Part shown: piece by piece, positions 1 through 64,000 of the stretch
Layout: every line of letters begins with the position of its first letter
How positions within the stretch are numbered: position 1 is the first letter of the stretch
Assembly: GCF_947504105.1 (NCBI RefSeq)
Contig: NZ_CANNGP010000008.1
Span: forward strand, 62,001 to 126,000
Source of the DNA: an uncultured Tateyamaria sp.
GTDB lineage: Bacteria > Pseudomonadota > Alphaproteobacteria > Rhodobacterales > Rhodobacteraceae
Length of the DNA stretch: 64,000 nt
Direction of reading: 5' to 3'
Translations under genes and position numbers: made by a program
Notes under the pieces: generated by a model
What the model saw: the letters and a program-made list of their open reading frames with translations, nothing else
What the model was told of the DNA's origin: nothing
Database searches by the model: none

Positions 1-730
<730 letters not shown>

Positions 731-757
731 CTTAAGGCTCCTCTTTGTCTCAAGGGT

Positions 758-809
758 GGCGGGGTGAACCCCGCCCTACAGTGGGTGGTAGGGCGGGGTT
801 CACCCCGCC
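758..809. repeat. Inverted pair of a 22-bp palindromic element
   Basis: Two exact, oppositely oriented copies of a 22-bp unit (758-779 and 788-809) with core GGCGGGGTTCACCCCGCC are separated by 8 bp. Each copy is itself a near-perfect hairpin, and the pair can fold into one long stem. The element fills the fusA-tuf intergenic space. A third copy with one base changed lies between rpoB and rpoC at 20510-20531. It resembles REP/BIME-type dispersed repeats. There is no T-run on the minus strand, so a simple terminator is less likely than mRNA stabilisation or processing. Confidence 0.85.
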
Positions 810-816
810 TTCCCGA

Positions 817-2934
817 TTACGCGTATTTCGCCTGGATCTCGTCGCTGATGTTCTGCGGGACGGGATCGTAGTGGTCGAATTGCATGGTGAACTGGGCGCG
901 GCCCGACGACATCGAACGCAGCGTGTTGATGTAGCCGAACATGTTGGCCAGCGGCACCATCGCATCGATGGCGATGGCGTTGCCACGGTTCTCCTGGCCC
1001 GACACCTGACCCCGACGCGATGTCAGGTCACCGATGATACCACCGGTATATTCTTCAGGCGTGATGACCTCGACCTTCATGATCGGTTCCAGCAGCTTGG
1101 CGCCAGCTTTCTTCATGCCTTCGCGCATGCCCATGCGGGCCGCGATTTCAAAGGCCAGAACGCTGGAGTCAACGTCGTGGAATTTACCGTCGATCAGGGC
1201 CACCTTGAAGTCGATGACGGGGAAGCCTGCCAGCGGACCGCTGTCCATGACAGAGTTGATGCCTTTTTCAACACCCGGGATGTATTCCTTGGGCACGGCA
1301 CCGCCAACGATGCGGCTCTCGAACGAGTAGCCTTCGCCCGGCTCTGTCGGGGTGATGATCATCTTCACCTCGGCAAACTGACCGGAACCACCCGACTGTT
1401 TCTTGTGGGTGTAGGTATGTTCGACCTCGTGACCGATGGTCTCGCGGTAGGCCACCTGTGGGGCACCGATATTCGCCTCAACCTTGAATTCGCGCTTCAG
1501 ACGATCAACGAGGATGTCGAGGTGAAGTTCGCCCATACCTTTCATGATGGTCTGACCGCTTTCGAGGTCAGTTTCCACACGGAAGGACGGATCTTCGGCA
1601 GCCAGACGGGCCAGACCCTGAGACATCTTCTCTTGGTCACCCTTGGTCTTGGGCTCAACCGCGATCTCGATCACCGGATCGGGGAAGTTCATCGTTTCCA
1701 GAATGACGGGATCATTCTTGTCGCACAGCGTGTCACCGGTTGTGGTGTTCTTCAGACCACCCAGCGCGATGATGTCACCAGCAAAGGCTTCGGTGATCTC
1801 GTCCCGGTCGTTCGAGTGCATCATCATCATACGACCAACGCGCTCGTTATTGCCCTTGGTCGAGTTCAGCATCGAGTCGCCCTTGTTCAGGGTCCCCGAA
1901 TAGACGCGGACAAAGGTCAGCGAGCCCACGAAGGGGTCGTTCATGATTTTGAACGCGAGGCCCGAGAACGCCATATCATCGTCCGCACGACGGGCAATGT
2001 TACGCTCTTCAGTTTCGTCACCGGGTTTGAAGCCCATGTAATCAACAACGTCCAGCGGGCTAGGCAGATAGTCGATCACAGCGTTCAGCAGTGGCTGCAC
2101 ACCTTTGTTCTTGAACGCCGAGCCACCCAGCACAGGAACAAAGTCCAGCGCCAGTGTTCCCTTGCGCAGCAACGCACGCAGAGTTGGAACATCGGGTTCA
2201 TTGCCTTCAAGGTAGGCTTCCATCGCGTCGTCGTCTTGCTCGACGGCGGCTTCGATCATCTTCTCGCGCCATTCGGCAGCCATGTCGGCCAGATCAGCGC
2301 GGATGGGCGCTTTGATCCAGGACGCACCCAGGTCTTCGCCCTGCCACAGCCACTCTTCCATGGTCACGAGGTCGATCAGACCTTCCAGCTCGGTCTCTGC
2401 ACCGATCGGGATACCGACGGGCACGGCGCGGGCGCCGGTACGGTCTTCAATCATGTTCACGCAGTTGAAGAAGTCGGCGCCGATCTTGTCCATCTTGTTG
2501 ACAAAGACCATGCGCGGCACCTTGTAGCGGTCAGCCTGACGCCACACGGTTTCGGTCTGCGGCTCAACACCGGCGTTGGCGTCCAGAACACAGACAGCTC
2601 CATCAAGAACCGCCAGCGAACGTTCAACTTCAATGGTGAAGTCCACGTGGCCAGGGGTGTCGATGATGTTCAGTCGATGCTTTTCAGTTTCGGCGGTCTG
2701 GCCGTCTTCGGTGCGCTCCCAGAACGTGGTGGTCGCAGCCGACGTGATGGTGATGCCGCGTTCCTGCTCTTGCTCCATCCAGTCCATGGTGGCCGCACCA
2801 TCGTGCACCTCACCGATGTTGTGGGACTTGCCTGTGTAGTACAGGATGCGTTCCGAACATGTGGTCTTGCCAGCATCGATGTGAGCCATGATGCCGAAGT
2901 TGCGGTAGCGGTCGAGCGGATATTCGCGTGCCAT
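817..2934 (-). CDS. fusA: Translation elongation factor G
   Basis: EF-G is the GTPase that drives ribosomal translocation and, with RRF, recycling. The 705-residue length is normal. The N-terminal G domain starts with AHIDAGKTT (G1) and carries DTPGHVDF (G3) and NKMD (G4). Domains II to V follow in one uninterrupted frame. It is third in the rpsL-rpsG-fusA-tuf str operon, with 26 bp between it and rpsG. The ATG at 2932-2934 precedes MAREYPL, the usual EF-G start. No frameshift or unusual insertion is visible. Confidence 0.98.
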
Positions 2935-2960
2935 GGGGCTGCTTCCTCAGGGTGTCTGGA

Positions 2961-3443
<483 letters not shown>

Positions 3444-3815
3444 TTATTTGGGGCGCTTGGCGCCGTATTTCGAACGGCGTTGCTTACGATCTTTGACGCC
3501 CTGGGTATCCAGAACACCGCGCAGGATGTGATAACGCACACCGGGAAGGTCTTTGACACGACCGCCGCGGATCAACACAACCGAGTGCTCTTGCAGGTTG
3601 TGGCTCTCGCCGGGGATGTAGCTGATGACCTCGTAACCGTTGGTCAGGCGCACCTTGGCAACCTTCCGCATAGCCGAGTTCGGCTTCTTAGGTGTCGTTG
3701 TATATACGCGTGTGCACACGCCGCGCTTTTGAGGATTGCCCTCAAGGTGAAGCGACTTCGAGCGTTTTACTTTGGGCTGCCGCGGCTTGCGGATCAGCTG
3801 TTGGATCGTTGGCAT
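3444..3815 (-). CDS. rpsL: 30S ribosomal protein S12
   Basis: S12 sits at the decoding centre. The 123-residue protein starts [12 protein letters not shown] and contains [13 protein letters not shown] and [14 protein letters not shown]. The lysines changed in classical streptomycin-resistant mutants (K43 and K88, E. coli numbering) are both wild type by motif. It is the first gene of the str operon, with a leader of roughly 220 bases behind a near-consensus promoter at 4041-4069. Confidence 0.98.
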
Positions 3816-4040
3816 TGCAGGTTCTTTCCCCGTCTCATCAACACATGTGTCATGCGGGTCTACCCCGCGGTTTCAATTTCATCGCTGCCGTGCGTCCACA
3901 ACAGCGCAAAAACCGCAATCGCTCCGGTTTTCGGGGCGACGCGGTGGGTTTCCAGAGGATCGGGCCAATGCAGGGGCCGGATCGTGTCCACTTAAGTTTT
4001 GATTTCGGTGCCGGGGCGACCCCCTTGCCGAGATAGCGCG

Positions 4041-4069
4041 CGTATAGGGGGAGTCGGAAGGGGTGTCAA
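4041..4069 (-). promoter_or_regulatory. Sigma-70-type promoter of the str operon
   Basis: On the minus strand a perfect TTGACA (-35, 4064-4069) is followed after exactly 17 bp by TATACG (-10, 4041-4046). Predicted initiation near 4034 would give a leader of about 220 nt before rpsL. The position between the divergently transcribed rpsL and the glycosyltransferase gene fits. Confidence 0.7.
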
Positions 4070-4151
4070 CAGCCACACGCGGCTTGCAAGGCCCTCAATA
4101 CGTAGGGCACAGTTGCCCGCAACACAGGTAAAAAACAAGAGGCGAACCCTC

Positions 4152-4958
4152 ATGCAGATCATCGGGTTATGTCGCTTTTCCTACCCTGCCATCGGAGGTT
4201 TTCAGGTCGGTCACGAGAGCATTGAGGATCGGATGACCTACCTATGGGCCCATGAGCGTCTGGAGGAAAGGTTCCGACTGCTGGAAACTATGGCCTTGCC
4301 CTGCCTGCGTGCGCAAACTGATCAGGACTTTGACCTTCTGATCCTGATCGGCGATCAGTTTCCAAAGGAACACCGCGACCGCCTGCACGATCTGACATCC
4401 AACATGACGCAAGTGCAGATCATCGCCGAACCACCCCGTCCCAGCCGCGAGATGTCCAAGGCATTGCTGAATAATGCGCGCCGCGATCCGTCCAAGCCCT
4501 GCATTCAGTTCCGCCACGATGATGATGACGCATGCGCGGTGGACTTCATCGAAAAGTTGCGCGAGGCCGCCACAGATGCACAACCGCTGACGAAAAAACA
4601 CAAGGCGGTTGGACTGGACTGGAACCAAGGTTACGTCGCCGAGGTCGGCTCACATGGTATTTCCGCGACGCAGATCCATCGCGCCTTCTATGTCTCGGCC
4701 CTGGGTATGCATATCCAGGGCAATTGCAAGATGACAATTCACAACTTCATGCATGAACGCATTCCGCAATTCATGCCCTGCGTGACATATTCGGATCCCG
4801 ACATGTTTGTACGCACCCACAACGGATACAACGACAGCCGCCAGAAAAAGGTGAAGCAAGTCCCAGTCAAGCCGTTGACGACCGAGCAGGTGCAGCTGTT
4901 CCACGACCGTTTCGCAGTGGATATTGATCTGGTGCGAAACGTGTTCTCAGCCCCCTGA
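4152..4958 (+). CDS. Putative rhamnosyltransferase family protein
   Basis: The 268-residue protein starts MQIIGLCRFSYPAIGGFQ and shows the pattern of the family annotated as putative rhamnosyl transferase (PF11316): RFSYP near the N-terminus, an LPCLRAQTDQDF segment, and an acidic HDDDDA motif about 125 residues in that could bind a metal-nucleotide sugar. The frame is open upstream to 3999, but the ATG at 4152 begins the conserved domain. It probably acts on surface polysaccharide or glycolipid; acceptor and sugar are unknown. Its 3' end overlaps the convergent EamA gene by 12 bp. Confidence 0.7.
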   Translation: MQIIGLCRFSYPAIGGFQVGHESIEDRMTYLWAHERLEERFRLLETMALPCLRAQTDQDFDLLILIGDQFPKEHRDRLHDLTSNMTQVQIIAEPPRPSREMSKALLNNARRDPSKPCIQFRHDDDDACAVDFIEKLREAATDAQPLTKKHKAVGLDWNQGYVAEVGSHGISATQIHRAFYVSALGMHIQGNCKMTIHNFMHERIPQFMPCVTYSDPDMFVRTHNGYNDSRQKKVKQVPVKPLTTEQVQLFHDRFAVDIDLVRNVFSAP

Positions 4959-5813
4959 CACACCCCGCTCGCGATAGAGAGTGAAAAGGCCGGTTGCCAC
5001 AACGATGGCGGCACCGACCAGGGTAAGGGATGACGGCCAATCACCAAAAACCAACCACCCCAAAACCAGGGCCCAGACAAGGCCAGTATAACGGAAAGGC
5101 GCGATAAAGCTGATTTCACCCACCCGCATCACCTGCACGGAAAAGAAATAGCCGCCGATGATAAACACCGACGCTCCGCCGATCAGCAGGGCAAGACGCA
5201 TATCGATCGGCACCCATTCCGTGGCTGTTGATGCAACGCCTGCAAAGGCGGTGACGGTCAATGCCGCGACCCACGTGACCGTCATGGAAGGAACATCGGG
5301 CGACAAACGACGTGTTGCCAGATCGCGCACCGTGACACAGAGCACCGCAATCAACGCATATGCGGACCAAAGCGAAAAGCCGTCCGCCCCGGGCCGCACG
5401 ATCAGCAGCATTCCCATGAACCCCAAAAGGATGGCGGACATACGGCGCCATCCTATTGGTTCACGAAGGAACAGGGCCGCCCCCATTGCCACTGTCAGGG
5501 GCAGAACCTGCAGAATGGCTGTCACATTCGCGAGCGGCATGTTCAGCAGCGCCGTGATGAAGAAGTATGCGGCACCCACCTCAGCAAGGGATCGCACAGC
5601 AATCAGTGCCCAGTTACGGGCCCCGATGCGAAAATGAATAGCTCCCAACCACCGTGCAAGGGACGCGATCAATAGCGACGACAGTATACCCCGGATGACC
5701 AGCAGTTGCATCAGCGGCACGTGTCCATCCGTTAATTTGATCAACGTGTCATTGATCGTAAACGACGCCATGGACGCCATCATCAAGAACGCACCAATTG
5801 TATTGGGAGACAT
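4947..5813 (-). CDS. EamA/DMT-superfamily transporter
   Basis: The protein has 288 residues and about ten hydrophobic segments arranged as two EamA repeats, the typical 10-TM drug/metabolite transporter layout. The N-terminal half contains IKLTDGHVPLMQLLVIRGI, and the second half ends with the conserved ALVLGWLVFGDWP and GAAIVVATGLF segments. It is an inner-membrane metabolite exporter or permease of unknown substrate. It stands alone, with its 3' end overlapping the convergent glycosyltransferase gene by 12 bp. Confidence 0.85.
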   Translation of the reverse strand: MSPNTIGAFLMMASMASFTINDTLIKLTDGHVPLMQLLVIRGILSSLLIASLARWLGAIHFRIGARNWALIAVRSLAEVGAAYFFITALLNMPLANVTAILQVLPLTVAMGAALFLREPIGWRRMSAILLGFMGMLLIVRPGADGFSLWSAYALIAVLCVTVRDLATRRLSPDVPSMTVTWVAALTVTAFAGVASTATEWVPIDMRLALLIGGASVFIIGGYFFSVQVMRVGEISFIAPFRYTGLVWALVLGWLVFGDWPSSLTLVGAAIVVATGLFTLYRERGVSGG

Positions 5814-5925
5814 TTAGACCTGCCGGATCAGTTCGGTGACAAGCTAGTTGCACGCAAACGCAATGACCAGAGCGGGTGAAGACAGATCAATACACCTTCG
5901 CAAAGGACCTAAACTCTACCCGCAA

Positions 5926-5952
5926 CAGGCCTTTGGCAGCGCACAAGGCCTG
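5926..5952. repeat. Hairpin in the EamA-MFS intergenic region
   Basis: The 279-bp gap 5814-6092 separates two divergent transporter genes and should hold their promoters. The one structure seen is an 8-bp inverted repeat, CAGGCCTT (5926-5933) and AAGGCCTG (5945-5952), with an 11-base loop. It could be an operator or a leader hairpin. No convincing -35/-10 pair or coding sequence was found. Confidence 0.4.
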
Positions 5953-6092
5953 ACGATCCGCGCCCGATGTGAACAATGCGCGCGCATCACGCAGGAGGCA
6001 GATCAACCAAAGTACAAGCGGCGTATTTTCGTGCTTGACCTCAAGTCGGCTTGAAACCCTACAGATGGACCACCGCAGCCAACGAGGTGACA

Positions 6093-7358
6093 ATGTCCCA
6101 ATCCAGCCACCTGCCCCGCTTCATCGCCGCCAGCGGCATGACCAACCTCGCCGACGGGATTGCCGTGGTGGTGTGGGCGTGGATTGCCTCGCTGCTCAGC
6201 CGCGACCCACTTTTGATTGCGCTTATGCCAATTGCGCTGCGGCTGCCTTGGTTTCTGTTTGCCCTGCCCGCCGGTGTGGTTACGGATCGTGTGGATCGCA
6301 GGCGGCTCATCTTGGGCATGGATGTCTTGCGAGCCGTGGCATTTGCAATGGCAGCGATCCTCGTTTGGGCGGCCATTCCGCTCGCTCCTGCCCCCGACAA
6401 TGGCACCTCAGACCCCACCCTGTTTTATGCCCTTCTGACCTGCGCCTTGCTGGTCGGCACGGCCGAGGTGTTTCGGGACAACGCCGCTCAAACCATGCTG
6501 CCCGCCCTTGTCCCGCACGAGGAGCTCGAAAAGGCCAACGGGCGGCTCTGGAGTGTTGAGTTGGTGGGCAATTCCCTTCTTGGGCCCGCGCTTGGCGCAT
6601 TCCTGATCGCTGCGGTCCTATGGGCACCGTTTTCGATGAACGCCGTCATGTTTGTACTTGCCGCGCTGCTCATCCTGACACTTCCAGGCAATTTCAGACC
6701 AACGCGCACAACACAGAGTTCGGTGCGCGCTGACTTGGTCGAGGGACTGGTATTTCTGCGCGCGGCACCCTTTTTGCAAGTGCTCGCTGTGATCACGGGT
6801 GTTTGGAACCTTTTGCACCAGATGGTCGTGATCGCGCTTGTGCTGCATGTCCAGGAGAACCTCGGGATTGGGGCGCAAGGCTATGGGTTGATCCTTGCGG
6901 CAGGCGCGGTCGGTGGTATCGCCGGTGGGCTCGTGGCCGACCGCGTGGTCAAGGCTATGGGCCAGAACAAGGCAGCTCAGTGGATGACTCTGGCTTCGGC
7001 CGTGGCCTTTGCAGTCATCCCGTTCGCGCCAAACGGCTACGCTCTGGCGCTGGTTCTGGCCCTGTTCGAATTTACCGGCCTGATCTGGAACACGGTCTCT
7101 GTGTCCTATCGCCAGCGGTTCATTCCCGATGCCTTGCTTGGACGGGTGAACAGTATCTATCGCTTGCTGGCTTGGGGCATGATGCCCCTCGGGTTACTGC
7201 TCTCTGGCCTGATCGTCACCGCTGTCGAAGGAGTATTACCACGCACATTCGCGCTCATGTCGCCTTTTGTCGCCGCCGCCGCGGGGGCCGCACTGCTTAC
7301 CTTGTGCGCATGGCGACCATTGGAGCGCGGCTTTCAACCGTTACGGCAACCCAAATAG
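6093..7358 (+). CDS. MFS transporter (EntS/MFS_3-like exporter)
   Basis: The 421-residue protein has about twelve hydrophobic helices. The N-terminal segment TNLADGIAVVVWAW and the cytoplasmic loop GVVTDRVDRRRL (MFS motif A-like, between helices 2 and 3) are typical of the MFS_3 group that includes the siderophore exporter EntS. The ATG at 6093 was chosen because GAGGTG lies 4-9 bases upstream; the frame opens earlier at 6051. The substrate is unknown. It converges on the LacI gene with a 23-bp gap, too short to show a clear terminator. Confidence 0.85.
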   Translation: MSQSSHLPRFIAASGMTNLADGIAVVVWAWIASLLSRDPLLIALMPIALRLPWFLFALPAGVVTDRVDRRRLILGMDVLRAVAFAMAAILVWAAIPLAPAPDNGTSDPTLFYALLTCALLVGTAEVFRDNAAQTMLPALVPHEELEKANGRLWSVELVGNSLLGPALGAFLIAAVLWAPFSMNAVMFVLAALLILTLPGNFRPTRTTQSSVRADLVEGLVFLRAAPFLQVLAVITGVWNLLHQMVVIALVLHVQENLGIGAQGYGLILAAGAVGGIAGGLVADRVVKAMGQNKAAQWMTLASAVAFAVIPFAPNGYALALVLALFEFTGLIWNTVSVSYRQRFIPDALLGRVNSIYRLLAWGMMPLGLLLSGLIVTAVEGVLPRTFALMSPFVAAAAGAALLTLCAWRPLERGFQPLRQPK

Positions 7359-7381
7359 CAATGTCCGAGACCCGAAAGCCA

Positions 7382-8383
7382 TTAGGTCAGCCTGGCGACA
7401 GACCCACGCTGGATAATCCGCGCAGGCAGCAATTGGCTTTGCAGCGGTGCGTTGGTTTCAAGGCATTCTACGATTTGAGCACCAACCGCCTCACCCATGC
7501 CAAATGCGGGCAGGTCTATAGTTGTTAGCGGGGGCACCACTTCGGCCGCCCAATCAAGGTTGTCAAACCCCATTACAGACACGTCTTGCGGGATACGCTT
7601 ACCTGCATCTGCGCAAGCAAAGTAAGCGCCCAGAGCCAGCACATCTGAAAAACATAAATACGCCGAATAGCCCCCTCCGTCCGCCAGCGTGCGACCAACG
7701 CACGCCTTGCCGCCCGCCACGCTGAGCGGTGTTTCAAAGAAATCCAACGTATCGAACAGGCCATGCAATGATCTGGCACCATCGCAGCGGGCCTGTGTCC
7801 TGTCACTTTCAACCAACGGACCATGCACGATCGCCACGTTCCTGTGCCCGTGGGAATGCAAATGCTTCACAGCTTCCTTTGCAAGCCCGGCATTGTCATA
7901 TCCCACCGTGGGACAGGTGCTGTCCGGATCCCAGACTGACGTATGGGCGTACGGCACCTGTCGCTTGGCCAACATGTTCAAAAGCGCTCCGGAATGCGTC
8001 TGACCGCTGAGTATGAACGCATCGGCGCCCATCCCCAGTAGTTTGCGAGCCGCCGCCAGTTCCTCGGCTTCATCTGAGTTGGAGATCGCAAGAACCAAGG
8101 AATAGCCACGTAGGCCAAGCGTCCGCTCAATGGCTGCGATGAACTTGGCAAAGACAGAATGCTCAATTGTCGGGATGATGGCCGCCACCACTTTGGATCT
8201 GCGTGTCGACAGGGCTCGGGCAGCCGGATTGGGCAAGTAATCAAGGCGAGCACAGGCATCAAGCACCCGCTTCCGGGTCTCTTCGCTGACCCTTGTACCG
8301 CCATTTACAACGCGCGAGATCGTGGCAGTCGACAGCCCCGTTTCCCGTGCCACATCCCGTATGCTTGCCCCAAGCCTGCTCAC
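7382..8383 (-). CDS. LacI-family transcriptional regulator
   Basis: The protein has 333 residues. The N-terminal LacI helix-turn-helix (ASIRDVARETGLSTATISRVV) is followed by a hinge (YLPNPAARALSTRRS) and a periplasmic-binding-like sensor domain to the C-terminus. The GTG start at 8381-8383 is preferred because GGAGGAGGG lies six bases upstream; a TTG start at 8431 would place the operator closer to the coding sequence but has no such site. It is divergent from the DUF1989-GcvT/ABC operon, with a perfect palindrome between them, so it most likely represses that operon and itself. The effector is presumably the imported solute or a product of it. Confidence 0.92.
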   Translation of the reverse strand: MSRLGASIRDVARETGLSTATISRVVNGGTRVSEETRKRVLDACARLDYLPNPAARALSTRRSKVVAAIIPTIEHSVFAKFIAAIERTLGLRGYSLVLAISNSDEAEELAAARKLLGMGADAFILSGQTHSGALLNMLAKRQVPYAHTSVWDPDSTCPTVGYDNAGLAKEAVKHLHSHGHRNVAIVHGPLVESDRTQARCDGARSLHGLFDTLDFFETPLSVAGGKACVGRTLADGGGYSAYLCFSDVLALGAYFACADAGKRIPQDVSVMGFDNLDWAAEVVPPLTTIDLPAFGMGEAVGAQIVECLETNAPLQSQLLPARIIQRGSVARLT

Positions 8384-8440
8384 GACAATCCCTCCTCCAC
8401 CCACCAGATGCCTGACCAAACCGATTCGCAAGTGTTCAAA

Positions 8441-8454
8441 TGTAACCGGTTACA
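8441..8454. promoter_or_regulatory. Predicted LacI-family operator
   Basis: TGTAACCGGTTACA is a perfect 14-bp palindrome with a central CG and the AACCGGTT core expected for LacI/PurR/GalR-type regulators. It lies 57 bp upstream of the lacI GTG and 45 bp upstream of the fusion-gene GTG, so one dimer could control both directions. No second copy was noticed in the window. Confidence 0.8.
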
Positions 8455-8499
8455 CAGCGCACCAATCAATTGACGCTTGAACCAAACGGGGAAAACCAC

Positions 8500-10824
8500 G
8501 TGTTGCGAAAAAGCGATACCTACACGCCTGTTCGTGCGCGGTATCAGGGTTTGAAAGATGCGACGACCCTGCGCCGCGACATCAGCTATGGCGAAATGGA
8601 ACGCGTGCGGGTGCGGGCGGGATCGGTTGTATCGATCACAAATGTCGACGGCGGCTGCGATGTTTGGCTGACGGCACTAGCGGATACCGCGCGCGACTTC
8701 GATCTCGCCGCATTCGCGCAAGTTGGCACCGCCGACCACGCGCTGCCAGATGACGGTTTCGACACAATGCAAATGCAGTCCATCGCGCGCAGCCGCGACA
8801 GCGACTTGAGCCGCGGACGCGGCCTGCGCATCTTCTCCGCATCGGATATGGCGGGCGACACCCACATCGCAAAGGTGACCAAGGATGTGGACTTGTTCTG
8901 CATTCTACCAATGTCCGAGAACTATCTGAGCGTTGGGGGTGGTGGGCAGGTCGCCCTGTCCATCCAACCACCCGCAGGCAAGATCATCGAAGCATCGCTG
9001 CCGGACCCTATGGGCCGGATCGTGGATGAATGGCGGGTCAGCCGCGGCACGGCGCATGCGTATACCCTGAAGAAAGGACAATTCGTCCAGATCATCGACG
9101 TGGAAGGGCAGCAATGCTCGGATTTCATGGCGATGCGCAGCGACGCGCTGGACCAAGGCACCGAGCGATACATCGACAGCGCCGTTTCCCGCACAATGGC
9201 GCGCGGCGCCTACCCCTTGCCTGGCCTGCACGACAAGTTCTTTGATCAGGACATGAAACCGTTGCTGGCGGTGCGCCAGGATACCGTCGGACGACACGAT
9301 ACCTTTGCGCTTGCCTGCACGGCGCGTGGCTATGAAGAACGCGGATTTCCCGGCCATATCAACTGTTCCGACAACATAAGCGGAGCATTTGACCCCTACG
9401 GCATTCAATCGCGGCGCGCCTGGCCTGCGATCAACTTCTTTTTCAACTCTTGGATCAACTGGCAAGACCATCACATCGCTACGGACGAGGCATGGTCGCG
9501 CCCGGGGGACTACGTGGCCATGCAGGCACTGACCGATCTGGTCTGCGTTTCCACTGCCTGTCCCGACGATGTGGATCCCATCAACGGCTGGAACCCAACG
9601 GATATTCATGTGCGTATTTACGAAGAAGGCAGCAATATCCAACACGCGGTGTCGTGGCGATCAAACCCCGAGGACGCCGCGCAGATGACGACCCATTCCG
9701 CCTTTCACCCGCGCATTTCCAAGCTGACAAGCAGCTACCACGTCGCCCGGCATCTCTGGGTGCCCACACAATACGATGCCACGGGGTCCATCGCCGAATA
9801 TTGGGCGTGCAAGGGCGCGGCGACGCTGCAGGACATGTCCGGGCTCAGGAAGTTCGACATCATCGGCCCAGATGCGGAAGAGCTGCTACAGCGCTGCATG
9901 ACTCGAAACGTGGCCAAGCTGTCGGCCCATCGCGGGCTCTATGCGCTGATGTGTGATCAACGGGGCTCCGTGCTGGATGACGGGACATTGTTTCGGCTGG
10001 AAGACACCGCATTTCGCTGGTGCTGTGGGTCGGACAACTCGGGTCTGCATTTGCGCGAACAGGCAGAGGCCCACGGGCTTAATGCTCGCGTCCTGAGCCA
10101 CGGCAGCAAGATGCAGAACCTTGCGCTGCAAGGACCAGGATCGTGGGACATCCTGCGCCAAATCGTCTTCACACAGCCGTCCCGACCGACGCTCGACAAC
10201 CTCAAATGGTTCGGCTTTACCGTCGCACGTTTGCACGACCGGGACGGGCCCATGTTCATGCTGTGCCGCACTGGTTTCACGGGCGAGCTGGGATACGAGA
10301 TTTTCTGTGACAGCGCTGACGCCGTTGCCATCTGGGATGCATTGATCAAGGCGGGCGCTCCGCATGGGCTGGTCCCCATGGGCAGCGACGCACTCGAAAT
10401 GCTGCGGATCGAGGCGGGTTTGATGATCTCGGGCGCTGAATTTGGTCCCGACACCGATGCGTTCGAATCCGGGTTGGGGTTCGCCGTTGATTTGGCAAAG
10501 CCCGACTTCATTGGACGGGCCGCGCTGGAACGCAACAGCACGGCACCGCGGCGCAAACTGGTGGGGCTGCACATGGCCGGCAACGAAGCTCCAAGCCATG
10601 GTGATGGCATCTTTGTCGGCCGTGAACAGGTTGGGGTGGTCACCAGTGCCTGCAACTCCCCCGCGCTTGGCCATGCAATCGGCATGGCACGTGTCGCCAT
10701 CGAAAACGCCACCGCCGGCACAGAACTGGAAGTGGGCAAACTGGACGGACATATGAAGCGCCTCGGCGCAACGCTTGTCGACCTGCCCTTCCTGGACCCG
10801 AAACGAGAGAAAGCACGCGCGTGA
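8500..10824 (+). CDS. DUF1989-GcvT fusion: putative aminomethyltransferase/demethylase
   Basis: The 774-residue protein has three parts. Residues about 1-150 look like a degenerate DUF1989 half (VRVRAGSVVSITNVDGG). Residues about 165-400 are a clear DUF1989 domain with VEGQQCSDF, PGHINCSDN and GWNPTDIH, where the Cys/His residues may bind metal. Residues about 420-770 are a GcvT-type folate domain with GSVLDDGT (the Asp pair expected near the folate amine) and RTGFTGELGYE. GcvT-like enzymes move methyl or methylene groups to tetrahydrofolate; DUF1989 proteins include subunits of carboxyguanidine deiminase. The GTG at 8500 has GGGGAA upstream; a TTG at 8470 is the alternative. The substrate is inferred to be the solute imported by the next three genes. 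The stop overlaps the ATPase start by 4 bp (GTGA). Confidence 0.85.
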   Translation: MLRKSDTYTPVRARYQGLKDATTLRRDISYGEMERVRVRAGSVVSITNVDGGCDVWLTALADTARDFDLAAFAQVGTADHALPDDGFDTMQMQSIARSRDSDLSRGRGLRIFSASDMAGDTHIAKVTKDVDLFCILPMSENYLSVGGGGQVALSIQPPAGKIIEASLPDPMGRIVDEWRVSRGTAHAYTLKKGQFVQIIDVEGQQCSDFMAMRSDALDQGTERYIDSAVSRTMARGAYPLPGLHDKFFDQDMKPLLAVRQDTVGRHDTFALACTARGYEERGFPGHINCSDNISGAFDPYGIQSRRAWPAINFFFNSWINWQDHHIATDEAWSRPGDYVAMQALTDLVCVSTACPDDVDPINGWNPTDIHVRIYEEGSNIQHAVSWRSNPEDAAQMTTHSAFHPRISKLTSSYHVARHLWVPTQYDATGSIAEYWACKGAATLQDMSGLRKFDIIGPDAEELLQRCMTRNVAKLSAHRGLYALMCDQRGSVLDDGTLFRLEDTAFRWCCGSDNSGLHLREQAEAHGLNARVLSHGSKMQNLALQGPGSWDILRQIVFTQPSRPTLDNLKWFGFTVARLHDRDGPMFMLCRTGFTGELGYEIFCDSADAVAIWDALIKAGAPHGLVPMGSDALEMLRIEAGLMISGAEFGPDTDAFESGLGFAVDLAKPDFIGRAALERNSTAPRRKLVGLHMAGNEAPSHGDGIFVGREQVGVVTSACNSPALGHAIGMARVAIENATAGTELEVGKLDGHMKRLGATLVDLPFLDPKREKARA

Positions 10825-11879
10825 CTGAAAACACAGAAGAAGGGGTGGTCGTCACCCGCAACGTCTGGAAAATCTTTGGCGATCGTGCCGGCGAGGCCAT
10901 GGAAACCGTCCGCCGGGACAACCTGTCCAAGGCCGAAGTGCTGGAGCAGTTCGGCGCGGTTGTGGGGGTCAAGGATGTCTCCATATCGGTCGAAGAAGGC
11001 GAGATTTTCTGCATCATGGGACTGTCGGGATCGGGCAAATCCACCCTCGTGCGACACATCAACCGGCTGATCGAACCCACAGGGGGCGATATCCTGATCA
11101 ACGGCGCGAATGTCGGCAAGCTGAACGCCGAAGAGCTGCGGGCCATGCGCGCCGACAAGATCGGCATGGTGTTCCAGAACATGGCATTGCTACCGCACCG
11201 CACGGTACGCGACAACGTCGCCTTCTCTCTGGAGCTGCGCAATATCGATGCCTACACACGGGCACAGGTGGCCGACCGGGTGATCGACCTCGTCAGCCTG
11301 CAAGGCTACGGCGACAGATTCCCCAACGAATTGTCGGGCGGAATGCAGCAACGCGTGGGCCTCGCCCGCGCCATGGCCGCAGACCCGGACATCCTGCTGA
11401 TGGACGAACCATTTTCCGCCCTCGACCCGCTGATCCGGCGCGGCTTGCAGGACGAATTCCTTGAACTGTCGAAGACGATGAAAAAAACGACGCTCTTCAT
11501 CACACACGATCTGGACGAGGCGATCCGTATGGGCAGCCGCATCGCCATCATGAAGGACGGAGAGATCGTGCAGACCGGTACACCCGAGGACATCGTGACC
11601 AACCCGGCCGACGCCTATGTGGCCGACTTTGTGGCCGGGATTTCCAAGCTCAAGCTGCTCTACGCCCACACGGTAATGGAGCCGCTCGAAGCCTACGAGG
11701 CGCGGCGCGGCGCCGTGAAACAGGCTGACGCGCCGGTGGCGCAACCCGATGACGACCTCGATAAGCTGATCGCGCTTAGCGTGGACCAGGATCATCCGAT
11801 CCTGATCAAGGACGACGGCAACGTCGTGGGCGTCGTGTCCAAAGATGCAATCCTGCACGGCGTTCAGGGGGAGGCATAA
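10821..11879 (+). CDS. ProV-like quaternary-amine ABC transporter ATPase
   Basis: The protein has 352 residues with Walker A GLSGSGKST, Q-loop FQNMALLPHRT, signature LSGGMQQR and Walker B ILLMDEPFSALD. As in ProV/OpuAA, about 50 residues precede the core (KIFGDRAGEAM), and a CBS-like half domain closes the protein (HPILIKDDGNVVGVVSKD), which in this family can sense osmotic state. It starts with GTG inside the preceding stop codon, so translation is coupled to the demethylase. It energises uptake through the adjacent permease. Confidence 0.93.
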   Translation: MTENTEEGVVVTRNVWKIFGDRAGEAMETVRRDNLSKAEVLEQFGAVVGVKDVSISVEEGEIFCIMGLSGSGKSTLVRHINRLIEPTGGDILINGANVGKLNAEELRAMRADKIGMVFQNMALLPHRTVRDNVAFSLELRNIDAYTRAQVADRVIDLVSLQGYGDRFPNELSGGMQQRVGLARAMAADPDILLMDEPFSALDPLIRRGLQDEFLELSKTMKKTTLFITHDLDEAIRMGSRIAIMKDGEIVQTGTPEDIVTNPADAYVADFVAGISKLKLLYAHTVMEPLEAYEARRGAVKQADAPVAQPDDDLDKLIALSVDQDHPILIKDDGNVVGVVSKDAILHGVQGEA

Positions 11880-11880
11880 G

Positions 11881-13467
11881 ATGACCGACATCACACCCGA
11901 TGAGTTCGGCGGCGCGGCGGCGGCAGCCAATGACGAAACCAAACCCTTTGCCGATTTTGCTGATAAGTCAGGCGGCTACTTCGCCCAGACGTTCCTGGCG
12001 ATCCAAAAGGCCAAACTGCCCACCAGCCACATCAACTGGATGGCGGTCATCGCAGGCTTTCCGTGGGCCGCGATACGCGCGAACAAGGTGTTGTTCTGGA
12101 TCGGATTCCTGATCGATCTGGTGGCTGCAGTGTACCTGATGCAGGTCTGGAAATTCTCGCGTGCCGCGGAACAGGCTGTGATCGACGGCAAGGACTTCCT
12201 TGTGGTGCGTTACGAGGATTGGACGATGTCCAGCCTGTGGGCCGCCGTGATCATCTTCATCCTCGGCCGACTTGTGTTCGGCTGGTTGGCTGACCGTATC
12301 TACTTCCGACAATACAATGTCTGGCGCGTGGACCACAACAAACCGTCAGGTTGGGACATGAAACGGCTGGTCTGGGCGGCGGTTATCGTTGCCATGATTG
12401 CCCCGCTGATGCTCTACCGTGCCTCGCAATTCCCACCCGAGGAACGCACCTGCATCAAGCAAACGCGTGCACTGGCCGAAGGAGAAGAAGTCGCGTTCAA
12501 GGACCAGTTCGACTGCCTCGTGATTGGTGAATTCCCCACGATCGTCTGGCTCAACCGGCGCGACGAGGTGACCTATCCACGCGACGATGATGGCAACCGT
12601 TTTGTCCGGCGCGAGGCTCCGCGTGAAGGCTTGCCCCCGGTCAACCTGAACAAGTACACCGCCCAACTAATCGATGACGGGATCGGCTACCTGACCGCCT
12701 TCTACGGCTTCTTCTTCGACGGGATCACCACCTTCCTTCGATCGATGCTGTCGGCCATCACGGCGGTTTTTGTCGGCACCCCGTGGATCATTGCGATGGG
12801 GGCAATTCTGGCAATCAGTTACTCCATGGCAGGGGCCCGAATAACCATATTCGTCGCCGCGTCCCTGGGGTATCTCGCCCTCTTTGGTTTCTGGCAGACG
12901 GCGATGGACACCATGAGCCTGGTGGTTGCCGCGTCGATCATCTGTGTGGTGTTCGGATTACCCTTGGGCATCTGGGTGGGCAAATCCACCAGGGGACAGG
13001 CGATCATCACACCAATCCTGGATATCATGCAGACGATCCCGTCCTTCGTGTATCTACTGCCTGCCGTCGCCTTCTTCTCGATTGGTAAACCGCCAGGCAT
13101 CCTTGCCACGGTGATCTTTGCGATGCCACCCATGGTGCGCCTAACTGCGCTGGGGATCAGGCACGTGCCCGAGAACACCAAGGAAGCGGCACTCGCGTTT
13201 GGTGCAAACCCGCGGCAGTTGCTGATGAAGGTGGAACTGCCACAGGCGCTGCCCTCCATCATGGCCGGGGTGAACCAGGTCGTGATGATGGCGCTTTCCA
13301 TGGTCGTGGTTGCGGCACTGATCGGCGCGGGTGGCATGGGCTTCATTGTGACCGAAGCCCTCGCAAACACCCGAACAGGTGCAGGCATTCTGGCCGGGAT
13401 CGGCATCGCGCTTCTGGCGATGATGATCGACCGCGTCGTTCAGAGAGCCAACACAATGAAAAACTAA
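11881..13467 (+). CDS. ProW-like ABC transporter permease with long N-terminal extension
   Basis: The protein has 528 residues, against roughly 280-350 for ordinary ProW. The first 270 or so residues contain several extra membrane helices and a soluble stretch with two cysteines (EERTCIK, FDCLVIGEF). The C-terminal half is a standard BPD permease with the EAA loop (KEAALAFGANPRQLLMKVELPQ). The ATG at 11881 follows the ATPase stop by one base and begins MTDITPDEFGG. The extension is probably a variant scaffold around the binding-protein docking face; its role is unknown. Confidence 0.9.
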   Translation: MTDITPDEFGGAAAAANDETKPFADFADKSGGYFAQTFLAIQKAKLPTSHINWMAVIAGFPWAAIRANKVLFWIGFLIDLVAAVYLMQVWKFSRAAEQAVIDGKDFLVVRYEDWTMSSLWAAVIIFILGRLVFGWLADRIYFRQYNVWRVDHNKPSGWDMKRLVWAAVIVAMIAPLMLYRASQFPPEERTCIKQTRALAEGEEVAFKDQFDCLVIGEFPTIVWLNRRDEVTYPRDDDGNRFVRREAPREGLPPVNLNKYTAQLIDDGIGYLTAFYGFFFDGITTFLRSMLSAITAVFVGTPWIIAMGAILAISYSMAGARITIFVAASLGYLALFGFWQTAMDTMSLVVAASIICVVFGLPLGIWVGKSTRGQAIITPILDIMQTIPSFVYLLPAVAFFSIGKPPGILATVIFAMPPMVRLTALGIRHVPENTKEAALAFGANPRQLLMKVELPQALPSIMAGVNQVVMMALSMVVVAALIGAGGMGFIVTEALANTRTGAGILAGIGIALLAMMIDRVVQRANTMKN

Positions 13468-13497
13468 CCAAGAATGAGTTCAAAAAGGGAGACACAA

Positions 13498-14448
13498 ATG
13501 AAACTCATGACAACGCTCACCGCTGCAGGTGCACTTTCAATTGCCGCCGTCAGCGCGTCCGCGCAGGAGAAGGTGGCGATCTCGGACCTCAACTGGACCG
13601 GTGCGAAAGCCATCGCGCATGTCATCAAGACCGTGATCGAAGGGCCGCTGAACTCCGAAGCAGAAATCGTCGAGGGTCTGTCCGACCAGGCCATCATCGG
13701 TGCGGGCATGGACAAGGGCGACGGCTCGGCCGACGTCTGGACGGATATGTGGATGCCGAACCAGCAGGGTCCATGGGACAAATACATCGAAGACGCGGGC
13801 ACAGTGGCGCACAACCAGCCCTATGCCGGCACCCAGCAGATGTATGTGCCTGCCTACATGTCCGATCAAATCAGCTCGTTCGAGGATCTGAAAGATCCAG
13901 CCGTGGCCGCAATGTTTGACAAAGACGGCAACGGCAAAGGCGAATACTGGGCCGGTGACGCGTCGTGGAAATCCACGAAAATCTGGCAGGTCAAGATGAA
14001 GTCCTATGGCCTGACCGAACTATGGGAACCCGAGATCATTTCGGACGCGACCTTCAAGGCTCAACTGAAATCGTCCTACGGCAACCAGAAGCCGATCCTG
14101 TTCTACTACTGGACACCAGAATGGATCCACGCCGCCTATGACATCGCGCCCTTGGCCGAACCCGAGCACAGCGAAGGCTGCATGAACCTGCAACTGGATG
14201 GCGAAGACTGGCTGGAAGTGTCCGAAGCGGGCTGCAAGACTCCGGATGCATCGATCTTCGTCAGCTACTCCAAGTCATTGGAAGAACGGAACCCGCCTGC
14301 GGCCAAGTTCCTGAGCCAGATTCAACTGGACCCTGCGGTCGTGAACGGCTGGATCCTGAAAATCGGTCGTGACGAAATGGACCCGCAGGACGTCGCCGAA
14401 GAATGGGTGGCAGAAAACATGGACATCGTGAACAGCTGGATCAACTAA
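13498..14448 (+). CDS. Glycine betaine/proline-type substrate-binding protein (ProX/OpuAC family)
   Basis: The protein has 316 residues with a Sec signal peptide of about 20 residues ending ASAQ. The mature protein is rich in Trp/Tyr (DLNWTG, WTDMWMPNQQGPW, YWTPEW), as expected for a cation-pi cage that binds quaternary ammonium or sulfonium groups. The ATG at 13498 has AAGGGAG upstream. It is the last gene of the operon and lies just before an intrinsic terminator. The actual ligand (glycine betaine, carnitine, DMSP, a methylated guanidino compound or another solute) cannot be read from sequence. Confidence 0.92.
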   Translation: MKLMTTLTAAGALSIAAVSASAQEKVAISDLNWTGAKAIAHVIKTVIEGPLNSEAEIVEGLSDQAIIGAGMDKGDGSADVWTDMWMPNQQGPWDKYIEDAGTVAHNQPYAGTQQMYVPAYMSDQISSFEDLKDPAVAAMFDKDGNGKGEYWAGDASWKSTKIWQVKMKSYGLTELWEPEIISDATFKAQLKSSYGNQKPILFYYWTPEWIHAAYDIAPLAEPEHSEGCMNLQLDGEDWLEVSEAGCKTPDASIFVSYSKSLEERNPPAAKFLSQIQLDPAVVNGWILKIGRDEMDPQDVAEEWVAENMDIVNSWIN

Positions 14449-14468
14449 GCTGCGCACTGTGAAAAAGA

Positions 14469-14500
14469 CCCGGCGCGAGTGCACTTCGCGCCGGGTTTTT
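14469..14500 (+). terminator. Intrinsic terminator of the DUF1989-GcvT/ABC operon
   Basis: A perfect 10-bp GC stem CCCGGCGCGA / TCGCGCCGGG with a 7-base loop is followed by TTTTT, 20 bp after the binding-protein stop. Confidence 0.93.
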
Positions 14501-14637
14501 CTTTGCCCAAGGGCGGGCCAATTTGACCCCTTGCTGCGACGCAAACTATTCTTCAGACCTTGATCCAAAGTGACAGCCGAATCCAAATCTCATTCGGCCA
14601 AACACCTCTTATTCATTGCTTTGAAAAGGGTCTTTGC

Positions 14638-14943
14638 GTGAGCGAACAAGTGTCAAACCGTCGACCAATCCGTCATGTCGTCTTGTTTAGCAGCAAGCAC
14701 CCGGACAACATCGAACCGATGATCAATGGCCTGTCAATGCTGGCCAAAATACCGACTGTCAGCCATTTCGAAGTGTCCCGGAACCGGAATGAGGACCACT
14801 ACTCCAACGAAGTTGACGTTATTGTATATGCAGAATTTGAGGATGCCGCCGCGCTGGAGGCCTACCGCGCTCATCCGATCTACCAAAAATGCATCGAGGT
14901 AGTCAGACCTCTTCGAGAACTGCGCCTCGCCGCGGACTTTTGA
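14638..14943 (+). CDS. Dabb (stress-responsive A/B barrel) domain protein
   Basis: The 101-residue protein opens VSEQVSNRRPIRHVVLFSS. The early IRHVVLF strand, the central HFEVSRNRN and the C-terminal FEDAAALEAYRAHPIYQK fit the Dabb ferredoxin-like fold, which usually forms dimeric barrels that bind small or hydrophobic ligands. The GTG at 14638 (AAGGGT upstream) gives the usual length; the frame is open from 14560. The TGA is directly followed by the pabB ATG, so the two are translated together. A functional link to folate or aminobenzoate synthesis is only inferred. Confidence 0.72.
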   Translation: MSEQVSNRRPIRHVVLFSSKHPDNIEPMINGLSMLAKIPTVSHFEVSRNRNEDHYSNEVDVIVYAEFEDAAALEAYRAHPIYQKCIEVVRPLRELRLAADF

Positions 14944-16080
14944 ATGACAGAGCGTGCCGCAGGCGGGTCGGTCCTGTTCGATACAGGACCGCTTCGGACA
15001 GGCTCACTGTTCCGAGAACCGATTGACATTGTCGAAGCTTGGCACCCACGGGACATCGAGGTCAGTTTTGACAAACTGGAAGCGGCGCGCAGTGAAGGAA
15101 AATGGATTGCGGGCTGCGCATCCTACGAATTGGGATACACGCTGATACCCAAAATCTCCTCCAGAACACCTGCAATCCGCAGTCAGCCGTTAATGCAATT
15201 CGGCATTTTCGACGGACCAGACACCCCCCCAAGAACAACCCCAACAGCTGAGGTCAATCTTGGGCCTTTCACGCCCGCTTGGAGTTTTGACACATATCGG
15301 CGAGCATTTGGCACTGTGCACAACTATCTTAAAAGCGGAGACATCTATCAGGCCAATCTGACGTTTCCCATGTCTGCCGTGCTTGAGGGTTGCCCCCACA
15401 GCCTCTACGAGGCGCTGAAACGCAAACAACCCGTTCCTTATGGCGCATTGGTTGATTTGGGTGGCGCAAAGCTACTGTCCCGTTCACCAGAGCTCTTTTT
15501 TTCGCTTTCACAAATGGGCGAATTGCGAACCCGCCCTATGAAGGGAACCATTCGCCGCAGCCCGATGCAGACAGAAGATGAGGATTTAAAGCACTGTCTG
15601 GCACATTCGGAAAAGGATCGGGCCGAGAACCTGATGATCACGGATCTCCTGAGGAATGACCTGAGTCGCATTTCCGAGGTCGGAAGCGTATCAGTGCCCA
15701 AGCTATTCGAAATCGAAAGTTACACAACGGTTCACCAGATGATATCAGAGGTGGTTTCTCAGATACTGCCCAACCGCAGTCTTATGGACATTTTCACGGC
15801 GCTCTTTCCCTGCGGTTCCATCACAGGCGCTCCAAAAATCCGCGCGATGGATATCCTTGCAAATGTGGAAACAACCCCGCGAGGAAGTTATTGCGGAACC
15901 ATCGGGTGGATCGCACCGGACGGCACGATGGAGTTCAACGTGGCCATACGCACTCTGATCTGCGAGCCATCGGGCCAAGTCACCCTGAATGTCGGCGGCG
16001 GGATCGTTTACGACAGCACGGCCGCTGGCGAGTATCACGAAGCAAAATTGAAAGCCTTGTTTGCAAAACTCTGTGATTGA
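14944..16080 (+). CDS. pabB: Aminodeoxychorismate synthase component I
   Basis: PabB converts chorismate plus ammonia to 4-amino-4-deoxychorismate for p-aminobenzoate and folate. The protein has 378 residues with chorismate-binding motifs in order: GDIYQANLTFP, SPELFF, RPMKGTIRRS, EKDRAENLMI, VHQMISEV and GSITGAPK. The Lys in PMKGT separates ADC synthase from anthranilate synthase, which has Ala there. It lacks the long N-terminal region of larger PabB/TrpE proteins. The start abuts the Dabb stop with no gap. A glutamine amidotransferase (PabA) and lyase (PabC) are not nearby. Confidence 0.9.
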   Translation: MTERAAGGSVLFDTGPLRTGSLFREPIDIVEAWHPRDIEVSFDKLEAARSEGKWIAGCASYELGYTLIPKISSRTPAIRSQPLMQFGIFDGPDTPPRTTPTAEVNLGPFTPAWSFDTYRRAFGTVHNYLKSGDIYQANLTFPMSAVLEGCPHSLYEALKRKQPVPYGALVDLGGAKLLSRSPELFFSLSQMGELRTRPMKGTIRRSPMQTEDEDLKHCLAHSEKDRAENLMITDLLRNDLSRISEVGSVSVPKLFEIESYTTVHQMISEVVSQILPNRSLMDIFTALFPCGSITGAPKIRAMDILANVETTPRGSYCGTIGWIAPDGTMEFNVAIRTLICEPSGQVTLNVGGGIVYDSTAAGEYHEAKLKALFAKLCD

Positions 16081-16171
16081 CCCGATCGCTCGGGTGGGGG
16101 CTCTGCCCGTCAGACTGACAATACATTCCATGTCTCTGAACCAATGTTAATTGCAATCCGGTTCAAAAAGA

Positions 16172-16199
16172 AAACCCCCGCCGTTTCCAGCGGGGGTTT
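16172..16199 (-). terminator. Terminator of rpoBC (possibly bidirectional with pabB)
   Basis: The stem AAACCCCCGC / GCGGGGGTTT has an 8-base loop. On the minus strand, 25 bp after the rpoC stop, it is followed by TTTTCTTTTT. On the plus strand it lies about 90 bp after pabB with TTTCGATTTT, so it may serve both converging units. Confidence 0.88.
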
Positions 16200-16223
16200 C
16201 GATTTTCAATTCAGAGAACCGGG

Positions 16224-19200
16224 TCAGTCGCGGCTGTCTTCCGAGTGGTCGATGACCGTATCGAACACATCGCCACCCACCACATCGTCGGCGCTCGGGG
16301 CCGCCAAGGCAGCGGCCGCTTCCGCTTCTTCCCGGCGGGCTTCGATGACGACGTTATCGCGATCCGATGCGATCTTGCGCACAGCTTGCGTCGCACCACC
16401 TGTCCCGGCAGGGATCAGACGGCCCACGATCACGTTCTCTTTCAGACCAACCAGCTTGTCCTTCTTGCCCTGCACAGACGCCTCGGTCAGCACGCGGGTC
16501 GTTTCCTGGAAGGACGCAGCCGAGATAAACGACCGTGTCTGCAGCGACGCCTTGGTGATGCCCAAGAGGATCGGACCACCCTGAGCCGGACGGCCGCCTT
16601 TCGACAGCGCTTTTTCGTTCGCGGCGTCGAACTCCTGCTTGTCCACGTGCTCGCCTTTCAGCAGCGTGGTGTCGCCCGAGTCCTCAATCTCCCATTTCTG
16701 GAGCATCTGACGCACGATGACCTCAATGTGCTTGTCGTTGATCTTCACGCCCTGCAGACGATAGACCTCCTGCACCTCGTTGATCATGTAGTCGGCCAAA
16801 GCCTCGACGCCCATGATGGCAAGGATGTCATGGGGGGCGGGGTTGCCGTCCATGATGTAGTCACCCTTCTGGATGAAGTCGCCCTCGGCCACCGGGATGT
16901 GCTTGCCCTTGGGCACCATGTACTCGACCTTCTCCATGGTCTCGTCACTGGGCTCAATCGCAATGCGGCGCTTGTTCTTGTAGTCCTTGCCAAAGCGCAC
17001 ATAACCATCGATTTCCGCGATGATCGCGTGGTCCTTGGGACGACGGGCTTCGAACAGTTCAGCCACACGTGGCAGACCACCGGTAATGTCCTTGGTCTTG
17101 GCACCTTCACGTGGAATGCGGGCCACGACGTCACCGGCGGCGACCTCCTGACCGTCTTCCACCGACAGAACCGCGTCCACGGACATGGCGTAAGTGATCG
17201 GGTTGCCCGCATCGTTGCGCACGGGTTCCCCATCTTCACCCACCAGGATGATTTCCGGTTTCAGCTCGTTGCCCTTGGGTGCGGTCCGCCAGTCGATCAC
17301 GATCTTCTGGGTCATGCCGGTCGCCTCATCGGTCTCGTCGCGCACGGCAAGGCCGCTGACAAGATCGACATACTTGGCTGTACCGGCCTTTTCCGCGATG
17401 ATAGGCAGCGTGTAGGGGTCCCACTCAAACAGCTTGTCGCCGCGTTTCACATCCTGACCATCGGTCACGAACAATGTCGTGCCGTAGCCCAGCTTGTGGT
17501 TCGCGCGCTCGTCGCCATTCTCGTCCTGGATCACCATCTTCATGTTCCGGCCCATGACCATAACCTGCCCTGCGGCATTGGTCAGGGTCTGGGGGTTCTC
17601 AAAGACGATCTTGCCCTCTTGGCTTGCTTCCAGGAACGACTGCTGACCACCTTGGGCAACACCGCCGATGTGGAAGGTCCGCATCGTCAACTGTGTACCA
17701 GGTTCACCGATGGATTGGGCAGCAATGATGCCAACCGCTTCGCCAGTATTCACCTTGGTCCCGCGTGCGAGGTCACGACCGTAGCACGTGGCGCAAACGC
17801 CCTCTTCTGCCTCACAGGTCAGCGGCGACCGGATGCGCATGGATTGCACGCCCATCTCTTCGATCATGTCTGACATGCGCTCGTCGATCAGAGTGCCCGC
17901 AGCAAGAATAACCTCATCGGTGCCCGGCTTGAGAACGTCATCCGCAGCCACACGGCCCAACACACGCTCGGCCAGCGATGCAACCACCTCACCGTCATTC
18001 ACAGCCGCTTCGGCTGTGATGGCGTTTTCGGTGCCGCAATCGTTGTCACGCACGATGCAGTCCTGCGCCACGTCCACCAGACGACGGGTCAGGTAACCCG
18101 AGTTCGCCGTCTTCAAGGCGGTGTCCGACAGACCTTTCCGCGCGCCGTGGGTCGAGTTGAAGTATTCAAGAACGGTCAGACCTTCCTTGAAGTTCGAGAT
18201 GATCGGCGTCTCGATGATGTCGCCGTTCGGCTTCGCCATCAGGCCGCGCATCCCGCCCAACTGCTTCATCTGCGTGACCGAGCCACGGGCACCGGAGTGC
18301 GCCATCATGTAGACCGAGTTCGGTTCCATTTCAGCGCCGCTCTCATCCGTCTTCTCGGCCGAGATGGAGCCCATCATGGCATCGGTGACCTTGTCGTTAC
18401 ATTTCGACCAGGCATCGACCACCTTGTTGTACTTCTCGCCCTGAGTGATCAGGCCATCCATGTACTGCTGTTCAAAGTCCTTCACCTGCTCACGCGTTTC
18501 GTCCACGATGGACCACTTGGTGTCGGGGATCAGCATGTCGTCCTTGCCGAACGAGATGCCCGCCTTGAACGCGTGACGGAAGCCCATGGTCATGATCTGG
18601 TCACAGAAGATGACCGACTCTTTCTGACCACAATAGCGATACACCGTGTCGATCACCTGCTGCACTTCCTTCTTCCGCAGAAGACGGTTCACCAGTGCAA
18701 ACGGTGCCTTGTTGTTGAGCGGCAGAAGCGCACCCAACAGGACACGACCGGGAGTCGTTTCGAACCGTTCCATCACCTCAAGCCCTTCGGGATTGATTTG
18801 CGGAATACGAGCGGTGATCTTGGAGTGCAGGTGCACAACACCAGCGTCGAGGGCGTGTTGCACTTCCTCGATCGAACCAAAGACCATGCCTTCGCCCTTC
18901 ATGCCTTCGCGTTCCAGGGTCACATAATAGAGACCCAGGATCATATCCTGCGAAGGAACAATGATCGGCGCACCGTTTGCAGGCGACAGAACGTTGTTCG
19001 TGGACATCATCAGAACGCGTGCTTCCAACTGCGCCTCAAGGCTCAGCGGGACGTGCACAGCCATCTGGTCACCGTCGAAGTCGGCGTTAAAAGCCGAACA
19101 AACGAGCGGGTGCAGCTGGATGGCTTTGCCTTCGATCAGCACGGGCTCGAACGCCTGAATGCCAAGACGGTGCAGCGTGGGCGCACGGTTCAGCATGACA

Positions 19201-20468
19201 GGGTGTTCGCGGATCACCTCGTCAAGGATATCCCAAACTTCGGGACGCTCTTTCTCGACCAGTTTCTTGGCTTGCTTAACCGTGGACGACAGCCCCTTCG
19301 CCTCAAGCCGCGAATAGATGAACGGCTTGAACAGTTCGAGCGCCATCTTCTTCGGAAGACCACATTGATGCAGCTTCAGTTCTGGCCCGGTCACGATGAC
19401 CGAACGGCCCGAGAAGTCGACCCGCTTACCCAAAAGGTTCTGACGGAAACGACCCTGCTTACCTTTCAGCATGTCCGACAGCGATTTCAGCGGGCGCTTG
19501 TTGGCACCCGTGATGACACGGCCACGACGGCCGTTGTCGAAGAGCGCATCGACAGATTCCTGCAACATCCGCTTTTCGTTGCGCACGATAATGTCAGGCG
19601 CGCGCAGTTCGATCAGACGCTTCAGACGGTTGTTCCGGTTGATGACCCGGCGATACAGATCGTTCAGGTCGGACGTCGCGAAACGACCCCCATCCAGCGG
19701 CACCAGAGGGCGCAGTTCCGGCGGGATCACGGGGATCACGGTCAGAACCATCCACTCCGGGCGGTTGCCGGACTCGAGGAACGACTCCACCACTTTCAGA
19801 CGCTTGATGATCTTCTTGGGCTTCAGCTCACCTGTCGCCTCTTTCAGATCGGCGCGCAGGGTCTCGGCCTCTTGCTCAAGGTCGATCTGGGACAGCATCT
19901 CGCGGATCGCTTCGGCACCGATATTCGCGGTGAAGGCGTCCATACCGAACGCGTCCTGCGCGTCCATGAACTCTTCTTCCGACAACATCTGGCCGTAGGA
20001 CAGGTCGGTCAGACCCGGCTCGGTCACCACGTAGTTTTCGAAGTACAGCACACGCTCCAGATCGCGCAGCGTCATGTCCAGCATCAGACCAATGCGGGAC
20101 GGCAGCGATTTCAGGAACCAGATATGCGCGACCGGGGCCGCCAGTTCGATGTGGCCCATGCGCTCGCGGCGGACCTTTTGCAGCGTGACTTCCACACCGC
20201 ATTTCTCGCAGACAACGCCGCGATATTTCATGCGCTTGTATTTGCCGCACAGGCATTCGTAATCTTTGATCGGGCCAAAGATACGTGCACAGAACAGGCC
20301 GTCACGCTCGGGTTTGAACGTGCGGTAGTTGATGGTCTCGGGCTTCTTGATCTCGCCAAATGACCACGAGAGGATGCGTTCGGGCGACGCCAAGCTCACC
20401 TTGATCTCGTCAAAGACCTTGGGCGGCGTCAACGGGTTGAACGGGTTGTTTGTCAGTTCCTGGTTCAT
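16224..20468 (-). CDS. rpoC: RNA polymerase subunit beta'
   Basis: The beta' subunit has 1414 residues, normal for Alphaproteobacteria. The N-terminal zinc-binding motif [20 protein letters not shown] and the catalytic [12 protein letters not shown], whose three Asp hold the active-site magnesium, are intact. A second zinc site lies around [17 protein letters not shown]. The ATG at 20466-20468 has AAGGA upstream; a TTG two codons earlier is in frame. It follows rpoB across 77 bp that contain a 22-bp palindromic repeat. Confidence 0.98.
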
Positions 20469-20509
20469 TTTCAAATCCTTGAAAGGGGAGCGGAGGGAAG
20501 ATTGGAGCT

Positions 20510-20531
20510 GTAGGGCGGGGTTAACCCCGCC
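20510..20531. repeat. Third copy of the 22-bp palindromic element
   Basis: The core GGCGGGGTTAACCCCGCC is a perfect 18-bp palindrome and differs from the 758-809 copies by a single base. It lies inside the rpoB-rpoC intergenic region and would form a hairpin in the polycistronic mRNA. Confidence 0.85.
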
Positions 20532-20545
20532 TTACGATTGCGCCG

Positions 20546-23500
20546 CTATTCATCTTCCTCCGCATCCAGGAGTTCCATGTTGAGGCCCAGACCGCGGACC
20601 TCCTTGACCAGAACGTTGAACGATTCCGGCACGCCGGCTTCGAAGTTGTCCTCGCCCTTGACGATGCTTTCATAGACCTTGGTCCGGCCTGCCACGTCAT
20701 CCGACTTCACCGTCAGCATCTCTTGCAGGGTGTAGGCGGCGCCGTAAGCTTCCAGAGCCCAGACCTCCATCTCACCAAAGCGCTGACCACCGAACTGTGC
20801 CTTACCACCCAGCGGCTGCTGCGTAACAAGCGAGTACGGACCAGTCGAACGGGCGTGGATCTTGTCGTCCACAAGGTGGTGCAGCTTCAGCAGGTATTTG
20901 ATGCCCACGGTCACAGGGCGGGCAAATTGCTCGCCTGTACGACCGTCGAACAGTACCGACTGACCCGACGTCGAGAAGCCCGCACGCTCCAGAGCGTCGT
21001 TCACGTCCGCCTCTTTCGCACCGTCAAAGACGGGCGTGGCGATCGGAACACCGCGTGTGACGTTGCCAGCGGCTTCGACCATCCGCTCTTCGTCCATGCC
21101 CGAGATGCCCTCTTCGTAGACATCACCACCATAGGCGAGTTGCATCGCTTCACGCACCGGCGTCAGATCACCCGAACGACGGTACTCTTGCAGCGCCTCG
21201 TCCACGTTCACACCCAGACCGCGTGCGGCCCAGCCCATGTGTGTCTCAAGGATCTGACCGACGTTCATACGCGACGGAACACCCAGCGGGTTCAGACAGA
21301 AATCAACCGGCGTACCATCCGCGAGGAACGGCATGTCCTCCATCGGCACCACTTTCGAAATCACACCCTTGTTGCCGTGACGACCGGCCATCTTGTCGCC
21401 CGGTTGCAGCTTGCGCTTCACCGCCACGAACACCTTGACCATCTTCATCACGCCCGGGGGCAGATCGTCACCACGGCGCACCTTCTCGACCTTGTCTTCA
21501 AAACGGGCATCCAGGGCACGCTTCTGCGCCTCGTATTGCTCGTTCAGGGCCTCGACCACTTGCGCCGATTGCTCGTCCTTCAGGGCAATCTGCCACCATA
21601 CGGACCGTGGGAAAGCTTCCAGCAGATCCGCATCAACGTTCGAGCCTGCCTTGACGCCTTTCGGCCCCTTGGCGATCTCTTTGCCCAACAGCATGTCGCC
21701 CAGACGGGCATAGATGTTGCGGTCCAGAATGGTCAGCTCGTCGTCGCGGTCACGGGCAAGGCGTTCAACTTCCTCACGCTCGATCTGCAAGGCACGTTCG
21801 TCTTTTTCCACACCGTGGCGGTTAAAGACGCGCACCTCAACGACCGTGCCGAAATCACCGGGCTTCACACGCAGCGACGTGTCGCGCACGTCCGAGGCTT
21901 TCTCACCAAAGATGGCGCGCAGAAGCTTCTCTTCCGGCGTCATCGGGCTTTCGCCCTTCGGAGTGATCTTGCCCACCAGGATATCGCCCGGCTCAACGTC
22001 CGCACCGATATAAACGATGCCCGCTTCGTCGAGGTTGCGCAGGGCTTCCTCACCGACGTTCGGGATATCGCGGGTGATCTCTTCCGGCCCCAGCTTGGTG
22101 TCACGGGCGGCGACTTCGAATTCCTCGATGTGGATCGAGGTAAAGACGTCATCGCGCGACACACGTTCCGAGATCAGGATCGAGTCTTCGTAGTTATAGC
22201 CGTTCCACGGCATGAACGCGACAACCACGTTCTTGCCCAGCGCCAGTTCACCCATATCGGTGGACGGACCATCGGCAATCACTTCGCCCTTCTGAACCGT
22301 GTCACCCACCTTCACCAGCGGACGCTGGTTTATGCAGGTGTTCTGGTTCGAACGCTGGAACTTGCGCATGCGGTAGATGTCCACACCCGCGTCGCCCAGC
22401 TCGAGGTCATGCGTGGCACGGATCACGATCCGGGTGGCATCCACCTGGTCGATGATACCGGCACGTTTCGCCATGATGGCCGCACCAGAATCGCGCGCCA
22501 CAACTTCCTCGATGCCGGTGCCAACGAGCGGCGCCTCGGCTTGCAGAAGCGGAACCGCCTGACGTTGCATGTTCGACCCCATCAGGGCGCGGTTGGCGTC
22601 GTCATTTTCAAGGAACGGGATCAACGAAGCCGCGACCGACACCAACTGCTTCGGCGACACGTCGATCAGGTCAACCTGATCCACGGGCGCCAGCGTGTAG
22701 TCACCGGATTGACGGGTGTTCACCATCTCGTTGTTGAAGCGCCCTTCGGCATCCAGCGAGGCGTTCGCCTGAGCTACGGTGTGCCGCATTTCTTCGGTCG
22801 CGGACATGTAGTGCACTTCGTCCGTCACCTGACCTTCGTTCACCACGCGGTAGGGTGTTTCGATGAAGCCGTACTTGTTCACGCGGGCGAAGGTCGCCAG
22901 CGAGTTGATCAGACCGATATTCGGCCCTTCCGGCGTTTCAATCGGACACATCCGACCATAGTGGGTCGGGTGTACGTCGCGCACCTCAAAGCCAGCGCGC
23001 TCACGGGTCAGACCACCCGGCCCAAGCGCCGACAGGCGGCGTTTGTGCGTCACTTCGGACAGCGGGTTGGTTTGGTCCATAAACTGCGACAGCTGCGACG
23101 AGCCAAAGAACTCGCGCACAGCGGCGGCTGCAGGTTTCGCGTTGATCAGGTCCTGCGGCATGACCGTGTCAATTTCCACCGACGACATGCGCTCCTTGAT
23201 CGCACGCTCCATACGCAGCAGACCAACACGGTACTGGTTCTCCATCAGCTCGCCGACAGAGCGGACACGACGGTTGCCGAGGTGGTCGATATCGTCCACG
23301 TCGCCCTTGCCGTCACGCAGTTCGACCAACGCCTTGATGCAGGACACGATATCTTCGCGGCGCAGGGTGCGCTGCGTGTCTTCGGCGTCCAGGGCCAGAC
23401 GCATGTTCATCTTGACCCGGCCAACGGCGCTGAGGTCATAGCGCTCGCTATCAAAGAACAGCGTGTCAAACAGGGCGCTTGCCGCATCAACGGTGGGCGG

Positions 23501-24682
23501 CTCGCCCGGACGCATGACGCGGTAGATGTCCATGAGCGCAGTTTCGCGGTTCATGTTCTTGTCGGTGGCCATGGTGTTGCGCATGTATGGGCCGACATTG
23601 ACGTTATCGATGTCCAGAACCGGAATGTCGGTGATACCCGCATCCACCAGTTCCTTGACCGTGCCGCCGATCAGATCACCGTCCTTGTCGTATTCCAGGG
23701 TCAGCTCATCACCGGCTTCAACATAGATCGCGCCGTTTTCTTCATTGATGATGTCCTTGGCGACGAATTTTCCAACGATATGCTCATAAGGGACCATCAG
23801 CTCGGTGACGTTGCCCTCGTCCATCAATTTCTTGACGGCGCGCGGGGTGACTTTTTTGCCCGCTTCAGCAATCACTTCGCCGGTTTTGGCATCGACCAGA
23901 TCATACGTGGGACGGGTACCGCGCACGCGCTCGGGGAAGAACGGTGTGACCCAGCCCTTGTTCTTCTTCAGCTTGTAGCTGACGGTGTTGTAGTAGGCGT
24001 CCATGATCGCTTCCTGGTCCAGGCCAAGAGCGTACAGGAGCGTGGTCACCGGCAATTTGCGGCGACGGTCGATCCGGGCAAACACGATGTCCTTGGCGTC
24101 GAACTCGAAGTCCAGCCAGCTGCCGCGATAGGGAATGATGCGGCAGGCGAACAGCAGTTTACCGGATGAATGGGTCTTGCCCTTGTCGTGATCAAAGAAC
24201 ACACCGGGCGATCGGTGCATCTGGGACACGATCACACGCTCGGTGCCGTTCACGATGAACGTCCCGTTCGGGGTCATCAGGGGCATGTCGCCCATGAACA
24301 CGTCCTGTTCCTTGATGTCCTTGACGGACTTCGCGCCCGTGTCCTCGTCGATATCAAATACGATCAGACGCAAGGTAACCTTCAGCGGCGCGCTGTAGGT
24401 CATGTCGCGCTGCTGGCATTCCTCAACGTCGTATTTCGGCTTTTCCAGCTCGTACTTGACGTATTCCAACACAGAGGTTTCGTTGAAGTCCTTGATCGGA
24501 AACACCGACTGGAACACACCCATGATGCCTTCGCCGTCCATGGGCGTGGGCTCATCACCGGAATTCAGGAACAGGTCATACGAGGATTTTTGAACCTCGA
24601 TGAGGTTGGGCATATCCAGCACTTCGCGGATTTTGCCATAATATTTACGAAGACGTTTCTGGCCAAGGAACGTTTGCGCCAT
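20546..24682 (-). CDS. rpoB: RNA polymerase subunit beta
   Basis: The 1378-residue beta subunit starts [17 protein letters not shown]. The rifampicin-pocket cluster reads [14 protein letters not shown] followed by [13 protein letters not shown], with wild-type Asp, His and Ser at the classical resistance sites. [13 protein letters not shown] and the C-terminal [21 protein letters not shown] are typical. The ATG at 24680-24682 has AAAGGTGA seven bases upstream; the frame is open to 24739 without a better start. It is followed by rpoC. Confidence 0.98.
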
Positions 24683-24974
24683 ACTTAAGTCACCTTTCAG
24701 CGTTTCTCTGGACACTGCAATGCCGTCGGGCTCCGGCACGCTGCACCCGTGAGACGATGGGTTTCAGGTCAATTCATGGCCGCCGTCCCACCGGCAGCCT
24801 CCCGACCTTGCAAACCGCATCTTGGAAAAGACTTTTCAGGAAAGCCCTTACCAAGACGGGTCGGGCCGGACGCGCGATATGCGCATCCAGCCCATGATTT
24901 TCAAGTGGGGGTGTGGAATTCGGCAAGAATTCCCGTCGCCCTTGATACACAAAGGCCCCCCGTCCCTAAAGGAC
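24683..24974 (-). other. rplL-rpoB intergenic region
   Basis: This 292-bp spacer between rplL and rpoB has no credible ORF. Just after the rplL stop the minus strand can form a small hairpin (AGTCC, TTTA, GGGAC) followed by a G-run rather than a T-run. In enterobacteria the equivalent gap carries an attenuator and an RNase III site, so this may be a partial terminator or processing region. Confidence 0.4.
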
Positions 24975-25352
24975 TTAGGCCAGTTCGACCTCGGCGCCAG
25001 CTGCTTCCAGCTTGCCTTTGATCTCTTCGGCTTCGTCTTTGCCGCAGCCTTCCTTGATCTTGCCACCGGCTTCGACCAGGTCCTTGGCTTCTTTCAGGCC
25101 CAGACCGGTGATGCCGCGTACTTCCTTGATCACGTTGATCTTGGAAGCGCCAGCGTTTTTCAGGACGACGTCGAATTCCGACTTCTCTTCCTCAGCTGCG
25201 CCACCGGCGTCGCCTGCAGGGCCAGCCATCATCACTGCGCCGCCAGCGGCGGGCTCGATGCCGTACTCGTCCTTGAGGATGGTTTTCAGTTCTTGTGCTT
25301 CCAGCAGGGTCAGACCAACGATCTCTTCTGCCAGTTTCTTCAGATCAGCCAT
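24975..25352 (-). CDS. rplL: 50S ribosomal protein L7/L12
   Basis: This is the stalk protein that recruits translational GTPases; it binds L10 as dimers. The protein has 125 residues: an N-terminal dimerisation segment ([19 protein letters not shown]), an Ala/Gly-rich hinge around residues 36-55, and the C-terminal domain with [33 protein letters not shown] and the conserved [11 protein letters not shown] end. It is 69 bp downstream of rplJ. Confidence 0.98.
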
Positions 25353-25421
25353 TTTATCAGCTCTTTCCGTTTACAGTGTGTTCCAACGCGCGTGATATCC
25401 GCACGCCAATCAGACAATGCC

Positions 25422-25934
25422 TTAGGCCGCCTTTTCCTCGATGGTCGAGAGAACGGAGGCGATGTTGCTTGCAGGTGCGCCAATGGCCCCGGCGATGTTC
25501 GATGCAGGTGCGCCAAGCATGCCCGCGATGGTGCTGATAAGCTCCTCGCGCGAAGGCATCTTCGACACAGCCGTCACACCGGCCCGGTCCAACGCGTTCT
25601 CACCCATGGCACCACCAAGGATCACGAACTTGTCGTTTTCCTTGGCAAAGTCCTCGGACACCTTGGCGGCTGCCACGGGGTCTTCGGAAAAGGTCAGAAC
25701 GGTCATGCCCGTCAGGTAATCACCGATGCTTTCGCATGGCTTCCCATCCAGGGCGATCTTGGCGAGCCTGTTTTTTGCAACCCGAACAGAAGCTTCCGCG
25801 TCACGGGCACGTGCGCGCAGGTCCTGCATTTCGGCGACTGTCAGACCGGCGTAGTGGGCAACCACGACGACGCCAGAGCTTTCAAAGATCTGGCCGAGTT
25901 CCTCGACCACTTTCTCTTTCTGGGCTCTATCCAC
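25422..25934 (-). CDS. rplJ: 50S ribosomal protein L10
   Basis: L10 anchors the L7/L12 stalk and usually represses its own operon. The GTG at 25932-25934, with GGAG six bases upstream, yields 170 residues beginning (M)[17 protein letters not shown], the usual alphaproteobacterial start and length. The frame stays open to 26051, but those codons lack homology to L10. It is the first gene of rplJL-rpoBC and is separated from rplKA by about 6 kb of unrelated genes, so it must have its own promoter. Confidence 0.97.
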
Positions 25935-26132
25935 AGCTTTCTCCAAATTTGGGGGCCTTGATGGTCCCCGGCTCAGTTTGCACCGGATCACTCCGGCGGT
26001 TTGGTCCTCGAAATACACGGGTCCAAAGCCGCCCGAGGCTCGACAGAGCATCTGAGCCTAACGTGGCCTGTTCCCGCCTCAGGCAGGAATTATGACTGGC
26101 CTATCCCAGTCACCCACCGTCTCGGACGAAAT

Positions 26133-26162
26133 GAGGGCTTGCCGAATCACACGGAAGCCCTC
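26133..26162 (-). promoter_or_regulatory. Hairpin in the rplJ leader (possible L10 target)
   Basis: GAGGGCTT and AAGCCCTC form an 8-bp stem that extends inward through CCG/CGG, about 200 nt upstream of rplJ. A second GC stem (CCTGCC, TGA, GGCGGG on the minus strand) lies near 26075. A structured leader upstream of rplJ is where the L10-L12 complex binds in other bacteria; that role is inferred by position. Confidence 0.45.
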
Positions 26163-26168
26163 GCGAGT

Positions 26169-26197
26169 TGGTTAGTCGGTTTGGGCCGGAATGCCAA
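26169..26197 (-). promoter_or_regulatory. Candidate promoter of rplJL-rpoBC
   Basis: TTGGCA (26192-26197) and TAACCA (26169-26174) are separated by 17 bp on the minus strand, just upstream of the leader hairpin. The match is moderate; no better pair was found between rplJ and the upstream gene. Confidence 0.4.
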
Positions 26198-26366
26198 GGG
26201 GGTAAGGGTAGAAGAGGCGACACGGTGATCACGCCTACCGGACAAAACACCGGCCGAGACTGCAGAATTTACCCCCTACAATCAGCGAACAATTAAACTG
26301 CACGGGCCCCGAATCCGTTAACGAAACTGAAGGGCGGAAGTTATCGCAGCCACGCACAGAGACAAA

Positions 26367-28076
26367 TTAGTTTCTTCGAAGCAATATACGGACCGCTCTC
26401 TTTATCCGGGCGCCCATGCTCGGGCTGTAGAGAGCATTTTGCCAGTTAACTTCTCTCCAAAGTTGGTGATCAAGCCGGCCTTCAATAAATGCAATCTCTT
26501 CACTTGATAGATCGCTTGTACGATTCTCTAATCTATATTTTGCACGGTAATCTTCCGTGGTAAGCTCCGATTGCCCCCGTGACTCGACAGCATGTTCGGG
26601 AAACCCGGGTGCATTTTCGATTTTTTGAAGCCGCGCCGACAAGAGGTCCAGGAATTTCTCCTCATTTCGCAACAAATCCTCATAGGATACGAACATGACG
26701 TCATCGCCATATATTGACCTAAGCCGAAGATAACTACGCATCTTCATTTGGTAGATTTCCAGTGGACCGGTATCAAATGGCGCCACAACCCTGTCGCGAA
26801 CAGATACACCCATAGGCCGAGATAGAAATTCACCAAAGTCGTTATTGCTGTCAAACAATTTGACTGGATTATTCCCTCCCTTAAAGTAAGACTTAAGCCA
26901 GAAATACGGGTCTTTATAAATGCAAAGAAACAGTGTATTGCCGACGTAAGGCGACTGTGAAATTATGTCAAAAGCCGGCGCACCATGCTCCCAGCCCAAT
27001 CCATTTTGTAGAATAATAGAGTCGGAAATATCAACTACCGTATTCTTTGTTTTTCTCTTAAATTTTCCAAGAGCATCGTATATCTGAGATTTCGCAGAAT
27101 TCAAATCGTTTGCGGAATTCAAAACCCGAGCATCATAATTAGATTTAATTACTCCTCGCAGAAGGTTTGTGCCAGTGTTCCGCTCGCCGTAAATCTTAAC
27201 AAAAGGCTTCTTGCGTCCGTCAAGCCGGGATCGTCGGATCCGCAGTTCATTCACAATGGCCTGACATTGCAGATATTGTAAGTTAACGCCTAACTGTTTG
27301 AAAAGCACTTGGTTAGCAATGCGGCTTGCGCCACTTAAATATAAATATTTAGGCGTATAGTGCGCAAGTACGACATGCTCCATATACCCCCGGCGCGGTC
27401 GTACATTAAAGCCACGTTCAGTGGGTTTGGAAATCTGCGGTCCCCCGGCAAACGGAGTTAAGGGCAGTGCCACCTGATCAAGCCAGGGTCGTTTATTTTC
27501 AATATTGGTCGCTCGGTCGATGGTTTGCGCCGCTTTCAGCCACGCTTGTCCAAACCCGGAATCTTTGGAAAATGATACCATGCCCGCATTGTAGTATGCT
27601 GGCACTGTCCGTAGCTCGCTCAGCTCAATATGGGGAATATCGGCCTGAGTTGCCCCAAAAAGTTGGTATACCTGCTCCCACTGAGATAAATTGCCCCAAT
27701 CCTGCCCAAGTGAATACGTCAAGACAACCGGATCTTGAACTACGGGATCCAAGCTCGTTTCCCTCAGGAACAGCATGTCACTGTCCAGAAAAATTACGCG
27801 ATCCTCACCAAATTCTTGATTACAGATCAGTATCTTGTTTCCGTGCGGGTAAGGTGTTTCAAAGAAACTCTGATCGGGGAGATTTCTAAGCCTTACTCTT
27901 AGGGTTTGGAAAAAATGCTCGTGCTCTTGCGACATGTGGTCAGCGTCTGACGGATCAATAAAAGCATAAAGCGCAACATCGGGATTCAGAAAGTTCCGCA
28001 CTGATGACGCTAGCACAAGGCTTTGCCATTCCAGTGAATGCCCCGGCTTAAACATGAAAGCAATTGCTACAGACAC
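26367..28076 (-). CDS. Glycosyltransferase-sulfotransferase fusion protein
   Basis: The protein has 569 residues. The N-terminal part resembles a GT-A glycosyltransferase: FLDSDMLFL carries a DxD-type motif at residues 98-100, and YYNAGMVSF lies at 161-169. From about residue 290 a sulfotransferase-like region begins with VKIYGERNTGTNLL (293-306), which resembles the 5'-phosphosulfate loop of PAPS enzymes, followed by a kinase-like C-terminus. The coding sequence is visibly AT-richer than its neighbours, with more A/T third positions and codons rare nearby, suggesting horizontal acquisition. It probably builds sulfated surface glycans; donor and acceptor are unknown. No partner genes adjoin it. 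Confidence 0.7.
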   Translation of the reverse strand: MSVAIAFMFKPGHSLEWQSLVLASSVRNFLNPDVALYAFIDPSDADHMSQEHEHFFQTLRVRLRNLPDQSFFETPYPHGNKILICNQEFGEDRVIFLDSDMLFLRETSLDPVVQDPVVLTYSLGQDWGNLSQWEQVYQLFGATQADIPHIELSELRTVPAYYNAGMVSFSKDSGFGQAWLKAAQTIDRATNIENKRPWLDQVALPLTPFAGGPQISKPTERGFNVRPRRGYMEHVVLAHYTPKYLYLSGASRIANQVLFKQLGVNLQYLQCQAIVNELRIRRSRLDGRKKPFVKIYGERNTGTNLLRGVIKSNYDARVLNSANDLNSAKSQIYDALGKFKRKTKNTVVDISDSIILQNGLGWEHGAPAFDIISQSPYVGNTLFLCIYKDPYFWLKSYFKGGNNPVKLFDSNNDFGEFLSRPMGVSVRDRVVAPFDTGPLEIYQMKMRSYLRLRSIYGDDVMFVSYEDLLRNEEKFLDLLSARLQKIENAPGFPEHAVESRGQSELTTEDYRAKYRLENRTSDLSSEEIAFIEGRLDHQLWREVNWQNALYSPSMGARIKRAVRILLRRN

Positions 28077-28669
28077 CGCTTAGGTCACTCTACCCATCGT
28101 TGAGATCACTACTGCCGGGTGCCTAACATATGGTATTTGGGGTCACAAGTGAGAAGCGTTGCACTGAGTTGCAAGTTGCGCCTTTGGCTGCAAAACCTCA
28201 GAAGCACGTATGTATCTCGGCGAGTGGTGCGTCATCAGTTTGGCACAACAGGCGTTGACATGTACTACCTGGGTGTGTCGCGAACTTGTATCGGCAGCAC
28301 ACGCGCTCGAACGACATTTGCTGTCACATAAATGTAGTTGATAGCCACAGGCAAAAGGTAGCAGTCTGGGATGAAGCCACGTCGCCATTGCCGCCCAGAC
28401 CAATGGCGCTCCAATGACACCCATTACACCGCCCATAGAGTGGGCAATCTCCCCACCATTCACCGTTGGACACATGGCCGACCCAGCGCAAAATCAAGAG
28501 ACCGGCCCCGCTTCGAGAGGCAGGCCACGACCCAACCCATTAAAACCCAAAAAACCGATCATGAGACGGACTACCCACTGATCTTCCACGTATTTCATAG
28601 TCCCTTAAAAATCTCGCAACCCCATCGAACGACCTGTCCTCGCAGGGACAAACCGGGCGAGGCCCAGTC
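28077..28669. other. Large intergenic region beside the AT-rich gene
   Basis: This gap is 593 bp. The short ORFs in it have no recognisable domain, no ribosome-binding site, and conflict across strands, so none is called. The right end carries a weak palindrome at 28635-28650. It must contain the promoter for the glycosyltransferase-sulfotransferase gene; no clear -35/-10 pair was found. It may be a scar of the insertion that brought in that gene. Confidence 0.4.
28635..28650. repeat. Degenerate copy of a GTCCC-GGGAC palindrome
   Basis: TGTCCTCGCAGGGACA, 20 bp beyond the stop of the acyl-CoA ligase gene, is an imperfect version of the palindrome at 32069-32090 and is followed by the same AAAC. 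Outer pairs are intact; two central pairs are not Watson-Crick. Confidence 0.4.
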
Positions 28670-30367
28670 TCAAACCACATAGTCCTCGCGCAACTGCCGC
28701 CGCAGCACCTTGCCCGACAAAGTCACCGGCACGTCATCCACAAAGCGCACCACCTTGGGCACCTTGTAATTGGTCAACCGCGTCCGGCACGCCTCAAGGA
28801 CATCCTCTTCGCCCACGCTGTCATCCGACCGGACCACAAAGGCCGCAGGCGCTTCGGCAGTCTTGTCATCCTTGATCCCGATGACCCCCACCTGCACCAC
28901 CCCCGGCACGGTCGAGATGGCGTCCTCGATCTCGTTCGGGGACACGTTGAAGCCCGACACAAGGATCATGTCCTTCTTGCGGTCCACGATCTCCAGATAG
29001 CCGTCGGCGTCCATCACCCCGATGTCACCAGAATGGTACCAGCCATCCCGAATGGCGTCGTCCGTGGCCTCGGTGTTGTCAAGATATCCATCCATCATGC
29101 CCGGACTGCGCCCGATCACCTCGCCCGGCGACCCCGCAGGGACATCATTGCCCTCATCATCCACGATCCGCACTTCCGCGCCGGGTGCAGGCACGCCCAC
29201 CATGCCAAGTCGGTTTGATCCCGGCGGGTTGAAGGTCAGAATACCCGACACCTCGGTCATGCCGTAGCCTTGCAATATCTCGACCCCGGTCATCTCCTGC
29301 CACTTCTGTGCAACCCCCGTCTGCTGTGCCGCCCCGCCGGAACCACAGAACCGGATGCCCGAGAACAGGGACTTGTCGAACCACGGCTCGGCCATGAGGG
29401 CCGCAAACAGCGTGTTGATCCCGGTGAACCACGTGATCCTGTACTTCTCGAACGCCACCTTCAGGTTCGAGGGCGGGCGCGGGCTGGGCGCCAGAATGCC
29501 GTGCGCGCCCACGGTCATGCCAGAGACAAAGATAAGACTGAACGCGGTGATGTGATACAGGGGCAAAGCGACCAGCGCGACCTCTTCTCCGTCTCGGAAC
29601 AGACCCACAGTCATCAAGCGCCCCTGTTCGGCATTGGACAGGATCGCCTGATGGGACAGGACGGCCCCCTTGCTCCGTCCCGTGGTGCCGCTGGTGTATT
29701 GATACAGCGCAGGAGAAGCCCGGGTGACATCACGCGTATAGGCCGGGATATCCGCAGACGGCATGTGCCCGCGCCCCTTGGCCAGCGCGGCAGCCATCGG
29801 CGTCGCGGGGGTGGTCATGTTCGGGATCACCTTGCGCACGCGCTTCAGCACGAATTTCAGCAGGGTTTTCTTGAGCGTTGGAAAGAAATCGGCGACGGAC
29901 AACGTGATCACATGCTGCACGCCCGTGCGGGCCACAACCTCGTCCAGCTTGTCGCCAAACAGATCGATGATGACGATCGCCTTGGCCTTGCTGTGGGTCA
30001 GCTGGTGCTCCAACTCGTGCGGGGTATAAAGCGGGTTCACATTTGTACCGATACACCCGGCTTTCGCGATGCCCAGCGACGCCACACAAAACCCGATGCA
30101 GTTGGGCGACATGATCGCCACGGTGTCCCCGCCCGACAGCCCCAACTCTTCCCGCAGATAAACGGCAAAGGCCTCCGCCTGCGCCTTCAACTCAGCAAAG
30201 GTAACGGTGGTCTCTGCCCCCGTGGGCAGGATCGTGGTCAACGCGGGCCTGGTGCCATACGTCTCCACCGCCCGATCCAGCGCGTCGGCCAACGTTCCAA
30301 TCTCAAGCTGGTCAAGCGCAAAGCCTGCTGCCTGCTTTCCGAACGGGTGTTGCATTGGTTCTGTCAT
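28670..30367 (-). CDS. Acyl-CoA ligase (AMP-binding; fatty acid-CoA ligase family)
   Basis: The 565-residue ANL-superfamily adenylating enzyme activates a carboxylic acid to acyl-AMP and then acyl-CoA. Motifs in order: YTSGTTGRSKGAVLSH (A3), GYGMTEVSG (A5), GWYHSGDIG (A7), DRKKDMILVSGFNVSPNEIE (A8), and the catalytic Lys near LSGKVLRRQLRE (A10). Length and sequence suit medium- or long-chain fatty acids (FadD-like), but the substrate is not certain. The ATG at 30365-30367 has GGGGGA upstream. It stands apart from the LLM gene by 296 bp. Confidence 0.9.
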   Translation of the reverse strand: MTEPMQHPFGKQAAGFALDQLEIGTLADALDRAVETYGTRPALTTILPTGAETTVTFAELKAQAEAFAVYLREELGLSGGDTVAIMSPNCIGFCVASLGIAKAGCIGTNVNPLYTPHELEHQLTHSKAKAIVIIDLFGDKLDEVVARTGVQHVITLSVADFFPTLKKTLLKFVLKRVRKVIPNMTTPATPMAAALAKGRGHMPSADIPAYTRDVTRASPALYQYTSGTTGRSKGAVLSHQAILSNAEQGRLMTVGLFRDGEEVALVALPLYHITAFSLIFVSGMTVGAHGILAPSPRPPSNLKVAFEKYRITWFTGINTLFAALMAEPWFDKSLFSGIRFCGSGGAAQQTGVAQKWQEMTGVEILQGYGMTEVSGILTFNPPGSNRLGMVGVPAPGAEVRIVDDEGNDVPAGSPGEVIGRSPGMMDGYLDNTEATDDAIRDGWYHSGDIGVMDADGYLEIVDRKKDMILVSGFNVSPNEIEDAISTVPGVVQVGVIGIKDDKTAEAPAAFVVRSDDSVGEEDVLEACRTRLTNYKVPKVVRFVDDVPVTLSGKVLRRQLREDYVV

Positions 30368-30663
30368 ATGTCCCCCATAGCCGCCGTCTTAAGGTGATGT
30401 CAGGCCACTATACGCCAAATGTACAACCAGCATAGAGATACGCGATCCGCCGGCCCAAAGGCGCCGCTCGCGCCCCGGTGCAAAGTTCTTTTTGCACGGG
30501 GTCAAACGCGCAACACAGCCCATACACCTTTCGGATGAACGGCCGCTTTTCGTGTCTCATCTCTACAGGATAGAAAGGAACCTCGCGCCCGAGACGCAAC
30601 GCTTTTTCTCAATCGAACCACGTCAGCTTGTCTGGCGTCATAGTGGCGCTGCGGCAGCTGTTC
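30368..30663. other. Intergenic region, acyl-CoA ligase to LLM gene
   Basis: The 296 bp between two minus-strand genes should hold the acyl-CoA ligase promoter. No convincing promoter, terminator or ORF was identified. Confidence 0.3.
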
Positions 30664-31632
30664 CTATGCAAAAGCAGGCAGAATTTCCTTGGCGATCTGT
30701 TCGAGCGTCTGTTCGATATCGGCGTTGTTGTAACGCAGGTTCAGCGCGACATGGTTCACGCCGATCGCCTCAAGCGCCTTCAAGTGGTCACGTAGGAAAT
30801 CCGTGCCTGCAGCGTATCCAAGCGCGATGGGCCGCGCAGGCATCGTGGATTTGGCCATCACGTCGACATAAAGCGATTGAATGACGGGTTTACTCACATC
30901 GCAGACAGCCGAGACGCGGTCGCGATATTCGGCCACGGCGCGCTCTTGTGCCTCTAGCTTGCGGGGATAGGTGATCCACCCATCGCCATTTTCCGCCCCC
31001 CACACCGGGGATTGCTGCGCGCCGCCGGTGATGAACATCGGGACACGGCCCGAGGTCGGTTTGGGCAGCATGTCCATGTGTCCGTTCAGTCGTCCCTGTC
31101 CACTTTCATGGTTCGGAAAGCTGTCAAAGGTCGCGCGGATATAATCCACGCTGTCCCTGAACCGCGCCCCGCGGGTATCGTAATCCATGGCCAGCGCCGG
31201 ATACTCCTCGGGCCTGTCGCCAGAGGCCACCCCAAGCAGCATGCGCCCATTCGATAGAACGTCCACGGATGCCGCACCCTTGGCAACATGTGCGGGGTGG
31301 CGCAGTGGCAGGATTGTGCTGGCGATACCCAACCCAATGGTATTGGTCATCGCCGCCAGGGTTCCGAGATAGACAAACGGGTCCAGCATCTGTCCGACAT
31401 CGCCGAAAGACGGAACGTGAAACGGCACATCCCGAAGCCAGAGCGCAGAAAACCCCAATGCCTCGGCCATCTTGACACGCTCGATATGACGCTCAAGTGT
31501 GGGGACGTCCCCATCCAGACAGGCTTCCAGAGGCGTGATCAGTCCGATAGTCAACCGCCCCGGCTGGAAGGCAGAGGCATAAGCCCGGTTGAATTGTGGG
31601 AAAGGGGGTTTGGTGTGGGTACTTCCGTGCAT
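30664..31632 (-). CDS. LLM-class (luciferase-like) flavin oxidoreductase
   Basis: The 322-residue protein has a luciferase-like TIM-barrel fold and probably uses FMN. Typical features are EALGFSALWLRDVPFH, the SNGRMLLGVASGDRPEEY segment and a C-terminal YNNADIEQTLEQIA. It resembles the BA3436-type subgroup of LLM oxidoreductases, whose substrates are mostly unknown. A separate flavin reductase is not adjacent. The ATG at 31630-31632 begins MHGSTHTKPPFPQFN. It is one of three unrelated genes inserted between rplA and rplJ. Confidence 0.85.
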   Translation of the reverse strand: MHGSTHTKPPFPQFNRAYASAFQPGRLTIGLITPLEACLDGDVPTLERHIERVKMAEALGFSALWLRDVPFHVPSFGDVGQMLDPFVYLGTLAAMTNTIGLGIASTILPLRHPAHVAKGAASVDVLSNGRMLLGVASGDRPEEYPALAMDYDTRGARFRDSVDYIRATFDSFPNHESGQGRLNGHMDMLPKPTSGRVPMFITGGAQQSPVWGAENGDGWITYPRKLEAQERAVAEYRDRVSAVCDVSKPVIQSLYVDVMAKSTMPARPIALGYAAGTDFLRDHLKALEAIGVNHVALNLRYNNADIEQTLEQIAKEILPAFA

Positions 31633-32068
31633 CTTACTGTGTCATCGAACTTGTTGTCCCACAGATGGTCACAAATCGCTGAGCAAGGAAACCCAATTGG
31701 CACGGCAGGTCGTTACTACGCTGGACGCAATGACTGTGAAGCAATGTCCTGTTGCCCGGGCAACAAGAAGATGAACCAAACATACCTGGGCGGTTTCAAA
31801 GTCCGCCTTCCGCGCTGCACTGACATTCATGCCACGCGCAGCCATCGATATTGCGGGCTCAAAACCGGGTATTCAAAGACGCGTCTTCGCATCGACGGCA
31901 GCCTGAGCAGCACATGATGTTTGCACGGAACCCCGAAGCCGCCCCGTTTCGGGGGGCAGGCTACCTCGCAAGTGGTAAAAATCCGGCAAAGGCACCGTCC
32001 GGTGGGTCAAGCCTCTGATCGTCTGGGGCTTTTGCAAAATCACTAATATTCAGTGACTTGGCCGAAGG
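31633..32068. other. Intergenic region between LLM gene and rplA
   Basis: No ORF here is convincing. Two structures are visible: a perfect 16-bp palindrome TGTTGCCCGGGCAACA at 31750-31765 and a 7-bp stem CCCCGAA/TTCGGGG at 31931-31954. Both could be regulatory or remnants of mobile DNA; neither is followed by a T-run. The LLM promoter should lie here. Confidence 0.4.
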
Positions 32069-32090
32069 GTTTGTCCCCGCGGGGACAAAC
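32069..32090. repeat. Perfect 22-bp palindrome downstream of rplA
   Basis: The 22 bases are perfectly self-complementary, with core TTTGTCCCCGCGGGGACAAA. It lies just beyond the rplA terminator. Related copies lie after the OmpA-like gene (33443-33458) and, degenerate, after the acyl-CoA ligase gene (28635-28650), always close to the 3' end of a minus-strand gene. Confidence 0.8.
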
Positions 32091-32093
32091 ACA

Positions 32094-32129
32094 AGAAAAA
32101 TGGCGCGCACCCACCGGGTACGCGCCATT
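32094..32129 (-). terminator. Terminator of the rplK-rplA operon
   Basis: AATGGCGCG (32099-32107) pairs with CGCGCCATT (32121-32129), and the inner ACCC/GGGT continues the stem past one mismatch. On the minus strand it is followed by TTTTTCTTG, 22 bp after the rplA stop. It shows that rplKA is a separate unit from rplJL here. Confidence 0.9.
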
Positions 32130-32150
32130 CCACATCATCTTTCCGTCCGA

Positions 32151-32849
32151 TTACTCGGTAACGGCGTTCTCAACATCGACGCTTACGCCCGGACCCATGG
32201 TCGAGCTGAGCGAGACTTTCATCATGTAAGTCCCCTTGGCACCGGCAGGCTTTGCCTTGGCCACGGCACCAACAAAGGCGCGGATGTTTTCGACCAGTTT
32301 GGCTTCGTCAAAGGACGCTTTGCCAACACCTGCGTGCACGACGCCAGCCTTCTCGGCCTTGAACTGAACTTCGCCACCTTTGGCCGCTTTCACGGCGTCT
32401 GCGACGTCCATGGTCACGGTGCCAACCTTGGGGTTCGGCATCAGGTTACGGGGGCCCAGCACTTTACCCAGACGACCCACGATGGGCATCATGTCAGGGG
32501 TCGCGATGCATCGATCAAAGTCGATGGTGCCGCCCTGGACGGTTTCCATCAAATCCTCGGCGCCGACGATATCTGCACCGGCTGCTTGCGCTTCCTCGGC
32601 CTTGGGGCCGCGGGCGAAGACAGCGACGCGGACATCTTTGCCCGTGCCGTTGGGCAGGCCAACCACGCCGCGCACCATCTGGTCCGCGTGGCGGGGATCG
32701 ACGCCCAGGTTCATCGAGATTTCAATGGTCTCGTCGAACTTTGCCTTGGCGTTGCCTTTGACCAGGGCCACCGCGTCTTCGACGGTCAGGTTCTCTTTGC
32801 CGGCGAAGGCTTCGCGGGCCGCTGTTGTGCGTTTTCCAAGCTTTGCCAT
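32151..32849 (-). CDS. rplA: 50S ribosomal protein L1
   Basis: L1 forms the mobile stalk at the E site and typically represses the L11 operon. The protein has 232 residues with the conserved [27 protein letters not shown] and a C-terminal [16 protein letters not shown]. Its start codon lies one base after the rplK stop, indicating coupled translation. A strong terminator follows. Confidence 0.98.
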
Positions 32850-32850
32850 C

Positions 32851-33276
32851 TTACTTCACCTCGATGCCCATGGAGCGGGCGGAGCCCAGGATGATCTGCA
32901 TTGCGCCTTCGATGTCGTTGGCGTTCAGATCTTTCATTTTCGCTTCGGCGATTTCCTTGACCTGGGCCGCTGTCACGGTGCCCACGGTTTCACGCGACGG
33001 GTTGTTCGCGCCAGATTTCACCTTGGCCGCCCTTTTCAGATAGTAGGACGCCGGGGGCGTCTTGATATCCATGGCGAAGGATTTGTCCTGGTAGTAGGTG
33101 ATCACGGTCGGGCACGGCGCACCGGGCTCCAGATCTGCGGTCTTGGCGTTGAACGCCTTGCAGAATTCCATGATGTTGATGCCGCGCTGACCCAGGGCCG
33201 GACCAACCGGCGGGGATGGGTTTGCCTGACCGGCGGGCACCTGCAATTTCATGGTGCCGGCAAGTTTCTTGGCCAT
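32851..33276 (-). CDS. rplK: 50S ribosomal protein L11
   Basis: L11 is part of the GTPase-associated centre and is needed for RelA activation. The protein has 141 residues starting [40 protein letters not shown] and the C-terminal [11 protein letters not shown] are conserved. It leads the rplKA unit. The 187-bp upstream gap contains two palindromes (33343-33358, 33443-33458) and separates it from the OmpA-like gene; the promoter is presumably there, but no good match was seen. Confidence 0.98.
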
Positions 33277-33342
33277 GTGCCAATCTCCTTTTCAAACAGC
33301 CGCAGAACGCGTTCCTTGGCCTATGTTGATGTGGTCTGGTCT

Positions 33343-33358
33343 GGCGGTCGCGACCGCC
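33343..33358. repeat. 16-bp palindrome in the rplK leader
   Basis: GGCGGTCGCGACCGCC is perfectly self-complementary and lies 67 bp upstream of the rplK start. It could be a leader hairpin or protein-binding site. Confidence 0.5.
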
Positions 33359-33442
33359 GCGCCTCCCACATGGGATGCTGCAAATGCAACAAGAGCGCCG
33401 GGTACAGCGCTCCTGTCCAAATTACAAGTGTGTTTTCACGTT

Positions 33443-33458
33443 TGTCGCCGCGGGGACA
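33443..33458. repeat. Second copy of the GTCCC-GGGAC palindrome
   Basis: TGTCGCCGCGGGGACA differs from the core of the 32069-32090 palindrome by one base (C to G) and lies 5 bp beyond the stop codon of the OmpA-like gene. On the minus strand no T-run follows. Confidence 0.6.
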
Positions 33459-33463
33459 GGCTG

Positions 33464-34642
33464 TCAGCCCTCTTCGAGGATCACGTCGAAGCGCACGCGG
33501 CTACCGGGCAGACCGGCGTCGTTCAGGGGGCGGGACGGTGCGGCGATGATGATCTCTTCCGCAGCGACCCCACGGCCCACCAGCATTGCCATCAGCGCCT
33601 TGGCACGCAGCAGGCCTGTTGCCACACCCTCACCGGCTTGCAGATCACCTGCATGGTGGCCAATCACGCGCAGGCGGGCATGCGGACATTCCATGGCCAG
33701 GGTGGCCAGCCCCATGGCAGTGTCCAGATCACCCGACCCAAGCGAGACGGAGCGTGGCGCATAGAACAGCGTGGTGCTGTCAACGGCGCGCTGCAACTCT
33801 GTCACGCAGGATGCGGTCGCCCAGGGTTGCCTGACCGCAGGCGTGCGCACCGCAACCCGGGTGACGTTGTCAACAATCGAGAACTCGACACGGCGATCGT
33901 AGTAAGAGCTGGGCTGTGCCCCAACAACGCCCGACGGCTGGCGATCCCCGAGACCTTCCGCAACGAACATGCTGGTGTCGATACCGGACGCACCGATCAG
34001 TTTGATGACCTGCTCCGCGCGGGCCCGGCTGAGACGCAGGTTCGCGGCCGGATCACCAGACGGATCCGAATGTCCTTCAACCTGAATCTGCACGCCCGGG
34101 CAGGTTTGTGCGATCAGACCCAAAAGGCGGCCCTGCTCGATCCCTCCTTGGTCCGCGTTCAAACCACCACTTGGGAAGTAGACGCGCGCCTGACCAGCCA
34201 TGGTTCGCAGATCCTCCATGCACTGCTGCTGCGCCCCTACCCCAAACGTGTTGGCATTGAAGAACGGGGCAGCCGGGGCCGGGGCCAATGCGGCAGTCCG
34301 CTGGGGCACCGCTTGCACGGCAGGCGCAGACTGAGGGAATGTTGCCCCGGCCAGAGGCTGTGCCTGGGCACTGGATGTGCCGACGGTGGTCAGTGTTGCT
34401 TCGGGTCCGGCCTGACGCGCAACAACCTCTTCTACCTCGGTCACGGCCGCGGGCAACACGGCGGTGGTTTGCGTGGATTGGGGCTGCACAGCCGATGTAG
34501 CTGCTGCGCTTGTAAATGTCTGTTCACCTATCGGCGCGTCAGCATCCCCTCCGCCCAGTTCCAGAAATCCGGATGCTGCAAACACAATTGCGGCAGATGG
34601 GACCAGCCACGGCAGGCTGTCCCGCAAATACGTCAATGCCAT
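33464..34642 (-). CDS. OmpA-family protein with two tandem OmpA-like domains
   Basis: The protein has 392 residues. A single N-terminal hydrophobic segment (about 11-29) is followed by an Ala/Pro/Thr-rich linker to about residue 130. An OmpA C-terminal-like peptidoglycan-binding domain runs over 139-257, with VEGHSDPSGD (188-197) and LRLSRARAEQV (202-212). A second, diverged copy lies at 278-390: both start with Cys (141, 279), both carry a GHS/GHH turn, and both end in a RRVEFSI or SRVRFDVIL strand. The second has lost the Asp/Arg signature. It is probably anchored in the inner membrane and touches the cell wall. It sits between nusG and rplK, normally neighbours. Confidence 0.85.
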   Translation of the reverse strand: MALTYLRDSLPWLVPSAAIVFAASGFLELGGGDADAPIGEQTFTSAAATSAVQPQSTQTTAVLPAAVTEVEEVVARQAGPEATLTTVGTSSAQAQPLAGATFPQSAPAVQAVPQRTAALAPAPAAPFFNANTFGVGAQQQCMEDLRTMAGQARVYFPSGGLNADQGGIEQGRLLGLIAQTCPGVQIQVEGHSDPSGDPAANLRLSRARAEQVIKLIGASGIDTSMFVAEGLGDRQPSGVVGAQPSSYYDRRVEFSIVDNVTRVAVRTPAVRQPWATASCVTELQRAVDSTTLFYAPRSVSLGSGDLDTAMGLATLAMECPHARLRVIGHHAGDLQAGEGVATGLLRAKALMAMLVGRGVAAEEIIIAAPSRPLNDAGLPGSRVRFDVILEEG

Positions 34643-34796
34643 AGAATATCCCCCAGATACGCTGCTCGGCCTTCAATGGCACATCTACATCGTGTGTCTG
34701 CATCAACCAGTAGGCGACAATCCGCCACCTTCGTCAACAGGGCCTGTGGATTATCCTGTGGATAATTTTCAATTTCTGAATTTTTTCATGCACAGA

Positions 34797-34827
34797 ATCA
34801 AAAAAGGCGCCCTTGCGTGCGCCCTTT
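34797..34827 (-). terminator. Terminator downstream of nusG
   Basis: GGCGC (34806-34810) and GCGCC (34819-34823) form a short stem extended by flanking A/T pairs. On the minus strand it is followed by TTTTTTGATT, about 20 bp after the nusG stop. Confidence 0.75.
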
Positions 34828-34847
34828 CAAATAGTTCAGCGATCCGG

Positions 34848-35381
34848 TCAGATCTGTTTGGTGACTTGCGTGTATTCAAGTTCGACTGGCGTTTCGCGGC
34901 CAAAGATCGAAACGGTAACTTTCAGGCGCTGGTTGTCCTCGTCGACCTCTTCGACCATGCCGTCGAAATCCTCGAACGGACCATCGTTGACCTTGACCTT
35001 TTCGCCCACCTCGAAGCTGATCATCAGCTTCGGCGCTTCTTCACCTTCCTGAACACGGTTCAGAATCTGGTTCACTTCGGCGTCGCGCATCGGCATCGGA
35101 CGGCCCTGCGGACCCAGAAAGCCGGTGACGCGGTTGATCGAGTTGATCAGGTGATACCCTTGGTCCGACATTTCCATGTGCACGAGCACATAGCCGGGCA
35201 TGAAGCGGCGTTCGGTCGTCACTTTCTTGCCGCGACGGATTTCGATCACCTCTTCGGTCGGGACCAGCACTTCGTCGATCTGATCCTCAAGGCCGTTTTC
35301 CTCGACCGAGGTTCGGATTTGCTCGGCAATCTTCTTTTCGAAATTCGAAAGAACACTGACCGAATACCACCGTTTCGCCAT
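34848..35381 (-). CDS. nusG: Transcription termination/antitermination protein NusG
   Basis: NusG binds RNA polymerase and links it to Rho or to ribosomal S10. The protein has 177 residues: the NGN domain begins MAKRWYSVSVLSNFEKKIAEQI and includes FMPGYVLVHMEM and VTGFLGP; the C-terminal KOW domain holds FEVGEKVKVNDGPFEDFDGMVEEVD. It follows secE by 168 bp with no other gene between, and a terminator lies downstream. Confidence 0.98.
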   Translation of the reverse strand: MAKRWYSVSVLSNFEKKIAEQIRTSVEENGLEDQIDEVLVPTEEVIEIRRGKKVTTERRFMPGYVLVHMEMSDQGYHLINSINRVTGFLGPQGRPMPMRDAEVNQILNRVQEGEEAPKLMISFEVGEKVKVNDGPFEDFDGMVEEVDEDNQRLKVTVSIFGRETPVELEYTQVTKQI

Positions 35382-35549
35382 TTTGTTTCTGGCCCCTCGC
35401 CCGATTTGTTACGTGTCGTGCAGCAGCTCGTGCCACCGCCCTGAATAAAAAGCGGCGCGGGGCTCGAATCGCCGCGCGCCTGTTTCAGATCAGGATCGGG
35501 AAATACTCCGCACCATATCAAAGTGCAAGAGGGTCGCGCGGGTTACGCG

Positions 35550-35747
35550 TTACCCGAAGGTCGTCAACACCATCTCGAGCCCACCACGGATCAAGATGTC
35601 AACAAGGGCGAAAAACACAGCCGTCAGAGCCGCGAGAATAAAGACCATGACAGTGGTCAGGAGTACCTCGCGCCGGGTCGGCCACACCACTTTCGCGACT
35701 TCCGAGCGAACCTGCTGGATGAACTGAAGTGGGTTGGTTGTGGCCAT
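35550..35747 (-). CDS. secE: Preprotein translocase subunit SecE
   Basis: This is the essential small subunit of the SecYEG channel. The protein has 65 residues: an amphipathic N-terminal helix with the conserved VRSEVAKVVWPTRREVLLTT and one transmembrane helix (VFILAALTAVFFALVDILI). It is the short single-span form usual in Alphaproteobacteria. It lies between the conserved membrane protein at 35851 and nusG. Confidence 0.96.
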   Translation of the reverse strand: MATTNPLQFIQQVRSEVAKVVWPTRREVLLTTVMVFILAALTAVFFALVDILIRGGLEMVLTTFG

Positions 35748-35802
35748 GGATCATGTCCTTTGCTGCGGATGGACCGCATGTAACGGCAGTCAAGAATGAA
35801 TT

Positions 35803-35826
35803 CAAGGCGGGATTGCGCCCGCCTTG
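35803..35826 (-). terminator. Hairpin between the conserved membrane protein and secE
   Basis: A perfect 9-bp stem CAAGGCGGG / CCCGCCTTG has a 6-base loop. It lies 24 bp after the stop of the upstream gene. On the minus strand it is followed by AATTCATTCTTG, only a weak T-tract, so it may be a partial terminator or an mRNA boundary. Confidence 0.6.
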
Positions 35827-35850
35827 CCCGACCACGCGTGTTGCGCGGTG

Positions 35851-36558
35851 TCAGCTTTCCTGTGCCATCCTATGCAAACGGTCGGCCACAACTTCCTGAT
35901 GCTCGGCCTCGGCCATCTGCAGGGCCTGGAAGTCAGGCATATAGAGGCCGTCAACCATACCGTCCGGGAACAGATCAAGCACGCTGTCCCAACGATAGGC
36001 AAATGCATCGAGTTTCACGCGCAATTCTTCAGCACGTGCCGTGTCTTTTGCCTCGACCTGGTTCAGCCAGCCCATGATAGCAGTCCAGATACGATCTGTC
36101 CCCAAGGTGAGGAACGCCCCCGCAACCAGGGCAAGGGCAATGGCGGCTCCGATCACGAACCAGTGCGGACGCAGAACAAAAAGCAATGCGGCGCTGGCAA
36201 GCGCGACGTGGCGTGTTCTGGGCTGAAATCCACGAACCTGCGCGATCACGTTTGCCAAGGGGCGGAATATGCGCGCACGTTTCTGGACCTGCACGTCGGG
36301 TGCCAATTCTGGCAGATCTGTTGCACGACGGTGCGGTGCAGCTTCCGATGCACGCTGGTCAAATGCACGTGGCGCGTCTGTCCGATCGGCGGCGTGCTGG
36401 CCTATACCGCCGCGCTGCGCCACCTTTTGTATCGCTTTGGTCTTGCGCGGCTGCGGCTTGGATGGGCCACCTTCGTCCGTCAGGACCGAACGGATCATCG
36501 ACATCGTCTCTTCCTCACTTGCGGTGTGAGGTTGACCGGGGATCAACGTGTATTTCAT
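35851..36558 (-). CDS. Conserved hypothetical membrane protein
   Basis: The 235-residue protein has no named family I recognise. A polar, charged N-terminal half (Gln/Arg/Pro-rich, residues 1-110) is followed by two hydrophobic segments, ALASAALLFVL and VIGAAIALALVAGAFL, and a C-terminal soluble helix with KDTARAEELRVKLDAFAYRWD and HQEVVADRLHRMAQES that looks coiled-coil. The ATG at 36556-36558 has AAGGA eight bases upstream; the frame is open to 36621. Its place between tRNA-Trp and secE suggests it is a stable neighbour in this group. Confidence 0.7.
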   Translation of the reverse strand: MKYTLIPGQPHTASEEETMSMIRSVLTDEGGPSKPQPRKTKAIQKVAQRGGIGQHAADRTDAPRAFDQRASEAAPHRRATDLPELAPDVQVQKRARIFRPLANVIAQVRGFQPRTRHVALASAALLFVLRPHWFVIGAAIALALVAGAFLTLGTDRIWTAIMGWLNQVEAKDTARAEELRVKLDAFAYRWDSVLDLFPDGMVDGLYMPDFQALQMAEAEHQEVVADRLHRMAQES

Positions 36559-36996
36559 CGACAGCTTCCTTGCCCCGACACCAATTGGGGCTCCATTTAT
36601 CAGCCCGGGCAGATCGGGCATTTTTTACTAATCCGCGCGGTGCGGATGAGGCAAAGCTAGGGCTGGAATGTGCGGCGCACGTGTCAGAGATGTGGCGAAA
36701 AAAGGCACTGGGGCGGGAACCGGAACAACGCTGTTTCGCAGCCCTGACTGTTTCTGAAACGCGCCCTACAGCGTCGGTGTTTTCACACCTCGACCACAGT
36801 TTGGGCGCATTTAGGTGAGTCGGTTTCAGGTCCGAACCGCGCGCCACAATCGTATCCCGGTCGGACGTTGGGGTATTGGCAGGGCCATGGCGCGTGGTCT
36901 CAGAACAGGCTGCCCCGGCAACAGCCAAGCATACCATGCGAAAAACACACGATCCTGGGGACGTTTTCCTGTGAGTGGTGGAAGAGTGTGTTGTGG
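36559..36996. other. Intergenic region between tRNA-Trp and the membrane protein
   Basis: 438 bp with no supported ORF. It should contain the promoter of the membrane-protein/secE/nusG unit; a clear -35/-10 pair was not found, and read-through from the tRNA-Trp promoter is possible because no strong terminator follows the tRNA. Confidence 0.35.
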
Positions 36997-37072
36997 TGGC
37001 AGGGGCAGCAGGGTTCGAACCCGCGACCTACGGTTTTGGAGACCGTCGCTCTACCAGCTGAGCTATACCCCT
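36997..37072 (-). tRNA. trnW: tRNA-Trp (CCA anticodon)
   Basis: This is a 76-nt cloverleaf with encoded CCA. The acceptor AGGGGTA pairs with TGCCCCT through one G-U, the D-arm contains AGCTCAGCTGGTAGAGC, the anticodon loop is CTCCAAA and reads CCA, and the T-loop is GGTTCGAACCC. The discriminator base is G, as expected for bacterial tRNA-Trp. It sits upstream of secE-nusG, the position of tRNA-Trp in many bacteria. A near-consensus promoter lies directly upstream. Confidence 0.97.
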
Positions 37073-37084
37073 TCGCGCTGGACT

Positions 37085-37113
37085 GAATTACGCGGCACGT
37101 TCGCGGTTTGCAA
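37085..37113 (-). promoter_or_regulatory. Promoter of tRNA-Trp
   Basis: TTGCAA (-35, 37108-37113) and TAATTC (-10, 37085-37090) are separated by 17 bp on the minus strand. Initiation about 6 bp before the tRNA 5' end fits a stable-RNA promoter. Confidence 0.7.
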
Positions 37114-37121
37114 GGGTGAAT

Positions 37122-38360
37122 TCAGGCTGCTGTTCGCGAAGTATGGTAACGGCTGGATTGGACGATGCCGGCATCGAAGAGATGGGCGATTTCCGTGTCC
37201 GACAGGCGGGCCACGTCACCCAGCAACTCTTCGGTATGTGCCCCGAGGGCTGGTGCCGGCACCGCCGGGTGTCGTTCCATCACGCCGAAGCTGGCAGGGT
37301 GCCTGGGCACCGGGAAGCGGCCAAGGCCCGGCTGGTTCAGCATTTCGAACATCGGATTGTCCGGTCCGAGGTCGGGATCCTCGGCCAAGGCTTCGCGGAC
37401 CGTGCGGAATTCGGACCATGTCAGCCCTGCACGGTCGAAGTTATCACGGAAGTCCGACACCCGCCGCGCAGCGAACCATGGGCGTAAGATGTCGGTGATC
37501 TCTGCCCGTCGCCGCCACCGCTCGCCCTCATTCTGCAGCGACACACCATAGCGGCGTTCCAGCGCGTCCATGGCATTCTGCGTGCCGGTGGCCTTGACCA
37601 AACCACGCCATTGCCGGTCAGTCAGCCCGATCACCATGACACGGCGGCCATCGGCGCAGACGAAATCCTGGCCATAGGCTCCGTACAGCGCATTGCCCGC
37701 CCTTGTGCGGTCGCAGGGGTTCAGGGCTGCATCGCCGATCATGCCAAGATGGCCGATCGCGGCTGCAGCAACATCCTTGAGTGCAAGCCGAACCTGCTGC
37801 CCACCCCCGCCCCGCAAACGATGCCGTTCAGAGGCCAGCAAGGCAGACACGCACATGTTGCCAGCGATCAAATCCCATGCGGGCAAGGCATGCGCCACCG
37901 GGTCATGTGACCCTTCCGGCCCGGTCATATGTGGCACACCAAGTGCCGGGTTGACGGTGTAATCGACCTGAGGCCTGCCGTGCCGATCCCCGGACAGGGT
38001 GACCGTGACAATATCATCCCGAAGGCCGCGCAGCGTATCATGATCCAGCCAGCCGTGCGCAGGCAGGTTGGTGAGAAACAGCCCCGCGTCATCCTCCGGT
38101 GCAGCAACCAGCTGCTGCACCAATTCGCGGCCGCTGGGGTGGCGGGTGTCGACGGCAATGGATTTCTTACCCTTGTTCAGACCAGCCCAGAACAGGCTTT
38201 GGCCAGAGGGCGCAAGAGGCCAGCGCCCTGCATCGAGACCACCGCCGATCCGGTCGACCCGGATCACCTCGGCCCCCATTTGGGCCAACGTCATGCCCGC
38301 GAGTGGTACCGCCACGAAGGCGGAGTGTTCGACAACGCGCATACCGGACAAGATTGTCAT
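37122..38360 (-). CDS. CaiB/BaiF family (type III) CoA-transferase
   Basis: The 412-residue protein is a family III CoA-transferase, moving CoA between acids in an ordered sequential mechanism. Typical features are the N-terminal MTILSGMRVVEHSAFVAVPL, LAQMGAEVIRVD, GLNKGKKSIAVD and an ERRYGVS region near residue 265. The ATG at 38358-38360 is chosen because GGGAGGA lies eight bases upstream; it overlaps the upstream MaoC stop by 4 bp (ATGA). With a MaoC-type hydratase partner, plausible substrates are C5 dicarboxylates such as mesaconate or itaconate; no citramalyl-CoA lyase is present. Confidence 0.88.
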   Translation of the reverse strand: MTILSGMRVVEHSAFVAVPLAGMTLAQMGAEVIRVDRIGGGLDAGRWPLAPSGQSLFWAGLNKGKKSIAVDTRHPSGRELVQQLVAAPEDDAGLFLTNLPAHGWLDHDTLRGLRDDIVTVTLSGDRHGRPQVDYTVNPALGVPHMTGPEGSHDPVAHALPAWDLIAGNMCVSALLASERHRLRGGGGQQVRLALKDVAAAAIGHLGMIGDAALNPCDRTRAGNALYGAYGQDFVCADGRRVMVIGLTDRQWRGLVKATGTQNAMDALERRYGVSLQNEGERWRRRAEITDILRPWFAARRVSDFRDNFDRAGLTWSEFRTVREALAEDPDLGPDNPMFEMLNQPGLGRFPVPRHPASFGVMERHPAVPAPALGAHTEELLGDVARLSDTEIAHLFDAGIVQSSRYHTSRTAA

Positions 38361-39196
38361 TGCGTGTCCTCCCACATCGCGGTGGCTTGCATGCCCTGAT
38401 GCCCGCGCTGGCCTGTGAAGAGGGACAGAACGCCATCTTCTTCTGTTGTGCAGATGTCGAGCGACGTGCCCACAAACAGGGGGTGCACGGCCCGGAAGTC
38501 GAAGTAACTTGGTGGGCGCTGTCTTGTCTCGATGGCGTGCCGCATCAGCAGCGCGGCTTGCAACGGGCCATGAATGACCAGACCGGGGTACTTTTCGACA
38601 GACCGGGCATAGTCCAGATCATAGTGGATCCGGTGCGCGTTGAAGGTGACGGCCGAGTACCGGAACAGCAGCGTCGCAGACATGTCGGCACGTTCGGTCG
38701 TTTCCGCGGGCATTGGTCGCTTCTTTGGTGGCGTGAAGCGCTCGGGCATTGGCAGATACACGATGTCCTGACGTTCTTCGATGGCCAATCCTTGCGGCCC
38801 GACAATTCTGTGATCGAGGGTCACGAACGCCATGGGACCGGACGCCGTGGTTTTTGTATCTACCGAACTAACGGCCGTATGCCGGTGCAATATGTCGCCC
38901 ACGCGGATCGGTGCGTGGAAGCTCAGAGCACCCCCAGCCCACATCCTGCGCGGCAGACCAAGCGGCGGCAGCAATGCGCCTGGCGCAGGATGCCCGTCAG
39001 CGCCGAGATGGTCCGTATGGGCCACGGGCACGAAAGCACTCCAGTGCCAGAGGGCGGGAAGCAGATCACCGGCACGGGGTAATAGGTCATCGGACCTGCC
39101 AAGTGTGGCGTGCAGCTTTGCGGCCATCGATTGGTCGATGCCGCCAACGTCCGACAGGCTTCGTCCGACCCACGCATCTACGTTCACCTGGTCCAT
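38357..39196 (-). CDS. MaoC-type hydratase (mesaconyl-C4-CoA / 3-methylfumaryl-CoA hydratase-like)
   Basis: The 279-residue double hot-dog protein has an N-terminal FAS1-type dehydratase-like half (RMWAGGALSFHAPIRVGD) and a C-terminal half with FNAHRIHYDLDYA, the catalytic-loop pattern of bacterial MaoC hydratases. Length and arrangement match the HTD2/Meh group, which hydrates mesaconyl-C4-CoA or 3-methylfumaryl-CoA. GGAGGG lies upstream of the ATG at 39194-39196. It is co-transcribed with and translationally coupled to the CoA-transferase, supporting a two-step activation-hydration route. Confidence 0.8.
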   Translation of the reverse strand: MDQVNVDAWVGRSLSDVGGIDQSMAAKLHATLGRSDDLLPRAGDLLPALWHWSAFVPVAHTDHLGADGHPAPGALLPPLGLPRRMWAGGALSFHAPIRVGDILHRHTAVSSVDTKTTASGPMAFVTLDHRIVGPQGLAIEERQDIVYLPMPERFTPPKKRPMPAETTERADMSATLLFRYSAVTFNAHRIHYDLDYARSVEKYPGLVIHGPLQAALLMRHAIETRQRPPSYFDFRAVHPLFVGTSLDICTTEEDGVLSLFTGQRGHQGMQATAMWEDTQ

Positions 39197-39525
39197 GATG
39201 CCCTCCCTTGCTCTTCACTAAGGGTGGAGAGATGGAAGAAAAAATCAATATATTTTAATGACTTAGATGAATACCGTCGTATACCAAAGCGGCATCTTCG
39301 CAGACGCAGCATTTGGAGGATTGTGCAATATCAAGGGGTTTACGGTTGAGTTTGCTGATGCAGCACCGAGATGCCGGCATCCAAAAAATTTCGTCCAGGG
39401 CGGGAAATTTGTAACTTAATGTCTCGCACCCGCCGAACCTCACGGCAATCGAGACACGCGTATCAGCGTCGATCAAACCAAAATGATTCCCCCCGCTTGG
39501 AAACCATCGGCGCGTGGTACTGCGT
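39197..39525. other. Intergenic region upstream of the MaoC gene
   Basis: 329 bp contains no supported gene. It is AT-richer near 39240-39300 and should carry the promoter of the MaoC/CoA-transferase unit; no convincing pair of boxes was found. Confidence 0.3.
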
Positions 39526-39555
39526 GAAAAAGGGCGACCATGTGGCCGCCCCTTT
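39526..39555 (-). terminator. Terminator of tuf copy 2
   Basis: On the minus strand GGGCGGCC, ACAT, GGTCGCCC forms an 8-bp stem with one G-U pair, preceded by GAAAG and followed by TTTTTCA, 55 bp after the tuf stop. The unit therefore ends before the MaoC gene. Confidence 0.85.
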
Positions 39556-39609
39556 CAAAGCCTCAGGCTGGTGGCATCCAGTATGAACCTTCCGCCCCTG
39601 CCGCTGATT

Positions 39610-40785
<1,176 letters not shown>

Positions 40786-40842
40786 CTCTCAAGACGCCCT
40801 TTGTTAAGTTGTGGGTCGGAACCCGTGGTTCACTCCGCGCGG

Positions 40843-40871
40843 CATGTATTGTGAATGAGCAGGAAAATCAA
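40843..40871 (-). promoter_or_regulatory. Promoter of tuf copy 2
   Basis: TTGATT (40866-40871) and TACATG (40843-40848) are separated by 17 bp on the minus strand, 58 bp upstream of the ATG and overlapping nothing coding. Confidence 0.6.
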
Positions 40872-40877
40872 GCGGGG

Positions 40878-41411
40878 TTAGGCGCCGTTCGCGGGTCCTT
40901 TGATGGCGGCGGTGACCGCAACGGCAAAACCCTCGACCGTCTGGTCATAGTCCCGTTCCGGCGACGGGCTGGTCGCAACGCCGATCACGCCGGGCAGACG
41001 TACAAACTCGGATGTCCCCAGAACCACTTCGGGTCCGAACAGCAATGTACCTGTTTGCGCATCCGTCACCGCCACCTCGGCCTTGATCGAGCTGGGACCC
41101 CCAAATGCAAAAGCTGATCCGGGAGAGGTCAAACGCACACGCTGCAAAGCTATGTCGATGTTCGCATTGGACGGCCCGCCTGCCCCCATGCGACGCCCCA
41201 GCGCACGCATGATATCGCTGGCGATTTTCTCTGGTGGGATATCCAGTGTTCGCCCTTCGACACCAATAAACGATGAGGTATCCACCCGAACCACATTGGC
41301 CACAATATCAGCAGGGCCGACGCGCGATCCAGTTGCCGGTGCCGTGGTCATGCACGCAGCCAAGGCAAAGGCTACGTTCAGACAGAAGGCAAGATGTAAG
41401 ACCCGTTTCAT
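40878..41411 (-). CDS. Hypothetical lipoprotein
   Basis: The 177-residue protein has an N-terminal signal peptide ending in a lipobox (FALAAC, Cys at residue 20) and should be exported and lipidated. The mature part carries GVEGRTLDIPPEKIASDIMRAL and a predicted beta-rich C-terminal half; no family was recognised. It follows another lipoprotein gene by 33 bp and is probably in its operon. No enzymatic motif is visible. Confidence 0.75.
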   Translation of the reverse strand: MKRVLHLAFCLNVAFALAACMTTAPATGSRVGPADIVANVVRVDTSSFIGVEGRTLDIPPEKIASDIMRALGRRMGAGGPSNANIDIALQRVRLTSPGSAFAFGGPSSIKAEVAVTDAQTGTLLFGPEVVLGTSEFVRLPGVIGVATSPSPERDYDQTVEGFAVAVTAAIKGPANGA

Positions 41412-41444
41412 TGTAGCGCACTCCTCTCATTGTGATGCGCCATC

Positions 41445-42059
41445 CTAAGCCTCGGTGGGGACGTCCGTATTTTCGATTATTGCGTTTTCTTCAGAATCAA
41501 GCGCGTCTGTCGACGGAGCGTCCGGCGCAAACCAACCCTCCTCATTCCGCTGTTTTACCAGGTAACGCTCGACGGCCTTGGCGGCGTTCTGGCTCAATTC
41601 CTTGAGTTGTTCTTCGGCTGTCATTGTGTAGCCTGTCCCGATGACCGGCGCGGTTCCAAATGTTTCCAGCACCGTGATCTGTTCGGGTTCGTCGTTCAGC
41701 TTGTCCCCGGCGGCATCATCCCAGACCGTGACATTCAAGATCAGCGCGGACTTGGGCGCCAGAACAAGCGGGATTCCCGGTTGGGCAAGGACGTACCCTT
41801 CGACGGAAATGCCGAAGTGATAGCGGCTTGGCCCGTCATAGCGCCCGAAACGTTCCGCCATCGCGTCTTTGACTGCCGCGGCAAGCTGTTCATCGGTTGC
41901 TTCACGACTCAGCGGCCCACGCTGTGCCTTGTCGGCAATCACGATGTTATGCTCGAGCCGGAAGTCCCCCAGCGGCACCGGAGCATCACCGAGATCGCGA
42001 CTGCTGGCGCATGCCGACAGTCCAGCCAGCAACACAAGGCCCAAAACCCAACGTATCAT
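41445..42059 (-). CDS. Hypothetical lipoprotein
   Basis: The 204-residue protein begins MIRWVLGLVLLAGLSACASS; the LSAC lipobox puts the lipidated Cys at residue 17. The mature part has LGDFRLEHNIVIADKAQRG, a helical region with EQLAAAVKDAMAERFGRYDG, and an acidic C-terminal tail. No family was recognised. It is first of a two-lipoprotein operon, divergent from the P450 gene across 110 bp. It might take part in envelope assembly together with its partner, which shares the general size and export mode. Confidence 0.75.
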   Translation of the reverse strand: MIRWVLGLVLLAGLSACASSRDLGDAPVPLGDFRLEHNIVIADKAQRGPLSREATDEQLAAAVKDAMAERFGRYDGPSRYHFGISVEGYVLAQPGIPLVLAPKSALILNVTVWDDAAGDKLNDEPEQITVLETFGTAPVIGTGYTMTAEEQLKELSQNAAKAVERYLVKQRNEEGWFAPDAPSTDALDSEENAIIENTDVPTEA

Positions 42060-42169
42060 TCCTGCACTCTCCCCGTTTTTATTGCATATCGGATACCCCA
42101 GCTGCGACGACGGCGCAATTGTCGGGTGCGAAGCGGCGCATATATCATAACGTATCCACGGAGGATGAC

Positions 42170-43549
42170 ATGTCTAACACGGCCCTGTCCGAGGCGCTGC
42201 CAGTGCGCGTTCCGCTGGTGCGAGAAGAAACCGGCATCTGGAAAAGCCTGCAGATGGCGCGCAAGAACGTGCTGGCCATTATCCCCGAGGTTGCCACGAC
42301 ACTGCCCATCGTGTCGGGCAAAACGGGCAAGCGGTGGCACATGATCATGGATCCGGGTGGCATTCGGCAGATGCTGCTGGACCGTCTGGACACCTACCCC
42401 AAATCCATCGTCACAAAGAACCTGTTGCAGCCTGCCATTGGCGAGTCCCTGTTCATTGCAGAAGGGGCGAACTGGCGTTGGCAGCGCCGCACGGCTGCCC
42501 CGGTGTTCACCCACCGCAACATGATGAACCTGGCCCCGATCATGACCGCCGCCGCGGAACGCTGCGCAAACCGCATTTCGGCAGCAGGACCAAGAGCCGT
42601 AAACCTGCTGGACGAGATGGTGAGCACGACCTTTGACATCATTGCCGATGTCACCTTTTCCGGCGATGGGACATTTGACCGGTCGTCTATCCACCGCGCG
42701 ATCGATGACTATATCTCAAATGCTGGAAAAATCTCTCTTTTTGATATCATGGGCGCACCGGATTGGGTGCCCCGCCCCGGGCGCATCGTGCAGGGCGCGG
42801 CCATGCGCGACACCAAGGCAATTGCTGACCGGGCCATCGAAGCCCGCGCCGCACGGCCCCATGACGGCGTGCCGGATCTGCTGGATCTGTTGATGGCGGG
42901 CGAAGACCCGGAGACCGGGCGCAAGATGACCACGGCAGAATTGCGGGACAACCTGCTGACCTTCATCGTGGCAGGGCATGAAACCACGGCGCTGACATTG
43001 GCGTGGTCCATGTACCTCGTTGCATTCGACCCGGCCGTGCAGGATCGCGCACGGGCCGAAGCGCACTCGGTCCTGCAAGGCCGTCCGGCCTGCGGGGACG
43101 ATATTCGGAATCTGCCTTTCATTCGTCAGATCATTGACGAGGCGCTGCGTCTTTACCCGCCCGCCGGGATGGTGTCGCGCACGGCCATGGCAGATGACGT
43201 GCTGTGCGGACGCGAGATCAGGAAGGGCGACACCTGCATCATCCCGATCTATGCCGTCCACCGATCCAAGCTTTTGTGGGATGATCCGGATACGTTCCGC
43301 CCCGACCGTTTTGCCGACCGCAAATCGGTGGATCGCTATGCATATCTGCCTTTTGGCGACGGCCCACGGATCTGCATTGGCGCCTCTTTCGCCTTGCAAG
43401 AGGCCGTCATCATCCTTGCCACGATGCTCAGCCGGTTCAAGTTCTCGCCCGTTCCGGGGAAAGAACCGGAACCGGTGATGATCCTGACGCTGCGCCCCGA
43501 GGGCGGTGTGTGGCTGATGGCGGAACCTGTTCAGCCACAGATGGCCTGA
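42170..43549 (+). CDS. Cytochrome P450
   Basis: The 459-residue soluble P450 has the I-helix oxygen-binding motif AGHETTAL, the K-helix EALR (DEALRLYPP) and the heme-ligand loop FGDGPRICIG, with the thiolate Cys. The pattern resembles CYP102/CYP4-like fatty-acid or hydrocarbon hydroxylases rather than small camphor-type enzymes, but the substrate is unknown. The ATG at 42170 follows GGAGG. No ferredoxin or ferredoxin reductase gene is adjacent and no reductase domain is fused, so electrons must come from elsewhere. The 3' end overlaps the convergent M48 gene by 19 bp. Confidence 0.92.
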   Translation: MSNTALSEALPVRVPLVREETGIWKSLQMARKNVLAIIPEVATTLPIVSGKTGKRWHMIMDPGGIRQMLLDRLDTYPKSIVTKNLLQPAIGESLFIAEGANWRWQRRTAAPVFTHRNMMNLAPIMTAAAERCANRISAAGPRAVNLLDEMVSTTFDIIADVTFSGDGTFDRSSIHRAIDDYISNAGKISLFDIMGAPDWVPRPGRIVQGAAMRDTKAIADRAIEARAARPHDGVPDLLDLLMAGEDPETGRKMTTAELRDNLLTFIVAGHETTALTLAWSMYLVAFDPAVQDRARAEAHSVLQGRPACGDDIRNLPFIRQIIDEALRLYPPAGMVSRTAMADDVLCGREIRKGDTCIIPIYAVHRSKLLWDDPDTFRPDRFADRKSVDRYAYLPFGDGPRICIGASFALQEAVIILATMLSRFKFSPVPGKEPEPVMILTLRPEGGVWLMAEPVQPQMA

Positions 43550-44613
43550 AGGTCAACCCACTGCTGTTCGGTGAGTACCGGGGACCAATCGCCATTGTCG
43601 GGGGCTGCCGCCCGCGCCTTTCCAATCCGATCGGACAGTGTCGGATGGGACAGGAAGTGTGAGATGACACCGTCATTGTCCCCATGTTTCTTGCGCAACC
43701 GTTCAAACATGTCACCGAGAGCGGCGGGAGATACCCCGGCCTGCTCAAGCACCTTGTGCGCGAAGGTGTCCGCAGCCTCTTCGGCGGCTTGGGTGTAGTT
43801 CGCATCTATCAGACGTTCCGTCAGGAACAGGACGACAGCGCCGCCGGCAAAATCACCAAAGAGCAGACCCAGAACGCCGATGCTGCCTGCGGACCGGAGG
43901 GCGTGGCGCGTTGGATCGCGGCTGGCGACATGGCCAAGTTCATGCGCGAAGACGGCTGCCACTTCCTCGGGCTTTTCGGCGGCGTCGATCAGGCCACGGA
44001 AGAACACGACATATCCACCCGGCAAGGCAAAGGCGTTGATCATGGGATGGTTCAGAACGAACACGGATACTTCGGCGTTGTCTGGCATCGACGGGGCAAA
44101 GGTCGCGGCCATTTCATTCAGTGCCGCCCGTCCCTCCGGATTTTCGCAGACCCGCAGCGGGCCCAGAGTGTCACTGCCCAGCGCACCACGGATCTGTTCA
44201 AATGTTGCCTCGCCCAGCGCGCGTTCGGCGCGGGGTGGGATGAAATTAGCAAGCTGGTCGGCCATCAGCGGGATCAGGATTCCGATCTGTAACGCAACCG
44301 CCGCGACAGCACCGGCCGCCCACAAGGCGAGGCGTCCACGCCCCTTGGGCGGTGCGCGCCGGGTGAGCTGTGGCAGCCTTGGCAACGCTTCTGCATTGGG
44401 AACGTACAGCCGTGCAATCGGATCGCCCGTCAGCCGCAAAACCGCATCAATTCCGCTGGGCAGATCCGAGACCGTTCGAATGTCAGACGCCCGCCATATC
44501 ACGTCATCCGCATTCTGACGCGTGAGAATGATGTGCGCACCGTCATCGCTTGGCGTGACATAGACCGGAACCGGGGTTGGCGTTTCGCCATCGAAGTAAG
44601 ACGCGTGGGTCAT
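43531..44613 (-). CDS. M48-family metallopeptidase, membrane-anchored
   Basis: The protein has 360 residues. The first 90 form a small soluble domain, followed by a membrane helix (LALWAAGAVAAVALQIGILI). The peptidase part has the zinc motif HELGH (EVAAVFAHELGHVASRD) and a downstream Glu zinc ligand near AAEEAADTFA. It ends with HPTLSDRI, typical of M48 proteins with a periplasmic quality-control role. The ATG overlaps the DUF898 stop by 4 bp (ATGA), so it is expressed with DUF898 and parC upstream. Confidence 0.88.
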   Translation of the reverse strand: MTHASYFDGETPTPVPVYVTPSDDGAHIILTRQNADDVIWRASDIRTVSDLPSGIDAVLRLTGDPIARLYVPNAEALPRLPQLTRRAPPKGRGRLALWAAGAVAAVALQIGILIPLMADQLANFIPPRAERALGEATFEQIRGALGSDTLGPLRVCENPEGRAALNEMAATFAPSMPDNAEVSVFVLNHPMINAFALPGGYVVFFRGLIDAAEKPEEVAAVFAHELGHVASRDPTRHALRSAGSIGVLGLLFGDFAGGAVVLFLTERLIDANYTQAAEEAADTFAHKVLEQAGVSPAALGDMFERLRKKHGDNDGVISHFLSHPTLSDRIGKARAAAPDNGDWSPVLTEQQWVDLQAICG

Positions 44614-46043
44614 ATCGCTGCCCCCAGATCAAGCGCCTCGGCGAACCCTTCTGCCTCGGCAAACTCATCACGCGCGGCCTGGCTGACGCGCTGCAGGCCT
44701 GCGTGTTCTTGCAACACGGTGGTTGTTGCCATGTGCCGCATCAGCGGGAACGTCACGAAGGTGTTGTAGACAACAGACCAGAGCAGGAAGACGGCGAAAT
44801 ACAGAATGACCGACGCAGCGATGGAAAACCAGCGGGGTACATCGAATGTCAGGTCCCGATCCGCGCCGACCATGTCGGTCAGGAGATCAAAGCCAAAGAC
44901 AGGCAAGAGGACAAGACCAATCAGCACGATCCCAAGGGTCAGCACCAGATAGGCAAGCACGGTACCACCCGCGTAGATCCAGGCAACACGCCCCGTTCTT
45001 AGCTGCGAGGCAAAGGTGACGCCCGGCGCGGTCTTGTGGTTCGCCATCGCACGGCGCGCGCCGAAGATGTAGTGCACCACACCGTAGTACACAGAGAGCA
45101 TCAGCGGGATAAGGAGCCACATCCGCCAAAGCGCCATTGTTTGGCGGCCCTCGACCCCTGATGTGTCGAGTTCAATGCCGGTGGCGCCAGCCACGACACC
45201 GCGGGCAAAGAGATCGAGCGCGGGCCCGAGCGGTTGCAGCACGATGACCCAGAGCGTCCATAGGCCGCAAAGCACCAGGGCAACGATCAGCGGCACGGCG
45301 GCGCGGTAGAGCATTGTCCATGTACCGCCCTGTGTCAGCCTGGATGAGCCGAAAAACGTGCGGTCGGTGCGGTATTTTTCAAGATAGAACGTCATGCGCG
45401 GCCAGAGAATGCCAAGGCTACAGATCGTCACCAACCAGTGTAAGCACGCGCGCCAGGCGTAGCCCCATGCGCCGGGTTCCAGCCCGAAGCGTACACCGCG
45501 CCAGCGCGTGCGTCCCAGAACATACCGGCGGGCACGATATCGGGCATAGAACCACAGCGGGATCACACCCAGGAAACTGAGGAAATACCCCGCCACGTTG
45601 CCGTCAAACAGGGTGAAGCTGGCGAACATCAACAGCAAGTTCACCACGCCGATGTAGAACGTCAGGATCACAACGGCGATGAAGAAGCCCAGCAGCTTTT
45701 CCCAAGGGTCGCCCACATATTCCATCGGGTGCCCACCCGGCCGGATCGAACCCCAGAAATAGCGGCGCAGTCGGGTCTTCATCCAGAAGCGATAGAAGCC
45801 CAGCGTCAGGATCGACCAGAACCCGGTCGTCAAAGCCAGCCAAAAGACCGCACCACGACGACCGACAAAGCCGACCGTGAGCGCGCCGTCAGGTGAACTT
45901 GTTGTCTCTTGGGAAGCCGCGGGGGGCCATCCGCCCTGCCCCTGCGCGTTTTCCGCGCCACTCGGCAAGGTCGGTTTCTGTTCTTGTTCGTCCTGCGGGG
46001 TCGAGCCAGCTGAGCCCGTCTGCCAGGGTGAAGGTGGTTGCAT
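44610..46043 (-). CDS. DUF898 (YjgN-like) membrane protein
   Basis: The 477-residue protein has about eight hydrophobic helices. The conserved LTLGFYRFWMKTRLRRYFWGSI and its second-repeat counterpart SLGILWPRMTFYLEKYR define DUF898; the function is unknown. The ATG at 46041-46043 lies 155 bp inside the parC coding region in another frame. No ATG or GTG occurs between it and the first membrane helix, so this start is needed for a complete domain. The first 55 residues are Gln/Pro/Gly-rich and probably disordered. It lies between parC and the M48 gene in one apparent operon. Confidence 0.8.
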   Translation of the reverse strand: MQPPSPWQTGSAGSTPQDEQEQKPTLPSGAENAQGQGGWPPAASQETTSSPDGALTVGFVGRRGAVFWLALTTGFWSILTLGFYRFWMKTRLRRYFWGSIRPGGHPMEYVGDPWEKLLGFFIAVVILTFYIGVVNLLLMFASFTLFDGNVAGYFLSFLGVIPLWFYARYRARRYVLGRTRWRGVRFGLEPGAWGYAWRACLHWLVTICSLGILWPRMTFYLEKYRTDRTFFGSSRLTQGGTWTMLYRAAVPLIVALVLCGLWTLWVIVLQPLGPALDLFARGVVAGATGIELDTSGVEGRQTMALWRMWLLIPLMLSVYYGVVHYIFGARRAMANHKTAPGVTFASQLRTGRVAWIYAGGTVLAYLVLTLGIVLIGLVLLPVFGFDLLTDMVGADRDLTFDVPRWFSIAASVILYFAVFLLWSVVYNTFVTFPLMRHMATTTVLQEHAGLQRVSQAARDEFAEAEGFAEALDLGAAI

Positions 46044-48183
46044 CGCTCAGGCCCCCGTCCTTGTACTTTTGCAGGCGCACGCCTTTGCCACGCGCCATCT
46101 CTGGCAGCTCTTCAAGGCCAAAGACCAGAACCTTGCGGTTCTCACCGACAACGGCAACGCAGTCGCCTTCGGCGGGCTTGCACACTGCCAAAGTGACATC
46201 GCCGCGCACATTCAGCACCTGTTTGCCCGTCCGGGTCTGCGCGATCACTTCGTCCTCGGGCACGATAAAACCGTCCCCCGCCGAGGATGCGACCAAAAGA
46301 TTACGGCCCGGTTTATGGGTCAGCAGCGAATGAATCTGCACTTCGTTCGGCAGATCGACCATCAGGCGCAACGGCTCGCCCATGCCACGCCCGCCCGGCA
46401 GGTTCGATGCGGACAGTGTGTAGAACCGCCCATTTGACCCGACCACCACCAGACGATCCGTGGTTTCCGCGTGGAAGATAAAGCGCGGACCATCACCGTC
46501 CTTGAATTTCAGCTCGCGGCTCAGATCGATATGGCCCGTCATGGCGCGGATCCAGCCCATTTGACTGCACACGACAGTGATCGGTTCGCGGTCGATCATC
46601 GCCTCAAGCGGCACATCCTCGATCTGACCTGCTTCTGCGAACGTGGTGCGGCGCGCGCCACCCTCATAGTCCTTGCCGAATTTCTTCCTGGTCTCGCGCA
46701 TCTGGTCAGAGATGGCCTGCCATTGCAGATCTTCGCTTTCGAGCAGGTCTTCGAGCCCGGCACGCTCTTCCATCAGTTCGGATTGCTCGCGCAACAGTTC
46801 CATCTCTTCGAGACGGCGCAGAGACCGCAGGCGCATGTTCAGGATCGCTTCGACCTGAACTTCGCTCAGTTCACCATCGCCCGCGGGTGGCGAGACATAG
46901 TCGGCCTCGGTCATCGCGCGGGGATGATCCTTGCCCCAGTCCTCGCGCATCAGCGCGGCCTTGGGATCGTCATCATAGCGGATGATGTCTATCACACGAT
47001 CAAGGTTGAGGAAGGCAACGATCAGACCCTCGAGCACCTCGAGCCGGTGGTCGATCTTTTCCATACGGTGCTGGCTGCGGCGGATCAGCACCTCGCGCCG
47101 GAAATCAAGGAAGGCGCGCAGCACTTCCTTCATTGAGCAAACCTTGGGCGTGACCCCTTCGATCAGCACGTTCATGTTGAGCGAGAACCGCACTTCGAGA
47201 TCGGAATTGCGGTAAAGCATCCCCATCAGTACGTCCGGGTCCACATTCTTGGACCGGGGTTCGAGGATCAGGCGGATGTCGTCGGCGGATTCGTCCCGCA
47301 CATCGGCGAGGATCGGAACTTTCTTGGTCTGGATGACCTCGGCCAGTTTCTCGATCAGTTTGGATTTCTGGACCTGGTAGGGAATTTCGGTGACGACGAT
47401 CTGCCACTGACCACGACCCAGATCCTCGACCTCGTAACGGCAGCGCAGGCGGAACCCACCCTTGCCCGTGCGGTAGGCTTGCGCGATCGCCTCGGGCGGT
47501 TCGACAATGATACCGCCTGTCGGGAAGTCGGGGCCGGGCACGTAATTAAGAAGCGTATCGTCGCGAGCGTCCGGTGTCTTGATCAGGTGCAGGCAGGCGT
47601 CGCACAGCTCGGCAATGTTATGGGGCGGGATATTTGTGGCCATGCCCACGGCAATCCCGGAGGAGCCATTGGCCAGCAGGTTCGGAAACTGGGCAGGCAG
47701 CACGACAGGTTCGGTCAGGGTGCCGTCGTAGTTTTCGCGGAAATCGACTGCGTTCTCGTTGAGCCCCTCAAGCAGCGCTTCGGCTACGGCGGTCATCCGC
47801 GCCTCGGTGTAGCGCGAAGCAGCAGGGTTATCGCCGTCGATGTTGCCGAAGTTCCCCTGCCCATCGACCAGCGGGTAGCGCACGTTGAAATCCTGCGCGA
47901 GGCGGGCCATCGCATCGTAGATCGCGGCGTCCCCGTGGGGGTGATAGTTGCCCATCACGTCGCCCGAGATCTTGGCCGACTTGCGGAATCCACCCGAGGA
48001 CGACAGCCGCAATTCCCGCATAGCGAACAGAATCCTGCGGTGCACCGGTTTCAGACCATCCCGCGCATCGGGAAGCGCACGGTGCATGATAGTGGACAGG
48101 GCATAGGTCAGATACCTTTCGCCCAGCGCACGGCGCAGCGGTTCGGACAGGTTCATATTGGGGTTATCGGTCTGATCTGACAT
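45889..48183 (-). CDS. parC: DNA topoisomerase IV subunit A
   Basis: ParC decatenates daughter chromosomes with ParE. The protein has 764 residues. The breakage-reunion domain has DARDGLKPVHRRILFAM, GNYHPHGDAAIYDAM and the active-site Tyr in AASRYTEARM. The C-terminal beta-pinwheel is short and lacks a canonical GyrA box, which favours ParC over GyrA. The ATG at 48181-48183 begins MSDQTDN; an in-frame GTG at 48204 is possible. The 3' 155 bp are shared with DUF898. Confidence 0.95.
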   Translation of the reverse strand: MSDQTDNPNMNLSEPLRRALGERYLTYALSTIMHRALPDARDGLKPVHRRILFAMRELRLSSSGGFRKSAKISGDVMGNYHPHGDAAIYDAMARLAQDFNVRYPLVDGQGNFGNIDGDNPAASRYTEARMTAVAEALLEGLNENAVDFRENYDGTLTEPVVLPAQFPNLLANGSSGIAVGMATNIPPHNIAELCDACLHLIKTPDARDDTLLNYVPGPDFPTGGIIVEPPEAIAQAYRTGKGGFRLRCRYEVEDLGRGQWQIVVTEIPYQVQKSKLIEKLAEVIQTKKVPILADVRDESADDIRLILEPRSKNVDPDVLMGMLYRNSDLEVRFSLNMNVLIEGVTPKVCSMKEVLRAFLDFRREVLIRRSQHRMEKIDHRLEVLEGLIVAFLNLDRVIDIIRYDDDPKAALMREDWGKDHPRAMTEADYVSPPAGDGELSEVQVEAILNMRLRSLRRLEEMELLREQSELMEERAGLEDLLESEDLQWQAISDQMRETRKKFGKDYEGGARRTTFAEAGQIEDVPLEAMIDREPITVVCSQMGWIRAMTGHIDLSRELKFKDGDGPRFIFHAETTDRLVVVGSNGRFYTLSASNLPGGRGMGEPLRLMVDLPNEVQIHSLLTHKPGRNLLVASSAGDGFIVPEDEVIAQTRTGKQVLNVRGDVTLAVCKPAEGDCVAVVGENRKVLVFGLEELPEMARGKGVRLQKYKDGGLSDATTFTLADGLSWLDPAGRTRTETDLAEWRGKRAGAGRMAPRGFPRDNKFT

Positions 48184-48412
48184 AGATGATGTGTAGCCGC
48201 CCACCTTGCCGGGAACAAGCGGTCAGGTGCGCGATCTTCCGTTCGGGAAAGCTTGATGCCCGTGCTGCGTTGCCGCGACACCACAGCGCGACAGTACGGG
48301 GAAGACTGGCCCGCTTTTACCCGTGCTGGGAATCACTCCATTTGTTAATGTTTGTCATGTGTCATCAAGCTGCTGGAGTGGCACACAAAGTACGTTGGGG
48401 GAGACGCATAGT

Positions 48413-49018
48413 ATGATGCGGTTCATTATCATTGCATTTGGTTTTCTAGCTTTCGCCTTTTACGAGATGAGCGGAGGCGCGGACTTTGATCCGGAACAGA
48501 CACGTTTGTCGCGTATCGAGCTACCCGCACCCGTCGAAGAGGAACCACTGGTGGATGTCGCAGCAGCCCCCGCCGCTGAGACGCTGCCGGAAAATGTGAC
48601 CCGCGTTTCATTGAATCTCAACAGCGTGAGTGATGTCCTGCGTCCGCAGCGGACTGTTCGGACAACCGCAGCACGACTCCGCGCCGTTGAGCCGGAAAGT
48701 GAAACGGACATCGCCTTGAACGAGGAAGAGCCAACGATCATTCTTCCCAGCCTTATTGTTGACAATGCCATCATTACACCTGTCGATTTCAATGCACCTG
48801 ACACAACCGATGAAACACCTTTTGACGTGCGCGCCGTGTCTGCCCGCAGCGTGAACGTGCGCGGTGGCCCTGGCACGGATTATTCGGTCGTCAATCGCTT
48901 GGCGCGCGGTGACAAGGTTGAAGTCCTGGAGGACCCCGGAAATGGCTGGGTCAAACTCCGCCCTCTCAATGGCACTCAGATTGGTTGGATGGCAGACTAC
49001 CTGCTGGGCGAAGGCTGA
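48413..49018 (+). CDS. SH3-domain protein (bacterial SH3b)
   Basis: The 201-residue protein begins with an N-terminal hydrophobic anchor or signal (MMRFIIIAFGFLAFAFYEM). A long low-complexity acidic/Ala/Pro linker leads to a C-terminal SH3b domain from about residue 140 (SARSVNVRGGPGTDYSVVNR, GNGWVKLRP, GWMADYLL). Such domains bind peptidoglycan or peptides in the periplasm. The ATG at 48413 has GGGGGAGA upstream. It is divergent from parC across 229 bp, in which no promoter was clearly identified. Confidence 0.85.
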   Translation: MMRFIIIAFGFLAFAFYEMSGGADFDPEQTRLSRIELPAPVEEEPLVDVAAAPAAETLPENVTRVSLNLNSVSDVLRPQRTVRTTAARLRAVEPESETDIALNEEEPTIILPSLIVDNAIITPVDFNAPDTTDETPFDVRAVSARSVNVRGGPGTDYSVVNRLARGDKVEVLEDPGNGWVKLRPLNGTQIGWMADYLLGEG

Positions 49019-49073
49019 TTGCGCAAGGCGTTGAACACACTATTGTCCCGCCGGAGGCAGAGCGGGGCAAAGC

Positions 49074-49904
49074 ATGGCGCAAAAATCAATTCTAATTACC
49101 GGCTGTTCGTCCGGTATCGGATACGCATCCGCACATGGTTTGCGTGATACGGGCTGGCGCGTTTTTGCCTCTTGCCGCAAGCTCGAAGACTGCGCACGAC
49201 TGCAAGGCGAAGGCTTCGAAAGCCCGCTGATCGACTATGCCGACACGACCACCATCACGAATGGTCTGAAAGAGGTATTCGAGGCCACCGGTGGCACGCT
49301 TGATGCGCTGTTCAACAATGGTGCGTTCGGCACACCGGGCGCGGTCGAAGATTTGCCGACGGATGCACTGCGCGCCATCTTTGAAGCCAACTTTTTTGGC
49401 TGGCATGACTTGACGCGCCAAGTCATCCCCGCGATGCGTAAGCAGGGACACGGACGGATCGTGCAGTGTTCGTCCGTGCTGGGATTTGTGACCATGCCCT
49501 GGCGCGGTGCCTACAATTCGACCAAGTTCGCCCTTGAGGGGCTAACCCATACACTCCGGATCGAGATGCGCGACACCCCGATCGACGTAATCCTGATCGA
49601 ACCCGGACCGATCACCAGCAAGATCCGCGCCAACTCGATCCCGCATTTCGAAAAGTGGATCGATTGGGAAAACTCTGCGCGTGTTGAGCATTACCGCACA
49701 AAGCTGCGCAAGAGGCTGTATCAGGACAACGGCCCCGACACCTTTGAACTGCCAGCAGAGGCGGTGGCCAAGAAACTGAAGCATGCCTTGGAGGCCCGCA
49801 AACCACGTCCTGTTTACATGGTCACGACACCTACATTCCTCATGGCGGCGTTCCGAAGGATACTAACAACACGCGGTCTGGATCGGATTTTATCCCGCGG
49901 GTGA
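49074..49904 (+). CDS. Short-chain dehydrogenase/reductase
   Basis: The 276-residue classical SDR has the nucleotide-binding glycine motif TGCSSGIG at residues 9-16, NNGAFG in place of NNAG, catalytic Ser in VQCSSVLGF, and YNSTK with Tyr and Lys. The lineage with a C-terminal PRPVYMVTTPTFLMAAFRRIL tail often acts on lipids or hydroxy-acyl substrates, but the substrate is unknown. It lies 55 bp after the SH3 gene and 72 bp before the HIG1-like gene. Confidence 0.9.
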   Translation: MAQKSILITGCSSGIGYASAHGLRDTGWRVFASCRKLEDCARLQGEGFESPLIDYADTTTITNGLKEVFEATGGTLDALFNNGAFGTPGAVEDLPTDALRAIFEANFFGWHDLTRQVIPAMRKQGHGRIVQCSSVLGFVTMPWRGAYNSTKFALEGLTHTLRIEMRDTPIDVILIEPGPITSKIRANSIPHFEKWIDWENSARVEHYRTKLRKRLYQDNGPDTFELPAEAVAKKLKHALEARKPRPVYMVTTPTFLMAAFRRILTTRGLDRILSRG

Positions 49905-49976
49905 CCGAACGACGCGTTCGCTTTTGCGCGTGTGTAGCCTACATGGTTCAAGCGTTAGGAAAAGGGACAAAAGAAC

Positions 49977-50183
49977 ATGGGCTTTGACCCGTTATTCATC
50001 TTGATCGTTCTGGCTTGTCTGGCGGTCGTTGTGGTGCTGATGCTGGGCCTTGGTGGTTTCGCTAAGGGGTCTGGCTGGGCCAAGAACAACTCGAACCGCC
50101 TGATGCGCTACCGGATCGGTGCGCAGTTCGTGGCTGTCCTTTTAATACTTGTCTATGTCGCATTGCGTGGAACGGGGAACTGA
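49977..50183 (+). CDS. HIG1-type twin transmembrane protein
   Basis: The 68-residue protein has two hydrophobic helices (LFILIVLACLAVVVVLMLGL and AQFVAVLLILVYVAL) joined by a basic loop with SNRLMRYRIGAQ, the HIG_1_N pattern also found in hypoxia-induced proteins associated with cytochrome oxidase. It may be a small respiratory-complex accessory protein; this is family-based inference. Its stop lies 2 bp before the adenosyltransferase start, indicating joint translation. Confidence 0.8.
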   Translation: MGFDPLFILIVLACLAVVVVLMLGLGGFAKGSGWAKNNSNRLMRYRIGAQFVAVLLILVYVALRGTGN

Positions 50184-50185
50184 AC

Positions 50186-50761
50186 ATGGTTGTTCTGAAC
50201 AAGATTTACACAAAGACGGGTGATGCGGGCGAAACGGCCCTTGGCAATGGTGCGCGAGTGGCCAAACACGCGATGCGTGTCACCGCCTATGGCACAGCCG
50301 ACGAGTTGAATGCGTTTCTGGGTGTGGCCCGGTTGGCAGCGACCGGCGACGCCGATACTGCCCTGAGCCGCATCCAGAACGATCTTTTTGATCTGGGCGC
50401 AGACCTGTGTCGGCGGGATATGGAAAAGGATGCCGACTCCGAATACCCACCGCTGCGCATGACCGATGCTCAGGTGACGCGACTGGAAGCAGAGATTGAT
50501 GCCATGAACGGCAATCTTGAACCCTTGCGCAGCTTCATTCTGCCCGGCGGTTCAACCTTGTCCGCGCATCTGCACGTCTGCCGAACCGTGGCGCGGCGTG
50601 CCGAGCGCTTGGCGGTAGAACTGGCAACCATGGAGGCGGTGAACCCTGCGGCTGTCAAATACCTGAACCGTCTCAGCGACTGGTTCTTTGTCGCGGCGCG
50701 CATTGCCAACGATGGCGGTAAGGATGACGTGCTTTGGGTTCCGGGGGCGAACCGCGACTAG
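50186..50761 (+). CDS. PduO-type ATP:cob(I)alamin adenosyltransferase
   Basis: The 191-residue enzyme transfers adenosyl from ATP to cob(I)alamin. The N-terminal ATP site reads IYTKTGDAGETALGNG; YGTADELNAFLG and FILPGGS, then RTVARRAER, are the further PduO signatures. It makes adenosylcobalamin for enzymes such as methylmalonyl-CoA or ethylmalonyl-CoA mutase, neither of which is in this window. It follows the HIG1-like gene by 2 bp. Confidence 0.93.
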   Translation: MVVLNKIYTKTGDAGETALGNGARVAKHAMRVTAYGTADELNAFLGVARLAATGDADTALSRIQNDLFDLGADLCRRDMEKDADSEYPPLRMTDAQVTRLEAEIDAMNGNLEPLRSFILPGGSTLSAHLHVCRTVARRAERLAVELATMEAVNPAAVKYLNRLSDWFFVAARIANDGGKDDVLWVPGANRD

Positions 50762-50763
50762 CG

Positions 50764-50789
50764 GCCAAACCTCAGGTGGAAGGTTTGGC
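50764..50789 (+). terminator. Possible terminator hairpin after the adenosyltransferase gene
   Basis: GCCAAACCT (50764-50772) and AGGTTTGGC (50781-50789) form a perfect 9-bp stem with an 8-base loop, directly after the stop codon. No T-run follows, so it may be only an mRNA 3' boundary. Confidence 0.45.
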
Positions 50790-50826
50790 TATCGGAAGGG
50801 TGGAGCCCCCGGTTGTCCACTCGCAC

Positions 50827-51192
50827 TCAGCCCGGCTCGGGTTCCCACAACTCGATCGGTGTCCCCTCGGGATCGGAAAGATGCGCGAAGCGCCCGATCC
50901 CGGGCATGTCCCCAACCATCTTCACTGAGACACCGGCATCCTCAAGCTGTGCCACCATCGCATCGAGGTTACTGACGCGGAAGTTCAGCATAAAGCTCTT
51001 ATCAGCGGCAAAATAGTCGGTATCGGCGGCAAAGGGGGCAAAAACGGTTGCACCCCCGTCGGCCATCCACGGTGTTTGATCCGCAGCGGTCGGCACCAGA
51101 TCGATCCCAAGCCTGTCACGATACCATGCGGACAGTGCAGCCGGATCCTTGGACCGGAAGAAAAACCCGCCGAAGCCTTGAACACGTTCCAT
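50827..51192 (-). CDS. VOC/glyoxalase-fold protein
   Basis: The 121-residue single-domain VOC protein has an N-terminal FFFRSKDPAALSAWYRDRLG and the C-terminal GRFAHLSDPEGTPIELWEP with a metal-binding Glu. It may be a small dioxygenase, isomerase or resistance protein; the substrate is unknown. The ATG at 51190-51192 follows AAAGGGGGA; the frame is open to 51777, but that part is antisense to etfB. It is convergent with the adenosyltransferase gene and divergent from etfB. Confidence 0.82.
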   Translation of the reverse strand: MERVQGFGGFFFRSKDPAALSAWYRDRLGIDLVPTAADQTPWMADGGATVFAPFAADTDYFAADKSFMLNFRVSNLDAMVAQLEDAGVSVKMVGDMPGIGRFAHLSDPEGTPIELWEPEPG

Positions 51193-51378
51193 GGCAATCC
51201 CCCTTTCCCACAGTGTATCAAAGTTTCCGTTCCACCGCATCGCACTGAAAACGCGGCGTTCATTTGCCGTGACGTGACGATTTTGTCCTGTTTCCGTGGC
51301 GGCGTCTTGGGTAAACCACTCGGGACCAACTATCTCGGCTATCGAAGCTGAGTCGTTATTTGAAGGAGAGGAACGCTC

Positions 51379-52137
51379 ATGAAGGTGCTTGTGCCCGTCA
51401 AACGCGTGATCGACTACAACGTGAAGGTACGCGTGAAAGCGGACGGATCGGGTGTGGATCTCGCCAATGTGAAAATGTCGATGAACCCGTTTGACGAGAT
51501 TGCCGTCGAACAGGCCATCCGCCTGAAAGAAGCGGGCCAGGCTGAAGAAGTCGTTGCTGTCTCCATCGGCGTCAAGCAAGCTCAGGAAACACTGCGTACA
51601 GCGCTGGCGATGGGCGCGGATCGCGCAATCCTCGTCATTGCAGCTGATGACGTCCACACGGACATCGAGCCGCTGACGGTTGCCAAAATCCTCGCCAAAG
51701 TGGTCGAGGAAGAGCAACCCGGTCTGGTCCTGTGCGGCAAGCAGGCCATCGACAACGACATGAACGCCACCGGCCAAATGCTGTCGGCCCTGATGGGCTG
51801 GAGCCAGGCGACCTTCGCATCAGAAGTCGAGATTGCCGGTGACAAAGCCAAGGTCACACGCGAAGTCGATGGTGGTCTGCAGACCATCGAAGTGAGCATG
51901 CCGACCGTCATCTCGGTCGACCTGCGCCTGAACGAGCCGCGCTATGCGTCGCTGCCCAACATCATGAAAGCCAAGAAGAAGCCGCTGGATGAAAAGACAG
52001 CCGCTGACTACGGCGTCGACACCGCACCGCGGCTCGAGATCGTGAGCACGGCAGAGCCCGAAGCGCGTGCTGCAGGCATTAAGGTGAGCTCGGTCGAAGA
52101 GCTTGTGGCGAAACTCAAAGAAGCGGGGGCTGTGTAA
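51379..52137 (+). CDS. etfB: Electron transfer flavoprotein subunit beta
   Basis: ETF carries electrons from acyl-CoA and other dehydrogenases to ETF:quinone oxidoreductase. The protein has 252 residues, with [37 protein letters not shown], the beta-signature region [18 protein letters not shown] and [20 protein letters not shown], which holds the ETF-beta recognition-loop pattern. GGAGAG precedes the ATG. The stop overlaps the etfA start by one base (TAATG). Confidence 0.97.
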
Positions 52138-53063
52138 TGGCTGTTCTTCTTCTCGCAGAGATCAATGATGGCGAACTGGCGATGGACGCCACGGCCAAGG
52201 CCGTGACCGCCGCCAAGGCGCTGGGTGACGTCACCGTTCTTGCAACCGGTGCAACCTGCGCCGACGCAGCCGCCACCGCAGCCACCATCGACGGTGTTGC
52301 CAAGGTGCTATGCGCCGAGGATGCGCTGTACGGCAAGCGTCTGGCCGAGCCCGTGGCCGACCTGATCGTGTCGCTGGCTGGCGACTACGAGCACATCGTC
52401 GCCCCCGCCACAACCGACGCCAAGAACATCATGCCCCGCGTTGCAGCCCTGCTGGACGCCATGGTGATTTCGGACGCAACAGCCGTTGTCGACGGAAGCA
52501 CGTTCGAACGCCCCATCTATGCCGGTAACGCGATCCAGACCGTGAAAGCGGCCGACGGCAAGAAAGTCATCACCTTCCGCACGTCGACCTTTGACGCGGC
52601 GGGCACAGGCGGTTCAGCATCGGTCGAGAACATCGGCGCTGCGGCTGATCCGGCTCTATCCAGCTGGGTCGAAGACAAGGTTGCCGCAAGCGACCGCCCC
52701 GAACTGACATCGGCTGGCGTTGTTGTGTCCGGTGGCCGTGGTGTTGGCTCCGAAGACGATTTTGCGCTGATCGAGAAACTTGCCGACAAGCTGGGCGCTG
52801 CCGTTGGTGCATCGCGCGCTGCGGTCGACTCGGGCTACGCGCCGAACGACTGGCAGGTCGGTCAAACGGGCAAGGTTGTTGCCCCGGACCTTTATGTCGC
52901 GGTCGGCATCTCGGGTGCGATCCAGCACCTGGCTGGCATGAAAGACTCCAAGGTCATCGTTGCCATCAACAAGGACGAAGAAGCGCCAATCTTCCAGGTT
53001 GCAGATTTCGGACTGGTCGCCGACCTGTTCGACGCCGTACCTGAGATGATCGAAAAGCTGTAA
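52137..53063 (+). CDS. etfA: Electron transfer flavoprotein subunit alpha
   Basis: The alpha subunit binds the FAD. The protein has 308 residues; the C-terminal FAD domain has [15 protein letters not shown], the [23 protein letters not shown] segment with the conserved Arg and Gln-Thr-Gly, and [12 protein letters not shown], followed by [17 protein letters not shown]. It is cotranscribed with etfB and followed by a strong terminator. A 3-hydroxyacyl-CoA dehydrogenase gene lies 1 kb further on the same strand. Confidence 0.97.
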
Positions 53064-53084
53064 GCAGCATTTTCTGAAAGATCA

Positions 53085-53117
53085 AAAGCCCGCCGCGCCC
53101 ACGCGGCGGGCTTTCTT
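53085..53117 (+). terminator. Terminator of etfBA
   Basis: A 13-bp stem AAAGCCCGCCGCG / CGCGGCGGGCTTT with a 4-base loop CCCA, then CTTG; 22 bp after the etfA stop. The reverse strand also ends in a T-tract (TTTTGATC), so it can act for the convergent DUF6473 gene, whose stop is 4 bp beyond. Confidence 0.93.
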
Positions 53118-53120
53118 GTT

Positions 53121-53933
53121 TCAAGTCAGGATCGGCACAAGCGCTTGGGCGATTTCAAGATGTGCCACTGGCCCCGGCATGGTACGCGCCGCTGGCGCAT
53201 CCAGTTCATTGAACACCATGCCTTCTGTTCCGGCTTGAACGGCCTCTTCCGAAATAACCACCTCGACATACTCGGTCGCCAACTCGGACACCTTTTCGAT
53301 CATCCGCCTCGACACCAGGGCAAGGTCTGCATCAAGATCATTCGCCGAATCCTCAGGCGTTTGACGACCAGCCCACAACAACACCGTCCGACCCGGTATC
53401 TGGCTGAGCACCAGCCGCATCCGCGCAATCCACGCGGTTTGTAACTCTTCCACCACCGCTTCGAAGCGATCGGGTGACACAAGGTACAGCCGATTCAACA
53501 TGTGGTTGGTAAAATTGAACTCGGCAAAGTCGACCTCGCGATAGATTGCGCGCAAAAGTGATGATGCCTCGACAAAACGGTCATTGCGGCGAGGATGCAC
53601 CCGGTAAAACCGATTGGACATGTTGCGCGGGCTGGTGATCTGGATCACCGTTGTTTGCGCCATGCCAGACACCTTTCGGAGGTAGGGATCTGTCGCAAAA
53701 ACATCCACGCCGCCGTTGAGCGATCCGAAGTTCACACATACCATCCCGACCGACTGTTCGATCAGATCCGGAAACGGCGTTGGTACGAACTTTCCATATG
53801 TGATCGACCCACCAAAAAAGGCAATGAACGGACCATCCAGACACCGCCTTGGCCCACGAAACAACACTTTGGAATTGCCGTATCTACACGGCAAGTAATC
53901 GAGCCCGCCAGGACCCAACGATTCAATACTCAT
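53121..53933 (-). CDS. DUF6473-type protein (SGNH-like features)
   Basis: The 270-residue protein has the pattern I associate with DUF6473: [30 protein letters not shown] and [13 protein letters not shown]. The GGS(I)TYG turn followed by an N-x-G block resembles blocks I and II of SGNH/GDSL hydrolases, but I do not see a clear Asp-x-x-His pair, so hydrolase activity is unproven. The ATG at 53931-53933 is chosen; an in-frame GTG at 53948 is the alternative. It is an isolated gene, convergent with etfA and sharing its terminator region. Confidence 0.65.
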
Positions 53934-54084
53934 GAGACCCACTCTCACTAATTTACCCGCTACAACACTGACAGCAGTTTATTGAAGAACCCCTAACGCG
54001 CATGGGCATCATTAAGGCATCGCGTCCCCTTGCCCCCGGCAGCCCCGTGACCATATGGTGCGATGGCGTGGCATGAGGTCGGAA

Positions 54085-54960
54085 ATGGTCATCAAGACAG
54101 TCGGAATTGTTGGTGCGGGGCAAATGGGAAACGGCATCGCACACGTGATGTCGCTTGCGGGTTACGATGTCATGCTCAACGATATCTCGGGCGATGCATT
54201 GGCTGCAGCCATGGCAACCATTGACCGGAACTTGGAACGGCAGGTCAGCCGCGAAAAGATCAGTGTTGATGACAAGTTAGCGGCGATTGCCCGCATTCAA
54301 ACGACGCAAACCCTGACTGATCTGGGTCAGACCGACCTGGTGATCGAAGCGGCGACCGAACGCGAAACGGTCAAACAGGCCATCTTCGAGGACCTGCTGC
54401 CGCATCTGCAACCGCATACCATCCTGACGTCGAACACTTCTTCCATTTCCATCACACGGCTGGCCAGCCGCACGGACCGGCCTGAAAAGTTCATGGGTTT
54501 CCACTTCATGAACCCGGTTCCCGTGATGCAGCTCGTCGAACTGATCCGGGGAATCGCAACGGACGCCGAGACATTCGAAGCCTGTGCCGCCGTGGTGGAC
54601 AAGCTTGGCAAGACAGCGGCCACGGCAGAGGATTTCCCGGCCTTTATCGTCAACCGCATTCTGATGCCCATGATCAACGAGGCGGTTTATACCCTGTATG
54701 AAGGGGTCGGATCGGTCAAATCCATAGACTCATCGATGAAACTGGGAGCCAATCATCCGATGGGCCCACTGGAACTCGCAGATTTCATCGGATTGGATAC
54801 GTGCCTCGCCATCATGAACGTACTGCATGACGGGCTGGCAGACACCAAGTACCGGCCCTGCCCACTTCTGACGAAATACGTTGAGGCCGGATGGCTGGGC
54901 CGCAAGACGCAGCGCGGCTTCTATGACTATCGTGGTGATACACCAGTTCCAACGCGGTAG
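54085..54960 (+). CDS. 3-hydroxybutyryl-CoA dehydrogenase (3-hydroxyacyl-CoA dehydrogenase family)
   Basis: The 291-residue protein has an N-terminal NAD-binding GAGQMGNGIA, catalytic-region SNTSSISIT, GFHFMNPVPVMQLVE and FPAFIVNRILMPMINEA, with the C-terminal dimerisation domain ending in RKTQRGFYDY. The length matches single-domain Hbd/PaaH enzymes. The ATG at 54085 has GAGG ten bases upstream; the frame begins at 54055. Placement close to etfBA suggests a role in short-chain acyl-CoA or polyhydroxybutyrate/butyrate metabolism. Confidence 0.9.
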   Translation: MVIKTVGIVGAGQMGNGIAHVMSLAGYDVMLNDISGDALAAAMATIDRNLERQVSREKISVDDKLAAIARIQTTQTLTDLGQTDLVIEAATERETVKQAIFEDLLPHLQPHTILTSNTSSISITRLASRTDRPEKFMGFHFMNPVPVMQLVELIRGIATDAETFEACAAVVDKLGKTAATAEDFPAFIVNRILMPMINEAVYTLYEGVGSVKSIDSSMKLGANHPMGPLELADFIGLDTCLAIMNVLHDGLADTKYRPCPLLTKYVEAGWLGRKTQRGFYDYRGDTPVPTR

Positions 54961-55009
54961 CGTCTTCTCACACAGCAACCGAACCTGAATTTCATACCTT
55001 CCGGCGACG

Positions 55010-55873
55010 TCAGCCTTTCAAGGCCATCGTATGCTCGCGCAGCCAAGCCATGAACCCACGCGGATCATCCTTGAAGCCCGTCACGATATCAGGGTCCAAC
55101 GGGTGTCCCACAACAGGGCCCTGCGGTTTGTTGCAGGATCGCACGATTTCATGCAGCAGCAGGCCCTGCCGCAGCATCGGAGACACCTTGTCAGCGATGT
55201 GGTATGCGCGACTGTTCGCACCCGGGAAGCGCATTGGTACTACGGTGGCTCCGGACCGGCGGATAAGCTGTGCAGTAAAGACGTTCCATTCGGCCTCGAT
55301 CGCGGGCCCCCACCACGTTTCGGATGTGGCCACGACGCCGGATGGGAACAATGCAACCACGCCGCCTTCTTTCAGATGGGCCATGGCCTTGGCGCGCATC
55401 TCAACCCCTTTGCGTTGCGCGTCAGGATCGTGCGGGAAAGGCACCGGTATCATATAGCTGCCTGCAACCTCATCAATGACCGTGAGCAAGGACCGCGTCA
55501 GGATGCGATAATCCGGGCGCACGCGTCCGATGAGATCCGCAAAAATCATACCGTCCACCATCCCGTGCGGGTGATTGGCGACGACGATAACGGGGCCTTC
55601 TTTCGGGATACGGTCCAGCTGTCTTTGTGGGGTCGTAAGGTCGATTCCCATCACGTCCAAACACGCCCGCCAAAAGGCTTGGCCCGATGGCGCACCTTGC
55701 CGTTCAAATTTCCGGATCAAACGGAGGATCGTCAGCTTGCCTGTGAAGGCTTCCATCACGCGGATGAACGTCGCCTTCCACGGATCGTCAAAAGTCGAAG
55801 CATAGGACAAGCTGCGACGGTCATACGTGTTGAAGGAGACTTTCTCCGTCTCGGGCTTTGCGACCTTCGTCAT
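55010..55873 (-). CDS. Lysophospholipid acyltransferase-family protein
   Basis: The 287-residue PlsC-like protein has VANHPHGMVDGM as motif I (a His-x3-Asp spacing instead of the classical His-x4-Asp) and LFPSGVVATSE as motif III. It probably acylates a lysolipid or glycerol phosphate at the inner membrane; similar proteins in this group are sometimes linked to ornithine lipid synthesis. ATG at 55871-55873 is given; a TTG at 55894 has a better ribosome-binding site (AAGGTGA) and may be the true start. It is 70 bp from the HPr gene stop. Confidence 0.8.
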   Translation of the reverse strand: MTKVAKPETEKVSFNTYDRRSLSYASTFDDPWKATFIRVMEAFTGKLTILRLIRKFERQGAPSGQAFWRACLDVMGIDLTTPQRQLDRIPKEGPVIVVANHPHGMVDGMIFADLIGRVRPDYRILTRSLLTVIDEVAGSYMIPVPFPHDPDAQRKGVEMRAKAMAHLKEGGVVALFPSGVVATSETWWGPAIEAEWNVFTAQLIRRSGATVVPMRFPGANSRAYHIADKVSPMLRQGLLLHEIVRSCNKPQGPVVGHPLDPDIVTGFKDDPRGFMAWLREHTMALKG

Positions 55874-55943
55874 GTTATGTGTGCTATCGACCAAACGAGC
55901 GTCACCTTCTCTCGACGTGTGGACCTCTCAAACCTTCATCGGC

Positions 55944-56213
55944 TCAGGCCTCTTCTCCGAACTTGTCCGCGATCAGTGCGCTTAGGGCATCCGCCAAAGG
56001 CTCAGCATCCGGGCCGGACGTTTCAACGTCAATAAAACTTCCCATTGGCGCTGCCAACATCAAAAGACCCATAATGCTGTCGCCTGATGCAGACATACCA
56101 TTCTGAGTGACCATGGCGCGCGCATCAAAGGCTTCGACGACTTCGACCAGTTTGGCAGATGCACGTGCGTGCAGTCCCTTTATGTTCACAATTTCCAGTT
56201 TGCGTTGAGTCAT
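55944..56213 (-). CDS. ptsH: HPr phosphocarrier (nitrogen-type PTS)
   Basis: The 89-residue HPr has GLHARASAK placing the phospho-accepting His at position 15, and SGDSIMGLLML placing the regulatory Ser at position 46. These exact numbers support the ATG at 56211-56213; a TTG two codons upstream is in frame. It passes phosphate from EI-Ntr to EIIA-type proteins and is a target of the HprK kinase encoded four genes upstream. It is the last gene of the chvI-chvG-hprK-rapZ-EIIA-HPr chain. EI itself is not in the window. Confidence 0.96.
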   Translation of the reverse strand: MTQRKLEIVNIKGLHARASAKLVEVVEAFDARAMVTQNGMSASGDSIMGLLMLAAPMGSFIDVETSGPDAEPLADALSALIADKFGEEA

Positions 56214-56215
56214 CG

Positions 56216-56611
56216 TCAAGTATCTGCGCCTATATTTTGGCTATCGATGTACTTCTTACCAGCACTCAAAGCCGCCTGCACGGCATCCGTTACGTGCATT
56301 TTCCGGCTTTTTGCCAATTTGATCAGCATGGGCAAATTGGCGCCGTAAAGGATGCGCCGATTTTGCGGTTTGCAGGCAAGCAGGCTGAGGTTTGACGGCG
56401 ATCCTCCGAAAAGATCGGTCACGACGACAACGCCGTCGCCGGTATCAACCTCGTCTGCTGCAGCGCAGATTTCGTTTTCCTTGGCCTTGCGGTCGTGGTC
56501 GGCTTCAATCGCGATGGCACGCACCCCTGCCTGCTTACCCACGACATGCTCAATCGCCCGCAAATACTCAGCAGCGAGCCCGCCATGTGCGACAATCACG
56601 ATCCCGATCAA
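56216..56611 (-). CDS. PTS EIIA (mannose-family)
   Basis: The 131-residue EIIA-Man domain protein opens (M)IGIVIVAHGGLA; the His in VAHGG is the phosphorylation site. VVVTDLFGGSPSN and ILYGANLPMLIKLA are family motifs. No EIIB or EIIC is present, so it is regulatory rather than a sugar transporter. The start is a TTG at 56609-56611 with GAGG upstream, overlapping the rapZ stop by 4 bp (TTGA); longer frames lack homology. It is followed by HPr two bases after its stop. Confidence 0.9.
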   Translation of the reverse strand: MIGIVIVAHGGLAAEYLRAIEHVVGKQAGVRAIAIEADHDRKAKENEICAAADEVDTGDGVVVVTDLFGGSPSNLSLLACKPQNRRILYGANLPMLIKLAKSRKMHVTDAVQAALSAGKKYIDSQNIGADT

Positions 56612-57501
56612 GCTGATGCCTCTTCGCGTTTGCGGCGATCCAGTTCCCGATGCCGAACAGACACTTGCCAGCCTGCCTCTGCAAGGGCTGCCGCCAAGGT
56701 TTCCGCAATCGCAACGGATCGGTGTTGGCCGCCCGTACATCCGAATGCAACCGAGAGATGAGATTTCCCCTCTTCAAGAACACTGGGCAATTGCCACAAC
56801 AAGAGATCACGCAAACGCGCTTCAAACTCGGTCGCGCGCGGATCGGCCCAGATGTGGGTTTTGACGTCCGCATCAAGCCCCGTCTTGCTGCGCAATGCCG
56901 GTTCCCAATACGGGTTCTTTAGAAAACGGCAGTCGAACACCATGTCGACCGACCGTGGAAGACCACGTTTATAGCTGAAACTTTGAACCGACACGGCCAG
57001 CTGGGTTTGCTCACCGGGCGAGAACCAGTGCTCCACCTCAGCGCGCAGCTGGTGCACATTCAAGTCAGATGTGTCCAACAGGACATCTGCGCGTTCGCGT
57101 ACCGGTGCAAGAAGTTCTTTTTCCCTAAGGATTCCCGCTTCAACCCTATCGGCCTCTGCCAAAGGGTGTCGGCGGCGCGTCTCGGAAAACCGATTGAGCA
57201 ACACGTCTGTCCGGCAATCCAGATACAATAGTTCAGGCACCAACCCTGGCACGCCCGCAATCTGTCCAAGCGCATCGGTAATCGCCGTGCTCGAAAAGTC
57301 CCGGTTGCGCGGATCAATTCCCAGCGCCACAGGTTTGTCGGGCGTCGGGTCGTTCAGCAAAGCCCGGATGAGGCGCACCGGCATGTTGTCAATCGCCTCG
57401 TATCCCAGGTCCTCAAGCACCCGGATGGCGCTGGATCGTCCGGCGCCGGATGGACCGGTCACAAGTACAAAGCGGCGTGGAACAGTCATGGCAGCAGTCA
57501 T
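56608..57501 (-). CDS. rapZ: RapZ-family nucleotide-binding protein (RNase adapter)
   Basis: The 297-residue protein has Walker A GPSGAGRSSAI near the N-terminus and the C-terminal GCTGGQHRSVAIAE characteristic of YvcJ/RapZ. In E. coli RapZ targets GlmZ small RNA to RNase E; in Alphaproteobacteria the homologue is usually in this PTS-Ntr operon and its target is unclear. It overlaps hprK by 4 bp (ATGA) and EIIA by 4 bp (TTGA), so translation is coupled. An in-frame ATG four codons downstream is an alternative start. Confidence 0.93.
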   Translation of the reverse strand: MTAAMTVPRRFVLVTGPSGAGRSSAIRVLEDLGYEAIDNMPVRLIRALLNDPTPDKPVALGIDPRNRDFSSTAITDALGQIAGVPGLVPELLYLDCRTDVLLNRFSETRRRHPLAEADRVEAGILREKELLAPVRERADVLLDTSDLNVHQLRAEVEHWFSPGEQTQLAVSVQSFSYKRGLPRSVDMVFDCRFLKNPYWEPALRSKTGLDADVKTHIWADPRATEFEARLRDLLLWQLPSVLEEGKSHLSVAFGCTGGQHRSVAIAETLAAALAEAGWQVSVRHRELDRRKREEASA

Positions 57502-57923
57502 TCCGGATATCTAAGCCCGCCTTTCAAATATTGCATAACTGCCGAGGGCCAAGCCGGGCTGTTCACTTTGTGAAGGCATGGCAATGGTTGCCCCATTACG
57601 GTCTTTGTGTGCAAGTCCGGCAATCGGTTGGTTTCAACTTGGTCCATATCGATAACAAGATGCAACGAGGCGACGGTGACATCGGCGCGCAGAATGCCGA
57701 TACCACGTGCCTCGACAAGACCGGCAATGCTGTCCGGTGCAGTCATTTGGATCGCATCATTGACCAGTGTGAGGTTCGTCTGATCATCCGATACAAGCAT
57801 CGCCCCCAATCCCATAAGCTGGAGCGCAAGACCCGACTTGCCACTGCCGGATGCGCCGATGATCAGCACACCACGCCCATGAGCGGTCACCGCGTTTGCA
57901 TGCAGGCGCATTGATTTTGTCAT
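57498..57923 (-). CDS. hprK: HPr kinase/phosphorylase, short alphaproteobacterial form
   Basis: The 141-residue protein consists only of the C-terminal kinase domain: P-loop GASGSGKSG (23-31), the SDDQT segment, and the HprK signature around EARGIGILRA (71-80). It lacks the N-terminal domain of Gram-positive HprK, as usual in Alphaproteobacteria. It should phosphorylate Ser46 of HPr. It lies six bases after chvG and overlaps rapZ by 4 bp. Confidence 0.93.
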   Translation of the reverse strand: MTKSMRLHANAVTAHGRGVLIIGASGSGKSGLALQLMGLGAMLVSDDQTNLTLVNDAIQMTAPDSIAGLVEARGIGILRADVTVASLHLVIDMDQVETNRLPDLHTKTVMGQPLPCLHKVNSPAWPSAVMQYLKGGLRYPE

Positions 57924-57929
57924 CAGAGA

Positions 57930-59630
57930 CTAGACCGGCAGACCAACAACAAAACGCGCTCCGAGCGGTTCCGAAGTGATGTCGGCATCCGTCGGGCGAA
58001 TGTTCTCTGCCCAGATGACGCCGCCATGCGCTTCGACAATCTGCTTCGAGATTGCAAGGCCAAGGCCCGAGTTGTTGCCAAAATGCTCTTCGGGGCGCTG
58101 CGAGTAGAAGCGTTTGAAAATCTTGGTCAGCGCCTGATCCGGAATACCCGGACCGGTATCCTCGACCACGACGAGAACGCGATTTTCGCGCTTGCGGGCC
58201 CAGACGCGAATGGCGTCGCCATCTTCGCAGAAGGAAATCGCGTTCGTGATCAGGTTGACGAAAACCTGTGCCAACCGCGCTTCCAGCCCCTGTACTTCGA
58301 TGGGATGTGCCGGCAGATCTGTAATGAATTCGATACCCTTGCCGCGCGCGTCTTCGCCAAGGTACTGGCTCAGATTTCCGAGCATCTGGAGGAGGTTGAA
58401 CGCCTCTTCCTCTTCCTTGACCAGTTCACTGTCAAGTCGCGACGCGTTCGAGATGTCGCTCACGAGACGGTCGAGGCGGCGGACGTCGTGGTCGATCACA
58501 TCCAGCAGCTTCTCGCGCTGATCATCGCGTTTGATCATGCGCAACGTGCCCACCGCTGACCGAAGAGACGCAAGCGGGTTCTTGATCTCGTGCGCGACAT
58601 CCGCGGCAAACTGTTCATTGCCATCAATCCGGTTGTAGAGCGCAGCGATCATACCGCGCAATGCGCCTGACAAACGGCCAATTTCATCCGGCCGCGCGGT
58701 CAGGTCAGGAATGCGAATGCGCCCTGGATTCACCTTGCGCGCATTCTTGTCCCGTCCCAGTTCGGCGGCTGCAGCCAGGTCGGCCAGCGGATTGGCAATG
58801 GTCGACGCCAATACGAGGCTGAGGCCGATAGATACGAGCGTTGCAATAACAAACATCTGCAAAACGCGCTCACGTTCCCCCCGGACCAAAGCATCAATTT
58901 CGCCAGATGCGCTTGTCAGCGCGATGACGCCCACGGCAGAACCGGCGTGTTGGATTGGTGTGACGACGCTGAACACAGCGCCGCCCGCGACTGTCAGATT
59001 CTCACTGATCTGCGTGTCACCCGTCAGGCTGCGCGCAACCAAAGGACGCAACTGATCTTTGATCGGCACAGGTGCGGTTGCGTCGGCTCCGGAGAACGGG
59101 CGCGACACCTGATCCCAAAGCCAGCTTAGACCATCCGTCAGGACAGCAACGTTTTCTGTTTCTGTTGTCTGATTTGACAGGGGGGCAAGTGTGCCTTCGC
59201 TTTGGCCGACCAGTGTCTCTGCCTCATCGAACACATAGACTTGGTGGCCAACGCGCAGATCAAGGCGCGCAAGTGTTTCAGGAACATTCGCACCATCGCC
59301 CGTGGCGAGACTGACTGGCGCGTCTGCGGGCAATTGCGCTTCCAACACATCCGCCACCAGTTCGGCTTGCGCCACCAAGCCGGAAAGCCTTTGCACAGCC
59401 AAGCTTTCGCGCGTTGAGTTCAGATACAGGATCCCTGCAACAAGAACATTGAGCGCAATCAGGTTGAACGTGATGATCTTGCGGGCCAGAGGTGAGGCGC
59501 GCAGAGACATGAGACCGCGGCGGGCACGCCCGTCTCGCAACTCGGTTGCAGCGGAGGTTTCCGGTGCGACCCAGTCTTCGCCGAGAACGACGTCACCGTC
59601 CCGGGACGGAGGGTTGCTCATGTCTCGCAC
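57930..59630 (-). CDS. chvG: Sensor histidine kinase ChvG
   Basis: The 566-residue kinase has a first membrane helix at about 51-71, a periplasmic sensor domain with VGHQVYVFDEAETLVGQSEG, a second helix before residue 280, then HAMP. The phospho-His is in AADVAHEIKNPLASL (near residue 345), followed by the N box NLITNAISF and G box DTGPGIP. ChvG/ExoS senses acid pH and envelope stress in related bacteria. The GTG at 59628-59630 has GAGGA at good spacing; an ATG three codons later is an alternative. It is 39 bp after chvI. Confidence 0.95.
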   Translation of the reverse strand: MRDMSNPPSRDGDVVLGEDWVAPETSAATELRDGRARRGLMSLRASPLARKIITFNLIALNVLVAGILYLNSTRESLAVQRLSGLVAQAELVADVLEAQLPADAPVSLATGDGANVPETLARLDLRVGHQVYVFDEAETLVGQSEGTLAPLSNQTTETENVAVLTDGLSWLWDQVSRPFSGADATAPVPIKDQLRPLVARSLTGDTQISENLTVAGGAVFSVVTPIQHAGSAVGVIALTSASGEIDALVRGERERVLQMFVIATLVSIGLSLVLASTIANPLADLAAAAELGRDKNARKVNPGRIRIPDLTARPDEIGRLSGALRGMIAALYNRIDGNEQFAADVAHEIKNPLASLRSAVGTLRMIKRDDQREKLLDVIDHDVRRLDRLVSDISNASRLDSELVKEEEEAFNLLQMLGNLSQYLGEDARGKGIEFITDLPAHPIEVQGLEARLAQVFVNLITNAISFCEDGDAIRVWARKRENRVLVVVEDTGPGIPDQALTKIFKRFYSQRPEEHFGNNSGLGLAISKQIVEAHGGVIWAENIRPTDADITSEPLGARFVVGLPV

Positions 59631-59669
59631 ATTTTTCCTCTCGGCCTGCGCCTGTTCTGGGCGCGCCTC

Positions 59670-60371
59670 TTATTCTTCGTTGTAACGATACCCGATGCCA
59701 TACAGCGTCTCAATCGCCGAGAACTCATTGTCCGCGCTGCGCATTTTCTTGCGCAAGCGTTTGATGTGACTGTCGATCGTGCGGTCATCGACATAGACCT
59801 GATCGTCATAGGCCACGTCCATAAGCTGGTCGCGCGACTTCACAAATCCGGGGCGTTGGGCAAGCGCTTGCAACAAAAGGAACTCTGTCACCGTAAGTGA
59901 CACGTCCTTGCCCCTCCAACTTACAGCATGACGCAACGGGTCCATCCGAAGATCGCCGCGCTCCATGACTTTGGTTTCTTCTGTATCGCCGACGATATCG
60001 CCCGCAACTGCATCCTGACGGCGCAGAAGTGCACGAATTCGTTCGACCAACAAACGCTGCGAAAACGGTTTCTTGACGTAGTCATCTGCCCCCATACGCA
60101 GACCCAGCACCTCGTCAATCTCATCATCCTTGGACGTCAGGAAGATCACCGGCATGGTTGTTTTTTGGCGCAACCGCTGCAGTAGATCCATCCCGTCCAT
60201 GCGCGGCATCTTGATATCAAGAACCGCCATGTCCGGCAGGCGCTTGTTAAAAGCATCAAGCGCCGCCTGACCATCATTATATGTTTCGACCTCGAACCCC
60301 TCAGCCTCGAGCGTCATGGAGACGGACGTCAGGATATTCCGGTCGTCATCCACCAATGCAATCTTTGACAT
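59670..60371 (-). CDS. chvI: Response regulator ChvI
   Basis: The 233-residue OmpR-family regulator has a receiver with LVDDD acidic pocket, phospho-Asp in [11 protein letters not shown], and Lys in YVKKPFS; the C-terminal winged helix ends with [12 protein letters not shown] and [11 protein letters not shown]. The ATG at 60369-60371 has AAGGA upstream; the frame opens at 60443. It leads the chvI-chvG-hprK-rapZ-EIIA-HPr run and is divergent from pckA, which ChvI regulates in some relatives. Confidence 0.96.
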
Positions 60372-60718
60372 TGCCTGTTTCCTTATACTGCTCGTACTCA
60401 TTGTTTTTTCGGACATTGTCTCGGTTTTGGCCTTTCGAATCAATCCATAAGTGCGAATCAGGGGGTGAATTCGGCATCAGACTGGTCGGAAAGTGGTTAG
60501 TAATGGCTAAATTGCCTCACATTCCCGCGTCGGGTGCATGTCGTTGAGTCACTGTTTGCGCAACCGGCCCTGATGGTGGCGCTAACCTGAGCCGTTGGCC
60601 TATTCACCAAGTGAATCTGCATGTTAAGACGCCGGAACAGGTCGGCGCGACGTCGGTTCTGGGCCTTTTGGCATCCTCTGACCCAATAACGCCGCAGCAC
60701 GGCATCAGGAGAGCTCAT
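60372..60718. promoter_or_regulatory. Divergent chvI-pckA control region
   Basis: This 347-bp region has no credible gene and must hold both promoters. A clear feature is the inverted repeat ATTCAC-CAA-GTGAAT at 60602-60616, about 100 bp upstream of the pckA ATG, which could be an operator. No strong -35/-10 match was identified for either direction. Confidence 0.5.
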
Positions 60719-62317
60719 ATGACATTTGGACGGGTAAACCCGCAGTTCCGCCTGGAAGATCAAGGGATCGAAGGGCTGGGCGATGTCTATTACAACCTGA
60801 TCGAGCCCGTTCTGATCGAACATGCCCTCGAACGCAAAGAGGGCACCCTTGGCAAGGGCGGCACGTTCCTTGTCACCACCGGGAAGTTCACGGGCCGGTC
60901 CCCCAAGGACAAGCACGTGGTCAACACCGAAAGCGTGGCGGACAGCATCTGGTGGGAAAACAACGCTGCGATGTCGCCGGAAGGTTTCGATGCCCTTTAC
61001 AATGACATGCTCGAGCACATGAAGGGGCGCGAATACTTCGTGCAGGACCTGACGGGCGGCGCAGACCCAAGCTATTCGATCAACGTGCGCATGATCACCG
61101 AACTTGCTTGGCATGGCCTGTTCATCCGCCACATGCTGCGTCGGCCGGATGCAGAAGACCTGAAAGACTTCATTGCCGATTTTACGGTTATCAACTGCCC
61201 CTCTTTCCAAGCGGATCCCGAGCGTCACAACTGCCGCTCCGAAACCGTCATTGCGATGAACTTCGACCGCAAGATGATCCTGATCGGCGGCACCGAATAT
61301 GCCGGCGAAAACAAGAAATCCGTATTCACGCTGCTGAACTACCTGCTGCCCGGGCGTGGCGTCATGCCGATGCACTGCTCAGCCAACCACGCGCAGGGCA
61401 ACCCGGTCGATACAGCCATCTTCTTTGGACTGTCCGGCACGGGCAAAACAACGCTGTCCGCGGATCCAGGCCGCGTATTGATCGGAGATGATGAGCACGG
61501 CTGGTCGGATCGTGGCACCTTCAACTTTGAAGGCGGGTGTTACGCCAAGACCATCAATCTGAGCGAAGAAGCCGAGCCAGAGATCTACGCAACCACCGAG
61601 AAATTCGGAACCGTCATCGAAAACATGGTGTTTGATGCCGACACCAAGGACTTGGATTTCGAAGATGACAGCCTGACGGCCAACATGCGCTGCGCGTATC
61701 CTCTCCACTACATCTCGAACGCATCTTCCAGCGCACTTGGCGGTCACCCGAAGAACATCATTATGCTCACATGTGACGCGTTCGGTGTGCTGCCCCCCAT
61801 CGCGCGTTTGACGCCTGCGCAGGCCATGTACCACTTCCTGTCGGGCTTCACATCCAAGGTTGCAGGCACGGAACGCGGTGTGACCGAACCCGAGCCCACA
61901 TTCTCGACCTGTTTCGGTGCGCCTTTCATGCCGCGCCGGCCCGAAACCTACGGCAAGTTGCTGCAAGAAAAGATCGCCAAGCACGGCGCAACGTGCTGGT
62001 TGGTCAACACGGGCTGGACAGGCGGTGCGTATGGAACCGGCAGCAGAATGCCGATCCGCGCCACGCGGGCCCTGTTGACCGCAGCACTTGATGGTACCAT
62101 GGCCAAAGGCGAGTTCCGAAAGGATCCGAATTTCGGGTTTGACGTTCCGGTTGCTGTGCCGGGTGTGGCAGACATTCTGCTTGATCCGCGCCGCACGTGG
62201 GACGACGTCGATGCGTATGACGCGCAGGCAAGCAAACTGGTCGACATGTTCTCGAACAATTTCGAGCAATACCTGCCGTATATTGACGACGACGTGAAAG
62301 CCGCCGCCATCAGCTAG
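60719..62317 (+). CDS. pckA: Phosphoenolpyruvate carboxykinase (ATP)
   Basis: PckA makes PEP from oxaloacetate in gluconeogenesis. The 532-residue ATP-type enzyme has the P-loop [11 protein letters not shown], the kinase-2 region [17 protein letters not shown] with metal and substrate ligands, and [11 protein letters not shown]. The ATG at 60719 has AGGAG eight bases upstream; the frame is open from 60611. It is divergent from chvI, a conserved arrangement in Alphaproteobacteria. Confidence 0.97.
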
Positions 62318-62332
62318 GGCCCGCCCCGGGGC

Positions 62333-63049
62333 TTACGCGGCCTCGGGCACAACCTCTGCCAGTGGAATATCAAGCAGGTACTCCAAGTCCTCTCTACTGT
62401 TGTAGGCGAGAAATGTGTCAATCGGTGCGTCACGACCATCCACCACCCACTTAAGCACGCTTGGCTCAAGGTGCAGATAACCGATTCGCGCCGCGAATCC
62501 CTTGTATGCCACGATGTTGAGGATAAAGCCGTAGATCCAGTCCGGGTCCCAGCGCTGCATCATCTCAAGCATACCCGTACGTCCCAGTACGGGTGCAAGG
62601 CCCACGCCGCGATACTTGCCGCGTTCGGGCGCGACCCAGAACTCTCCGTGATACGCGGCCATACCAGCGATCCGGTGCGTGCCGGGTGTCGCTCGGAAAC
62701 GCGACCGGGTCAGGTCCACGCCCTTCAACGGCGGGGGGAAAGCGCGGAACTGGCGCAGCAGATAACTGCTCAGTGGTTTCCCAGAAAGACGGACCCGCTT
62801 TGCGGCCTGTGTATGGATCAATTCCCCGTCTTCGTTTCGGCCAATCAGCCAGAATGCGTTGGACTGATTCAGCCCGTGCAGTTCGGGGTCGAAGGGTGCG
62901 CCGAGCTTCTGCATCGGCCTTTCTTCAGCAACGATGTCTTTGTATTCGTCAAAGTCTGTGCCGATCGTCAGAGTGATCCCTTGCGAGATCAAGATATCGC
63001 GACTTGTTGCAATGAACGGCGCCGCGTTACCCGGGAATTGAATGGTCAT
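62333..63049 (-). CDS. Conserved hypothetical protein with GNAT-like features
   Basis: The protein has 238 residues. The middle and C-terminal part reads like an N-acyltransferase: EFWVAPERGKYRGVGLAPVLGR looks like a strand leading into the acetyl-CoA pyrophosphate loop, and WIYGFILNIVAYKGFAARIGY resembles the last GNAT strands. The N-terminus (residues 1-60) is not recognised. The ATG at 63047-63049 has AGGAGA upstream and, just beyond, a perfect inverted repeat at 63062-63080. It lies 88 bp downstream of a LysR-type regulator on the same strand, suggesting control by it. Convergent with pckA. Confidence 0.6.
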   Translation of the reverse strand: MTIQFPGNAAPFIATSRDILISQGITLTIGTDFDEYKDIVAEERPMQKLGAPFDPELHGLNQSNAFWLIGRNEDGELIHTQAAKRVRLSGKPLSSYLLRQFRAFPPPLKGVDLTRSRFRATPGTHRIAGMAAYHGEFWVAPERGKYRGVGLAPVLGRTGMLEMMQRWDPDWIYGFILNIVAYKGFAARIGYLHLEPSVLKWVVDGRDAPIDTFLAYNSREDLEYLLDIPLAEVVPEAA

Positions 63050-63061
63050 AAAAGTCTCTCC

Positions 63062-63080
63062 TTTGACGCACTACGTCAAA
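63062..63080. promoter_or_regulatory. Inverted repeat upstream of the GNAT-like gene
   Basis: TTTGACG and CGTCAAA form a perfect 7-bp inverted repeat with a 5-bp spacer. A further half-site (TATGTCAAA, 63093-63101) and a TACGTCG (63139-63145) lie nearby. This fits a T-N11-A-type LysR box close to the regulated start codon. Confidence 0.6.
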
Positions 63081-63137
63081 GCTAAGACAATTTATGTCAA
63101 AATACCCGAAAAACTCGCCGAATAGGTGTAAGTCGAT

Positions 63138-64000
63138 TTACGTCGGCATTGTGGCCATCCTTTCGAACTTCGCGTCGACCGGATCGAAGTCGGGTTGATT
63201 GATGTTCGTCATTGCTGCCCGCTGCACTTCATCAAGCGCGGCTATCTTCACATTGATGGTCGGGACGACAAGGGTCATTACCGCCGGGGACCGATCTGGA
63301 AAAAACCCTGCCATCATAAGGCGTTGGTAAGCCATCGTCGCCTGTTTCTGATCGCTGCGCTGTGGCATACGGGTGTAAACGTGATCAAGCCGCGCCATCT
63401 GTGTTGTCTCAATATCCAGAAACGATTGATCCAGCATCCGGCCAAATTCTTCGCCAGCCGGAAGGCGGGCAATCGGACGACCAATGCTGGAGCGGGCGTA
63501 ATCCTGACCGAACCAATTCACGTATGCCGAGCAATTTCCGAACTCCACGCAAATCCAACCCGAATCAGAATTGCGATAAACCATGAGATATGGACGCACG
63601 TGAGACAGATGAGAGCTTTCAATTTCACCCGACGCCATCACCCAGGCGCGATAGGTTTCACGCAGAAGGACCGACTCGTCCCGCCAGATATCTCCCAGCG
63701 GCCGTTGCTGTTGATAAAAGACCCAATCTCCCTCTTGGGCCTGCAGATATTGTAGCGCGCCGCGCACGCCGGTCTGACCCCGCGACCATACCCGGGCGTG
63801 CATGAGGAGTTCGCGAGCCTCGGGTAATGCGGCCTCTCCCGCCTCGGTCAGTTCGTACCGCCGATCCTTGGTCCGAAACAGCTCTTCGCCCCGCATCGCC
63901 TCAAGTTGCGAGATATGCCGACGAACCGTTTGACGCGTGCTGTTCAGCTGGGTCACGGCGTGGGACAGGTTCAGTGTTTCGGCCAACGTGGTGAACGAGC
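63138..64000 (-). CDS. LysR-type HTH regulator with atypical C-terminal domain (partial)
   Basis: The N-terminal winged helix-turn-helix is LysR-type: SFTTLAETLNLSHAVTQLN, then TRQTVRRHISQLE and LTEAGEAAL. The reading frame runs open to the right edge and the first helix is incomplete, so the start lies outside. The remaining 200 residues do not look like the usual LysR periplasmic-binding-like domain; PYLMVYRNSDSGWICVEFG and NWFGQDYARSSIGRPIARLP resemble a PAS-like sensor. It is cotranscribed with or placed upstream of the GNAT-like gene. Confidence 0.75.
   Translation of the reverse strand, partial: SFTTLAETLNLSHAVTQLNSTRQTVRRHISQLEAMRGEELFRTKDRRYELTEAGEAALPEARELLMHARVWSRGQTGVRGALQYLQAQEGDWVFYQQQRPLGDIWRDESVLLRETYRAWVMASGEIESSHLSHVRPYLMVYRNSDSGWICVEFGNCSAYVNWFGQDYARSSIGRPIARLPAGEEFGRMLDQSFLDIETTQMARLDHVYTRMPQRSDQKQATMAYQRLMMAGFFPDRSPAVMTLVVPTINVKIAALDEVQRAAMTNINQPDFDPVDAKFERMATMPT

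Follow-up and report, generated by a model that had tools for sequence, protein, structure and literature searches.

A candidate import-and-demethylation operon built on a second clade of trimethylamine N-oxide demethylase homologues

Trimethylamine N-oxide (TMAO) is the fish-odour precursor, and the demethylation of an N-oxide is redox-neutral. GcvT domains pass one-carbon units onto tetrahydrofolate. According to PMC12560246, TMAO demethylase (Tdm) begins with a DUF1989-like domain, followed by the DUF1989 domain proper and a GcvT domain; its DUF1989 domain carries the zinc cysteines C263, C279 and C343, and H276, D198 and D346 are discussed at the metal site. For the binding protein TmoX, excerpts of PMC8918994 give a TMAO pocket formed by W55, W102, F106, E131, W177, F220 and W222, with Glu131 as the hydrogen-bond partner of the N-oxide, and place Tdm and the ProVWX-like importer TmoXWV in one pathway. 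We analysed a 64,000-nucleotide stretch of DNA from an uncultured Tateyamaria sp. (the window), in which a first-pass annotation had regarded the combination of a DUF1989 domain, a GcvT domain and a ProVWX-type importer as unprecedented. The fusion has the known Tdm architecture and the pairing of Tdm with TmoXWV is also known, so this three-part combination has precedents.

Operon layout and the encoded enzyme

The five genes were found in the ORF list as earlier placed, with the LacI gene on the minus strand and four packed genes on the plus strand, followed by a terminator. The ORFs, domains and terminator stem (14468-14496) bore out this description of a packed operon with a divergent LacI gene.

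7382..8431, minus strand: LacI-family repressor, divergent (Pfam LacI and Peripla_BP_3; called start TTG 8431, shorter start possible)
8441..8454, no strand: perfect palindrome TGTAACCGGTTACA, putative operator between the LacI and enzyme genes
8500..10824, plus strand: clade-B TMAO-demethylase homologue, here labelled 'TdmB' (774 aa from GTG 8500; alternative start TTG 8470)
9037..9543, plus strand: DUF1989 domain, holding the metal site (Pfam PF09347, residues 190-358 of the 784-aa reading)
9748..10797, plus strand: GcvT folate-binding domain and C-terminal barrel (PF01571, residues 427-672; PF08669, residues 695-776)
Window enzyme, 784-aa reading: metal-site residues Asp208, Cys273, His286, Cys289, Cys354 and Asp357, from alignment
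10821..11879, plus strand: ProV/ChoV-type ABC ATPase (TIGR01186 proV subfamily, 355.8 bits, above the cut-off of 326.6)
11881..13467, plus strand: ProW/ChoW-type permease with a long N-terminal extension (likely start ATG 11881; TIGR03416, 268.6 bits, below the cut-off of 363)
13498..14448, plus strand: OpuAC/ProX-type binding protein, not TmoX (likely start ATG 13498; PF04069, 143.5 bits)
14468..14496, no strand: intrinsic terminator stem of 11 pairs, 9 of them GC (T runs on both sides; stem listed on the minus strand)

The enzyme and ATPase genes overlapped by GTGA (10821-10824), and gaps of 1 bp and 30 bp separated the ATPase from the permease and the permease from the binding protein. LacI and Peripla_BP, DUF1989, GCV_T and GCV_T_C, ABC_tran, BPD_transp_1 and OpuAC all scored above their Pfam gathering scores. 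GTG 8500 is the likelier enzyme start than TTG 8470 because a purine-rich run, ggggaaaa, lies just upstream of it. An Rfam scan at the gathering threshold found no riboswitch near the module. Directly past the terminator, positions 14560-14943 encode a small Dabb-domain protein (stress-responsive A/B barrel) that had no relative among the loci compared, and a Rhodo-rpoB leader RNA (RF03074) was found at 24715-24808 on the minus strand.

The best NCBIfam model for the enzyme was NF053776 (trimethylamine N-oxide demethylase), which covered residues 32-784 with 1064.6 bits but did not reach its cut-off of 1100. The nearest solved relative was the Tdm of Methylocella silvestris (PDB 9q59), with an E value of about 4e-190 and a near full-length alignment, and the Tdm build of DUF1989, GcvT and GcvT C-terminal barrel extended over nearly the full length of the window enzyme. 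We aligned 26 sequences of the clade of canonical Tdm (clade A) and 51 of the clade of the window enzyme (clade B), after the removal of two duplicate rows. In Tdm numbering, for which an offset of 22 was deduced from residue spacing (the published A344 is Pro in the chain), C263, H276, C279 and C343 were invariant in all 26 clade-A and all 51 clade-B rows. D198 was kept in 25/26 and 50/51 rows and D346 in 25/26 and 51/51, respectively, and the DDG motif of the GcvT domain was invariant in both clades. Since domains and ligands were kept in the alignment, the DUF1989-GcvT fusion corresponds to the known Tdm build. The metal site was flanked by clade-specific changes, namely Y267G, Y273F, N284S, A350I and F369I. 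By these comparisons the window enzyme is of Tdm-type build with predicted intact metal ligands, yet it is not a canonical Tdm. Carboxyguanidine and urea-carboxylase-associated readings were ruled out, as those DUF1989 models scored far below their cut-offs, and so was identity with DmdA, whose model reached 134.9 bits against a cut-off of 410.

Canonical Tdm and its sister clade

We built two trees, one of 79 proteins (clade A 26, clade B 53) and one of 71 (clade A 22, clade B 49). Both came from short tree searches, had no bootstrap and were midpoint-rooted, and their rows derive from searches that used the window protein as seed. In both trees a long stem with an SH-aLRT value of 100 separated clade A, which holds canonical Tdm and the M. 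silvestris enzyme, from clade B, so that the window enzyme fell in a sister clade and did not group with M. silvestris Tdm. Nine clade-B members scored 1023.6-1094 bits with NF053776 and three clade-A members 1217-1270.3 bits, and the curated cut-off of 1100 therefore separates the clades among these twelve. Clade-B hosts included Rhodobacterales, Rhizobiaceae, Nitratireductor, Roseibium, Pelagibius, a Geminicoccaceae bin, Marinomonas, Marinobacterium, Granulosicoccus, an Olavius symbiont, one Ideonella and a Paracoccus plasmid. The plasmid clade-B protein bears the RefSeq product name 'aminomethyltransferase family protein', and a Ponticoccus match outside the trees, 49% identical to the window protein, is named Tdm in RefSeq. 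Tdm homologues were frequent on plasmids: of 139 plasmid records with a match, 95 were from Rhizobium and 20 from Acinetobacter. Only one plasmid homologue from each of Rhizobium and Aquabacterium was placed in a tree, and both belonged to clade A.

What is new, as far as sequences can tell, is a sister clade of TMAO demethylase that has its own predicted regulator and binding protein and is not called Tdm in the RefSeq annotation examined. No description of a second Tdm clade or of such a LacI module was found in the parts of the open literature searched, including the excerpts available from PMC12560246, PMC13390433, PMC8918994, PMC5520151 and PMC7574528.

The same genome (G000) carries a canonical trimethylamine/TMAO pathway, including TmoX, on another contig (C5:108812-132058). 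Its full-length Tdm (L010 3801-6200), to which the window enzyme was 44% identical, reached 1227.3 bits with NF053776, above the cut-off. The region also encodes tmm (834.6 bits; cut-off 675), GmaS (TIGR03105, 662; cut-off 469.6), a FolD-like gene that scored under the FolD equivalog cut-offs and an HODM-type gene (PF11927), which we take as a Dmm subunit; 'Mgs-like' labels were given there from gene look and order. The TmoX gene (C5:108812-109639) encodes a protein that by eye is near-identical to the solved R. pomeroyi protein. The first-pass annotation was right that the operon holds no other demethylase, as none was present among its ORFs. Within the cell this step does not stand alone, since C5 encodes a methylamine pathway. 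With Tdm and TmoX present on C5, a further unit for TMAO would be redundant in this genome.

Importer, repressor and genomic context

The binding protein of the window was only 21% identical to TmoX of the same genome. It is thus not the TmoX orthologue, as a far closer TmoX is encoded on C5, and its best single-sequence PDB match was E. coli ProX. A profile search that ranked TmoX (4xz6) first was discarded because three TmoX-like rows in the alignment force that rank. The four-tryptophan box was present, with W33, W85, W157 and W205 for W55, W102, W177 and W222 of TmoX, and Gln113 occupied the position of Glu131. Glu131 was found in 11/11 TmoX-type proteins as opposed to 0/33 clade-B binding proteins, which have Gln (17), Ser (7), Ala (5) or Thr (4) there. 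W55, W102 and W177 were kept in all 33, and W222 was Trp in 20 and Tyr in 13. Furthermore, F220 was replaced by Tyr in 33/33, and Gln, Arg or Trp occupied the Phe106 position. Judged by these positions, the clade-B binding proteins have the methylated-nitrogen box and lack the reported TMAO-oxygen contact. The binding proteins also sorted by clade: those of clade-B loci were 31-96% identical to the window protein, whereas those of nine clade-A loci and C5 were TmoX-like.

The LacI protein combines a LacI helix-turn-helix with a periplasmic-binding effector domain and has a CG-centred palindrome nearby, and is therefore predicted to be a repressor. The palindrome TGTAACCGGTTACA at 8441-8454, which the first-pass annotation had not listed, was the only match with at most two mismatches in the window (0.08 expected), and the 4.76-Mb assembly had no other site within one mismatch of it. 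The reversed pattern gave two matches per strand, so that the point is the absence of a second site, not the improbability of one. This absence suggests that the repressor probably has a single target in the genome, and co-regulation of the C5 methylamine cluster through a TGTAACCGGTTACA operator was ruled out at the same threshold. We scanned 53 clade-B loci over a region that reached 200 bases upstream and 100 bases downstream of the predicted start. A divergent LacI gene was flagged at 29 of them, and a AACCGGTT-type palindrome occurred at 16 of these 29 versus 2 of the 24 loci with no divergent LacI. The 13 remaining LacI loci, mostly outside the window's subclade, had no AACCGGTT-type site; two of the scanned loci (L109 and L019) are identical in sequence, and wrongly placed starts may conceal sites.

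At least one transporter gene followed the enzyme gene in 35 of 54 clade-B gene maps, duplicates and cut contigs included, indicating that the arrangement in the window is not due to chance. The genes in these maps were called by a codon-score scheme, as a longest-ORF scheme gave antisense false genes. The importer order in complete maps was V-W-X or X-V-W, and the maps with no transporter after the enzyme included contig ends, TRAP loci and loci with neither. TRAP transporters mostly take up carboxylates. At L023, L024 and L057, TRAP genes shared the strand of the clade-B gene and were accompanied by a LysR gene; at L027 and L040 they were divergent. The families come from scans of L023 and L027, and the other loci were assigned through common gene clusters. 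At L023 (6610-12292), as at L024 and L057, the clade-B gene lies behind LysR and TRAP (DctPQM) genes in place of an ABC importer. Judged by identity, all three genomes have two clade-B copies, and one of them has two clade-A copies in addition.

Among the neighbours identified in the gene maps, which are a minority, no second conserved catabolic partner of clade B was seen. MTTB (L098), MLE (L098, L054), amidase (L061, L054), FAD-GcvT/ETF (L028), ThiC (L101) and BKACE (L102) each occurred in at most a few loci. In L036 (Olavius Gamma3), the clade-B gene forms a single cluster with a folD-like gene on one side and Mgs-like and gmaS genes on the other; this genome lacks tmm and has a clade-A copy at another site. 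In Marinomonas sargassi (L028:3402-9583), the clade-B enzyme gene is preceded on its strand by genes for ETF-alpha, a formyl-transferase, an FAD/GcvT dehydrogenase, a FolD-like protein and a cupin-HTH regulator, possibly a dimethylamine-oxidising route. In one genome (G073, L098:2164-4883), the importer genes are followed on their strand by a gene of the trimethylamine-methyltransferase (MTTB) family and one of the mandelate-racemase family, a hint of betaine metabolism beside that one clade-B module.

Co-occurrence was analysed in a family sample of 248 genomes, 67 of which had a Tdm homologue at 1e-100 and 16 of which had clade B (at least 53% identity to the window protein). With 28 genomes of named loci these gave a clade-B test set of 44, of which 22 also had clade A, called in the named genomes at 53% identity or more to the canonical Tdm of the window genome. 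The controls were 46 of 51 A-only genomes (four less than 90% complete were omitted, as was G155, whose match was cut by a contig end) and 18 of the 181 genomes of the same family with neither clade. As the genomes are mutually related, Fisher values are descriptive only. The first survey had scored four candidates per genome, and we therefore repeated the search with canonical Tdm and scored all candidates: 9/9 family B-only genomes had one clade-B copy as their sole homologue and 18/18 neither genomes had none. One B-only genome (G223) is 89% complete; completeness figures cover the family genomes only.

The tmm gene scored above cut-off in 0/22 B-only genomes, 19/22 with both clades, 42/46 A-only and 0/18 with neither. 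Its absence from B-only genomes fits TMAO import rather than synthesis from trimethylamine (TMA), and on these gene counts clade B is not tied to TMAO production from TMA. GmaS was above cut-off in 41/46 A-only, 10/22 B-only and 4/18 neither genomes. Among the B-only genomes it was present in 6/7 of subclade B1, to which the window belongs, and in 4/15 of the rest; within the window's family it was found in 2/9, the background rate of the neither genomes. The methylamine dehydrogenase small subunit occurred in 1/22 B-only genomes and in 0/12 of those lacking GmaS. The HODM-type Dmm subunit was found in 8/44 clade-B genomes, every one of them a carrier of clade A too; it did not separate the clades cleanly, as 14 others that carry clade A lack it. 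In B1 the enzyme product thus plausibly feeds the methylamine pathway. In much of the remaining clade B, gene content indicates that the product does not enter either of the two MMA routes examined (GmaS and Mau).

Candidate substrates and comparison with known systems

We consider it probable, on balance, that the module is a self-contained unit for exogenous TMAO built on the second Tdm clade. LacI bound at its single operator would keep the operon off until the effector, presumably TMAO or its product, arrives and opens it. The ABC importer, an aromatic-box binding protein with a ProV/ProW-like ATPase and permease, would take the solute up. The DUF1989 metal site would split TMAO, or a near relative, into a demethylated amine (dimethylamine from TMAO) and formaldehyde, and the GcvT domain would load the released formaldehyde onto tetrahydrofolate. 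In the window genome, dimethylamine would continue into the Dmm/GmaS route on C5. We infer the substrate, effector, activity and repression of the module from sequence. The function class in the first-pass annotation, an import-and-demethylate unit, agrees with this, while nothing in the analysis supports its guanidine, creatine, trigonelline and homarine candidates.

The case for TMAO draws on the Tdm architecture with its solved homologue, the invariant metal ligands, the DDG motif and the lack of tmm in B-only genomes. It is supported by the presence of GmaS in 6/7 B1 B-only genomes compared to 4/18 neither genomes, and by the binding proteins, which keep three tryptophans of the TMAO box in 33/33 and Trp or Tyr as the fourth. 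The clade-B gene in the gmaS cluster of L036 adds to this, although the clade-A copy elsewhere in that genome weakens the point. The case is weakened by the missing Glu131 (0/33), the 12/22 B-only genomes that have neither GmaS nor Mau, the mere background rate of GmaS in B-only genomes of the window's family (2/9), the redundancy with the C5 system, the changed residues beside the metal site, the TRAP partners at some loci and the score under the curated cut-off.

Several of these features would be expected if clade B were a separate family, equipped with an importer and a repressor of its own, that acts on a different methylated N-oxide or on a carboxylated methylammonium solute; we regard this reading as rather unlikely. 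The demethylated product would then join general metabolism and GmaS would be unneeded, and the family would have spread through alpha- and gammaproteobacteria, often without the trimethylamine pathway. The pocket points in this direction, as Glu131 is absent in 33/33 and the Phe106 position is Gln, Arg or Trp, and so do the B-only genomes, which never have tmm and in 12 of 22 cases lack GmaS and Mau. The TRAP partners at five loci, the canonical TMAO system already present in the window genome and, at single loci, the MTTB and mandelate-racemase-family genes downstream (L098) and the ETF/FAD-GcvT/FolD-like genes upstream (L028) are also consistent with another solute. However, the metal shell is largely unchanged, the L036 gene sits in a GmaS cluster, GmaS is present in most B1-only genomes, and the maps show no regular link between clade B and a second catabolic gene. 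Furthermore, redox-neutral demethylation requires an N-oxide, and TMAO is the abundant one. As for the undescribed osmolyte envisaged earlier, the pocket and the co-occurrence pattern do differ from those of canonical TMAO systems, but we saw no positive sign of such a compound.

It is improbable that TMAO serves only as a C1 and energy source, with one methyl taken and dimethylamine (DMA) excreted, so that the module would mark DMA producers. DMA excretion would make the missing GmaS in many clade-B genomes expected, and it matches the B-only genomes without GmaS and Mau and the confinement of the HODM-type Dmm subunit to 8/44 clade-B genomes, each of which has clade A as well; excerpts of PMC5520151 argue that marine bacteria face a DMA bottleneck. 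The window genome, however, has an HODM-type Dmm gene and GmaS, making excretion unnecessary there, and this is more a variant of TMAO use than a true rival. A DmdA-like direct transfer, in which the GcvT domain moves a methyl group from a betaine or sulfonium to tetrahydrofolate and the DUF1989 site is structural, would suit the GcvT domain and the betaine-type importer but is very improbable, given the DUF1989 cysteines and His invariant in 51/51 clade-B rows, the best relatives being Tdm and the low DmdA score.

Surveys of tdm by homology, or those expecting an adjacent tmm, would merge or miss clade B. If clade B acts on TMAO, a group of mostly marine bacteria that lack TMA monooxygenase would be TMAO users, and the hosts without GmaS could be dimethylamine sources. 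Otherwise, clade B would represent a new osmolyte pathway.

Compared with Tdm (NF053776, 9q59 and the C5 copy), the window enzyme shares the DUF1989 and GcvT domains, the metal ligands and a near full-length alignment. However, it differs in its 44% identity to the C5 copy, its separate clade, its score under the curated cut-off and the clade-specific residues that flank its metal site, and its gene does not adjoin tmm or gmaS. The importer belongs to the same OpuAC/ProV/ProW superfamily as TmoXWV and shares the four-tryptophan box, whereas its binding protein is 21% identical to the TmoX of the genome and lacks Glu131. The betaine and choline importers ProVWX and ChoXWV are resembled by the window ATPase, which scored above the proV cut-off, and by the binding protein, whose PDB match was ProX; in contrast, the binding protein and the permease scored under the equivalog cut-offs, and a demethylase lies in the same operon. 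The DMSP demethylase DmdA shares the GcvT domain, but its model spans only the GcvT part of the window enzyme (residues 421-763), far under the cut-off.
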